From an uncultured Pseudomonadota bacterium (lineage in GTDB: Bacteria > Myxococcota_A > Bradymonadia > Bradymonadales > Bradymonadaceae): DNA of 43,251 bases. The translations under genes and the position numbers were made by a program. Below are positions 1-43,251 of this stretch, one piece after another. Position 1 is the first letter of the stretch; every line of letters starts with the position of its first letter. The notes below the pieces were generated by a model, which saw only the letters and a program-made list of their open reading frames with translations, did no database searches and was not told where the DNA came from. The DNA lies in the NCBI GenBank assembly GCA_950059285.1, contig CATLTV010000021.1:1-43251 (forward strand), in the 5' to 3' direction.

Positions 1-35
1 CCCCCTCCTTATCCTTCTGGCGCGTCTGCTTTTTT
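1..35. repeat. Probable right part of a palindromic terminator cut by the window edge
   Basis: The first bases run C-rich, then pyrimidine-rich, then into a T-run, directly after the stop of the minus-strand dioxygenase gene. This matches the right arms of the intact palindromes elsewhere in the window (a GCCCC/CCCTCC core followed by T-runs), but only this side is present. That it is a partial palindrome is inference from resemblance; the other arm lies outside the window. Confidence 0.4.
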
Positions 36-46
36 GGGTAGGTGTC

Positions 47-901
47 TCAGGCTTTGGTGATGCCGCGAGCTTTACCGTAGTGGTGTTGATCCTTGAGCAT
101 GCCACGCACTTCCCAGAGCATGGGGAATGCGCGTTTTTTGGTGGTGCTTTCAAGGTAGCGCACACCAGAGGAGCCGCCTGTGCCCATTTTGGTGCCGATG
201 AGTCGTTCCACGACGCGCACGTGATGGAAGCGCCAGAGGAGGATGTTTTGGTCATGCTCCACGAGTGCTTCACAGAGGTTGTAGAGGTGGAAGTAATCTT
301 CAGGTGAGTCGTAGATCTTGAAGAGTTCATTCATGACCTGTTCACGACGCTCCGAGTTTTCCTCGTAAGGGTCGAGTGCTTCCACATCAAAGCCTCGGCG
401 CTGAAGCGCTTCATAAAGGGCATCGCGGATGCTCTTGTTTTCGAGGCGTTGTTCAAGGCGCTGACGTTCCTCTTCGTTGAGCTTGATACCTTTGAGGACA
501 TCGGGGTTTTTCATGCCAGAGACGAACTCAAGCTCACGGAACTGTACGGACTGGAAACCACTGGCAGGGTTGAGGATCGAGCGGAAGCTTGCGAAGTCAC
601 GAGGAGTCATGGTCTCCAGGATGTGGATCTGACTGACGAGCAAGGTTTCAATTTTGGTGACGCGTTTAATGAGCCTGTAGGCCTCAAAGATGTCGTCGAG
701 TTCAAGGCGTTGGAGCGCGGAGTCGAACTCAAAGAGGATCTGCTTGAACCAGATCTCGTAAGCCTGGTGGATGGAGATAAAGAGCAGCTCATCATGCATG
801 GGAGGATCGCTCTGAAGCTCCTGTAGTTTGAGCAGTTCATTGACCTTCAGATAGGTTCCGTAAGTCATTGGGATTTCAATATCATCGTGTGTGTTGCTCA
901 T
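47..901 (-). CDS. kynA: Tryptophan 2,3-dioxygenase
   Basis: This is a haem dioxygenase that opens the indole ring of L-tryptophan to N-formylkynurenine, the first step of the cytosolic kynurenine pathway. The 284-residue product matches the usual length of bacterial family members. Near the N-terminus the segment HDELLFI..HQAYEIWFK carries the conserved distal His and substrate-pocket residues. Near the C-terminus FHHVRVVERLIG contains the expected proximal haem-ligand His, followed by the GTGGSSGVRYL substrate-binding loop. The reading frame stays open upstream to 991, but I chose the ATG at 901 because MSNTHDDIEIPMTYG begins like the family and the extra 30 residues are atypical. No other kynurenine gene is visible in the window. 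Upstream on the same strand is a lipoprotein gene closed off by the hairpin at 977-1014, so this gene is probably transcribed alone. Confidence 0.95.
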   Translation of the reverse strand: MSNTHDDIEIPMTYGTYLKVNELLKLQELQSDPPMHDELLFISIHQAYEIWFKQILFEFDSALQRLELDDIFEAYRLIKRVTKIETLLVSQIHILETMTPRDFASFRSILNPASGFQSVQFRELEFVSGMKNPDVLKGIKLNEEERQRLEQRLENKSIRDALYEALQRRGFDVEALDPYEENSERREQVMNELFKIYDSPEDYFHLYNLCEALVEHDQNILLWRFHHVRVVERLIGTKMGTGGSSGVRYLESTTKKRAFPMLWEVRGMLKDQHHYGKARGITKA

Positions 902-976
902 GAGTGTCCTTGAGGGGAAAACAAGTTGAACAGCGAGGTTCAAAAAGAAGTGGAGCCTGCAATCATACAAACAAAA

Positions 977-1014
977 AGTCCAGCAGGTCATGACGTGTTA
1001 TGACCTGCTGGACT
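977..1014 (-). terminator. Intrinsic terminator of the MopE-type lipoprotein gene
   Basis: Perfect 15-bp arms (977-991 and 1000-1014) enclose an 8-nt loop. On the minus strand the stem is followed by a T-run. It lies 80 bp past the stop of the upstream minus-strand gene. It is the only conventional-loop terminator among the strong hairpins at gene ends here. Confidence 0.75.
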
Positions 1015-1093
1015 CTTGTTTAAATGAAGGCATTCGTCAAGTGGTTAGTTCGGGACGGATGAATGCCATGTGATGTTTGAGCGCGCGACAAAA

Positions 1094-2626
1094 TCAGGGG
1101 GTTGTCAGGCGAATCTCGTAGGGGTTGCTGGTGTCATCGTAAGCGAAGACACGCAGGTAGAAGTGCCCCGTATGAGTTGTGGTGTAGGAGAGGTACTCAT
1201 CATCTCCACCTGTGGTTGCGTCTTCCATGATCTCGAAGTTGTTATCACCATCGGGATCGCCGTAAAGCTCAAGGTCGATGTCGCCGCCATCGTCCCAGAC
1301 GCCTGCCTGGAAGAGCGTTTCGATTTGCAACGATGTGCCCGCCACATGTTCTCCAAGGTAGTACCAGTCATCCTCGTCATCACAGATGTAGGCATCTGTG
1401 AGCCAGGAAGAAGGAAGGAGCGTCGCTGTGGAGATGGTGTCGTTGTGCTCAAAGAAGTCGGGGTTTGAGACACAGTTGGTGTCTTCAATGATGAGGTTCA
1501 GACGGTAGAAGTTTTCCTGTGTACCGTTATGAATGACCTCAACAGCGTAGGTTGAGGCGGCATCATACGTAAAACGAATACCTGTGTGATCATCGGAGCC
1601 AACGGGTGTGGTGAAGGACGCGACGCCATCCTTGTAAAGCCTGAGTTGGAGTTCACCAAGCTGGGCGGGGAAGGCGATCATCGCAGCATACTGCTGTCCA
1701 TCGATAAGCGTGGATGGAAGTGAGTAGAAGTCCTGATCGGAGTCACAGATAAAGTTCCATGAGGGCGTGTCCATGGAGAGCAGCGGAGCAGCGCCCAGGG
1801 AGTCGTTGGGCTCGTTGGGGTCTTCTCCGCAAGGGCAGGTGTTGCCTTCATCGATCTGCCCATCGCAGTTGTTATCAAGGCCATCGCAGACCTCGGCGGA
1901 GGGCTGGGATGGTGAAGCGTTGCACTCAAGAATACGCGCGGAGGGGTTGCAGACGAGGCTACCGCTTGCGATGCACTGGCCCTGTCCCGAGGTACAGGCA
2001 TCACCTTCACCCGTGATGTTTTCGTCCACCTGGTTATTGCAGTTATTGTCGATGCCATCACAGAGCTCGGACATGCCAGGGTTGACGCTGCCGTTGCTGT
2101 CATCACAGTCCACGCCTGCGGCACAGTTTTCGCCGTAGCCATCGTTATCATTGTCTACACATTCAGGAGGTGCGACACATTCATCATCAATGCATGTGCT
2201 GCTGCCAGGGCAGACATCAAGAGGACCATAGCCAAGGCAACCGTCCACATCGCGTAGGCACTGGACAAAGGTCGATGTCCCGCGACAGGTCACCTGACCT
2301 TCGGTGCAAGGTGCAGGAGGGCAGTAATCGGGGAGGTCCTGTTCGTCGGGCATGTCGACGGGATCTGGCATATCAACAGGCATGTCAACGGGGTCAGGCA
2401 TGTCATCCAAACCAAGATCCGCAGGCATATCAGGAGTGGTCATGTCATCAGGTGTTGTCGTGGAGAGGTCCCTGTCATCATATTCTTTTTCAACCTCTTC
2501 ATACTCTCGTGTGGGGGTCTCTTCAAACCCTGGTGGGAGATCTGCCTCGGCGCAGCTTGCCAGGGTGATGCAACCCAGGAGGCCAAGGAGAGTGAGATGT
2601 GAGTGGTGACGGAGGTTCTTAATCAT
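1094..2626 (-). CDS. Lipoprotein with MopE-type metal-binding repeats and two PPC-like domains
   Basis: This is a 510-residue exported lipoprotein. The N-terminus is basic, then hydrophobic, ending in a TLASC lipobox, so mature processing is predicted at about Cys26. A low-complexity Asp/Met/Pro stretch follows (repeats of DMPDPVDMP type, about residues 50-95). A Cys-rich segment comes next, then MopE-type motifs (DNDNDGYG, DCDDSNGSVNPG, ELCDGIDNNCNNQVDE, EVCDGLDNNCDGQIDE), which in known families bind calcium or copper-like ions at the surface. The C-terminal half holds two similar beta-sandwich blocks, each opening with an E-P/H-N-D motif (DPNEPNDS and DFFEHNDT). These resemble bacterial pre-peptidase C-terminal (PPC) domains. 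No catalytic domain is visible, so a role as a surface-anchored binding protein is inference. The terminator at 977-1014 follows it. Confidence 0.8.
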   Translation of the reverse strand: MIKNLRHHSHLTLLGLLGCITLASCAEADLPPGFEETPTREYEEVEKEYDDRDLSTTTPDDMTTPDMPADLGLDDMPDPVDMPVDMPDPVDMPDEQDLPDYCPPAPCTEGQVTCRGTSTFVQCLRDVDGCLGYGPLDVCPGSSTCIDDECVAPPECVDNDNDGYGENCAAGVDCDDSNGSVNPGMSELCDGIDNNCNNQVDENITGEGDACTSGQGQCIASGSLVCNPSARILECNASPSQPSAEVCDGLDNNCDGQIDEGNTCPCGEDPNEPNDSLGAAPLLSMDTPSWNFICDSDQDFYSLPSTLIDGQQYAAMIAFPAQLGELQLRLYKDGVASFTTPVGSDDHTGIRFTYDAASTYAVEVIHNGTQENFYRLNLIIEDTNCVSNPDFFEHNDTISTATLLPSSWLTDAYICDDEDDWYYLGEHVAGTSLQIETLFQAGVWDDGGDIDLELYGDPDGDNNFEIMEDATTGGDDEYLSYTTTHTGHFYLRVFAYDDTSNPYEIRLTTP

Positions 2627-3102
2627 GGCAAATTCTTACGCAGCGAAGGATGACAGGCACAGCCTTGGTGTGTTGTGGGTGAAGGGGATTTTTCTAAATG
2701 TTGCAAATATGTTGCAGGGATCACCCCGAGGTCATCCTTGTATATTAAACGGGTTATCATTTGGGATCAACTTTACATGTGTCAATGGCGGCAAATGTAA
2801 ACATTTGGGATGATGGGGACTTTGGTGGAAAGTTATTGCACGGAGTACATACGTGGATAAATCTTCAGCGCAGTCATCCTGATGAACCTCTCCTCCCCAC
2901 GAACCTTGTGCGTTCAAGCTATTGTATGTCTTTTGCGTGACGCCTTTGACGCTTGGGGGAACATAACCGATGAGACGTGGCGATACAAGAACTTGATCTC
3001 TGGCGTAAAGCGTCGGGGTCAGGTGGTGGAGTTGAATTGTGGTGAAGATGTGTTTTTGCTAGATTCTGTTGATACAGGTGTATCAAGCAAAGCGAAGAGC
3101 CG
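2627..3102. other. Divergent intergenic region with operator-like inverted repeats
   Basis: This 476-bp gap separates the minus-strand lipoprotein from the plus-strand run starting at 3103. It contains a small perfect inverted repeat AAATGT-AA-ACATTT at 2793-2806. It overlaps a wider pair TTTACAT (2773-2779) and ATGTAAA (2795-2801). The ten-mer CATTTGGGAT occurs twice, near 2757 and near 2801. A second perfect repeat, TTGATACA-GG-TGTATCAA, lies at 3069-3086, just before the next gene. These are candidate regulator sites. I see no convincing gene here: a 74-codon frame at 2882-3106 lacks a ribosome binding site. Confidence 0.5.
3069..3086. promoter_or_regulatory. Operator-like perfect inverted repeat upstream of the 3103 gene
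   Basis: The sequence TTGATACA-GG-TGTATCAA is an 8-bp perfect inverted repeat with a 2-nt spacer. It ends 16 bp before the first possible start of the following gene. The size and spacing suit a dimeric repressor, but no specific family is recognised. Confidence 0.35.
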
Positions 3103-3630
3103 GTGAGCTGCGATAAGAGGTGTGTTTTGGTGAGGCATGTAAAGGGTTTGGGCGTGGTGTTGACGGCATTGGTTGTGATGCTTCTTGGTGGTGTGGCTGA
3201 CGCGGGTCATTTTGTGGAGCGGCCCAATGTGATTCAGGTGTCTGCGGGGTTGAGCGTGCATTATCCCGAGCTAGGTGTCTTTGAACGCCAGCCTGGTGGG
3301 GGTGTGGCATTCAAGTCTAAAAGCCGCTTTCAGATGAAGTCGGGTGCGACTTATGGATGGCGAATGAAGGTTGAGCCACGACACACGACGCTCAAGATCA
3401 AGGAGGTGATGACCTTGCCATCTGCGCCTGCATCCTGGGGTTTTTCAAATCAGGTGACGATCTCCCATGATCGACGCACGTCCACGCTTGAGACAAGCTT
3501 GCCCGTGGATAAAGATGGATATGTGTATAATTTTTGGACATTTAGCGAAGGTGATCCCACAGGGACTTACCATTTTGACATTTATGCAGAGGATACCGCA
3601 GTGGGTCGACTGGAGTTCGAGGTGAAATGA
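3103..3630 (+). CDS. Secreted protein of unknown function, beta-rich
   Basis: The product has up to 175 residues, with an N-terminal signal peptide (hydrophobic GVVLTALVVMLLGGV, then ADAGHF, where cleavage is likely after ADA). The mature part is about 140 residues, rich in alternating hydrophobic residues. It ends in GDPTGTYHFDIYAEDTAVG and then EFEVK. That ending is reminiscent of small Ig-like domains in which a 'GxPxGxY/W' turn precedes the last strands; DUF3859 is a possible relative, but I cannot confirm it. The first start is GTG at 3103. A TTG at 3127 or GTG at 3130, preceded by AAGAGG, is at least as likely and leaves the signal peptide intact. The next gene starts 80 bp downstream with no terminator, so the two are probably co-transcribed. 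Confidence 0.6.
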   Translation: MSCDKRCVLVRHVKGLGVVLTALVVMLLGGVADAGHFVERPNVIQVSAGLSVHYPELGVFERQPGGGVAFKSKSRFQMKSGATYGWRMKVEPRHTTLKIKEVMTLPSAPASWGFSNQVTISHDRRTSTLETSLPVDKDGYVYNFWTFSEGDPTGTYHFDIYAEDTAVGRLEFEVK

Positions 3631-3710
3631 AGCGTATGAGCCAATCGTTTCCTCCTCGGTGACGAGTTAACCCGTTGAAGCGGCTAAAAGAACCTGAGTT
3701 AAAGGTGGAT

Positions 3711-5210
3711 ATGTTACGTGTGCTGACGTTTCCCTTCAGAGTGATCTGGAGCGTGGTTGTAATCCTTGTGCCCCTGGTGGGCGTGTGGGTTGCCTCCTCC
3801 TTGACGGCGTATTTGAATGGGCCTGTATGGGCTGCCTGTGTGGCGGGTGCGCTGCTGTTTCCTGTCATTCCATTGCTCTGGGAGCTACGTGCGCACAGCA
3901 AGTTTCTGACACGTGTGGACAGGGCAAAAGAAGCGGGCAAAAAGGCACCTAGGCGCTGGATGACATGGTGGGATCGTGTGGTGGTCAGGACTCTTGTGGT
4001 GAACGTCGCGTTTTTGGCGGCGTTGCTGATGAGTTATCCTGCCGAGGGCTTTACTGCGTTGTCAATGCGCGGTGACTGGATGCTTCAGGGCGAGCAAAGC
4101 GAGCGCGCAGACATCATTCGTGGAGGGTTATTCAAGGCCTCCGAGGGGCTTGCCTGGCTCCATCGTATGGCCAACGACAACCCTTATGAAAAGTATGATG
4201 ATGGCACGTCCAATACGGTCAAGCCCGAGCCAAACCCTGTCCCGGTCAAGCCTGTTGTGGGTCAGGACGATACACCTTCGGAGCAACAGCCAGAGGATGT
4301 CTCGCCTGATACTCCAAGGAAATTTGGGGAGGTTCCCGCGTGGCCGATGAAGGCCGAGCTGCATCCTCTGGTGAAGAATATTCCTGCGGAGTATGAGAGC
4401 AGCCCAAAGATGGTCGCCGAATACATTGCATCCAGGGAATCTGATCCGTTTTTGAGGGTCAAGGCCCTGCATGATTATGTGGCAAACCATGTGGCGTATG
4501 ACATCAAGGCGTTACGTCGAGGCGATTATCCTCCGCAGGACGCCGAGACTGTGTTTCGAACGGGGATGGGTGTGTGTGCTGGATATGCCAATCTTCTCAG
4601 TGAGATGGGGCGTTACTCTGGCGATGAGATCGTGTACGTGTCAGGGCATTCACGTGGTGAGAACGGCGAGGTTGCTGGTGGTGGTCATGCCTGGAACGCA
4701 GCCAAGATCGAGGGCAAGTGGTACCTGTTGGATGCGACCTGGGACGCAGGGCATGTTAACGGCGACACCTTCACACGAGAGTACACCACCAACTATTTGT
4801 TTACGCCGCCAAGGTTCTTTATCCATGATCACTTCCCAAAGAACAGCTCATGGCAGTTGATGGAGCAGCCAATTACACGTGGTGAGTTTGTGCGTTTGCC
4901 GATGATGAAGGCGAGGTTCTTTGCCAAGGGGTATGAGCTGCTGTCACCTGATCGTTCGCAGGTGACCGTGAACACAGATGAGGTTGAGGTGCGTCTGAGG
5001 AACAGGTCAAACATACCAATGTTGGTGAGGGTTGCTCCCCATGGTGTGAGCGCATCGGATGCGCAGAAACCATGTCAGGTCAGTGGTCTTGGTGAGCTGT
5101 CGATTACATGCGAGCTGTCAGGGCATGGTCGCTATGTGGTGTGGATGTTTGGTAAGGAGCAGGGCACGACATATGGATTGGTAGGTCATGTTGAAGTGAA
5201 CCGACAGTGA
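3711..5210 (+). CDS. Membrane-anchored transglutaminase-like protein
   Basis: The 499-residue product has two or three N-terminal membrane segments (about residues 6-30, 33-52 and 95-120). A Pro/Glu/Asp-rich linker (about 160-210) leads to a transglutaminase-core domain. The papain-like catalytic triad is visible: Cys289 in MGVCAGYANLL, His326 in GGHAWNAAKI and Asp341 in LLDATWDAG. The order and spacing are typical of bacterial transglutaminase-like (kyphoscoliosis-peptidase-type) proteins, which act as proteases or protein cross-linkers. A beta-rich C-terminal domain of about 100 residues follows. The catalytic domain is probably periplasmic. The frame is open back to a TTG at 3675, but ATG 3711 is preceded by AAAGGTGG and is preferred. 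It sits between a secreted protein and an MtfA peptidase, only 19 bp before the latter. Confidence 0.85.
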   Translation: MLRVLTFPFRVIWSVVVILVPLVGVWVASSLTAYLNGPVWAACVAGALLFPVIPLLWELRAHSKFLTRVDRAKEAGKKAPRRWMTWWDRVVVRTLVVNVAFLAALLMSYPAEGFTALSMRGDWMLQGEQSERADIIRGGLFKASEGLAWLHRMANDNPYEKYDDGTSNTVKPEPNPVPVKPVVGQDDTPSEQQPEDVSPDTPRKFGEVPAWPMKAELHPLVKNIPAEYESSPKMVAEYIASRESDPFLRVKALHDYVANHVAYDIKALRRGDYPPQDAETVFRTGMGVCAGYANLLSEMGRYSGDEIVYVSGHSRGENGEVAGGGHAWNAAKIEGKWYLLDATWDAGHVNGDTFTREYTTNYLFTPPRFFIHDHFPKNSSWQLMEQPITRGEFVRLPMMKARFFAKGYELLSPDRSQVTVNTDEVEVRLRNRSNIPMLVRVAPHGVSASDAQKPCQVSGLGELSITCELSGHGRYVVWMFGKEQGTTYGLVGHVEVNRQ

Positions 5211-5229
5211 TACAGCATAAGGTTTTGAT

Positions 5230-5961
5230 GTGTTTAAGTTTTTGAGGGATGTCAAACGCAAGCGTTTGGCAGCAAAGCCATTTCCACGCGCGTGGGAACC
5301 ACATGTGAAGGAGCACCTTGGTCGCTGGTTTTCGAAGCTGGATTCGGAGGCTCAGGAGCGCGTAAGAATGCACCTCAAGGTGTTCGTGTGGGAGAAGTAT
5401 TTTATTGGTGCCGCAGGGCTTGATGTCACCGATGAGATGCGCGTGGTGATTGCGGGTCAGGCAGCGAGATTGAGCTATAACCTGGGGCTTGATGCCTATG
5501 ACAGGTTAACAGAGGTGATCATTTATCCAAGTGATTACAAGCATCCAGGCAAGCCACACACGGTGGTGTTTGGGGAGGCGCACTTCTGGGGCACGATGGT
5601 GTTGAGCTGGAACGCGGTCAAGCGAGGTTTGTGCAGCCCTTATGACGGACGAGACACAACGCTGCATGAGTTTGCGCACGTGCTGGATGTGGCGGATGGG
5701 GTGTTTGATGGGACGCCACGACTCCACAAGCCTGCGCATTATCGTCGCTGGTCACGTGTGTTTTCGTATCATTATGAGCAACTTTTGAAAGATCCCGAGA
5801 ATGGGATTGTGCGCGAATATGGCGCGCAAAATGCGGCGGAGTTCTTTGCTGTGTTGACCGAGGTGTTTTTTGAGCAGCCAGGGCGTCTCAAAAAGGAGGC
5901 ACCGCAACTTTTTGGTGAGATGGAGCGGTTCTTTCAGGGGCAAAGAAAATCGTCACGGTAG
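5230..5961 (+). CDS. mtfA: MtfA-family zinc-dependent peptidase
   Basis: The 243-residue product matches the length of MtfA (Mlc titration factor A), a soluble zinc metallopeptidase related to anthrax lethal factor-type gluzincins. In E. coli MtfA affects glucose-transporter regulation through the repressor Mlc. The zinc-binding motif HEFAH is at residues 146-150, and a downstream acidic helix, NAAEFFAVLTEVFFEQP, supplies the third ligand Glu. The conserved FGEAHFWGTMVLSW block precedes it. The start is a GTG at 5230; an overlapping ATG at 5228 is in another frame. AAGG lies upstream. It follows the transglutaminase gene by 19 bp, so co-transcription is likely. Whether Mlc is its partner in this organism is unknown. 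Confidence 0.88.
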   Translation: MFKFLRDVKRKRLAAKPFPRAWEPHVKEHLGRWFSKLDSEAQERVRMHLKVFVWEKYFIGAAGLDVTDEMRVVIAGQAARLSYNLGLDAYDRLTEVIIYPSDYKHPGKPHTVVFGEAHFWGTMVLSWNAVKRGLCSPYDGRDTTLHEFAHVLDVADGVFDGTPRLHKPAHYRRWSRVFSYHYEQLLKDPENGIVREYGAQNAAEFFAVLTEVFFEQPGRLKKEAPQLFGEMERFFQGQRKSSR

Positions 5962-6043
5962 GTTTTTTTGGAAAAAATTGACGGGTTTGGTTTTTTTCGC
6001 GGATCAAAAAAGTGACGACATGGTGACGTGATACGAGATCTAT

Positions 6044-6072
6044 TTGAGTCACTGGTTTGCTTGTGTTATAGC
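6044..6072 (+). promoter_or_regulatory. Possible sigma70-type promoter for the 6169 lipoprotein
   Basis: TTGAGT at 6044-6049 is followed, after a 16-17 bp spacer, by TTATAG/TATAGC at 6066-6072. This is about 100 bp before the ATG at 6169. It was found by eye against the -35/-10 consensus only. Confidence 0.35.
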
Positions 6073-6168
6073 GTGGTCAGTGTCCCTCGTTGAGGTTTTG
6101 ATAAGGTTTCAAAATCATTGGCTTTTAGGGCGGTTAGTAGGACTTTAAACCACGTGGAGCAAGAGACC

Positions 6169-7371
6169 ATGTCCTTTAATACAAGAAATACAGTACTCTC
6201 CTGGGCTCGCCCCGCCATGTTATGTGGCGCATTGGTGGCGCTCTCCGCATGTTCTGATCCAGTTGATGATGGAGCGGACATGAGCGCTGACGATATGGGC
6301 CTGAGAGAGAGGTGTAGCGTCAACGAGGTGTTCAACGCCGAGACAGGTGAGTGTGAGCCAGACTTCCCCGATATGGGCGGCTCGGATCTTGGTGACATGA
6401 CCGCAGACGAGGACATGACTGAGGAAGACATGTCAATGATGCCCGAGGATATGGGGCCAGACCTCACGATAGACCCCAACTGTATGGACACTGTGGTTTA
6501 CCGTGACGCCGACCTTGATGGTCGCGGCGTGGACGATGAAGACACCAACCAGACGTTGTGTCTTGCGTTTACACAGGATCCTCCAGAAGGGTTTGCACGC
6601 ACAGCAGGCGATTGCAACGACAACGACTCTTCCGTCAAGCCAGGCCAGATGGAGGTCTGTGATGAGAAGGACAACGACTGTGATGGCAACGTCAACCAGG
6701 GTATTGTCTGCGAGTTCTTCGTGCACAGCCGTGAAGAGCTGTACCGCATTGATCCCTTCCAGTTGACGATCTCATTTGAAGGCATCATCGATACACCTGA
6801 TCCCTTGCTTGATATTGATACACACCCTGATGGACGCCTGTTCGGTATCAGCGCCAACAGCCTGTTTGTGTATGAGTACAACACCAACTCTGATCTCTGG
6901 GAATGGACCGAAGTGGGTTCACTTAATGAGAGCTTGCAGGGTGCAAACGGACTTGCGATTGACCGTTTTGGTGAAGCATTTGCGACCGCACGCAACGAGA
7001 TCTACTCGATCGATCTTGAGACAGGACGCGCATCTTCTCCTGGTGTGCTGATGGGTGATGTGTACTCAAGTGGTGATTGTGTGATTAACAAGGGTAACAG
7101 CCTGTTCATGACCTCCAAGGACACAGCATCAGGTTCGGACCGTGCAGATGAGCTTGTGAGCATCAACGCAGGCAACAACACCACAAGCGTGGTGGGCAGG
7201 ACTAACCATCAGCGCATTTACGGTCTGACCGCTGCATGGGGTCGCCTCTATGGTGTGACAAGTGGCGCAGAGTTGATCGAGATCGATCAGGCTACAGGCG
7301 CGAGCACGCTGCTGAAAAAGTTCAACAATGTGAGCACATTCTATGGTGCAGCGAGCTCTCCTAGTCGCTAA
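6169..7371 (+). CDS. Lipoprotein with MopE-type repeat and beta-propeller-like domain
   Basis: This is a 400-residue lipoprotein with a signal sequence ending in LVALSAC. The next 100 residues are Asp/Met-rich and low in complexity (DMGG, DMTADEDMTEEDMS). A MopE-type block follows (DCNDNDSSVKPG, EVCDEKDNDCDGNVNQG), matching the motif in the 1094-2626 protein. The remaining roughly 240 residues show repeated blades with D-T-H-P-D-G-R-L, ANGLAIDRFGEAF, IYSIDLETG and LIEIDQATG motifs. These are typical of YncE/SMP30-like or quinoprotein beta-propellers. No enzyme active site is evident; a surface binding role is inference. ATG 6169 with the purine-rich GGAGCAAGAG upstream is preferred over a TTG at 6118. 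It converges on thymidylate kinase, with a perfect palindrome between them. Confidence 0.8.
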   Translation: MSFNTRNTVLSWARPAMLCGALVALSACSDPVDDGADMSADDMGLRERCSVNEVFNAETGECEPDFPDMGGSDLGDMTADEDMTEEDMSMMPEDMGPDLTIDPNCMDTVVYRDADLDGRGVDDEDTNQTLCLAFTQDPPEGFARTAGDCNDNDSSVKPGQMEVCDEKDNDCDGNVNQGIVCEFFVHSREELYRIDPFQLTISFEGIIDTPDPLLDIDTHPDGRLFGISANSLFVYEYNTNSDLWEWTEVGSLNESLQGANGLAIDRFGEAFATARNEIYSIDLETGRASSPGVLMGDVYSSGDCVINKGNSLFMTSKDTASGSDRADELVSINAGNNTTSVVGRTNHQRIYGLTAAWGRLYGVTSGAELIEIDQATGASTLLKKFNNVSTFYGAASSPSR

Positions 7372-7410
7372 CTCGTCATAAAGCGAAGATTGAGTTTGAA
7401 AAACCAAAAG

Positions 7411-7460
7411 AAAGAGGAGGGGGCGACCTTTGGCTAGCCAAAGGTCGCCCCCTCCTCTTT
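7411..7460. terminator. 50-bp perfect palindrome between convergent genes
   Basis: Two 25-bp arms (7411-7435 and 7436-7460) with no spacer and no mismatch are centred on GGCT|AGCC. The GC-rich core (GGGGGC/GCCCCC) is flanked by A-rich then T-rich ends, so it can act as an intrinsic terminator in both directions. It sits 39 bp after the stop of the plus-strand gene and 27 bp before the stop of the minus-strand tmk gene. Confidence 0.85.
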
Positions 7461-7487
7461 TCAGGCGTGTAAGAAGGGCTTTTATTT

Positions 7488-8141
7488 TTACTTCTGCAGG
7501 TGTGAGATATGTTGCCAGATGCTTGTGTGAATGGCGTCAATCGATTGTGTGGCATCGATAGTGACAATATGATCGCCGCGCGTGGAGAGCATCTCCATGA
7601 CCTCATCATAGCGTGTGATAAGACGTTCGAGTTTTTCGCGAGTCTCATAGATATCGCGTGCGGCACCACGTTGAGAGATGCGTGCAAGACTTGTCTCCAG
7701 GTCGATCTTCAAGAAGAACGTCACATCAGGCACTTTGGCGCGACTATTCAACTGCATAATCCAGGAGTAATCCACGGTGTCTCCCTCCTCAATATCGCCC
7801 TGGTAGGCGAGGCTTGAGTGGAGGTATCTGTCTGAGATAATGTGGTTTTTTGCGTTTATGGAGGGTTCAATAAGCGCTGCGCAATGATCGAGTCGATCGG
7901 CGGCAAAGAGCGCCGCGAGCGTCTCTCGTGTGACAGGTTCAGAGGGAGCATCCTGCGTATGAGATGGCAGCACAATACGCTTGGAGAGCATCTGTCGAAT
8001 CATGACTCCAATAGGTCCATTGGTGGGTTCAAACGTTTGAATGGCAGGTTGTCCGTCTGCCTGAAGGCGGTCACGAAGGAGTGCCGTCTGTGTCGTGGTG
8101 CCAGCGCCGTCGATGCCTTCAAGAACAATAAAGAGAGACAT
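7488..8141 (-). CDS. tmk: Thymidylate kinase with altered P-loop
   Basis: This kinase phosphorylates dTMP to dTDP in the cytosol during dTTP synthesis. The 217-residue length is typical. Recognisable family motifs are the N-terminal FIVLEGIDGAGTTTQ P-loop, FEPTNGPIG, the DRY motif in ISDRYLHSSLAYQG, and PDVTFFLKIDLETSLARI ahead of the lid. In the P-loop the invariant Walker A Lys (GxGKT/S) is replaced by Thr (codon ACC), while the rest of the motif is intact. I believe some deltaproteobacterial homologues share this GAGTTTQ form, but I cannot check. It converges with the 6169 lipoprotein gene and diverges from the 8337 gene. Confidence 0.93.
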   Translation of the reverse strand: MSLFIVLEGIDGAGTTTQTALLRDRLQADGQPAIQTFEPTNGPIGVMIRQMLSKRIVLPSHTQDAPSEPVTRETLAALFAADRLDHCAALIEPSINAKNHIISDRYLHSSLAYQGDIEEGDTVDYSWIMQLNSRAKVPDVTFFLKIDLETSLARISQRGAARDIYETREKLERLITRYDEVMEMLSTRGDHIVTIDATQSIDAIHTSIWQHISHLQK

Positions 8142-8336
8142 GATGTGTGAAGCCTTTTTGATATGGGATTCGCCAGGTTCTGTGGACAGGCTCGGACCGA
8201 GCAGAGCTTATATCCGAGTGAACCCAGGTGATGTGAGACAAATAACGGCAATCAGAGACGATCTCTGGTTGCGCAAGATTGTGTAGAGGGTAGAGTCAGA
8301 CAGAAGGTTAAAGCAAGTTTTTGAGATGAGGATTTT

Positions 8337-10883
8337 ATGTCATTGAGCAGAGAGGTTGTGGTGAAGTCTTGGCGAGCGACATGGTGTGTGGCGTTGTGTG
8401 TGATGATGACTCTTGGTGTGCTTGGATGTAAGACGGGCACATCGGAAAAAGAAAACGACGTCAGTAAAGAATCTGCAAATACGCGTGAGTTCACAGATGA
8501 AGAGCTCGCCGATTTCCTCACGCGTAATCGCTTTGATCTGTTTGGTGGGGATGTTTCAGCACAGTACGTTGATCTTGATGGCAAGGCGCCTCGAGAGCTC
8601 CTGGTGCATTTATCCTGTGAAGGAAAAGCCTGTCATGGTGATCACTACGAGATCAATGGCTCGGTGTTCTTTATGTATGATCAATCGACATCGCTTCAGA
8701 ACCCATCCTTGTGGACCAACAAGCCAATTTCGATGGGTCCCGAGACGTATGTACAGCTTACAGATGTGAACGCAGATGGTCTGGATGATCTGGTTATCAG
8801 CGGTCTTGGGAAGTCTGGAGAGCGCTGGCTCAAGGTGTATTCTGTGTTGGGCAAGTTATTGTCCACAAGATTTGATGGGGCGTTACCAACACATACGTTG
8901 TCAGAGCGCATCATCGATCTTGATGGCGATGGTGTCAGCGAGGTGGTGACCTTGCAGCGTCAACTCCTCGTCAATGAGACACAGCCATACAATCACTATG
9001 GTTATTATGATGCCAGCCTGTTTCTTGGCACGTTTGATCAGCTCAAGGTCCAGTCGTGGTCGCTGGGTCGTAATGGGTTGCAATTAAAGTCCCTGGAAAG
9101 TTACGAGGGTTTTGAGTCGAAATACAAACAGCTCCTTGCCGAACAGCCACGCGACTTGAATGCACTTGCTCAGGTGATCGTGATGGGCAAAATGTATCAG
9201 GTCAACATCGACGTGCCCGCAGATCTTCAGGCCCAGTTGATGGAAGAGTACGACAGGCGAATACGTGATGGTGAGGAGTTCAGAATCACGGCAACTCCAC
9301 CAGTCGATGCATACGGGTATCCGCAATATGATCAGTATGGAAACCCCATCAAGGCAGAGGACAACACGACTTCAGGGCAGCTCTTGATGTTGCTTGCCGC
9401 GCTCAATACGCAACAGGGTTCAGAGATTCAATCGTGGGCCAAGAAACATGTGGATCAGGCAAGCTCATTTGAGGCGCTGTCCGTATTTCTGGATCTGTAT
9501 CTTGCGTCTATACCTGATGACAACAAGGCGCAAGCGATGACTTCAATGTTGGAGACTGCGCTCAAGGTGCTCCTTGAAGAGGGACCAAATAGTCAGTATT
9601 TTTATAATCTTGCGTACCTTCCTCCTGGGACATCCTCCATTGACGAGGCTCAAAAACAGTTCCTGATCGCCTCCTATCTGATCGGTGAAGAGGTCAAGTT
9701 TGATGGGAAATCAAAGATCCTCCATGCGTTCCTTGATCAAGGCACCAGGGATAACCTTCCTGCGTTGCAAGGGCTGTTGCCTCAGCAGCCGCTCTCTGCG
9801 GCGATGACCCCCACGATCATTGATGCTGGTCTTGAGCGTCTGTCGCCCGAGCTTTCAGTGCTGTTCATGACACAAATGTTGCCCAACTATGTGTCGGTCA
9901 AGCAATCCCAGGGCGGACTAAGTAAGGAAGAAAAGCAGGAGCTTGTGGATGCCTTGTTGAAGGTTGTGGAGGTGCATCCCGATCGTCAGTCTGATACGTT
10001 CCAGTTTGTCTCCAACTACTTGCCTGATCCCGCGTTTGGACCGCTGATCAAGCCCGAGCTGGTGCGTTTGAAGGCTGTCTTTGAGAGCGGCCGCGCCACG
10101 CAACAGGATCGTAACTACATGTATAATGCGGCGACGATGTTGCCGATGGCTCTGGATTCTCTCTCCAAAAGAGATCGAGAGTGGTGGATCAACTATGTCT
10201 ATCGTCAGGGCATGGGCTACTCGCTTGACAATAAGATGGCGGAGGGGTGTTACAACCTCGCCGCGCAAAGTGAGGAGAAGATCGACTGGATTTTGACAGG
10301 AATGGAGACGCTGCCCAAGGAGAGCACGCTGGTCCCTGTCTGTTTGCCTTACATGTTGGGGGTGTACACCGATGGCGTCAGCCCACTGAATGAGGAGCAG
10401 TTCAAGCGCATCAAGCCAATTGTGCGCAACCGATTGAAGATCCTGGAGGATGAGTATCAGGTACAGCAGTTCCTGATGGCGATGGCCGAGTACAAGGAGC
10501 TTGATAACTTCTCGGATGAGATCTGGGGCTTTGTGAAGAAGAAGCGCAAGAAGACAGATACTGGGCGCTTTCAGGCGCTTGTGTTGCTGACAAGGCTTGG
10601 TGACACAAAGGCCCAGGATATGTTGCACAAGGATGCGATCGCGATCTTCACGGACAGCAAGCTTCGCAAGAAGGTGACATACTTTAACGCATACAGTTAT
10701 GTGGACATGTTGGTGCGCTACAACAGTGAGGCGCTCGCAGACATCGCGCTTGATGTGGCTTCACAGAAGAAGATCTCCAAGCAAGAGTGCAAGATGTTTA
10801 AAGATTATATGGTCAGTTATGGTTTGACCTCGCGATTTGATACCGAGCAAACCAAACAATACTCCAAGCTCTGTGCAGACTGA
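8337..10883 (+). CDS. Large lipoprotein with FG-GAP-like calcium loops, unknown function
   Basis: I do not recognise the family. The 848-residue product has a lipoprotein signal (VMMTLGVLGC). About residues 70-210 contain two Asp-rich loops, DVNADGLDDL near 142 and DLDGDGVSEV near 192. They resemble the calcium-binding loops of FG-GAP/VCBS beta-propeller repeats. The C-terminal 550 residues lack such repeats and look alpha-helical, with regularly spaced Leu/Ala and acidic residues, consistent with a helical-repeat solenoid. The ATG at 8337 follows a GATGAGGA ribosome binding site. The gene stands alone: it diverges from tmk and ends at the palindrome at 10904. A cell-envelope role is inferred from the signal only. 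Confidence 0.75.
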   Translation: MSLSREVVVKSWRATWCVALCVMMTLGVLGCKTGTSEKENDVSKESANTREFTDEELADFLTRNRFDLFGGDVSAQYVDLDGKAPRELLVHLSCEGKACHGDHYEINGSVFFMYDQSTSLQNPSLWTNKPISMGPETYVQLTDVNADGLDDLVISGLGKSGERWLKVYSVLGKLLSTRFDGALPTHTLSERIIDLDGDGVSEVVTLQRQLLVNETQPYNHYGYYDASLFLGTFDQLKVQSWSLGRNGLQLKSLESYEGFESKYKQLLAEQPRDLNALAQVIVMGKMYQVNIDVPADLQAQLMEEYDRRIRDGEEFRITATPPVDAYGYPQYDQYGNPIKAEDNTTSGQLLMLLAALNTQQGSEIQSWAKKHVDQASSFEALSVFLDLYLASIPDDNKAQAMTSMLETALKVLLEEGPNSQYFYNLAYLPPGTSSIDEAQKQFLIASYLIGEEVKFDGKSKILHAFLDQGTRDNLPALQGLLPQQPLSAAMTPTIIDAGLERLSPELSVLFMTQMLPNYVSVKQSQGGLSKEEKQELVDALLKVVEVHPDRQSDTFQFVSNYLPDPAFGPLIKPELVRLKAVFESGRATQQDRNYMYNAATMLPMALDSLSKRDREWWINYVYRQGMGYSLDNKMAEGCYNLAAQSEEKIDWILTGMETLPKESTLVPVCLPYMLGVYTDGVSPLNEEQFKRIKPIVRNRLKILEDEYQVQQFLMAMAEYKELDNFSDEIWGFVKKKRKKTDTGRFQALVLLTRLGDTKAQDMLHKDAIAIFTDSKLRKKVTYFNAYSYVDMLVRYNSEALADIALDVASQKKISKQECKMFKDYMVSYGLTSRFDTEQTKQYSKLCAD

Positions 10884-10903
10884 GTGTGTACTGTCCATGT
10901 GAG

Positions 10904-10980
10904 ACTGAGACGAAAAAGCACAGGAGGGGCGGCAAATTACTGCGTAATTTGCCGCCCCTCCTGTGCTTTTTCGTCTCAGT
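10904..10980. terminator. 77-nt perfect palindrome (37-bp arms, 3-nt spacer)
   Basis: The arms 10904-10940 and 10944-10980 match without error around the spacer TGC. A GC-rich middle (GGGGCGGC/GCCGCCCC) sits inside outer A-run/T-run segments, giving termination potential in both directions. The right arm covers the TGA stop codon of the minus-strand haem lipoprotein (10976-10978). The left arm starts 20 bp after the plus-strand gene. Confidence 0.85.
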
Positions 10981-11626
10981 GATGTCCATGATGCATCGAA
11001 GGATCAGGCTTGTGTTGTGATCCCGTGAGATCTTGCCATGTGGATGCATCCACGACGTGTTGTTTGTAGGTTGCGTGACAGGAGGTGCATGTCTCAAGTG
11101 TATGTGACGTGGCCTTGAGGACCTCTTTCAGATCTTTCTTCTGCGCAGCCTCACCGATTTTATCTGCACGTGCGTGAAATTCGAGGGCCATATCCGTGAA
11201 CCCTTCAGCACCAGCGCCCATATGCTGACACATTTGCTGCATCTGTGGTGAGGACTCGATCTGCTTTGATGCTTTGGCGACAGCGTCCCAGTCTTCTTGT
11301 GCTGCCGCTGCCGTGATCTGTTGAATGGCGACGAGGTGCTGCATCATGTTTTGTTTTTGATGCCATGCCATCATTGGCTGCAAGGGGACAGGTTTACGGT
11401 TGTCCATGGCGTGCAAGTCATCGACAGGAGCGCATGAGGAGGATGAGCCCGCAGGTTGAGCGTGTACACGCTCATTGTCCAGCAAGTCATCGGAGGGAGT
11501 TTGTGGCTCGACCGATGTACTTGGAGGAGGCGTTGTGGATTGTGGCGTTGGTGCTGTCTTCTCACAGGCCAGAAGGCCAAGCATGGAGGTGAACAGGACC
11601 AGGGTCAGGATGGATTTTGTGTGCAT
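10976..11626 (-). CDS. Cytochrome c'-like lipoprotein
   Basis: The 216-residue product has a lipoprotein signal (LGLLAC) and a Pro/Thr/Ser-rich linker. A helical domain follows, with a single C-terminal haem-attachment motif, CTSCH, in LETCTSCHATYKQHV. One CxxCH close to the end of a four-helix region is the hallmark of class II cytochromes c (c'/c-556 type), used in electron transfer or in binding NO and similar ligands. The central region is rich in Met and His (MMAWHQKQNMMQHL), and the tail is MHHGHH, which might bind metal. An envelope location is inferred from the lipobox. A MarR-type regulator lies immediately upstream on the same strand, separated by a palindrome, and may control it. 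The stop codon lies within the palindrome at 10904-10980. Confidence 0.75.
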   Translation of the reverse strand: MHTKSILTLVLFTSMLGLLACEKTAPTPQSTTPPPSTSVEPQTPSDDLLDNERVHAQPAGSSSSCAPVDDLHAMDNRKPVPLQPMMAWHQKQNMMQHLVAIQQITAAAAQEDWDAVAKASKQIESSPQMQQMCQHMGAGAEGFTDMALEFHARADKIGEAAQKKDLKEVLKATSHTLETCTSCHATYKQHVVDASTWQDLTGSQHKPDPSMHHGHH

Positions 11627-11647
11627 GAGTTGTCCTTGGTGGTGTGG

Positions 11648-11723
11648 GCATCAGGAGAGGGGCGAGAAGGGGCGACGTGAGCGCAAGCGCTCACGTCGCC
11701 CCTTCTCGCCCCTCTCCTGATGC
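11648..11723. terminator. 76-nt perfect palindrome (37-bp arms, 2-nt spacer) overlapping the marR 3' end
   Basis: The arms 11648-11684 and 11687-11723 match perfectly around AA. It lies between two co-directional minus-strand genes. The right arm encodes the last ten or so codons and the stop of the MarR gene. The left arm ends 22 bp before the ATG of the next gene. Confidence 0.85.
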
Positions 11724-12152
11724 GTCATTGATAGCTGCTGTAAGTGCTTTTAAAGCATCGATAATTTGTTCTGTGTGTGGACGCAACCTCGCACAAATGG
11801 AGAGGAAGTGTTGATCGCTTGCGCGCAGCAAGGACTCGGCGATCTCCTTGCCCTTGGGCGTCAGCTCCACACATGTAATGCGTTTATCTGAGGGGTCAGG
11901 TGTGCGAACCAGCTCGCCGTTTTTCTCCATGCGGATACAGAGCCTCGAGACGTTGCTGCGATCGATCTGCAGGTGATCTGTAAGTGAGGAGATGGTCAGG
12001 GATGGATGTTCAAGCAAGGCCATAAGAGTCCATGCATGTGGTAAAGAGAGCTGGGACTGGCAAGGGCGTTGATGTTCATGAAGGATCTGGTGCGCAAGCA
12101 GCATCTGTTGTAAAGCCTTGCGGAGGTCAACGTGTTGTGGTGTGATGTCCAT
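11691..12152 (-). CDS. MarR-family transcriptional regulator whose C-terminus lies in a palindrome
   Basis: This 153-residue winged-helix regulator has the MarR length and layout: N-terminal helices, a recognition region LTDHLQIDRSNVSRLCIRM, and a wing with DPSDKRITCVELTPKG. It is a paralogue of the 35869 regulator, which shares the DxSNVxRLCxRM and D(K/R)R signatures. The final residues, DASGEGREGAT, are encoded by the right arm of the 76-nt palindrome at 11648-11723. The stop codon lies a few bases before its centre, so the family-like part ends with the helix at about residue 142. Candidate targets are its own promoter, which lies next to the 57-nt palindrome at 12222, and the downstream haem lipoprotein. 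Confidence 0.85.
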   Translation of the reverse strand: MDITPQHVDLRKALQQMLLAHQILHEHQRPCQSQLSLPHAWTLMALLEHPSLTISSLTDHLQIDRSNVSRLCIRMEKNGELVRTPDPSDKRITCVELTPKGKEIAESLLRASDQHFLSICARLRPHTEQIIDALKALTAAINDASGEGREGAT

Positions 12153-12221
12153 GAGAAAGCAACCGTGTGATAGATGTTTGGTTTTCTTTAATTATTCTAA
12201 TTGGTTGTGGGGCTATTTAGT

Positions 12222-12278
12222 ACAAAGCGTGCGAACGCACATATTTATAATATAAATATGTGCGTTCGCACGCTTTGT
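12222..12278. repeat. 57-nt perfect palindrome upstream of marR
   Basis: Perfect 28-bp arms (12222-12249 and 12251-12278) flank a single A. The centre is AT-only (TATTTATA|A|TATAAATA). Each arm also contains a small hairpin of its own (GTGCG-AA-CGCAC on the left, GTGCG-TT-CGCAC on the right). It is 40 bp after the minus-strand gene 12319-13029 and 69 bp before the MarR start. It could be that gene's terminator, a regulator-binding region, or both. No T-run follows on the minus strand. Confidence 0.7.
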
Positions 12279-12318
12279 GTCAATGGATGAATGTAATGTT
12301 TTTAAATGTGTCGTATTG

Positions 12319-13029
12319 TCAGGGGGTTATGTTTGATTTTTGCAGGACATCATGCACGATGACACCAATCCAACGAGGAGACTGAATTGTTTCGGAGTTG
12401 ATCAGCTCCAGCGCGACCTCCTGTTGTCGTTCGCCGAGCATTCTGGAGAGAGTGAGTTCAGCGTCCTGATGGAATTCAACGCCACGGGTGAGGACGATGC
12501 GGTCGTGAGGCAGCAGCTGCCAGTCACGAGAGTCGATATGGACCTGCTGTGCGCCAAGGGTGGAGGTGACCACACGAAGGTTGGCATCACCCTGAGAGAA
12601 GATGTGGGGAACGGAGCTGTCCTGAAAGTCAGCGTCACGCAGCCAGAATGCTTGCGCGTCGCCAGCCCAGGCGAGTCGGGCGCGGTGGGGCTCAACAATG
12701 GCGAGCATGATGGTGGCGAGCGTCTCTTCTTCAAAGGTATAGCCTCCAGGGATGAAGAAGGCTTCATATTCCTGACGCAGGCGTTCGTGGACCATGTGGA
12801 GGAGTTTGGTCGCGATCTGATCATCCTCAAGAGAGTGTTGATTGATGAGGTTAAACAGCAGTCGACTTGTGGCGGTGGTTGCTTCCGCGTCGTGAGGCTG
12901 AAAGGGCATGCGCGTGGCATTGATCATGGCGTAGATGTGCGCGTGTCCATACAGGTGTACGTGCATGCACGTGCGTCGCCGAATTCCCGTCATGGAGGAG
13001 AAGGCTATGGCAGGCTTGTTGCTCAACAT
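12319..13029 (-). CDS. Degenerate PP2C (PPM)-like protein
   Basis: The product is up to 236 residues. From about residue 90 it follows the PPM/PP2C phosphatase fold pattern: ATIMLAIVEPHRARLAWAGDAQAFWLR corresponds to the 'a...v......nvGDSraylyR' strand pair. Later, GDANLRVVTSTLGA and LLPHDRIVLTRGVEF correspond to the 'L..GD.ilL.SDG' strand. The metal-binding Asp residues of active phosphatases are not evident (TRGVEF stands where SDG is expected), so it is probably inactive, a diverged sensor, or not a phosphatase. The N-terminal 40 residues are His- and Met-rich and the true start is uncertain; in-frame Met13 is an alternative. It is the last gene of a minus-strand run with the crotonase (30-bp gap) and ends near the palindrome at 12222. 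Confidence 0.55.
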   Translation of the reverse strand: MLSNKPAIAFSSMTGIRRRTCMHVHLYGHAHIYAMINATRMPFQPHDAEATTATSRLLFNLINQHSLEDDQIATKLLHMVHERLRQEYEAFFIPGGYTFEEETLATIMLAIVEPHRARLAWAGDAQAFWLRDADFQDSSVPHIFSQGDANLRVVTSTLGAQQVHIDSRDWQLLPHDRIVLTRGVEFHQDAELTLSRMLGERQQEVALELINSETIQSPRWIGVIVHDVLQKSNITP

Positions 13030-13059
13030 GCGAGGTTTAAAATCCCTGTGGGTTGGTGT

Positions 13060-13836
13060 TCAACGCTTGCGAGAGAGGAACTTGTCGACTGCATGGAGGT
13101 GGTCGTCATGTGCCCAGCACGCAGCAAAATGAGCGAGTTCTTCCTGGATGGCCTGATCGCGAGGGAGCGTCCATGCCTTTTGGGCCGCTTGTTTAAGGGC
13201 AAGGATCAAATGTCTTGGGTGTTGTGTCAAGACGTTACATTGTTGTTGAACCTCCTCCACAAGTGCTTCAGGTTCAAAGAGTTGATGGACAAGTCCTGCA
13301 TCCATGGCTTCCTGCGCAGGTACAACGCGTGAGGTGGCAAGCCAGTGGAGCGCTTTTGCTCGCCCGACAGTTTCCACAAGCCGTGTCATTCCGCCCCAGC
13401 CACAGGGGAGCACGAAGCGTGTCTGAGTGAAGCCCAAATTCGCGTTTTTGCTGGAGAATCTGAAATCCATGGCGAGCATGGTTTCACAGCCGCCGCCGTA
13501 AGCGTCGCCGTTGATGCAGGCGATCGTCCAGCAAGGGAGGGCCTCCATGAGGTTGAGTACCTCCTGCATTTTCAACGACATCATCCTCGCATCTTCTTCG
13601 GATTGAAGGGGCGCAAACTCCTTGAGATCCCCCCCTGAGATGAAGCATTTGTTGCCAGCCCCTTTGAGTACGACCGCGCGAATGGAGTGATCATCTCTGG
13701 CGATGTGGAGTGTCTGAAGCAGGAGGTCCATCACTTCCAGGTTCACTGCATTCAACGCATCGGGTCGGTTGATCTCTATCCAGAGGGTGGAATCCACTCG
13801 CCAGTGTGTCAGGACAGATGTGTCAGAGGTGTTCAT
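13060..13836 (-). CDS. Enoyl-CoA hydratase/isomerase (crotonase) superfamily protein
   Basis: The 258-residue product has the crotonase fold signatures: IEINRPDALNAVNLEVM at the N-terminus, the oxyanion-hole segment SGGDLKEF, a second oxyanion Gly in NGDAYGGGCETMLAMDFRF, and GWGGMTRLVETVGRAKAL. The two Glu residues that act in true enoyl-CoA hydratases appear absent: TRF stands where PE(V/I) is expected, and AKALHWL where a Glu follows. Another reaction (isomerase, decarboxylase or hydrolase) is therefore more likely. The GWGGxTRLVExxG block recalls ECHDC1-type methyl/ethylmalonyl-CoA decarboxylases, but that is a memory-based comparison. Its start overlaps the stop of the upstream lipoprotein gene by 4 bp, indicating translational coupling. 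Confidence 0.85.
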   Translation of the reverse strand: MNTSDTSVLTHWRVDSTLWIEINRPDALNAVNLEVMDLLLQTLHIARDDHSIRAVVLKGAGNKCFISGGDLKEFAPLQSEEDARMMSLKMQEVLNLMEALPCWTIACINGDAYGGGCETMLAMDFRFSSKNANLGFTQTRFVLPCGWGGMTRLVETVGRAKALHWLATSRVVPAQEAMDAGLVHQLFEPEALVEEVQQQCNVLTQHPRHLILALKQAAQKAWTLPRDQAIQEELAHFAACWAHDDHLHAVDKFLSRKR

Positions 13837-14846
13837 GGCGTGCTCTTCTTGCTGCGTTCAAAGCTTTCGGTGGCGATCTTCTGGATGAGTTTGTTGGGAT
13901 GTGCAGAGGCGACCGTCTCAAGGTAAGCGAGCGTGACTTCTGAGGGGTGATCGCCCATGAATGTGATCAGGTAAACTTGTAGTTGTGTGTCGTTGCGCTG
14001 GCTTGCACGTGTGGCGGCATCAAGCACGAGCGACCCAAGCTCTTCCTTGGGGAGGTTGAGTTCAAGGAGCGCAGCCATGATGGGCGGGATGAGCTGTGCA
14101 TCGTCCTGTTTTGATTGTGTTTTTAGTACGTCAATTGCGTGTGTTTTTTGTGCTTCGCTCAGGGCATCCTTGTGTGCGCGAATGCGTGCGATGACATCCA
14201 TGACCGTGTGGGGGGAGGGCTCTTTGCTTGCAGTGATGGCGTCGAGCATACCTGTCATATCGGCGGCGGCGATGGCCTGTCTTTGGTCGATCGATTGGGC
14301 GAGCTTTTGCGTGAGTTCTTTGAGGATCATGATCTTTTGTTGATCCTCGGGTGGTTGTTCCACGATCTGCATCTGCTCCATGCGAGCGTTGGTCCAGTTG
14401 TGGGGTGTCTTATGAAGGTCGATCGACACGGCAATGGCGAGCTGTTTGGCCTCGTTGGGGTTGGCAATACTGACGCTACTGTACTGAAGCGTGCTGGCGA
14501 TGGTTTGATCGGTGCCCGAGGGCTTCAGGTGTGTGGAGTTTTTGAGCGCGCTGGAGAAGTGGTCCTTGATGACCTCGGGCTTGGGCATCCAGGCTGGATT
14601 TTGACCAGGGACAGGGCTGTAGCTGACCTCAAGGGGTGAGAGCTGGAGATGTTTTGGCGCAGCCTTGGGGGCAACTTTGGCCATCTCTTTTTCTTGTTCA
14701 ATGTCGATGGCGGGGGCGGTGTCCTGATCTGCCTTGGAAGCCTCGGGGGAGGGGGCTTTCTTTTCACAGCCAAGCAGCGCGAGGCAAAGCGTGATGCAGG
14801 CCGATGTTGCCGCAATTCTACGTGGTAATACGATCATTTTAAACAT
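13833..14846 (-). CDS. Lipoprotein of unknown function, helical C-terminal region
   Basis: The 337-residue product has a signal ending in LCLALLGC, a charged Glu/Lys/Ala linker (residues 28-65), and a middle domain I do not recognise. The helical C-terminal part (about 230-330) contains QLIPPIMAALLELNLP, TQLQVYLITFMGDHPSEVTLAYLETVAS and ATESFERSKK, like short HEAT-type repeats. AGGAG six bases before the ATG at 14846 supports the start. The stop overlaps the crotonase ATG (ATGA arrangement), so it is the first gene of a three-gene minus-strand operon with the crotonase and PP2C-like genes. It diverges from prmC. Confidence 0.7.
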   Translation of the reverse strand: MFKMIVLPRRIAATSACITLCLALLGCEKKAPSPEASKADQDTAPAIDIEQEKEMAKVAPKAAPKHLQLSPLEVSYSPVPGQNPAWMPKPEVIKDHFSSALKNSTHLKPSGTDQTIASTLQYSSVSIANPNEAKQLAIAVSIDLHKTPHNWTNARMEQMQIVEQPPEDQQKIMILKELTQKLAQSIDQRQAIAAADMTGMLDAITASKEPSPHTVMDVIARIRAHKDALSEAQKTHAIDVLKTQSKQDDAQLIPPIMAALLELNLPKEELGSLVLDAATRASQRNDTQLQVYLITFMGDHPSEVTLAYLETVASAHPNKLIQKIATESFERSKKSTP

Positions 14847-15017
14847 AAGAAACTCCTACATCATCTTCGCAAAATGAGACACCATGTGGTACAGAAAGCA
14901 CGGTCATGAGACTGCAAATAACGGTGGTCAGACCTTATGATGTGACTATCACGAAATAAATCACTGTCACAAGGCTGATACAGGCCAACGTGTGAATTGA
15001 TCAAGGAAGAGAGGAAC

Positions 15018-15914
15018 ATGAGCGCACAGAGAGGTTCGAACGAGAAGTGGACCATCCTGAGGATGTTGGAATGGATCACGGGTTATTTTGAGAAGCAGGG
15101 CATGGAGAGCCCTCGTTATGAGGCCGAGGTGTTGCTTGAATATGCGCTTAAAATGCAGCGCATCATGATTTACGCCAACTTCGACAGGCCCTTGCAACCC
15201 AATGAGCTTGATGTCATCAGGCCGATGGTCAAGCGTCGTGGCAAGCACGAGCCGATGGCATACATCACAGGAAGTCGTGGGTTCTACAATATTGACCTCA
15301 AGACCGATCAGCGCGCGTTGATTCCACGTTCGGACACGGAGACGTTGGTTGAGGCTGCGCTGGGCCTGCTCGCCAAGGAAGATGTCGAGACGCTCAAGGT
15401 GGTGGACATTGGCACGGGCACAGGTGCGATCGCGTTGGCAATGGCGCATGAAAACAAGAAGATCAAGATGGCAGCCGTGGACGTCAGCGCAGATGCGTTA
15501 TCACTTGCCCGCGAGAACGCCGAGGATCTTGGATTGACAGAGCAGGTTTCGTTTTACGAGGCGGATCTTTTTGCTGGCCTTCCCTCCGAGTGGGTGAGCG
15601 CACTTGATATGGTGGTGAGTAACCCACCCTATATTTCCGAGAGCGAGCTTGATGTAATGAGCAAGGGGGTCAAGGAGTTTGAACCCAACCTCGCGCTCTT
15701 TGCTGATGACGATGGCCTTGCTTTGATCAAGCGCCTTGTCCCTGAAGCGTTCTCTGCGCTAAAACCCGCAGGTTGGTTCCTGTGCGAGATTGGCTTTGCG
15801 CAGGGCAGCTCAGTGAAGAGCATCTTTGAGCAACATGGCTTTGAGGATGTCAAGGTGCTCAAGGATCTTGGTCGTAATGATCGTGTCGTCATGGGGATGC
15901 GCCCCCGTTCGTAA
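15018..15914 (+). CDS. prmC: Peptide chain release factor glutamine methyltransferase
   Basis: PrmC methylates the Gln of the GGQ motif in release factors RF1 and RF2, using S-adenosylmethionine, in the cytosol. The 298-residue product carries an N-terminal helical domain ending in HEPMAYITGSRGFYN (family 'EPlaYi.G.reF'). The SAM-binding motif is VVDIGTGTGAIALAMA, and the substrate-Gln binding NPPY motif is in VVSNPPYISESEL. ATG 15018 is preceded by the strong AGGAAGAGAGG; a TTG at 14997 would add seven residues. The tricorn-like protease starts 22 bp downstream with no terminator, so the two are probably one operon. The usual partner prfA is not in the window. Confidence 0.95.
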   Translation: MSAQRGSNEKWTILRMLEWITGYFEKQGMESPRYEAEVLLEYALKMQRIMIYANFDRPLQPNELDVIRPMVKRRGKHEPMAYITGSRGFYNIDLKTDQRALIPRSDTETLVEAALGLLAKEDVETLKVVDIGTGTGAIALAMAHENKKIKMAAVDVSADALSLARENAEDLGLTEQVSFYEADLFAGLPSEWVSALDMVVSNPPYISESELDVMSKGVKEFEPNLALFADDDGLALIKRLVPEAFSALKPAGWFLCEIGFAQGSSVKSIFEQHGFEDVKVLKDLGRNDRVVMGMRPRS

Positions 15915-15936
15915 GTTTGAAAATTTGAGGTGAAGT

Positions 15937-18900
15937 GTGGTCGTGGAGCAGCGCGGGTATTATCAGATGCCCACTGTCAGTGGGGATCGAATTGTGTTTG
16001 TGTGTGAGGATGATCTCTGGGAGGTCCCCGCACAAGGCGGGCGAGCGTTTCGCCTCACAAACAGCGTCGCAGCGCTGTCCTATCCTGTGTTTTCTCCAGA
16101 TGGTGAACTGCTCGCCTTCCTCGGCTCCGAGGAGGGCAGCCAGGACATCTACCTGATGCATTCCATGGGTGGTCCAATCACGCGGTTGACCTACCAAAAC
16201 CAGGGCACGCACGCGATGCATGTGATTGGTTGGAGTGATGATGGCCAGTCGATTCGGTTCGCATCACGCGCCCAGAGCGCACATCGACAGCAGTATTTGT
16301 TTGAGGTCAACATTCACACTCGCCGTGTTAGCCAGCTCGCGTTTGGTGAAGGCGTGTGGCTTGATCAAAACACATCACACGACGACACACGCCATGTGAT
16401 CGGTCGTTATGCACATGACCTCGCCACATGGAAACGTTATCGTGGTGGATTGGCGGGTCAGATCTGGATTGAGGATCATGAAGGGCAGTGGAGCTTGCTT
16501 CTTGAAGACCAGAAAGCAGGTTGTGTGCGACCCATGTGGATCGAGGAGCGTATCTACTTTGTCAGCGACATGGATGGTCATGCGAACATCTATTCCTGTA
16601 CGGCTGATGGGCTTGAGGTCACGCGCCACACGGATCACAAGGGGTTTTACGTCAGGTTTGCTCAGACCGACGATGAGTGCATCGTGTATAGTTGTGGTGC
16701 AGAGCTGTACCGCTTTGATGTGGCCTCTGGGCAGTCGTATCGTGTGGACGTGGAGTTTTACTCGGCTCGCACACAAAGTCGACGCAAGTTTGTTGATCCT
16801 GCGGATTATCTGGAGAGCTACGCGCTCCATCCTGATGGGCATTACGCGTGTATTACAACTCGCGGTAAAATCTACTATTTTGGTTTGTGGGATGGGGCTG
16901 TCTACCAGCTAGGTGAACCTCAGGGCGTACGCTATCGTTTTGCGGATTATATTGGGGATGGTGACAAGATCATCGCCATCTCGGATGAGAATGTGCACAC
17001 GGGATATGAGCGCTTGCAGATCTTTGATCTCAAGACACAAGGTTCACGTTTTTTGAGCGATGGAGACAGCGATTTTGGACGCATCACGGAGATGGTCGTT
17101 GCGCCAGATGGCTCAAAGCTTGCGCTCGCCAATCATCGTCAGGAACTCTGGATTGCAGGGCTTGGTGATGATGCAAAGTCCACGCAAATTTGCGTGTCAA
17201 AGCATGGTCGCATTGAGGAGTTTTGTTGGTCCTTTGATGGTCGTTGGCTCGCTTACATCTTGCCTGGTGTCACTGAAACTTCCACGCTGATGTTGTACAA
17301 TGTGGATACCCAGGAACACACGCCCCTGACCTCGGGCGAGTTTATGGAGTCCTCTCCTGCATTTGATCCTGAAGGGCGCTACATTTATTTCGTGTCCTAC
17401 AGAACATTTGATCCTGTGTACGGAAACCTCTTCTTTGAACTTGGTTTACAGCGTGGTCAGTCGTTGTGTTTGATCACCTTGCGTGAAGATGTAAAGGCCC
17501 CATTGCTCAAGAGTCCAAAACCCTTCGATGATGACGACGACGAGGACGAAGACGACGAGGAAAACAGCTCTGAGGAGAATAAAGCTACCTCTGAAGAAGG
17601 AAGCTCCGAGGAGGAGGAAGAGACGTTAGCGATCGACCTTGATGGAATTGAGCAGCGCATTGTGCAACTCAGGATGAAAGAGCAAAACATCCTGCATGTG
17701 GAGGCGACCGATGAGAGGTTGTACTTCCTCACCACTACGCCTCAGGGTGGGATTACTGAAGAGGAAGACAGCGGGAGCAACAATGTGCTCCGTTACTGGT
17801 CCCTTGAGGAACGAAAGTTCAAGGTATTCCAGCGTCAGGTGTCGGGATTTACATTAAGTTCCAGGCAAAAAGCGTTGATGTTGTGGTCAGATGAGCAGCT
17901 TCGTGTGTTCTCTGCCTCGGCGTCTCCGCCCGATGATGAGGATGATGAGCTTGAGGAATACTCCAGGCAGAGTGGTTGGGTTGATCTGAGCAGAGTTCAG
18001 GTTGAGGTTGATCCTTCCATGGAGTGGCGACAGATGTTTGCTGAGGTCTGGAGGTTGATGCGCGATGACTTCTGGCGAGAGGATATGTCGGGCGTGAACT
18101 GGCACGAGGTGTATGAGCGCTACTTGCCGCTGGTGTCGAGGGTTGGGTGTCGAGGTGAGTTTTCTGAACTTATCTGGACGATGCAAGGTGAGCTTGGGAC
18201 AAGTCATGCCTACGAGTATGGTGGCGACTACCGCGAGGGGCCTGCGTATATACAGGGATACCTTGGCGCGACCTATCTGTGGGACTCCACGGTCAAACGT
18301 GGGCCAAAGAGCAAGGCCCAAGGAGGTTGCCGAATTCAGGATATATTACAGGGGGATAACTGGAGCCAGTCTGAAGGTTCTCCTCTGAGTATGCCAGGGC
18401 TTGGCGTGCACGAGGGAGATGTGCTGCTCGCTATTGATGGTCAACAGATTGATGAGACTACGAGCGTGGATGAGCTGTTGTTAAACAAGGCCAAACGCGA
18501 GGTTGAGCTGACGCTTTACACGCCTGGTGACGAGGAAGTTCGTCGTGTGACAGTGAAGACGTTATCCAGCGAGCGAGCGTTGTATTACAGGCAGTGGGTC
18601 AACCAGTGTCGGGAGTTTGTCGATGAGCTAAGTGATGGCAAGGTCGGCTACTTGCATATTCCAGATATGGGGCCGCTTGGTTATGCGGAGTTTCATCGTG
18701 GTTATGCCTCACAACGAGGTCGTCAGGCGTTGATTGTGGATGTGCGCTACAATGGTGGAGGTCACATCAGCCAGTTGATTCTGGAGAAATTGAGGCGATG
18801 GCCACTTGGTTATGAGGTGTCAAGGCATGGTGCTCCTGTGGCGTATCCGATGGAGGGGCCAGGTGGACCTCTGGTAGCATTGACCAACGCCTATGCTGGG

Positions 18901-19275
18901 AGCGATGGCGATATTTTCAGCCATGGGTTTAAGATGATGGAGTTGGGGCCGTTGATTGGAGTACGCACCTGGGGTGGTGTTGTGGGAATCTGGCCACGGC
19001 ATTCGCTTGTTGATGGGAGCGTGACCACACAGCCATCGTTCAACTCATGGTTCTCAGACGTGGGCTTTGGGTTGGAGAATCATGGTGCCGAGCCAGATAT
19101 TGAGGTACATCAAACACCTGCGGAGCAAGCCGAGGGTGATGATGTGCAGCTTGAGACAGCGGTCAAGGAGGCGTTAAGGTTGGTGGAGTCGCAGTCGAGC
19201 TGGCGCGTGCCCAAAAGTTTTGCGCCGTACCCTGACCTGAGTCCTCCCGAGGAGCTTAGTAATGACACGGAGTGA
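15937..19275 (+). CDS. Tricorn protease homologue (S41 family)
   Basis: The 1,112-residue product matches archaeal tricorn in length and plan: N-terminal beta-propeller repeats (for example SPDGELLAFLGSEEG, DMDGHANIYSC, APDGSKLALANH, SFDGRWLAY), a PDZ-like region (about 820-890), then the C-terminal S41 catalytic domain. The predicted catalytic residues are Ser756-His757 (TSHAY), Ser989-Asp990 (AGSDGD) and Glu1047 (GLENHGAEPDIEV). The 58-residue Ser-to-Glu spacing equals that of Thermoplasma tricorn (Ser965, Glu1023). An unusual acidic stretch of Asp/Glu/Ser runs from about residue 528 to 565, between propeller segments. The protein has no signal peptide, so it is cytosolic and probably trims peptides made by other proteases. 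It starts with GTG after GAGG, 22 bp behind prmC. Confidence 0.9.
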   Translation: MVVEQRGYYQMPTVSGDRIVFVCEDDLWEVPAQGGRAFRLTNSVAALSYPVFSPDGELLAFLGSEEGSQDIYLMHSMGGPITRLTYQNQGTHAMHVIGWSDDGQSIRFASRAQSAHRQQYLFEVNIHTRRVSQLAFGEGVWLDQNTSHDDTRHVIGRYAHDLATWKRYRGGLAGQIWIEDHEGQWSLLLEDQKAGCVRPMWIEERIYFVSDMDGHANIYSCTADGLEVTRHTDHKGFYVRFAQTDDECIVYSCGAELYRFDVASGQSYRVDVEFYSARTQSRRKFVDPADYLESYALHPDGHYACITTRGKIYYFGLWDGAVYQLGEPQGVRYRFADYIGDGDKIIAISDENVHTGYERLQIFDLKTQGSRFLSDGDSDFGRITEMVVAPDGSKLALANHRQELWIAGLGDDAKSTQICVSKHGRIEEFCWSFDGRWLAYILPGVTETSTLMLYNVDTQEHTPLTSGEFMESSPAFDPEGRYIYFVSYRTFDPVYGNLFFELGLQRGQSLCLITLREDVKAPLLKSPKPFDDDDDEDEDDEENSSEENKATSEEGSSEEEEETLAIDLDGIEQRIVQLRMKEQNILHVEATDERLYFLTTTPQGGITEEEDSGSNNVLRYWSLEERKFKVFQRQVSGFTLSSRQKALMLWSDEQLRVFSASASPPDDEDDELEEYSRQSGWVDLSRVQVEVDPSMEWRQMFAEVWRLMRDDFWREDMSGVNWHEVYERYLPLVSRVGCRGEFSELIWTMQGELGTSHAYEYGGDYREGPAYIQGYLGATYLWDSTVKRGPKSKAQGGCRIQDILQGDNWSQSEGSPLSMPGLGVHEGDVLLAIDGQQIDETTSVDELLLNKAKREVELTLYTPGDEEVRRVTVKTLSSERALYYRQWVNQCREFVDELSDGKVGYLHIPDMGPLGYAEFHRGYASQRGRQALIVDVRYNGGGHISQLILEKLRRWPLGYEVSRHGAPVAYPMEGPGGPLVALTNAYAGSDGDIFSHGFKMMELGPLIGVRTWGGVVGIWPRHSLVDGSVTTQPSFNSWFSDVGFGLENHGAEPDIEVHQTPAEQAEGDDVQLETAVKEALRLVESQSSWRVPKSFAPYPDLSPPEELSNDTE

Positions 19276-19509
19276 GGTTGCCTGAGAGTTGATATTCTTT
19301 GGGCATACCTTGTGTTAGTTCTATGTTCTCTCTTGACGACAGCAAGGTCTGCGTTGATCATCTGGCTCAAGAGATGACGGTATACAGGCTTGGGTCGAAG
19401 AGTTTGAACGATCTCTGGTCCTCTTTGAAGTGGCATGATAGAGCGTCTAAGAGTCCGAATTACAAATAGATTTAAGCGCCGATGATAGTGGCGTAAAAGG
19501 AGTGTCTTT

Positions 19510-20121
19510 ATGGGATTTGTCCCTTATGTTGTAGAGCAAACACATCGTGGAGAGCGTGGCTGGGATATTTTTAGTCGCCTGCTCAAGGAACGTATCATCT
19601 TTCTTGGTACACCTGTAACAGATGACGTGGCCAACTCAATTATCGCTCAGCTTCTTTATCTTGAGAGCGATGATGCCGAGAAGGAAATCCAACTTTACAT
19701 CAACTCTCCTGGTGGTTCTGTGACCGCAGGTTTGGCGATTTATGACACCATGCAGTATGTGCGTCCAAAGATCAGCACCATCTGTATGGGACAGGCTGCC
19801 AGCATGGGCGCTGTGCTCCTCGCCAGCGGCGAGCCAGGCCGTCGCTTCGCGCTTCCACACTCTCGTATTCTTATCCACCAGCCGCTGATGCGTGGAGGCA
19901 TTGGTGGTCAGGCGACTGACATTGAGATCCAGGCTCGCGAGATTTTGCGTTTGCGTGAGAAGTTGAACAACATCCTTGTTCACCACACCAAGCAGCCTCT
20001 TGAGCAGATCGAGAAGGACACCGACCGCGATTACTTCATGAGCGCCATGGATGCCAAAGAATACGGCATCGTGGACCAGGTCTTTGACCTCCGTCAGCAG
20101 GCGCAGGACAAAGACAAGTAA
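19510..20121 (+). CDS. clpP: ATP-dependent Clp protease proteolytic subunit
   Basis: ClpP forms the double-heptamer serine-protease chamber that degrades proteins unfolded by ClpX or ClpA/C. The 203-residue length is typical. The catalytic triad is clear: Ser98 in [11 protein letters not shown], His123 in RILIHQP, and an Asp near residue 172 in DTDRDYFM. The hydrophobic N-terminal loop and [11 protein letters not shown] (oxyanion region) are intact. AAGGAGTG lies ahead of the ATG. The gene is monocistronic here, ending in the near-perfect palindrome at 20145. clpX is not adjacent but lies about 16 kb away on the other strand, and no tig or lon is visible. Confidence 0.97.
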
Positions 20122-20144
20122 CGTCACCGCGTAAAGTTCAAAAC

Positions 20145-20186
20145 AAAAAACGGAGTTTGGATGTGCACATACAAACTCCGTTTTTT
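20145..20186. terminator. Near-perfect palindromic terminator of clpP (one mismatch, no spacer)
   Basis: The arms 20145-20165 and 20166-20186 meet without a spacer. The only mismatch is G20160 against A20171, just outside the central ATGTG|CACAT. The outer segment is a run of six A paired with T, and the plus strand continues into two more T. It lies 24 bp after the clpP stop and precedes another plus-strand gene. Confidence 0.85.
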
Positions 20187-20315
20187 TTGTCCTGCTCTTG
20201 GGTTGTATCTTTCATTCTGTTAAACTCTGCCATACTTACTTTGAAATAACACAAGCAAACGCGTGCATGCATAGGCTCTATGTATGTGTGATGCTTTTTG
20301 GCAGGCAGGTTCTGT

Positions 20316-23300
20316 ATGAAAGGTCGAATAACTATCGCTACTTTTTTGTGTGCTACGATTGCTCCGATGACGCTCTTTGCGCAGTCGGTTCCTGTGATCG
20401 AGTCAAACTCTTCATGTGACAGCTGTGTACCTCCTGGCTGGTCAGTGAGCACAGGTTCTCCTGACATGACGCGGGGCAATGAGTTGTGGGCGGGCTCCAT
20501 TTTATGGACAATTGATAATGTGTCGATGCCACGTCCTCAGGGGAATTTCATCATGGGGCTAGTGTCGGCAAATACCACAATGGAGGCTGCCAGCAGTACA
20601 ATTACGGGGCTTACCGTCGGGCGAGAGTACAGCGTGTGCTTCTCCTACGAGTCGGTGAGGTATGTGGAGACGGTCCTCAACGATACGTTCATTGGAGGTG
20701 GCCTGTCGGTGACAGTACAGGGAGTTGAGACGACATTCCCCGAGGTTGTAAACTGGACCGAAGCCTGCGTGGATTTTGTTGCAGCGGGCACCACTGCGCC
20801 GATTACACTGGCGATTGATGGTCTGGGGAGTGGCACAGAAGGTGGTGGTATTGCTGTTGATGGCGGCGGCGCGAGCGCAATCACGGACATTACAGACAGT
20901 GATAACGATGGAATCATTGATTCTGAGGAGCTCATTCTTGGTACGTTGCCAGGCAACGCGGACAGTGATGGTGATGGGTTGTGTGATGGCATCATCGCTG
21001 TGACAGGCGTATGTGTCGCTGGTGAAGACGCTGTGGGTGGTCAAAACACCGATGGTGACATGCTCATCGATGCGCTTGATGCAGATGATGACGGCGATGG
21101 CATTTTGACCACAGCCGAAGATATTAACATGGACGGCGATCCCACCAACGATGACTCTGATGGCGACCTGATCCCCGACTATCTGGACTTCAATGATAAT
21201 GATGGTCCGCTTGGTGACACCGACGGCGATGGCATCATCAACAGCGTGGAGACGATGCTCGGCACACTCGCCGACAACGCTGACACCGATGGCGACGGCG
21301 TATGCGACGGTACGACCGCAGTGATGGGTGTGTGCGTGGCAGGCGAAGACGCTGTGGGTGGACAGAACACCGATGGCGACATGTTGATTGACGCGCTTGA
21401 TGCAGATGATGACGGCGATGGCATTTTGACCACAGCCGAAGACATCAACATGGATGGCGATCCTACAAACGATGATAGTGATGGCGACGGTACACCAAAC
21501 TATCTTGATCCCAACGACAATGATGGTCCGCTGGGCGATACCGATGGTGACGGCATTACAAACACTGATGAGATGACACTTGGTACGCTCGCTGACAATG
21601 CGGATAGTGATGGTGATGGACTCTGCGACGGCACGATTGCCGTGGCAGGTGTGTGCGTCGCTGGTGAAAATGCTGCGGGTGGTCAAAATACCGATGGGGA
21701 TATGTTGATTGACGCGCTTGACAGCGATGATGACGGCGACGGCGTGCTGACCACAGTGGAAGACGCGAACATGGATGGTGACCCCACCAACGATGATGTC
21801 AACGCAAGCGGCACACCTGACTATCTTGACCCATGTACACCTGACAGCGATGCGTTGGTGTGTCCTACAGGTGATCCCGATGATGATGGCGAGCCAAACA
21901 GCACCGACCCAAATCCCACAGATCCATGCGATCCTGATCCTAACAACGTCAACTGTGATTCAGGCGATGCTGATGGCGATGGCCTCTCAAACAGCCAGGA
22001 AGCCACACTGGGCACATCACCTGACAACGCTGATAGCGATGGCGACGGCGTGTGTGATGGCACGATCGCGGTGATGAACACCTGCGTTGCAGGCGAAGAT
22101 GCTGCAAGTGGCCTTGATACCGATAACAACATGGTGATCAATGCGCTTGATCCTGACGACGATGGTGATGGTATCTCCACGCTTGATGAGGATCTCAACA
22201 ACGACGGCGATCCAAACAACGATGACACTGACGGCGACATGATCCCTGATTACCTTGACGCCGACGATAACGACGGACCTAACGGTGATCTTGATGGTGA
22301 TGGTGTCTCCAATGAGGATGAAGATCTCGACGGTGACGGTGACTACGACAACGATGACACCGACGGTGACGGTACGCCAAACTACCTCGATGACGATGAT
22401 GATAACGATGGCATCTTGACGCGCGACGAGGACATCGATGGCGATGGTGATCCTACCAACGACAACTCCGACGAGGCGCTTGGCGATGATGTGCCAAACT
22501 ACCTTGACCCTGATGATGACGGCGATGGCGTAAACACTGCTGACGAAGATGTGGACGGCGATGGTGATCCCACCAACGACGACACCAACGCAGACGGCGT
22601 GCCCAACTTCCTTGATCCTTGCGATCCTGACGACACCAGTGTCGCCTGTGAAGAAGGCGATACTGATGGAGACAGCATCATCAACAAGGACGATCCTTCA
22701 CCTCTTGATCCATGCGATCCTGATCCCAACGCGCTGGCCTGCCCCACGGGTGATACCGATATGGACGGCCTGACCAACGAGCAAGAGCGCATGCTTGGCA
22801 CAAATCCGTCCGAAGCAGACAGCGATGGTGATGGCCTTGATGATCTCTTTGAGCTTGGCGATGACATCAACGCACCTGTCGACTCCGACATGGATGGCAC
22901 CATCGATGCGCTCGATGAAGATGATGACAACGATGGCATCCTCACTACCTTTGAGCTTGGTGATGCATCACCTGCCACATTACAAGACACGGATGCCAAC
23001 GGCGTGCCTGATTACCTTGATAATGACGACGATGGCGACAGCGTCCTCACCATCGATGAGAACGCCGATCCAAACGGTGATGGCAACCCCGATGATGCGG
23101 TGGACACTGGCGATGATGGCACACCTGATTACCTCGACCCCACCACGCCTGGCATGATGGCTGACCTTGCGATCACATCACCTGCGGATGGTTCCACGGT
23201 CGCGTCCGAGTTCCAGGTCAGCGGGACAACCTCGCCCGATACCGAGGTCGAAATCTTCGTTGACGGCGAATCCGTGGGCACCACCACATCGGATGCAAAT

Positions 23301-23807
23301 GGCGACTGGACCTTCGACATCACGGGTCAAATGGCGGGTGACATCACTATCGAAGCCAAGGTTGGCGAAGATTCTGACAGCGTCACTGTCACCGTGGACG
23401 ACGCACTTGCTCCTCTTGAGGTTGCAGTCACCTCGCCTGCTGATGGCGATGACGTCATTGCAGGTGACATCACAGTGAGTGGTACAGCAACACCTGATGC
23501 CGAGGTTGAACTCTTTGTGGATGGCGAATCTGTGGGCACTACCACTGCCGATGAAAACGGCGACTGGACCTTCGATGTGGCTGTCGACGAGGGAGAGCAT
23601 GACCTGCGCGCCGAGGTCACGGATGGTGACCGCTCAGAGACTACCGATGTGATTGAGTTTTCTGCGGTTCCTTCGGATGAAGATAGCACAAACTATGTGC
23701 TCTCGGGTGGTTGTCAGCAAGCGCCTACACAGCAAGTTCCTGGCTCATGGTTGATGGCGATCATGGCCATGCTTGGTTCGTTCTTCTTCCGTCGCAAGCG
23801 TGACTGA
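20316..23807 (+). CDS. Giant TSP3-repeat surface protein A with Ig-like domains and C-terminal sorting tail
   Basis: The 1,163-residue exported protein has a signal peptide (MKGRITIATFLCATIAPMTLFAQS) and a roughly 170-residue N-terminal beta-sandwich of jelly-roll type. A long array of thrombospondin-type-3-like calcium loops follows (DSDGDG, DADDDGDG, DTDGDG). Its first three units are 107-residue tandem repeats. Two Ig-like domains follow, each opening with TSPADG and containing NGDWTFD. The tail SGGCQQ-P-hydrophobic-RRKRD resembles a MYXO-CTERM/GlyGly-CTERM sorting signal, so surface anchoring is likely. The ATG at 20316 (AGG upstream) is chosen over a TTG at 20298. From 21915 to 23647 the DNA reads identical to the 3' part of the gene at 26713. 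No enzyme domain is seen; an adhesin or matrix role is inference. Confidence 0.85.
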   Translation: MKGRITIATFLCATIAPMTLFAQSVPVIESNSSCDSCVPPGWSVSTGSPDMTRGNELWAGSILWTIDNVSMPRPQGNFIMGLVSANTTMEAASSTITGLTVGREYSVCFSYESVRYVETVLNDTFIGGGLSVTVQGVETTFPEVVNWTEACVDFVAAGTTAPITLAIDGLGSGTEGGGIAVDGGGASAITDITDSDNDGIIDSEELILGTLPGNADSDGDGLCDGIIAVTGVCVAGEDAVGGQNTDGDMLIDALDADDDGDGILTTAEDINMDGDPTNDDSDGDLIPDYLDFNDNDGPLGDTDGDGIINSVETMLGTLADNADTDGDGVCDGTTAVMGVCVAGEDAVGGQNTDGDMLIDALDADDDGDGILTTAEDINMDGDPTNDDSDGDGTPNYLDPNDNDGPLGDTDGDGITNTDEMTLGTLADNADSDGDGLCDGTIAVAGVCVAGENAAGGQNTDGDMLIDALDSDDDGDGVLTTVEDANMDGDPTNDDVNASGTPDYLDPCTPDSDALVCPTGDPDDDGEPNSTDPNPTDPCDPDPNNVNCDSGDADGDGLSNSQEATLGTSPDNADSDGDGVCDGTIAVMNTCVAGEDAASGLDTDNNMVINALDPDDDGDGISTLDEDLNNDGDPNNDDTDGDMIPDYLDADDNDGPNGDLDGDGVSNEDEDLDGDGDYDNDDTDGDGTPNYLDDDDDNDGILTRDEDIDGDGDPTNDNSDEALGDDVPNYLDPDDDGDGVNTADEDVDGDGDPTNDDTNADGVPNFLDPCDPDDTSVACEEGDTDGDSIINKDDPSPLDPCDPDPNALACPTGDTDMDGLTNEQERMLGTNPSEADSDGDGLDDLFELGDDINAPVDSDMDGTIDALDEDDDNDGILTTFELGDASPATLQDTDANGVPDYLDNDDDGDSVLTIDENADPNGDGNPDDAVDTGDDGTPDYLDPTTPGMMADLAITSPADGSTVASEFQVSGTTSPDTEVEIFVDGESVGTTTSDANGDWTFDITGQMAGDITIEAKVGEDSDSVTVTVDDALAPLEVAVTSPADGDDVIAGDITVSGTATPDAEVELFVDGESVGTTTADENGDWTFDVAVDEGEHDLRAEVTDGDRSETTDVIEFSAVPSDEDSTNYVLSGGCQQAPTQQVPGSWLMAIMAMLGSFFFRRKRD
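20940..21902 (+). repeat. Three tandem 321-bp units in TSP3 gene A
   Basis: Units begin at the GGT/GGC of the GTLxxNAD segment at 20940, 21261 and 21582, exactly 321 bp (107 codons) apart. The third diverges near its end. Units differ from each other by scattered, mostly synonymous changes. The same three-unit layout occurs at 28294, 28615 and 28936 in gene B. Confidence 0.85.
21915..23647 (+). repeat. 1,733-bp direct repeat, copy 1
   Basis: This copy matches 29269-31001 at a constant offset of 7,354. Every line I compared is identical, and translations of several frames on both strands agree. The tract is bounded by clustered differences: AAT/GAC at 21912 on the left, and an abrupt divergence after 23647 that lasts about 50 bp before the sorting-tail codons match again. 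Confidence 0.9.
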
Positions 23808-23808
23808 T

Positions 23809-23880
23809 AGAGCGCAAGCAAAGAAGGAGGGGGGCACGTTCGCTAGCGAACGTGCCCCCCTCCTTCTTTGCTTGCGCTCT
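23809..23880. terminator. 72-bp perfect palindrome between convergent genes
   Basis: The 36-bp arms 23809-23844 and 23845-23880 meet with no spacer (centre CGCT|AGCG). The core is GGGGGG/CCCCCC, with A-rich and T-rich outer stems. It begins 2 bp after the stop of TSP3 gene A and ends 4 bp before the helicase stop, so it fills the whole gap and should terminate both transcripts. Confidence 0.85.
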
Positions 23881-23884
23881 GGTA

Positions 23885-26428
23885 CTACCCAATGATCTTT
23901 AAAAACTTGTAGATGACAGTTTTTTCTCCCGAGGTGGGGAAGTCCACGGTGACGCTTGCCATATCGCCCGAGCCTGAAATTGCTTTGATTTGGCCAATGC
24001 CGAGTGATTTATGGATGACGGTCTGGCCCACCAGCTCGTTGTTGTCATCATCAACGTCTTGGCTGACATCAAAGCCATCATCATCCATGTCATAGGCCCA
24101 GGATTCATCGGCGACCTGTGAAAACTCGTCGAAGTCTTGTTCCTGAGCAGAGAGGTCAAGGTCCATGCTTTGATCAAAGTCAAAGTTTGCGTCTGCGATC
24201 TGACCGTCGCTGAAGTAACGTTCCTCATCCGAAATTTCCTTGGCGGCACGCATGCTCTTTTTCTTGCTGCTGGTGCGCCAGTCGATCTTGTTGACCACCG
24301 ACTTGGGGTCAAGTTCCAGGCGTTCAGGTTTGATGTCGAGCAAGAATCTCGAAGGCGTATTCTCCTTGAATGACCCGTAGATACGACGTCTTCGTGCGTT
24401 GGTCATGGTGAGCTTTTGCTTCGCACGTGTAATGGCGACGTATGCCAGTCGACGTTCCTCTGCAAGCTCCTCGGAGTCGGTAGAATCACGAATGCTTGGA
24501 AAGAGGTCATCTTCCATGCCCACCAAAAATGCGACCTCAAATTCAAGACCTTTTGAGCCATGTACGGTCATCAACGTGACTCGCCCGTTGTCCAGATCGT
24601 CGGGTTCATCATCGCCTGTGCTGGTGTTCTGAATGAGCGCAGATTGATCAAGGAACACACGAAGTTTGCGCACCGCAGTGGCATCAGAGAGCATGCTGCT
24701 GGAACTCTCAATCAGATCCTCCTCAAGGAATGAACCTGGGGGTGGATCTTCCTCATCGTAGCTTTTCTCAAATTCTTCAATCGCGTTGATCAACTCGCCC
24801 ACGTTACGTGCCTTGTCCTCGGCGCTGTCTGGATACTTCGACGAGATGTAAGCAAGGTAGTGGATACGCTCAATGAACTGACGCAGGATCTCAGCGAGGC
24901 TCTCAAAGTGGAGCAAGTCATCACGAAGGTGCTGGAGGTTTTGATAAAAATCTTTGATTCCCTCGAGCTGTGCTGTGCGCATTTTCTCAAGTTCTTCCAG
25001 TGACATATCGTGATCGAAATCTGTCGGGTTGGGTTCGATGAGCTTGAGTTCACCATCAAAGGTAAAGTCGGCACCAAGTAAGAATCGAATCGCGTCATAG
25101 ACGGAATCGATGCCTGGCACTTGCGCAGCGTTCAAAAGCTTGTTGACCGTGCCATCTCCCACGCCTCGTGATGGTGTATTGATGACGCGCAGCAGATCAA
25201 TCTGGTTGCCAGGGTTGAGCGCGACCTTGAGGTAGGCGAGCAAATCCTTGATTTCCTGACGTTGATAGAAGCTTGTGCCGCCGACGATTTGATAGGGGAG
25301 CTGTGCGAAACGTAGCTGCTCTTCAAACTGACGCGCCTGTGCGTTGGTCCTGAAGAAGATCGCAAAATCAGAGGGTGAGAGTTCTTTTCTGGCGAGCATA
25401 ATCTGTATTTTTTCAACGACATATTGCGCTTCTTCGCGCTCATCGCTCGCCGTGAAAATGGAGATTTTTTCTCCGCCTGTTTTGTCTGTCCACAGCTTCT
25501 TGTCGCGCCTTCCCGAGTTATGTTGAATGACATCGTCTGCCGCATCAAGAATAACCTGCGTGGAGCGATAGTTTTGCTCCAGCTTGATGACGGTGGCGCC
25601 CTTGTAGTCCTTTTCAAAGCCGAGGATGTTTGCGATCGTCGCGCCACGCCAGCGATAAATGGCCTGATCATCATCACCCACCACAGCGAGGTTGTTGTGT
25701 TCGCTGGTCAGGTAGGAGAGAAGCTCGTACTGGGCAGGGTTGGTGTCCTGAAACTCGTCGACCATCAGGAAGCGCCACTGCTTGCTATACGCGCTTGCAA
25801 GCTCAGGATCTTTGCGAAAGATCTCCAGCACACCAAGGATCAAGTCACCAAAATCAAGGCAGTTATCTTGCCTGAGTTGCTTTTGGTAATCCTCATAAAA
25901 CCACGCGTTATCTTCATCCTGCTGGTTGTGCGCAAACTCATGCGCTTTTTCAGGTGAGTGCCCTCGGTTTTTCATGCGCTCAATGTAGGCGGACATGCGT
26001 CGAATGCTTGTGGTGTCCGTCTCCATGTCTTTGGATTGCAAAAGATTTCGGATGACCTTGTACTGATCCTGATCATCATAGATCTGAAAGTTCCACGACA
26101 GACCAAGACGGTCTGCGTGGCGCCGAAGAATACGCGCACCAAGGGAGTGGAAGGTTGAGAGCGTGATCTTGGTGGAGTCTTCAGGACGACCCACATCAGA
26201 GAGCAATGCATCCACACGCTCGCGCATTTCCAGCGCGGCCTTGTTGGTGAAGGTCACAGCGAGTATCTCGTCGGCGCGCGCTGTCCCCGATGTGATGAGG
26301 TAGATGGCGCGGTGCGTGATCACCCTTGTTTTACCCGAGCCTGCGCCTGCAAGAATGAGGAGCGGACCTGTGGTATGTGTCACAGCTTGATGTTGTGGTG
26401 GGTTGAGGTGGTCTAAGATTGTGTTCAT
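23885..26428 (-). CDS. pcrA: UvrD/PcrA-type superfamily 1 DNA helicase
   Basis: This is an ATP-dependent 3'-5' DNA helicase acting in nucleotide excision repair, mismatch repair and removal of replication blocks. The 847-residue product has all SF1A motifs: Q-motif LNPPQHQAV, Walker A AGAGSGKTR (residues 27-35), Ia TFTNKAALEM, II VDEFQDTNPAQYE, III GDDDQAIYRWRGA, IV QNYRSTQ, V TVHGSKGLEFEVAFLVG and VI RRLAYVAITRAKQKL. An acidic linker (about 740-800) leads to the C-terminal Tudor-like module HKSLGIGQI...VDFPTSGEKTVIYKFL that is typical of PcrA. UvrD and PcrA cannot be separated by sequence alone. It is transcribed against the two flanking TSP3 genes. Confidence 0.95.
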   Translation of the reverse strand: MNTILDHLNPPQHQAVTHTTGPLLILAGAGSGKTRVITHRAIYLITSGTARADEILAVTFTNKAALEMRERVDALLSDVGRPEDSTKITLSTFHSLGARILRRHADRLGLSWNFQIYDDQDQYKVIRNLLQSKDMETDTTSIRRMSAYIERMKNRGHSPEKAHEFAHNQQDEDNAWFYEDYQKQLRQDNCLDFGDLILGVLEIFRKDPELASAYSKQWRFLMVDEFQDTNPAQYELLSYLTSEHNNLAVVGDDDQAIYRWRGATIANILGFEKDYKGATVIKLEQNYRSTQVILDAADDVIQHNSGRRDKKLWTDKTGGEKISIFTASDEREEAQYVVEKIQIMLARKELSPSDFAIFFRTNAQARQFEEQLRFAQLPYQIVGGTSFYQRQEIKDLLAYLKVALNPGNQIDLLRVINTPSRGVGDGTVNKLLNAAQVPGIDSVYDAIRFLLGADFTFDGELKLIEPNPTDFDHDMSLEELEKMRTAQLEGIKDFYQNLQHLRDDLLHFESLAEILRQFIERIHYLAYISSKYPDSAEDKARNVGELINAIEEFEKSYDEEDPPPGSFLEEDLIESSSSMLSDATAVRKLRVFLDQSALIQNTSTGDDEPDDLDNGRVTLMTVHGSKGLEFEVAFLVGMEDDLFPSIRDSTDSEELAEERRLAYVAITRAKQKLTMTNARRRRIYGSFKENTPSRFLLDIKPERLELDPKSVVNKIDWRTSSKKKSMRAAKEISDEERYFSDGQIADANFDFDQSMDLDLSAQEQDFDEFSQVADESWAYDMDDDGFDVSQDVDDDNNELVGQTVIHKSLGIGQIKAISGSGDMASVTVDFPTSGEKTVIYKFLKIIG

Positions 26429-26712
26429 GGCACCAGGTGTAAAAGCAGTTAGAGAGGGGAGTGAGAATTAATGTGACGTCATCTTCAACGTATGAGTCTA
26501 TGTGTACAACAAACTCCTGATGATTTTAACGCATCAGGATGGCCCAAGCTATTTGAGCAGTGATCGTTATACGACGTATGGTGACATTTGAACATTATCC
26601 AAAGTTTGCGAAGTTGTAGTGGGTGTGTTAGATATCGGCCAGTTTGAATCACTGATTGAAAATTAAGATATAGATTTACCTTGTAAAGTACTCATAGATA
26701 AGGAGTTTATGC

Positions 26713-29700
26713 ATGTTGACCTCAAAGAGGATCGTAGGGATGTTGGTTGCTGGTGTGTTGTTTGGTACATCACATACAGCATGGGCAGTGTGTGGCGATG
26801 CCATACGAGATATGAATGAGACTTGTGATGATGGCAACCAGATCAGTATGGATGGTTGTTCGGACACATGTACTGTGGAGCAGGGTTATACCTGTGACCC
26901 TCTGTCGTTTATGTTAACCTCAACGGAGCAGTCCGCAGGTACTCCTGTGGGTTCATGGTCCACACCGTCAACCTATGAAGCTGTGCAGTCTGCAAACAAT
27001 GCAGCATCTGTATATAATACGAACTTGCCCGCCGATTTTGGCGAGATCATCTTTAATATGCGCGTGGATCCAGGTTCCAGTGATGACGATTTCATTGGGT
27101 GGACGATTGGGCTTGATTCGGGTGAGATGCTCCCCACAGGTACAGCTGGCGATCGCGATTACTTGTTGTTCAATTGGAAGCGAGGCACACAAGGTACGCG
27201 TACTCCAGGGTTGTGGTTTAACAGAGTTACAGGGCCTGCCACAGGTGGTAATGCTGCGGACACTGACCTGTGGTCATCTACAGGGAATGTGGCCAAGATC
27301 AGCGGAGCGGCACATCGCGGTACTACAGGATGGCAGAACGGTCTCTGGTATCAAGTGCGCATGCGTTACTCTGTATCTGCGTTGAGGGTGTGGGTCACAC
27401 CTGCAAATGCCGCAGGAGATAACCCTGTCTTTAACTTCGATCCTGTGAACCATCTTGAATTTGATGAGACAGGTTCATTCCCCGCAGGTACGCTTGGCTT
27501 TTACTCTCACTCTCAGGACCGTGCTCACTATGAGTTGATTAGCGTCGATGGTCCTCGTGGAGCTGATGTCTGTGTGGATAACACGGATGGTGATGATCTG
27601 GGTGACAGATACGACGCCGACAGCGACAACGATGGCATCCCCGATCTTGTGGAGATGAGCGGCTTTGTGTTTGATCCTGATAGCGATCAAGATCTTGATG
27701 GCGTGCCTGGTTGGCAAGATCCTGATGAGATTCCAAGTGGTTGCACAAGCGCAGGTTCGCCTGCTGTGTGTACCACGTTGCCTGCCGCATTTGATGTGGA
27801 CAACGATGGTGTGCCTAACCACCTTGATCGCGACAGTGATGGTGATGGCGTCACAGACGCACATGAGGCTGGTCTGATAGATGCAGATCGCGATGGTATT
27901 CCTGACTTGTGCGTGGCCATTGATGTGGATGGCCTCTGTGTGGCGGGTGGTCTTTCTGGCTCTGCACCCGACTCGGACAGTGACTCTACACCTGACTTCC
28001 TTGATGTGGATGATGATGGTGATGGCGTAAACACTGTTGACGAAGATGTGGATGGTGATGGCAATCCCATCAACGACGACACCAACATGACAGGTGCTCC
28101 AGACTATCTTGATCCTTGCGATCCTGACAGCGACGCGCTCGTCTGCCCTTCAGGCGATCCTGACGATGATGGCACCCCCAACGCTACCGACCCCGATCCG
28201 CTCGATCCTTGTAACCCCAACGCCAACGCGCTCGCTTGCTCCACAGGCGACACTGACGGCGATGGTATCACAAATGGTGATGAGGCAACGCTTGGTACAC
28301 AGCCTGACAACGCCGATTCTGACGGCGACGGTGTGTGTGATGGAACCATCGCAGTGATGGGTGTATGTGTCGCTGGCGAAAATGCAGCAGGCGGTCAAAA
28401 CACCGATGGAGATATGTTGATCGATGCACTTGACCCTGATGATGATGGCGATGGCATCTCCACTGTGGACGAGGATCTCAACAACGACGGCGATCCTACA
28501 AACGATGATAGTGATGGTGATGGTACGCCTAACTATCTGGATCTCAATGACAATGATGGTCCGCTGGGCGATCTTGACGGCGATGGCATTACAAATGGTG
28601 ACGAGGCAACTCTCGGAACACTCGCAGATAACGCCGACTCCGACGCTGACGGCGTGTGCGATGGCGTGATCGCAGTGATGGGCGTATGCGTCGCTGGCGA
28701 AGACGCCGCAGGTGGTCAAAACACCGATGGAGATATGCTCATCGATGCGCTTGATGCAGATGATGACGGCGACGGCATTTTAACTACAGCCGAAGATATT
28801 AACATGGACGGCGATCCCACCAACGATGACTCTGATGGTGACCTGATCCCCGACTACCTTGATTTCAACGACAACGATGGTCCGCTTGGTGACACCGACG
28901 GCGATGGCATTATCAACAGTGTGGAGACGACGCTCGGCACACAGCCTGACAACGCTGACTCCGATGGTGACGGCGTGTGTGATGGCGCAATTGCCGTGGC
29001 AGGTGTGTGCGTCGCTGGTGAGAATGCTGCGGGTGGTCAAAACACTGATGGCGACGCGCTCATCGATGCGCTTGACAGCGATGATGACGGCGACGGCGTG
29101 CTGACCACAGCGGAAGACGCGAACATGGACGGTGACCCCACCAACGATGACGTCAACGCGAGCGGCACGCCTGATTATCTTGATCCATGTACACCTGACA
29201 GCGATGCGTTGGTGTGTCCTACTGGTGATCCCGATGATGATGGCGAGCCAAACAGCACTGATCCTGACCCCACAGATCCATGCGATCCTGATCCTAACAA
29301 CGTCAACTGTGATTCAGGCGATGCTGATGGCGATGGCCTCTCAAACAGCCAGGAAGCCACACTGGGCACATCACCTGACAACGCTGATAGCGATGGCGAC
29401 GGCGTGTGTGATGGCACGATCGCGGTGATGAACACCTGCGTTGCAGGCGAAGATGCTGCAAGTGGCCTTGATACCGATAACAACATGGTGATCAATGCGC
29501 TTGATCCTGACGACGATGGTGATGGTATCTCCACGCTTGATGAGGATCTCAACAACGACGGCGATCCAAACAACGATGACACTGACGGCGACATGATCCC
29601 TGATTACCTTGACGCCGACGATAACGACGGACCTAACGGTGATCTTGATGGTGATGGTGTCTCCAATGAGGATGAAGATCTCGACGGTGACGGTGACTAC

Positions 29701-31170
29701 GACAACGATGACACCGACGGTGACGGTACGCCAAACTACCTCGATGACGATGATGATAACGATGGCATCTTGACGCGCGACGAGGACATCGATGGCGATG
29801 GTGATCCTACCAACGACAACTCCGACGAGGCGCTTGGCGATGATGTGCCAAACTACCTTGACCCTGATGATGACGGCGATGGCGTAAACACTGCTGACGA
29901 AGATGTGGACGGCGATGGTGATCCCACCAACGACGACACCAACGCAGACGGCGTGCCCAACTTCCTTGATCCTTGCGATCCTGACGACACCAGTGTCGCC
30001 TGTGAAGAAGGCGATACTGATGGAGACAGCATCATCAACAAGGACGATCCTTCACCTCTTGATCCATGCGATCCTGATCCCAACGCGCTGGCCTGCCCCA
30101 CGGGTGATACCGATATGGACGGCCTGACCAACGAGCAAGAGCGCATGCTTGGCACAAATCCGTCCGAAGCAGACAGCGATGGTGATGGCCTTGATGATCT
30201 CTTTGAGCTTGGCGATGACATCAACGCACCTGTCGACTCCGACATGGATGGCACCATCGATGCGCTCGATGAAGATGATGACAACGATGGCATCCTCACT
30301 ACCTTTGAGCTTGGTGATGCATCACCTGCCACATTACAAGACACGGATGCCAACGGCGTGCCTGATTACCTTGATAATGACGACGATGGCGACAGCGTCC
30401 TCACCATCGATGAGAACGCCGATCCAAACGGTGATGGCAACCCCGATGATGCGGTGGACACTGGCGATGATGGCACACCTGATTACCTCGACCCCACCAC
30501 GCCTGGCATGATGGCTGACCTTGCGATCACATCACCTGCGGATGGTTCCACGGTCGCGTCCGAGTTCCAGGTCAGCGGGACAACCTCGCCCGATACCGAG
30601 GTCGAAATCTTCGTTGACGGCGAATCCGTGGGCACCACCACATCGGATGCAAATGGCGACTGGACCTTCGACATCACGGGTCAAATGGCGGGTGACATCA
30701 CTATCGAAGCCAAGGTTGGCGAAGATTCTGACAGCGTCACTGTCACCGTGGACGACGCACTTGCTCCTCTTGAGGTTGCAGTCACCTCGCCTGCTGATGG
30801 CGATGACGTCATTGCAGGTGACATCACAGTGAGTGGTACAGCAACACCTGATGCCGAGGTTGAACTCTTTGTGGATGGCGAATCTGTGGGCACTACCACT
30901 GCCGATGAAAACGGCGACTGGACCTTCGATGTGGCTGTCGACGAGGGAGAGCATGACCTGCGCGCCGAGGTCACGGATGGTGACCGCTCAGAGACTACCG
31001 ACACCATCAACTTTACAGCGAAGGCCGCTGACGAGGTTGACGATGAGTTCGCTGATTACGTGCTCTCAGGTGGTTGTCAGCAAGCACCTGCGCAGCAAGT
31101 TCCTGGCTCATGGTTGATGGCGATCATGGCCATGCTTGGTTCATTCTTCTTCCGTCGTAAGCGTGACTGA
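26713..31170 (+). CDS. Giant TSP3-repeat surface protein B with DUF4215 and thrombospondin-C-like domain
   Basis: The 1,485-residue exported protein has a signal peptide (ending SHTAWA) and then a Cys-rich DUF4215-type repeat (CGDAIRDMNETCDDGNQI, DGCSDTCTVEQGYTCDP). Residues of about 75-285 form a lectin-like beta-sandwich: DFIGWTIGL, YLLFNWKRGTQ, GLWFNRVTG, GWQNGLWYQVRMRY, GTLGFYSHSQDRAHYEL. In pattern this resembles the thrombospondin C-terminal domain. A long TSP3-like calcium-loop array follows, with three 107-residue tandem units from 28294. The two Ig-like TSPADG domains and the GGC...RRKRD sorting tail shared with gene A complete it. AGGAG sits 7 bp before ATG 26713. The 3' half is a copy of gene A's, while the N-terminal half is unrelated to it. 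A surface adhesive or matrix role is inferred. Confidence 0.85.
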   Translation: MLTSKRIVGMLVAGVLFGTSHTAWAVCGDAIRDMNETCDDGNQISMDGCSDTCTVEQGYTCDPLSFMLTSTEQSAGTPVGSWSTPSTYEAVQSANNAASVYNTNLPADFGEIIFNMRVDPGSSDDDFIGWTIGLDSGEMLPTGTAGDRDYLLFNWKRGTQGTRTPGLWFNRVTGPATGGNAADTDLWSSTGNVAKISGAAHRGTTGWQNGLWYQVRMRYSVSALRVWVTPANAAGDNPVFNFDPVNHLEFDETGSFPAGTLGFYSHSQDRAHYELISVDGPRGADVCVDNTDGDDLGDRYDADSDNDGIPDLVEMSGFVFDPDSDQDLDGVPGWQDPDEIPSGCTSAGSPAVCTTLPAAFDVDNDGVPNHLDRDSDGDGVTDAHEAGLIDADRDGIPDLCVAIDVDGLCVAGGLSGSAPDSDSDSTPDFLDVDDDGDGVNTVDEDVDGDGNPINDDTNMTGAPDYLDPCDPDSDALVCPSGDPDDDGTPNATDPDPLDPCNPNANALACSTGDTDGDGITNGDEATLGTQPDNADSDGDGVCDGTIAVMGVCVAGENAAGGQNTDGDMLIDALDPDDDGDGISTVDEDLNNDGDPTNDDSDGDGTPNYLDLNDNDGPLGDLDGDGITNGDEATLGTLADNADSDADGVCDGVIAVMGVCVAGEDAAGGQNTDGDMLIDALDADDDGDGILTTAEDINMDGDPTNDDSDGDLIPDYLDFNDNDGPLGDTDGDGIINSVETTLGTQPDNADSDGDGVCDGAIAVAGVCVAGENAAGGQNTDGDALIDALDSDDDGDGVLTTAEDANMDGDPTNDDVNASGTPDYLDPCTPDSDALVCPTGDPDDDGEPNSTDPDPTDPCDPDPNNVNCDSGDADGDGLSNSQEATLGTSPDNADSDGDGVCDGTIAVMNTCVAGEDAASGLDTDNNMVINALDPDDDGDGISTLDEDLNNDGDPNNDDTDGDMIPDYLDADDNDGPNGDLDGDGVSNEDEDLDGDGDYDNDDTDGDGTPNYLDDDDDNDGILTRDEDIDGDGDPTNDNSDEALGDDVPNYLDPDDDGDGVNTADEDVDGDGDPTNDDTNADGVPNFLDPCDPDDTSVACEEGDTDGDSIINKDDPSPLDPCDPDPNALACPTGDTDMDGLTNEQERMLGTNPSEADSDGDGLDDLFELGDDINAPVDSDMDGTIDALDEDDDNDGILTTFELGDASPATLQDTDANGVPDYLDNDDDGDSVLTIDENADPNGDGNPDDAVDTGDDGTPDYLDPTTPGMMADLAITSPADGSTVASEFQVSGTTSPDTEVEIFVDGESVGTTTSDANGDWTFDITGQMAGDITIEAKVGEDSDSVTVTVDDALAPLEVAVTSPADGDDVIAGDITVSGTATPDAEVELFVDGESVGTTTADENGDWTFDVAVDEGEHDLRAEVTDGDRSETTDTINFTAKAADEVDDEFADYVLSGGCQQAPAQQVPGSWLMAIMAMLGSFFFRRKRD
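28294..29256 (+). repeat. Three tandem 321-bp units in TSP3 gene B
   Basis: Units begin at 28294, 28615 and 28936, each 321 bp apart. They stand in exact register (offset 7,354) with the units at 20940, 21261 and 21582 of gene A. They differ from gene A by scattered substitutions, unlike the identical tract that follows. Confidence 0.85.
29269..31001 (+). repeat. 1,733-bp direct repeat, copy 2
   Basis: This is the second copy of the block at 21915-23647 in the same orientation. The two copies flank the minus-strand helicase gene. Confidence 0.9.
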
Positions 31171-31178
31171 TAAGATGT

Positions 31179-31207
31179 GAAGGTTGTGGCTTTCAGTCAC
31201 AACCTTC
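31179..31207 (+). terminator. Small hairpin after TSP3 gene B
   Basis: The 10-bp arms 31179-31188 and 31198-31207 have a 9-nt loop. It lies 8 bp after the stop of gene B and directly abuts the large palindrome at 31208. It lacks a T-run, so it may be an RNA 3'-end stabilising structure rather than a terminator. Confidence 0.45.
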
Positions 31208-31279
31208 GCCCGAGCAAGAAACGCCAGAGGGGGCGGCCTGACAAGTCAGGCCGCCCCCTCTGGCGTTTCTTGCTCGGGC
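31208..31279. terminator. 72-nt perfect palindrome (35-bp arms, 2-nt spacer) between convergent genes
   Basis: The arms 31208-31242 and 31245-31279 match perfectly around AA. The core is GGGGGCGGCC/GGCCGCCCCC. It ends 8 bp before the stop codon of the GNAT gene on the minus strand and follows TSP3 gene B on the plus strand. Confidence 0.85.
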
Positions 31280-31287
31280 ATCAAGCT

Positions 31288-32133
31288 CTAAATATCGGAG
31301 CGCCCTTCGTAAAAGACGTTGTTTGGTCCAAACCCAAAGTTTGTGTACATGCGGATGGCGGGGTTGTTGTTGAACTGCACGTTCAGAGCAACAAAGGAGA
31401 CGCGTTCAAAGAGCTCATCAAGGAGTCGGGCGGTGATGGCTGTGGCGAGCCCTTTGCCGCGAGCTTGAGGGCGCGTGACGAGGTTGCCAATGATGGAGAC
31501 GTTCTCGGGGCTGATGTTGTGGATGCCACCGATGCTGAGGAGGGAGTTATCGGTGGTGCTGCGCACGCCAAAGTAAAGGCCGCTTTCAAGTTGGTAGGGC
31601 TCAAAGAAGTGGTCGGGGTAGTGTTGGTAGAGCTCCATGATCGCTGCGGTGTCGCGGTGTCCGAGGCGCTCAACCTTGACGTTGGCGTAGAGCTCGGGGT
31701 TGGGCTTGTAGTGGCTTCGGTCAAGGCCCATGCGATGCATTTTTTGGCAGGATGCAATGGAATATATCTCGCGGAATGCGGACATGTTTTCGTTAATGAC
31801 GTGGAACTCAAAGCGTTTGGGGAGGTAGCTCTGGCATGCGAGAAAGAACTGGTGTGCGTCCTTGTCAGGTGCGCTGTCGAAGAATGCGACAGGAATGCTG
31901 AGGCCCTGATACAGGAGCATGAGATTGGTGATATTACCCTGTGCGTCGGTTTGTCCATACCACTTACAGAAGGGGTCGTAAGCCTGGTCAAGTTTACCAA
32001 GGAGATAGGCATTCGCGTAGCGGTCCTGTATCAAAAACTGGTGCAGCACGCTCTTGTCATGGATGCGTTCCAGCTGAGGAGTGTGAAGGGGGACATTCAT
32101 CATCTCTGAACCGTATTCAATCATATCTGCCAT
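31288..32133 (-). CDS. GNAT-family N-acetyltransferase
   Basis: The 281-residue product carries a C-terminal GNAT domain. Motif A is VSIIGNLVTRPQARGKGLATAI, whose ARGKGLA loop binds the pyrophosphate of acetyl-CoA. Motif B is NNNPAIRMYTNFGF. The N-terminal roughly 130 residues look like a second, degenerate GNAT-like half (an FR47-like arrangement), but this is uncertain. The substrate is unknown. The frame is open upstream to 32217, but the ATG at 32133 follows GGAGGT at ideal spacing and is preferred. It converges on TSP3 gene B. A long non-coding stretch lies upstream. Confidence 0.8.
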   Translation of the reverse strand: MADMIEYGSEMMNVPLHTPQLERIHDKSVLHQFLIQDRYANAYLLGKLDQAYDPFCKWYGQTDAQGNITNLMLLYQGLSIPVAFFDSAPDKDAHQFFLACQSYLPKRFEFHVINENMSAFREIYSIASCQKMHRMGLDRSHYKPNPELYANVKVERLGHRDTAAIMELYQHYPDHFFEPYQLESGLYFGVRSTTDNSLLSIGGIHNISPENVSIIGNLVTRPQARGKGLATAITARLLDELFERVSFVALNVQFNNNPAIRMYTNFGFGPNNVFYEGRSDI

Positions 32134-32314
32134 GGTTAAACCTCCGTGTGAGAACAGCCAAGTCTTCCTTGCCTTTAAAAAAATCAATTGACGCGGGCGA
32201 CCACAATCTGTGCACAACCATCCTGGTGTCCAGTAGAAGTCTGTGGCAATACGCCATAAGCAAGGGTCTTACTGACCTGAGCAATGTGTTTGGATCTATA
32301 GAATAACAAGTTTG

Positions 32315-32338
32315 TGCTCTCGTGTGGAGAGCATTTTT
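32315..32338 (+). terminator. Orphan intrinsic terminator
   Basis: TGCTCTC (32315-32321), a 5-nt loop GTGTG, and GAGAGCA (32327-32333) are followed by five T on the plus strand. The nearest gene upstream is on the opposite strand and points away, so the terminator would end a short non-coding transcript or an upstream-initiated leader. Confidence 0.5.
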
Positions 32339-32643
32339 GATCGTATCAAGTCGCCTGTGCATAAAAATAAAGAACCTCTCCAGCATCAGACAGATAAAGC
32401 CCAGCGGCAGGACTGACTGCGGCTGAGCTTTGGCTCCCTCGTATGAGAGGTTGTGTTGTGCGACAAGGCACGATGATGCGTTCAGAATGTGAGGGGACAC
32501 TTTGTAAGGATGTAATAGGGTTGTGGTTAGCATAAAGGCACCTGACGCTGTGTGGTAGCCGCACATCAATGAATCGCTATGGGATCAACATGCAGGCTTA
32601 ACCAAATCATTCCTAATCTGTAGGAAAAGGTTTTTTGATGCCT

Positions 32644-32743
32644 GACTCTCAAGGCTGTACAACACCAGAATATAAACCTTTTACAGGTGTTAAACTGTAT
32701 GCTGAATATTCACATTTCGACCTTGTGTGAATGCTTGAGAGTC
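32644..32743 (+). ncRNA. Candidate structured leader upstream of the kinase gene
   Basis: Outer 10-bp arms GACTCTCAAG (32644-32653) and CTTGAGAGTC (32734-32743) enclose two inner hairpins. These are AACACC/GGTGTT (32661-32666 and 32686-32691) and TTCACA/TGTGAA (32709-32714 and 32726-32731, extendable by two pairs). The segment AAACCTTTTACAG (about 32675-32687) could instead pair with CTGTAGGAAAAGGTTT upstream, giving a mutually exclusive fold. A 10-bp pair alone is expected a few times by chance in a window this size. Confidence 0.2.
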
Positions 32744-32879
32744 GCCATACGTCTTCAACGTCGCATGACCTGCTCTTCTTAAGGAGTTTGGGTTTTTGTT
32801 TACATGACCTCCAATGAGGCTTAAATGTGTTAGATGCCCTGCGCGAGGGCATGTGTGTTTTACTGGTGGACGAGGTACT

Positions 32880-35612
32880 GTGCTTAAGGCGCTTCAATTA
32901 GGTCCGTTTGTTCTGGACAGTCGTTTGGCCCGTGGGGGAATGGGTGAGGTCTGGAGTGCACATCATCACGAACTTCAAGACCAGGTGGCGATCAAGCTCC
33001 TGGATCCCTCTCGCCCGCCAACGCAGCGCGCCCTGCGTGCGATCCGTCAGGAGATCCGAGCGATCGCCGCGCTGGAACATGAAAATATCATCAAAATCTA
33101 CGACCATGGCAGGCTCTCCCATAATATGGGCTCCTTCGTTGAGGGCGCACCTTACTTTGTCATGGAATACGCTGCGGGCGGTCCTCTCAACCTCGATGGC
33201 ATCTCACTGTCCTGGCCTCAGATAAAAACCCTCCTCCTCACGATCCTCGACGCGCTCGCACATGCGCATTCGCGTCAGGTTATTCATCGTGATCTTAAAC
33301 CCAGTAACATTCTCCTCCGCCAGGGACTCGGTGCCCTCGATGACTTGATCCTCAGTGACTTCGGACTCGCCTATGCTGTGCAACGCACGATGACCGAGGA
33401 AGAGACGCTCGTTCAGAAGCAGTCCTACCTGGTCGGTACGCCTGCATACATGGCACCTGAGCAAATTCGTAATGAACACAGAGACTTCGGTCCATGGACA
33501 GACCTCTATGCTGTCGGTTGCATGGCCTGGGAATTCCTGCATGGTGAACCTCCCTTTGGTCGAGGCGGCTCCAACGAGGAAGATAGCGAAATTCTGAGGA
33601 TGCACCTCAACGATGACCTCCCTGCCTGGAATCCCACCACGCCCAATGTGCCCGATGGGCTCCACGCCTGGTTGAGATCTTTGCTTCACAAGGATCCATA
33701 CAAACGGTTTGCTTTTGCCAGTGATGCTTCACGTGCGCTGCGCCTCCTTGATCGTAGTCGTGATGTCGCCATCGGTCTGAGTGAACACGATCGATCTTTT
33801 CCCACCGAGAGTCGTCAGCATTTCTCGGGCGCTGGACGTGCGCTCTATGAGATTCGTCCCGTGTCCATGGTCGGGCGAGAGTGGATTCGTCAAAAGTTGT
33901 GGCAGGGGTTTGAGGAGACGATCTCGACTCAGGAACCCCACATGATGATCCTCCAGGGTGATGCGGGACTTGGTACAAGCAGGCTCGCACAATGGCTTGT
34001 CGAGCGTGCTCATGAGCTGGGCGCTGCCATGGTGCTCTGGGCATTCCACGAGCCAAATCCACAAGCTCTGGAGGTCATGCGCAAGATGTTTGAGGTCCAC
34101 CTCCGCGTGGAGGGGCTCTCGTACAGGCAGGCCAAGGAGAGGATCAGAAAGTACATTAAACGGCATCGCCTCCTTGATGATAATGATGCGATCATTGCCC
34201 ATGATGTTGATGTGCTCACCGCGTTAACTTGTAAGCCTCGTGAGCTGTTGCTCTCCATGACACAGGATGCTGCAATTGAACTTCCCGAGTGGAAGGATCG
34301 TGAACAGACATGGCTTCGTTTCTTGCGCAGGTTGGCGCTCCACAAGGCGATTATTTTGTGGGTCGATGATATTCAATATGCCAGTGATTTGCTCCTGCTT
34401 GCTCGTAGCGCGTTCATGGATCAATCCTGCCATCAATTACCGCTAATGATCGTGGGTACACTGCGTGATGATGCTCTAAAAGAGGAGAGTATTCAGTCAG
34501 ATATGCTGAATGCACTCATGCGTCAGTGTCGTGATAAAACAGAGGTCATCAAGCTGTCGCCATTGCCACGACAGGAACATGTCAGGCTCGTGGAAGAGCT
34601 GCTCCCTCTGGCTCCTGATCTGATTGATCGTGTGTTGAGCCACACAGAAGGGAACCCCTTGTTTACCATCCAGCTGATTGGTGATTGGGTTCAACGCGAC
34701 GCGCTCACTGAAACGCGCGAGGGTTTTGCTCTCGACCTCTCGGTATGCGATCAGATCCCTTCAACCATGGATCATTTGTGGCGCTCGCGCATAGCGCAGG
34801 TGATGGGGCTTGAGCTTGGGTGTAGTGCATCGGATGTGTTGCTTGTGCTTCAGGCAGCGGCTGTGCTTGGTCGTGATGTGCGCACCGACGAGTGGCGCTC
34901 GGTGTGTGAGCGGATGGGGTTGGTGATTCCCTCGGAGCTGTTGAGTGTGTTGGTTGAGAGGCGACTGGCATTCTTTATTGCTGATGGTTGGAGTTTCTAC
35001 CATGAGATGCTTCGTGAGAGTCTGGTTGAAATGTCCAGAGAGACAGGCATCTTCAGGCAGCTCAACCAGGATGTGGCAGATATGTTGGTGTGTCGTCAGT
35101 CGATGGCCGATCCTCGTCAGTCCGAGAGGATCGCTTATCACAGGGTTGCGGCATCTCAACTTGAGGAGGCGTTGACGCTCTTTGAGCGAGCGTTGCAACA
35201 CTTCTGTAAGATGGGTGAGTCCTTTCGTGCGCAGCATGTATTGGATCGCTGGAATGAGGTCGCCGAGCGGCTGCGCTTACCTCACGGTGATGTGCGTCTG
35301 ATTAACGCACTGCTCATTCAGGCGAGGATCGACAGGCATGATCATCAGCAAGAGAGCGCGTTGCGAGTCATTGAATCGGCCAAGCAGCACGCGTCCATGT
35401 CTGATGATGTGCTTGCCATGTCGAGGGTCTTGATGCTGGAAGCAAGCATTGTATCGGAGCAAGACCCTGCACGCGCAAGAGCATCTCTTGAGGAGGCCAG
35501 GTTTTTGCTCGATCATTACGCGGATGATGTGCACCTCACAGCACAGGAGAGTAGGGCGTTGGTGTCGCTCTCCGATGAGGTTGAGCAGATGCTCTGTATA
35601 GATGTGATATAA
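32880..35612 (+). CDS. Ser/Thr protein kinase fused to a STAND-type ATPase
   Basis: The 910-residue product opens with a Hanks-type kinase: glycine loop LARGGMGEVW, VAIKLL Lys, catalytic VIHRDLKPSN, metal-binding LSDFGLAYA and activation-segment end GTPAYMAPEQ. From about residue 325 an AAA/STAND-type NTPase follows. It has a P-loop-like QGDAGLGTSRLAQWL and a Walker B IILWVDDIQYASD, then a helical, TPR-like C-terminal region with LEEALTLFERALQHF and related segments. In the P-loop the Walker Lys is replaced by Thr (GLGTSR, codon ACA). Such kinase-ATPase fusions are common in Myxococcota signalling. The chosen start is GTG 32880 with GAGG upstream, close to the kinase domain; an ATG at 32814 would add 22 residues. 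There is no membrane segment, so it is cytosolic. Confidence 0.88.
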   Translation: MLKALQLGPFVLDSRLARGGMGEVWSAHHHELQDQVAIKLLDPSRPPTQRALRAIRQEIRAIAALEHENIIKIYDHGRLSHNMGSFVEGAPYFVMEYAAGGPLNLDGISLSWPQIKTLLLTILDALAHAHSRQVIHRDLKPSNILLRQGLGALDDLILSDFGLAYAVQRTMTEEETLVQKQSYLVGTPAYMAPEQIRNEHRDFGPWTDLYAVGCMAWEFLHGEPPFGRGGSNEEDSEILRMHLNDDLPAWNPTTPNVPDGLHAWLRSLLHKDPYKRFAFASDASRALRLLDRSRDVAIGLSEHDRSFPTESRQHFSGAGRALYEIRPVSMVGREWIRQKLWQGFEETISTQEPHMMILQGDAGLGTSRLAQWLVERAHELGAAMVLWAFHEPNPQALEVMRKMFEVHLRVEGLSYRQAKERIRKYIKRHRLLDDNDAIIAHDVDVLTALTCKPRELLLSMTQDAAIELPEWKDREQTWLRFLRRLALHKAIILWVDDIQYASDLLLLARSAFMDQSCHQLPLMIVGTLRDDALKEESIQSDMLNALMRQCRDKTEVIKLSPLPRQEHVRLVEELLPLAPDLIDRVLSHTEGNPLFTIQLIGDWVQRDALTETREGFALDLSVCDQIPSTMDHLWRSRIAQVMGLELGCSASDVLLVLQAAAVLGRDVRTDEWRSVCERMGLVIPSELLSVLVERRLAFFIADGWSFYHEMLRESLVEMSRETGIFRQLNQDVADMLVCRQSMADPRQSERIAYHRVAASQLEEALTLFERALQHFCKMGESFRAQHVLDRWNEVAERLRLPHGDVRLINALLIQARIDRHDHQQESALRVIESAKQHASMSDDVLAMSRVLMLEASIVSEQDPARARASLEEARFLLDHYADDVHLTAQESRALVSLSDEVEQMLCIDVI

Positions 35613-35635
35613 GTGATTTAAATTAAAATAAAAAT

Positions 35636-35713
35636 CGCAGCAAAAAGTGCAGAAAAAACGGGATGAATTGTATTAATACAATTCATCCCGTTTTTTCTGC
35701 ACTTTTTGCTGCG
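35636..35713. terminator. 78-bp perfect palindrome, no spacer
   Basis: This is the longest palindrome of the window: 39-bp arms 35636-35674 and 35675-35713 meet at TATT|AATA without spacer or mismatch. It includes A5 and A6 runs matched by T6 and T5 runs around a GGGAT/ATCCC core. It lies 23 bp after the kinase gene and is followed by another plus-strand gene. Confidence 0.85.
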
Positions 35714-35868
35714 TTGCGCGCATCTTGCTATCAGCAGGGCTGTGTGATGTCCTTGTATATATTTTATTTTTAAATGTGATTTGAATGTCCACTGCTTGTG
35801 CAAAAATATAGGTCGGTGCCCCCACAAAAACCATGTAGTGATCCTGATTGGGTTGCAATCAGGACAGG

Positions 35869-36363
35869 ATGATGAATATGCAACAAAAGAAGACAGAGGT
35901 TACAGAACATGTGCCGCTTCAGGATGGTGCTTCGACGTTGCGCGAGCTGCTGCAAAGCTTGACACGATATATTGACGCCGTTGAGCAGTATGCCACGCAG
36001 GGTGGAGAGTGCGTTCCTGCATCGTATGCTCAGGCACTTATGATTATGCTTAATTTTGATTTACAGGGAGTCAACCCCACACTTTCAGAGCTTGTGGACC
36101 TTCTTAATATTGATAAAAGCAACGTCACACGTTTGTGCCAGCGTATGAAGGATTCAGGTCACATTGCAATGACGCGCGATGAGAAGGATCGACGAGCAAA
36201 GAGGATCAAGCTCACAGATGATGGGCGAGATCTTGGTGAGTTTATTCAAAGCGCAAGTGTAGAGAAATACAATGAGGTCCTGGCTCATTTTGAGCAAGAA
36301 CAGCACCGCGTATTGTTTGAGCAGCTCATGACGTTGAACGATTCGTTCAATAAGGTGATCTGA
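35869..36363 (+). CDS. MarR-family transcriptional regulator (paralogue of the 11691 gene)
   Basis: The 164-residue regulator has a MarR winged helix: recognition region LVDLLNIDKSNVTRLCQRMKDSG and a wing with RDEKDRRAKRIKLTDDG. It shares the IDxSNVxRLCxRM signature with the other regulator in this window. The start is uncertain among clustered in-frame ATGs at 35869, 35872 and 35878; AGGACAGGA lies just upstream. It stands alone between the palindromes at 35636 and 36394 and converges on clpX. Its target and ligand are unknown. Confidence 0.85.
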   Translation: MMNMQQKKTEVTEHVPLQDGASTLRELLQSLTRYIDAVEQYATQGGECVPASYAQALMIMLNFDLQGVNPTLSELVDLLNIDKSNVTRLCQRMKDSGHIAMTRDEKDRRAKRIKLTDDGRDLGEFIQSASVEKYNEVLAHFEQEQHRVLFEQLMTLNDSFNKVI

Positions 36364-36393
36364 GTTTTGTGCTGATATAAGTCATTGTAATCG

Positions 36394-36465
36394 TTGATAT
36401 AAAAAGCAATAAAGGGGCGAGATGGGTGTTCACCCATCTCGCCCCTTTATTGCTTTTTATATCAA
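36394..36465. terminator. 72-nt perfect palindrome (35-bp arms, 2-nt spacer) between marR and clpX
   Basis: The arms 36394-36428 and 36431-36465 match perfectly around TT. The core is GGGGCGAGATGGGTG and its complement, with A5/T5 outer runs. It begins 30 bp after the MarR stop and ends 4 bp before the clpX stop on the minus strand. Confidence 0.85.
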
Positions 36466-36469
36466 TGGC

Positions 36470-37747
36470 TTATGCGACTTCCGAGTCCTGATACACGAGC
36501 ATGGGGCGTTCACCTTTGAGGACAACATCCTCGGTGATCACACATTCACGCACGTTCTCAAGGCTTGGGAGTTCGTACATGATATCGAGCATCACTTCTT
36601 CAATGATGGCACGAAGTCCACGTGCACCTGTGCGGCGTTGGATGGAGCGTCGCACGATGGCGAGCATAGCTTCCTGATGGAAGCGCAGCTTGACGTCCTC
36701 CATTTCAAAGAGTTTCTGGTACTGTTTGATGAGGGAGTTTTTGGGCATCCAGAGGATGTCCATCAGCATATCTTCATCGGGTTCATCGAATGTGACGATC
36801 ACGGGGAAGCGACCGACGAATTCGGGGATCAGACCAAAGCGAGTGAGGTCCTCGGGGCGAGTGTGCTTGAGGAGTGCGTTGGACTTCTCAGTTTTGCGGT
36901 CAACCTCGGCCCCAAAGCCCATCTGGGACTCACCTACACGACGTCCGATGACATCGGGGAGGCCTGCAAATGCGCCCGAACAGATGAAGAGGATGTTACT
37001 GGTGTCGACCTGAATCAACTCTTGCTGAGGACGGTTACGAGAGCCTTCGGGGGTGATCATCACCTTGCTGGACTCGACCATCTTGAGCAATGCCTGCTGG
37101 ACACCTTCGCCGCCCACATCGCGTGTAGCGCTTGGACCTGTGCCGCCGCCTGTGATCTTGTCGATCTCATCGATGACCACGATACCACGGCTGGCGCGTT
37201 CGACATCGCGATCCGCAGCAAGCCAGAGGTTCTTGATGACGTTCTCCACATCTTCACCCACGTAACCTGCCTCGGTGAGGCTTGTTGCATCGGCAATGGT
37301 GAAGGGGACGTCGAGCTTTTTGGCGAGGCTTCTTGCCATCAGGGTCTTGCCAGAACCTGTGGGGCCGATGAGCAAGATGTTACCCTTGGTCAACTCGACA
37401 TCATCTTCAGGGGCGATGGCCATATCTTCATCAAACTTTTCGATGATTTCATCGGCCTGAATGCGTTTATAGTGGTTGTACACGGCGACAGAGAGGGCAC
37501 GTTTTGCGCGGTCCTGTCCGACGACATGTTCATCAAGGAACTGTTTAATCATGCGAGGACGCATCTCTTCGATCTGACGATCGACGATGGGTTCTTTTTC
37601 CTTGTCCTCATCAATGATCTCACGACAAAGCGAGACGCATTCATTGCAGATGTAGACCTTTGGTCCTGCAATGAGCTTGCGCACGTCACGAGCTTCCTTG
37701 CCACAAAAAGAGCAGCGAACTCGACTGTTTGAATCGGTGGTTTTCAT
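36470..37747 (-). CDS. clpX: ATP-dependent Clp protease ATP-binding subunit ClpX
   Basis: ClpX is the hexameric AAA+ unfoldase that feeds substrates to ClpP. The 425-residue length is typical. It has the N-terminal zinc-binding domain (CSFCGKEARDVRKLIAGP and CNECVSLC), Walker A GPTGSGKT, the pore loop GYVGEDVEN, Walker B IVVIDEIDK, the sensor region TRDVGGEGVQQALLKM and the C-terminal RTGARGLRAIIEEVMLDIMYELPS. The ClpP-docking IGF loop reads MGFGA, a conservative change. It is probably co-transcribed with the DksA-like gene 57 bp upstream. clpP is about 16 kb away on the opposite strand. Confidence 0.97.
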   Translation of the reverse strand: MKTTDSNSRVRCSFCGKEARDVRKLIAGPKVYICNECVSLCREIIDEDKEKEPIVDRQIEEMRPRMIKQFLDEHVVGQDRAKRALSVAVYNHYKRIQADEIIEKFDEDMAIAPEDDVELTKGNILLIGPTGSGKTLMARSLAKKLDVPFTIADATSLTEAGYVGEDVENVIKNLWLAADRDVERASRGIVVIDEIDKITGGGTGPSATRDVGGEGVQQALLKMVESSKVMITPEGSRNRPQQELIQVDTSNILFICSGAFAGLPDVIGRRVGESQMGFGAEVDRKTEKSNALLKHTRPEDLTRFGLIPEFVGRFPVIVTFDEPDEDMLMDILWMPKNSLIKQYQKLFEMEDVKLRFHQEAMLAIVRRSIQRRTGARGLRAIIEEVMLDIMYELPSLENVRECVITEDVVLKGERPMLVYQDSEVA

Positions 37748-37804
37748 TTTATTCTGGTGCTTGGATTTTGATTTTTATTCGAAATGAACAGTTTTATCAG
37801 GTGT

Positions 37805-38215
37805 TTACATGTATTCGTCGATCAGTCCTGGACGAGAGCGTTTTGCTTTTTCAGCCTGCTCAAGCTCTTCCTGGCAATCGACACAGAGCAATGCGAAAGG
37901 TTTGACCTCAAGGCGACGCAGACCAATGGCTTCACCACACTCGTCGCATTCGTTGTACTCATCATCAGCCATGCGCTCAAGCGCGAGTTCTATCTGATGC
38001 ATCGTCTCGCTTTCGCTTTTTTTGAGCTGTAAGATCGCTGCCGTGTCCATCTCCTCGGCGGATGTGTCCACAGAATCGCCCACTTCATGCTCCTGGCTGC
38101 GTATGCTTTGGCGTGCTTCAAGTGAGCGCGCGGCAAGATCTCTGAGCTGCTGCTCAAGCTTCTCGCGTTGACGGGTCAAGAACTCTTCGGGGAGTTGGTT
38201 TTCCTGGGTCATCAT
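37805..38215 (-). CDS. dksA: DksA/TraR-family zinc-finger protein
   Basis: The 136-residue product has an N-terminal coiled-coil (about residues 10-75) whose tip region contains GDSVDTSAEEMD, where DksA carries its acidic tip. A four-Cys zinc finger follows, with spacing C-x2-C and C-x2-C (CDECGEAIGL...LCVDC). Proteins of this family bind the secondary channel of RNA polymerase and modulate transcription, often with ppGpp. It is slightly shorter than E. coli DksA (151), so it may be a DksA-like paralogue. The start is M38215 or M38212. It is followed by clpX on the same strand with a 57-bp gap. Confidence 0.85.
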   Translation of the reverse strand: MMTQENQLPEEFLTRQREKLEQQLRDLAARSLEARQSIRSQEHEVGDSVDTSAEEMDTAAILQLKKSESETMHQIELALERMADDEYNECDECGEAIGLRRLEVKPFALLCVDCQEELEQAEKAKRSRPGLIDEYM

Positions 38216-38477
38216 ATATCTCTGAATTTTAAAAGAATGGATGTGCTATCATTGCTGTGTTCATTGAACTCAACCGCCCACTTTAAATATGGGAGCGTAC
38301 TCTAGAGTGTTCTTTGTCTTATGTCACGAGCTTCTGAAATTATCTACACTTCAGGTCAACCCACAACCTTGATTGTTTATTCTTAGGCTCTGCTGATCGC
38401 TGGTGCTCTGTCTTTACGCTCCCTCTCTTTGTGTGCTACTACATGCGCGAATTTATCGACAATGTGAGGAGAGAGAT

Positions 38478-39080
38478 ATGAATGTGAAGATGTATGGTGC
38501 AATTGTGTGTTTGGCAGTCTCCACTCTGGCTGCATGTATACCTCCAATGGCAGTAGTTCAGGACGCTAGCCTCCTTGATTCAGGTGAGAGCGATGCAACC
38601 TTGTATGCAAGCTCGGCCATTCAGGAACAGACGGACGTGGGGCTTCGTGTTGGCCTTGGTGTCTCGGAGCGCGCCGATCTGCGAATGGGGGGTGGTATGT
38701 CCCTCCTTCACTCGGATTCTGGCACATCTGTGGGCGGATGGTGGTTTGAGGCTGGCCCAAAGTTCTCTCTGATCGATGATCACATCGCCCTCTATGCTCC
38801 TGGTGGTCTTGGCTCCAATACAGACACGCTTTTCATGGCTGTGGCTCCCACTTTAATCGGCAGCGCTGACCCCACGCCATGGCTCACCCTGAGCCTCTTT
38901 CTCAAGGGCATGCTGGTGTCCACGCTGCGCCAGGACACCAGCTTTGGTCTGGATGGTCTCTGGAGCACTGGTATCAACGCCACCCTCAAAGTGAATGAGA
39001 ACTTTGCCATTGTGCCTGAGCTGTCCATCGTTCAACTCGATCTTGTGACTGGGTCTCTGGGCATTCGTATTGGGTTTTAA
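38478..39080 (+). CDS. Small lipoprotein with outer-membrane beta-barrel-like sequence
   Basis: The 200-residue product has a lipoprotein signal ending in STLAAC. The mature part alternates hydrophobic and polar residues with many Gly and aromatic residues (VGLRVGLGV, GGWWFEAGPKFSL, ALYAPGGLG, WLTLSLFLKGML) and ends in GSLGIRIGF with a terminal Phe. This pattern suits a small beta-barrel or barrel-like outer-membrane protein. The ATG at 38478, with GAGGAGAGAG upstream, is preferred over an upstream frame from 38403. It is monocistronic, ending at the palindrome at 39092. Confidence 0.65.
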   Translation: MNVKMYGAIVCLAVSTLAACIPPMAVVQDASLLDSGESDATLYASSAIQEQTDVGLRVGLGVSERADLRMGGGMSLLHSDSGTSVGGWWFEAGPKFSLIDDHIALYAPGGLGSNTDTLFMAVAPTLIGSADPTPWLTLSLFLKGMLVSTLRQDTSFGLDGLWSTGINATLKVNENFAIVPELSIVQLDLVTGSLGIRIGF

Positions 39081-39091
39081 CACTCATGAGG

Positions 39092-39145
39092 ATGACCTCG
39101 CAGGATTTTATTTCAGGCGCCTGAAATAAAATCCTGCGAGGTCAT
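39092..39145. terminator. 54-bp perfect palindrome, no spacer
   Basis: The 27-bp arms 39092-39118 and 39119-39145 meet at GGC|GCC. It begins 11 bp after the stop of the 38478 gene and is followed by another plus-strand gene. The core is AT-rich (ATTTTATTTC), unlike most others, and there is no strong T-run after it. Confidence 0.8.
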
Positions 39146-39252
39146 GTTCCCCTTGCACATCGTATTCTTGTACAGCGCGGCAGCTGAAGAATGCACACAA
39201 CACAAAGAACCTTGCTTTATGCAAGGTCGCTCACGTTGTTTGTATTTTCAGT

Positions 39253-39280
39253 AGGCCGTTTTTTTATATGATAACGGCCT
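39253..39280 (+). promoter_or_regulatory. Inverted repeat flanking a -10-like box upstream of rtcB
   Basis: AGGCCGTT (39253-39260) and AACGGCCT (39273-39280) form a perfect 8-bp inverted repeat. Its 12-nt centre ends in TATGAT (39267-39272), a good -10 element. No clear -35 is seen at 16-18 bp. An operator overlapping the promoter is plausible. A 7-bp hairpin (39209-39227) lies just upstream. Confidence 0.35.
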
Positions 39281-39379
39281 GTGTTTAAGGCGTTTAAGTG
39301 ACTCATTATGCATTGTTTTTTATGCGTTGCTTGCGTCTTGTTCGGGTGTGTGACACCCGCAAAAAAGAAAGATGTAATC

Positions 39380-40942
39380 ATGGGCAAATCCAACCAAAAT
39401 TCGTTTATTCACCCGAGCGTGCATCGCGTCGATGATAACACGCTATCCATTGATAACCCTTTTGATATCCCTGCGACCTTGTACGCTCGCCATGATGTCA
39501 TGATCGAGCCCCAGGGCATTGATCAGGCGCTGGATGTGCTCCATGTACAACGCACAGTGGACACCATTCAACGCCACGATGACGCCTTCTTTGGCGATGC
39601 ATCACCTGCGTTGAAAAAACTTGTGCTGACTCCTGATTTCCACCCGGGTAGCGGCATTCCTGTTGGGACAGTCGCTGCCACACAGGGCTTTGTACTGCCC
39701 CAGGCAGTTGGAAACGATATCTGTTGTGGTATGCGTGTGCTGGTCGTCAAGAACCTGTCCAGGCAGGAACTTGCAGATAATCAGGACGAACTGATGAACC
39801 GTCTGCGTGCGATCTTCTTTGAGGGCAAGCGCGATATTGCCATGTCTCCATTCCAACGCGAGGCGATGCTCCAAGAGGGACTTGTTGGGTTGCTCAATAG
39901 CGCCGACCTGCAACGCACGACATGGCATGGTTATCACCTCAAGCAGCAGGAGCGTGACCTTCTCTATACACATCAGTCAGGTTGCATGAAGTCACTGAAA
40001 ACATTCGCGTTTGAGGACTTCATTGCCGCCAGTGGTGAGCAGGGGAGAGACTCACAAATTGGGAGCGTCGGTGGTGGGAATCACTTCGTGGAAATTCAGG
40101 AGCTTACCGCCATTGAAGACAACGCTTGCGCACATCAATGGGGTCTCTCCACAGGTGACTTTACGATCATGGCGCACTCGGGCTCTGTGGGCCTTGGACG
40201 TCGTGTGGGCCAGTTCTTCATGGATAAGGTTAGACAAATCTATCCTTCAGGGCTAGCTCATCCCGAGAATAACTTCTATCCACTCCCCACACAGGGCAAG
40301 CATCAGGAGCTGTTTGAACGTTACATCGATGCGATGAACAACGCGGCAAACTTCGCCTTCGCCAATCGCCTGTTCCTGGGGCTCATGGTCGTCAGGGCGC
40401 TTGAAGATGTGTTGCATAAACAGCTTGATGTGAGGTTGCTCTACGATGCTCCTCACAACCTCATCTGGCATGATCAGGTCGAGTTTGATGGCAACACATC
40501 TTCCTGTTTTGTACATCGCAAAGGCGCATGTCCTGCGTATGGTCCATCACTTCAACATGACGATCCTTTCGCCTACACTGGCCCTCCCGTCATTGTGCCT
40601 GGATCCATGGGTGACTTTAGCTACCTGCTCGCCGGGCGAGGAAATCACAACGCGCTCTGTAGCGCATGTCATGGTGCGGGGCGAAAGCTCTCTCGAGGTC
40701 AGGCTCGGCGTGGCTCGGAGCGTGGTCTTGATCAGCGCCTCCGCATTGTGACTCCTCTTGATCTTGATGGTCAGATGTTGCGCGAACATCAGGAGATTCG
40801 ACGTCGCCTGATGGAGCGCATTTATGAGGAGTCACCCCACGCATACAAGGATGTGACCCCCGTGGTGAATACCATCGAAGGTGCTGATATTGCAGGTAAA
40901 GTGGCGTGCCTTAAACCCTGGCTGACGATCAAGTCCGCCTGA
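39380..40942 (+). CDS. rtcB: RtcB-family RNA ligase
   Basis: RtcB joins RNA 2',3'-cyclic phosphate and 5'-hydroxyl ends using GTP and Mn2+, in tRNA repair and splicing. Family signatures are in order: metal-site Cys in GNDICCGMRVL, GSVGGGNHFVEIQ, AHSGSVGLGRRVG, VIVPGSMGDFSYLLAG, and the guanylylated His in CSACHGAGRKLSRGQA (His431 by this start). At 520 residues it is longer than E. coli RtcB (about 408) but within the wider family. The frame extends upstream to an ATG at 39308, giving a lipobox-like N-terminus (ACVLFGC) that would be odd for this cytosolic enzyme. ATG 39380 is therefore preferred, although its ribosome binding site is weak. No RtcA or RtcR partner is adjacent. Confidence 0.92.
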   Translation: MGKSNQNSFIHPSVHRVDDNTLSIDNPFDIPATLYARHDVMIEPQGIDQALDVLHVQRTVDTIQRHDDAFFGDASPALKKLVLTPDFHPGSGIPVGTVAATQGFVLPQAVGNDICCGMRVLVVKNLSRQELADNQDELMNRLRAIFFEGKRDIAMSPFQREAMLQEGLVGLLNSADLQRTTWHGYHLKQQERDLLYTHQSGCMKSLKTFAFEDFIAASGEQGRDSQIGSVGGGNHFVEIQELTAIEDNACAHQWGLSTGDFTIMAHSGSVGLGRRVGQFFMDKVRQIYPSGLAHPENNFYPLPTQGKHQELFERYIDAMNNAANFAFANRLFLGLMVVRALEDVLHKQLDVRLLYDAPHNLIWHDQVEFDGNTSSCFVHRKGACPAYGPSLQHDDPFAYTGPPVIVPGSMGDFSYLLAGRGNHNALCSACHGAGRKLSRGQARRGSERGLDQRLRIVTPLDLDGQMLREHQEIRRRLMERIYEESPHAYKDVTPVVNTIEGADIAGKVACLKPWLTIKSA

Positions 40943-40943
40943 A

Positions 40944-40983
40944 ATAAAAAGAGAGCGACGCCACAGCGTCGCTCTCTTTTTAT
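40944..40983. terminator. Bidirectional terminator between rtcB and mutM
   Basis: Perfect 18-bp arms (40944-40961 and 40966-40983) surround a CACA loop. A five-A run on the left and a T-run on the right give termination in both directions. It begins 2 bp after the rtcB stop and ends 7 bp before the mutM stop. Confidence 0.9.
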
Positions 40984-40990
40984 GAATGAC

Positions 40991-41800
40991 TTAAACAGGT
41001 TGGCATGTCGGGCAGTAGTAGGTTGAGCGTCCTCCAAATGTAAGTCGTGCGATCGTGTCGCTTTTGCATTTGGGGCACTCTTCTCCCTCGTGATCATAGA
41101 CCACAAATGGGTTCTCCACATCACCTCCCTGATTGATGTATTCCATGGGGACATCAACAGGTTGTGCGTCAATGAGTGCATCAAAATAAGGTGGCATGGC
41201 TTCCACAAGCAAGTCGAGCTTGTCGAGCGAAACCTCATGGGCTCGCACTTCGGGGTGAATCCCCACATCGAAGAAGAGCTCGCTGATGGCGATGTTTCCC
41301 ACACCTGCGATGATGTTCTGGTCAAGCAATGCATCCTTGAGACGTCGTTTGGTGGTGCCCAACAACGTTTTGAGCTCGTGACCATCCTTGATATCGTGGG
41401 GCTCAGGCCCCATGGTCTTGAGGCGCGGATGGTGGGTGAGCGGATCTTCGTCTGTGAGCGTCAAGGTGCCAAGACGTCTGCTATCCTCAAAACAAATCCA
41501 AAAATCGTCGCGCATCTGAACCGAGAATCTCGTGTACTTGAGTTTTGCGTCTGTGCTCGGCGCGATCCTCCCTGTCATACGCAGGTGAAGTACGCCAAAC
41601 AAGCCATCCTCAAAGCAGAGCACAAGATATTTGCCCCGTCGTGTGATGTCCTCAAGCGTGCTTGAGAGCGCTTCAAGATGCTCAAGGCTGCTCTCTGAAA
41701 GCAGCTTGTCATCCAGAACCTCCACATCCTGTGCGGACTTTCCCTGCCACCAGTGGAGGAGTTGTCGTCGTGTGATTTCTACTTCTGCAAGTTCTGGCAT
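40991..41800 (-). CDS. mutM: Formamidopyrimidine-DNA glycosylase
   Basis: Fpg/MutM removes oxidised purines such as 8-oxoguanine from DNA and cleaves the abasic site. The 269-residue length is typical. After Met removal the N-terminal Pro1-Glu2 nucleophile pair is present (MPELAEVE, usually PELPEVE). The catalytic Lys of the beta-hairpin is in RRGKYLVL, the helix-two-turn-helix is in DQNIIAGVGNIAISELFF, and the C-terminal zinc finger is CPKC and then GGRSTYYCPTCQ. The frame is open upstream to 41887 but MPEL sets the start. The permease gene ends 20 bp upstream on the same strand, so the two are probably co-transcribed. Confidence 0.95.
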   Translation of the reverse strand: MPELAEVEITRRQLLHWWQGKSAQDVEVLDDKLLSESSLEHLEALSSTLEDITRRGKYLVLCFEDGLFGVLHLRMTGRIAPSTDAKLKYTRFSVQMRDDFWICFEDSRRLGTLTLTDEDPLTHHPRLKTMGPEPHDIKDGHELKTLLGTTKRRLKDALLDQNIIAGVGNIAISELFFDVGIHPEVRAHEVSLDKLDLLVEAMPPYFDALIDAQPVDVPMEYINQGGDVENPFVVYDHEGEECPKCKSDTIARLTFGGRSTYYCPTCQPV

Positions 41801-41820
41801 GAGTGCTCTCGAATGAAAAG

Positions 41821-43071
41821 TTAGGCGTGAATGAAATGAAGAATAAGCCCAAGGCCAAGCCATACAAAGCTGAGATAAGCTGCCCATTTGACTGCCTTGT
41901 CGATAAGTGATTCGTCCGACCCATGATCATGGTGATGACCATGTTCTTCAGAGCTACTCCCCCAGTGCTTTAACGCAAGTGATCCTCCTGTCAAGACAAT
42001 GAAGAGCATGTTGAGCCAGAAGCTATAGTCCATCTTGAAGAAGTTACGCTCAGTGATGCTGCTGAACGTGCTAGGTTCGGGTAATAATCCAATCATATCA
42101 AAGCTATAGTGGAGTATGATCGACGCCGATACAAGCGCTGCAAACATGACACCTGCAATGTAGAGCGCCATCTTCCAGCCATAATATTTGGCCTGTATTT
42201 TGAGGACGGGAAAGACAACCAGGTCGCTGAAAATAAAAGCAATTACTCCTGCGAAGCTTACGCCATTGCTCGCCAAAACTGCCGCGAGTGGGATGTTTCC
42301 CATCGAGCCAATAAAGGTGAAGAATGCGGCGACAGGTCCTATGATTGCTTGAATCAATACATCAAAGAAGCCTGCATCGGCCTGTCCTGAACCAATAAAC
42401 AATGACTTGAAGAAGGACTTTGGCACCATCGTTGAGATCACTCCTGCAACGGTGAATCCCACAGTAACCTCTTGCCAGACCATCTTCCATTCCATGAGGT
42501 AGGCGTTTGATAACGACTTCCAGAAGTGCACTGAGCGCATTTTTTGAGCGAGGCTCATGCTGTCCGAGTCGTTATCAGATGAGTCATGATGATGGTGTTG
42601 ACTCTCAATGTCTTGTGCATGCTCACGAGCATTTTCTTCCATGCTTTCGCTTAACGTAAACTTCATGATCAATGCGCTGATGATGATCAGGAGAAGTCCT
42701 CCAGCATACTCGGCGACCACAAAGTGCCAGCTCAAAAACATGGCGATCACCAGACCCAACTCAATGACGAGGTTTGTACTCGCGAGCAAAAAGGAAATGG
42801 CTGGCGTCAACCCTGCTCCACGTGTGAATAATGCACGGGTTGTACTGAGCGCGGCAAACGAGCAAGAGCTTGAAATGAAACCAAAAAATGTACCTGTGGA
42901 GATGCTTTTGATAGTGGCATCGCCCATATGAGATTGCATCTGATCGTGGGTGATAACCTCTTGAATAATCGAAGACACGAGATAACCAAGACCAAAGGCC
43001 CAGAAGGCCATCCAGAAGAGTCCAAGGCTAGTGTAGGCGGATTCGGCGTAAAGCGATAAAAAGTCAGACAT
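41821..43071 (-). CDS. ArsP-type permease (PF03773-like) with His-rich loops
   Basis: The 416-residue polytopic inner-membrane protein has about eight to ten hydrophobic segments. The segment FGFISSSCSFAALSTTRALFTRG followed by LLASTNLVIELG matches the conserved permease signature of the DUF318/ArsP family. Some members export trivalent organoarsenicals; the substrate of most is unknown. A cytoplasmic or periplasmic loop in the middle (ESQHHHHDSSDND) and another near the C-terminus (EEHGHHHDHGSDE) are His-rich, suggesting metal binding. M43071 (MSDFLSLYAESAYTSLGLFW) is chosen because the longer frame adds an atypical N-terminus. mutM follows 20 bp downstream. Confidence 0.8.
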   Translation of the reverse strand: MSDFLSLYAESAYTSLGLFWMAFWAFGLGYLVSSIIQEVITHDQMQSHMGDATIKSISTGTFFGFISSSCSFAALSTTRALFTRGAGLTPAISFLLASTNLVIELGLVIAMFLSWHFVVAEYAGGLLLIIISALIMKFTLSESMEENAREHAQDIESQHHHHDSSDNDSDSMSLAQKMRSVHFWKSLSNAYLMEWKMVWQEVTVGFTVAGVISTMVPKSFFKSLFIGSGQADAGFFDVLIQAIIGPVAAFFTFIGSMGNIPLAAVLASNGVSFAGVIAFIFSDLVVFPVLKIQAKYYGWKMALYIAGVMFAALVSASIILHYSFDMIGLLPEPSTFSSITERNFFKMDYSFWLNMLFIVLTGGSLALKHWGSSSEEHGHHHDHGSDESLIDKAVKWAAYLSFVWLGLGLILHFIHA

Positions 43072-43127
43072 GGGATAATATAAGTGGATGTAAAGTAATA
43101 TAAATGTATCCAGGGACAAATATAGAA

Positions 43128-43161
43128 GCGGGCAGTGAAACAGGAAGGTTTCATTGCCCGC
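43128..43161. terminator. Hairpin upstream of the permease gene
   Basis: The 14-bp arms 43128-43141 and 43148-43161, with one G-T wobble, have a 6-nt loop and are followed by six T on the plus strand. It lies in the leader of the minus-strand permease gene, so it may be an attenuator on that strand or a plus-strand terminator. Confidence 0.5.
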
Positions 43162-43177
43162 TTTTTTGATAAGAGCG

Positions 43178-43251
43178 TAAGCCAAAAAAGGGTGCGTTCA
43201 GGGGCCATTTGACATGTCAAATGGCCCCTGAACGCACCCTTTTTTGGCTTA
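43178..43251. terminator. 74-bp perfect palindrome at the window end
   Basis: The 37-bp arms 43178-43214 and 43215-43251 meet at GACA|TGTC with no spacer. The right arm ends exactly at the last base of the window, so it may extend further. It shares the GGGGCC/GGCCCC core and the A6/T6 outer runs of the other palindromes. Confidence 0.8.

Follow-up and report, generated by a model that had tools for sequence, protein, structure and literature searches.

Perfect palindromes at gene ends in an uncultured Bradymonadaceae bacterium, including one that holds the C-terminus and stop codon of a MarR-family regulator

In the bidirectional intrinsic (Rho-independent) terminators, an A-tract pairs with a U-tract, and the published stems are typically 6–8 bp long, the longest mode given there being 11, in Neisseria (PMC1590033, PMC1852404). 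The perfect palindromes that we describe here from the genome of an uncultured Bradymonadaceae bacterium resemble these terminators in their location at gene ends, in their preference for convergent genes and, in most cases, in a GC-rich stem with A-rich 5′ and T-rich 3′ parts, but their arms are 20–45 nt long, perfect, often loopless and run past the T-run, and the copy at the end of a marR-family gene has no U-tract. Perfect reverse-complement arms are also known to result from template switching, which creates perfect hairpins in one event and maintains them (PMC8794818) and extends arm identity when quasi-palindromes are corrected (PMC3820800); those cases, however, concern dispersed single events or reporters with short arms, whereas the present class has about a thousand members in one genome, at gene ends. 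The DNA uptake signals of Neisseria and Pasteurellaceae, which are paired as terminators (PMC1852404), are likewise short motifs recurring as inverted pairs, but the motif of our class, GGGGCGGC, is enriched only in palindromes and not in coding sequence (58 and 18 occurrences, respectively, with 8–18 coding occurrences for scrambled controls), so a DNA-uptake motif was rejected. REP/BIME elements are numerous extragenic palindromes as well, some of them near gene ends, but REPs share their sequence and have a RAYT transposase, whereas the arms in our class are largely private. The palindromic elements of Rickettsia are inserted in protein genes and contribute amino acids. The marR palindrome similarly adds amino acids to a protein but is a local mirrored gene end rather than an inserted member of a dispersed repeat family. 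Our searches of the open-access literature turned up no description of a comparable genome.

The 43,251-nt stretch of this genome analyzed here (the window) contains ten perfect palindromes whose arms are 20 nt or longer, including the one at the marR 3′ end (Table 1), the arms of which (11648–11684 and 11687–11723) are 100% complementary. In 20 order-3 Markov control windows of equal length, perfect arms reached 8–12 nt at most, which excludes a chance origin. As RNA, the palindrome is predicted to fold with −85.2 kcal/mol (z = −13.4), and thus the 3′ end of marR has the GC-rich stem-loop that is expected of an intrinsic terminator. Plasmid sequences gave no match.

Table 1 Features of the marR–lipoprotein region, with coordinates in the window
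Feature	Coordinates	Strand	Size	Details
Perfect palindrome between convergent genes	10904..10980	.	77 bp	37-nt arms, 3-nt loop; holds the lipoprotein stop
Lipoprotein, downstream gene of the conserved marR operon	10976..11626	-		Weak cytochrome c' C-terminal match
Spacer between palindrome and lipoprotein start	11627..11647	-	21 nt	AAGGA, ribosome-binding-like; unpaired or weakly paired in the fold
Perfect palindrome	11648..11723	.	76 bp	37-nt arms, 2-nt loop
Last ten codons of marR (ASGEGREGAT) and TGA stop	11691..11723	-		In the right arm
marR-family regulator	11691..12152	-	153 aa	Pfam MarR_2 1.2e-12, MarR 8e-12
Perfect palindrome upstream of marR	12222..12278	.	57 bp	Two copies of the operator-like motif GTGCGTTCGCAC
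Promoter-like TTGACA-17-CATATT	12255..12283	-		Overlaps the operator

The marR palindrome is one of a genome-wide class that is more surprising, and more deserving of attention, than the marR case itself. In a sample of 1.118 Mb (17% of the 6.65-Mb genome), we counted 180 perfect palindromes in which each arm measures 20 nt or more, about one per 6 kb, which scales to roughly 1,070 per genome; this is probably an undercount because contigs often break at or within palindromes. The same threshold yielded none in 0.65 Mb from slices of 25 related genomes, where the longest arm was 18 nt, and none in 1.52 Mb of rpoB neighbourhoods from 80 named, mostly proteobacterial genomes. When the gaps between 778 genes, delineated by simple gene calls made in this analysis, were examined, palindromes were present in 59 of the 108 convergent gaps, in 91 of 485 tandem gaps and in 11 of 125 divergent gaps. 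Most of them lie just 3′ of stop codons, usually starting within about 25 nt of the stop. Going outwards from the centre, the 5′ arm has an AT-rich stretch at 1–7 nt and a G-rich one at 9–15 nt (GGGGCGGC) and is A-rich from 16 nt, and 108 of the 180 palindromes contain a T-run of at least four nucleotides. This layout is that of bidirectional intrinsic terminators. The GGGGCG of the marR copy ends 10 nt from the centre, which is the commonest position in the class. Three perfect palindromes with arms of 20–26 nt are found deep within predicted coding sequences (L082, 11833–11875; L085, 1434–1489; L034, 13563–13615); judged by eye, the host gene in L082 resembles an ADP-ribosylglycohydrolase and that in L085 a class IV aminotransferase. 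A further, near-perfect palindrome (L078, 5507–5579) differs from all the others in being built from a tandem AACGTTAA-type repeat.

Given that the assembly is fragmented and that whole or half palindromes frequently form the ends of its contigs, we considered whether the symmetry is an assembly or library artefact that mirrors sequence. Contigs often stop exactly at the edge of a palindrome or inside one (for example, L074, 1–76), and a perfect palindrome of 74 bp (43178–43251) forms the very end of the window. At the start of contig C28 (L108, 1–22), a leftover Illumina adapter, AGATCGGAAGAGCGTCGTGTAG, adjoins half of a GGGGCGGC palindrome close to its centre. However, the internal palindromes have different unique sequence on each side, an artefact would have no preference for gene ends, for a common layout or for the interior of one genome only, and contig breaks are the expected short-read outcome at real palindromes. 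An artefact thus appears extremely improbable.

As proposed in the initial annotation of this locus, the palindrome supplies the C-terminus and stop codon of MarR, with the stop near its centre. The protein ends ...AAINDASGEGREGAT*, its residues 144–153 and the stop codon (11691–11693) are encoded by the right arm, and the stop is located ~5 nt from the centre; of the longer tail DASGEGREGAT originally assigned to the arm, the ten residues ASGEGREGAT are indeed inside, whereas D143 falls just outside. Altogether 33 nt of the marR coding sequence are within the palindrome, which ties with L094 as the deepest intrusion among the palindromes sampled in the genome. In L094 (9636–9697; 31-nt arms, no loop), a second gene has its last 33 nt, including the stop, in a perfect palindrome. 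The relative adaptiveness of the marR tail codons is 0.571, whereas all ten-codon windows of the MarR body score 0.604 or more; this argument is modest because the last ten codons score as low in 6.4% of other genes. The tail DNA (AGGAGAG) resembles the marR end of the relative G001, suggesting that the right arm is the native one, but this hint is weakened by the fit of the inner part of the arm to the genome-wide hairpin layout.

The pair of marR and the haem-lipoprotein gene is conserved in six relatives. In five of these (G005, G001, G012, G023 and G015), the marR stop overlaps the lipoprotein start, and in the sixth (G026) the gap is 8 nt; none of the six has a palindrome at this junction. 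In the present genome, the two genes are separated by 64 nt, without the stop/start overlap of a translationally coupled pair. The nearest MarR orthologues are about 41% identical, and their tails are not alignable as DNA. A scan of a genome collection with the 848-aa neighbour protein gave no match, and an rpoB scan recovered only distant named relatives, the best at about 69%. In all six aligned orthologues, the C-terminal tails are unrelated to that of our MarR and extend about 8–22 residues past the conserved core, so that the 12-residue tail, when compared in length as had been suggested, is ordinary. No orthologue combines the same C-terminus with the lack of a palindrome, a combination that had been named beforehand as contrary evidence. 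The unrelated tails and the five overlapping junctions without a palindrome therefore indicate that the gene end has really been remodelled here, as the annotation had surmised when it supposed a different original stop. At marR, the palindrome class has invaded an operon junction. Because the relatives without the palindrome are the more tightly coupled ones, it more likely removed a coupling than created one. The odd MarR C-terminus is best read as a tolerated by-product beyond the conserved fold.

The cytochrome c' match of the lipoprotein (E 1.7e-5) is 0.3 bits under the Pfam cut-off. Its stop codon (10976–10978) is located, as had also been noted, inside the palindrome 10904–10980, which includes only 5 nt of its coding sequence. 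Both strands of this palindrome score as intrinsic terminators, with a U-tract provided by CTTTTT. At the other end of the operon, the motif GTGCGTTCGCAC recurs upstream of marR in G005, G001 (as GTGCGATCGCAC), G012 and G023 (as GTGCGTTTGCAC); thus, the motif or close variants precede marR in five genomes (the window and L003, L004, L005 and L002), and it is likely the MarR operator. The promoter-like match that overlaps it is the only one found in 10000–13100, a count no more than expected by chance, and is supported by its coincidence with the conserved motif rather than by the match itself. No promoter-like site was found between marR and the lipoprotein gene.

These observations bear on the proposal that marR translation is coupled to termination, that is, that the palindrome is the intrinsic terminator of marR and ribosomes at the stop control hairpin formation. 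The gene-end location and the extremely stable stem are compatible with this proposal, as are the T-runs and terminator scores of many sister palindromes, and much of the stem would presumably lie under a ribosome positioned at the stop. However, neither the 3′ arm of the marR copy nor the next 12 nt contains a run of at least three U, and hence this hairpin is without a defining part of an intrinsic terminator; moreover, the palindrome sits inside an operon conserved in six relatives, with no promoter-like site between the genes and with the AAGGA ribosome-binding site and start of the lipoprotein outside the stem. Coupling to termination is accordingly not supported, and we consider the terminator explanation distinctly unlikely. 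Instead, given the missing U-tract and the sole promoter-like site upstream of marR, overlapping the conserved motif, transcription of the operon is probably subject to autoregulation and continues across the palindrome. Because of this probable read-through and the position of the lipoprotein ribosome-binding site, we favour an intercistronic stem that would have replaced translational coupling over a translation-dependent terminator. Against the former, a 37-bp stem could still bring RNA polymerase to a halt at or close to it even without a U-tract, or Rho, the gene for which is present in the genome, could act.

How the arms became so symmetrical is a separate problem. Among the 115 hairpins with arms of at least 30 nt, 100 have no mismatch. 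Just outside the arms, complementarity drops to about 25%, the background level, so that the arms end abruptly, as expected of template-switch hairpins. The loop is absent in 58 of the 180 palindromes, and in 45 of the 108 with a T-run, pairing extends at least 6 nt past it, where termination would already have occurred. Selection alone might keep the arms perfect with no unusual mutation process, for instance for long double-stranded RNA 3′ ends that serve RNase III processing or mRNA stability, and both the strong gene-end bias and the common positional layout speak for it. Yet selection for RNA pairing would tolerate loop variation and G–U pairs, in contrast to the many loopless, nearly mismatch-free arms with sharp ends; nor does it fit with pairing beyond the T-run or with long perfect palindromes in coding sequences and in a promoter–operator, where a terminator is not needed. 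We therefore view selection alone as unlikely.

Parts of the palindromes are shared. Six of them have an identical 16-nt core, GGGGCGGCCATTTGAC, each mirroring a different outer sequence of 12–23 nt, and there are 40 shared 16-mer pairs against a Markov expectation of 0.05. Such recurrence of 12–16-nt cores would be expected of a mobile, REP- or MITE-like palindromic element inserting at gene ends. However, the marR palindrome is single-copy, and the outer arms are private in every shared-core copy and yet perfectly mirrored, which insertion alone cannot produce. Furthermore, the genome assembly (95% complete) yielded no Y1_Tnp (RAYT) transposase, whereas relatives encode several. On these grounds, a REP/RAYT system was rejected, and it appears highly unlikely that the palindromes are copies of any such mobile element.

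The near absence of mismatches, the sharp edges and the shared core with private mirrored flanks point instead to template switching on terminator hairpins; the combination of one core with different mirrored flanks is the most telling reason to suspect copying. On balance, we lean towards a class of gene-end hairpins the arms of which were made symmetrical by local inverted copying and which, at marR, gave rise to an intercistronic stem that is not a terminator. Starting from the bidirectional-terminator layout 3′ of stop codons, a small hairpin core would prime copying of its flanks, through fold-back synthesis or a template switch, and so turn private sequence into mirrored arms, and outward growth of the palindrome could have reached 33 nt into the coding end of marR. 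An overlapping, translationally coupled gene pair, as it exists in relatives, is here 64 nt apart with the palindrome in between. The marR promoter would still drive both genes, the very stable stem without a U-tract may act in the mRNA as an intercistronic barrier or as a stability or processing element, and the lipoprotein would be translated from its own ribosome-binding site. Two points speak against the copying explanation. The genes for SbcD, ExoVII, RecJ and RNase HII are all present, so that no lost-gene cause was found among these, and the repeated cores could also be due to convergence or to a mobile core that has spread.

In this bacterium, a peculiarity of DNA copying appears to reshape the ends of genes. 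A bolder version, which we put forward only tentatively and regard as rather doubtful, is that an active process in this lineage produces perfect mirrored arms at terminators across the genome and maintains them, altering the C-termini of adjacent proteins and conserved operon junctions on the way; it may be a copying activity, either dedicated or hyperactive, that works where transcripts end. About a thousand perfect palindromes of 40–90 bp at gene ends are far beyond the range of published terminator stems that we found. The bacterium would be well suited for studying how hairpins are created and perfected, by template switching or by selection, how long palindromes are tolerated in a genome with SbcD, and how structure from non-coding DNA spills over into the architecture of operons and the C-termini of proteins.
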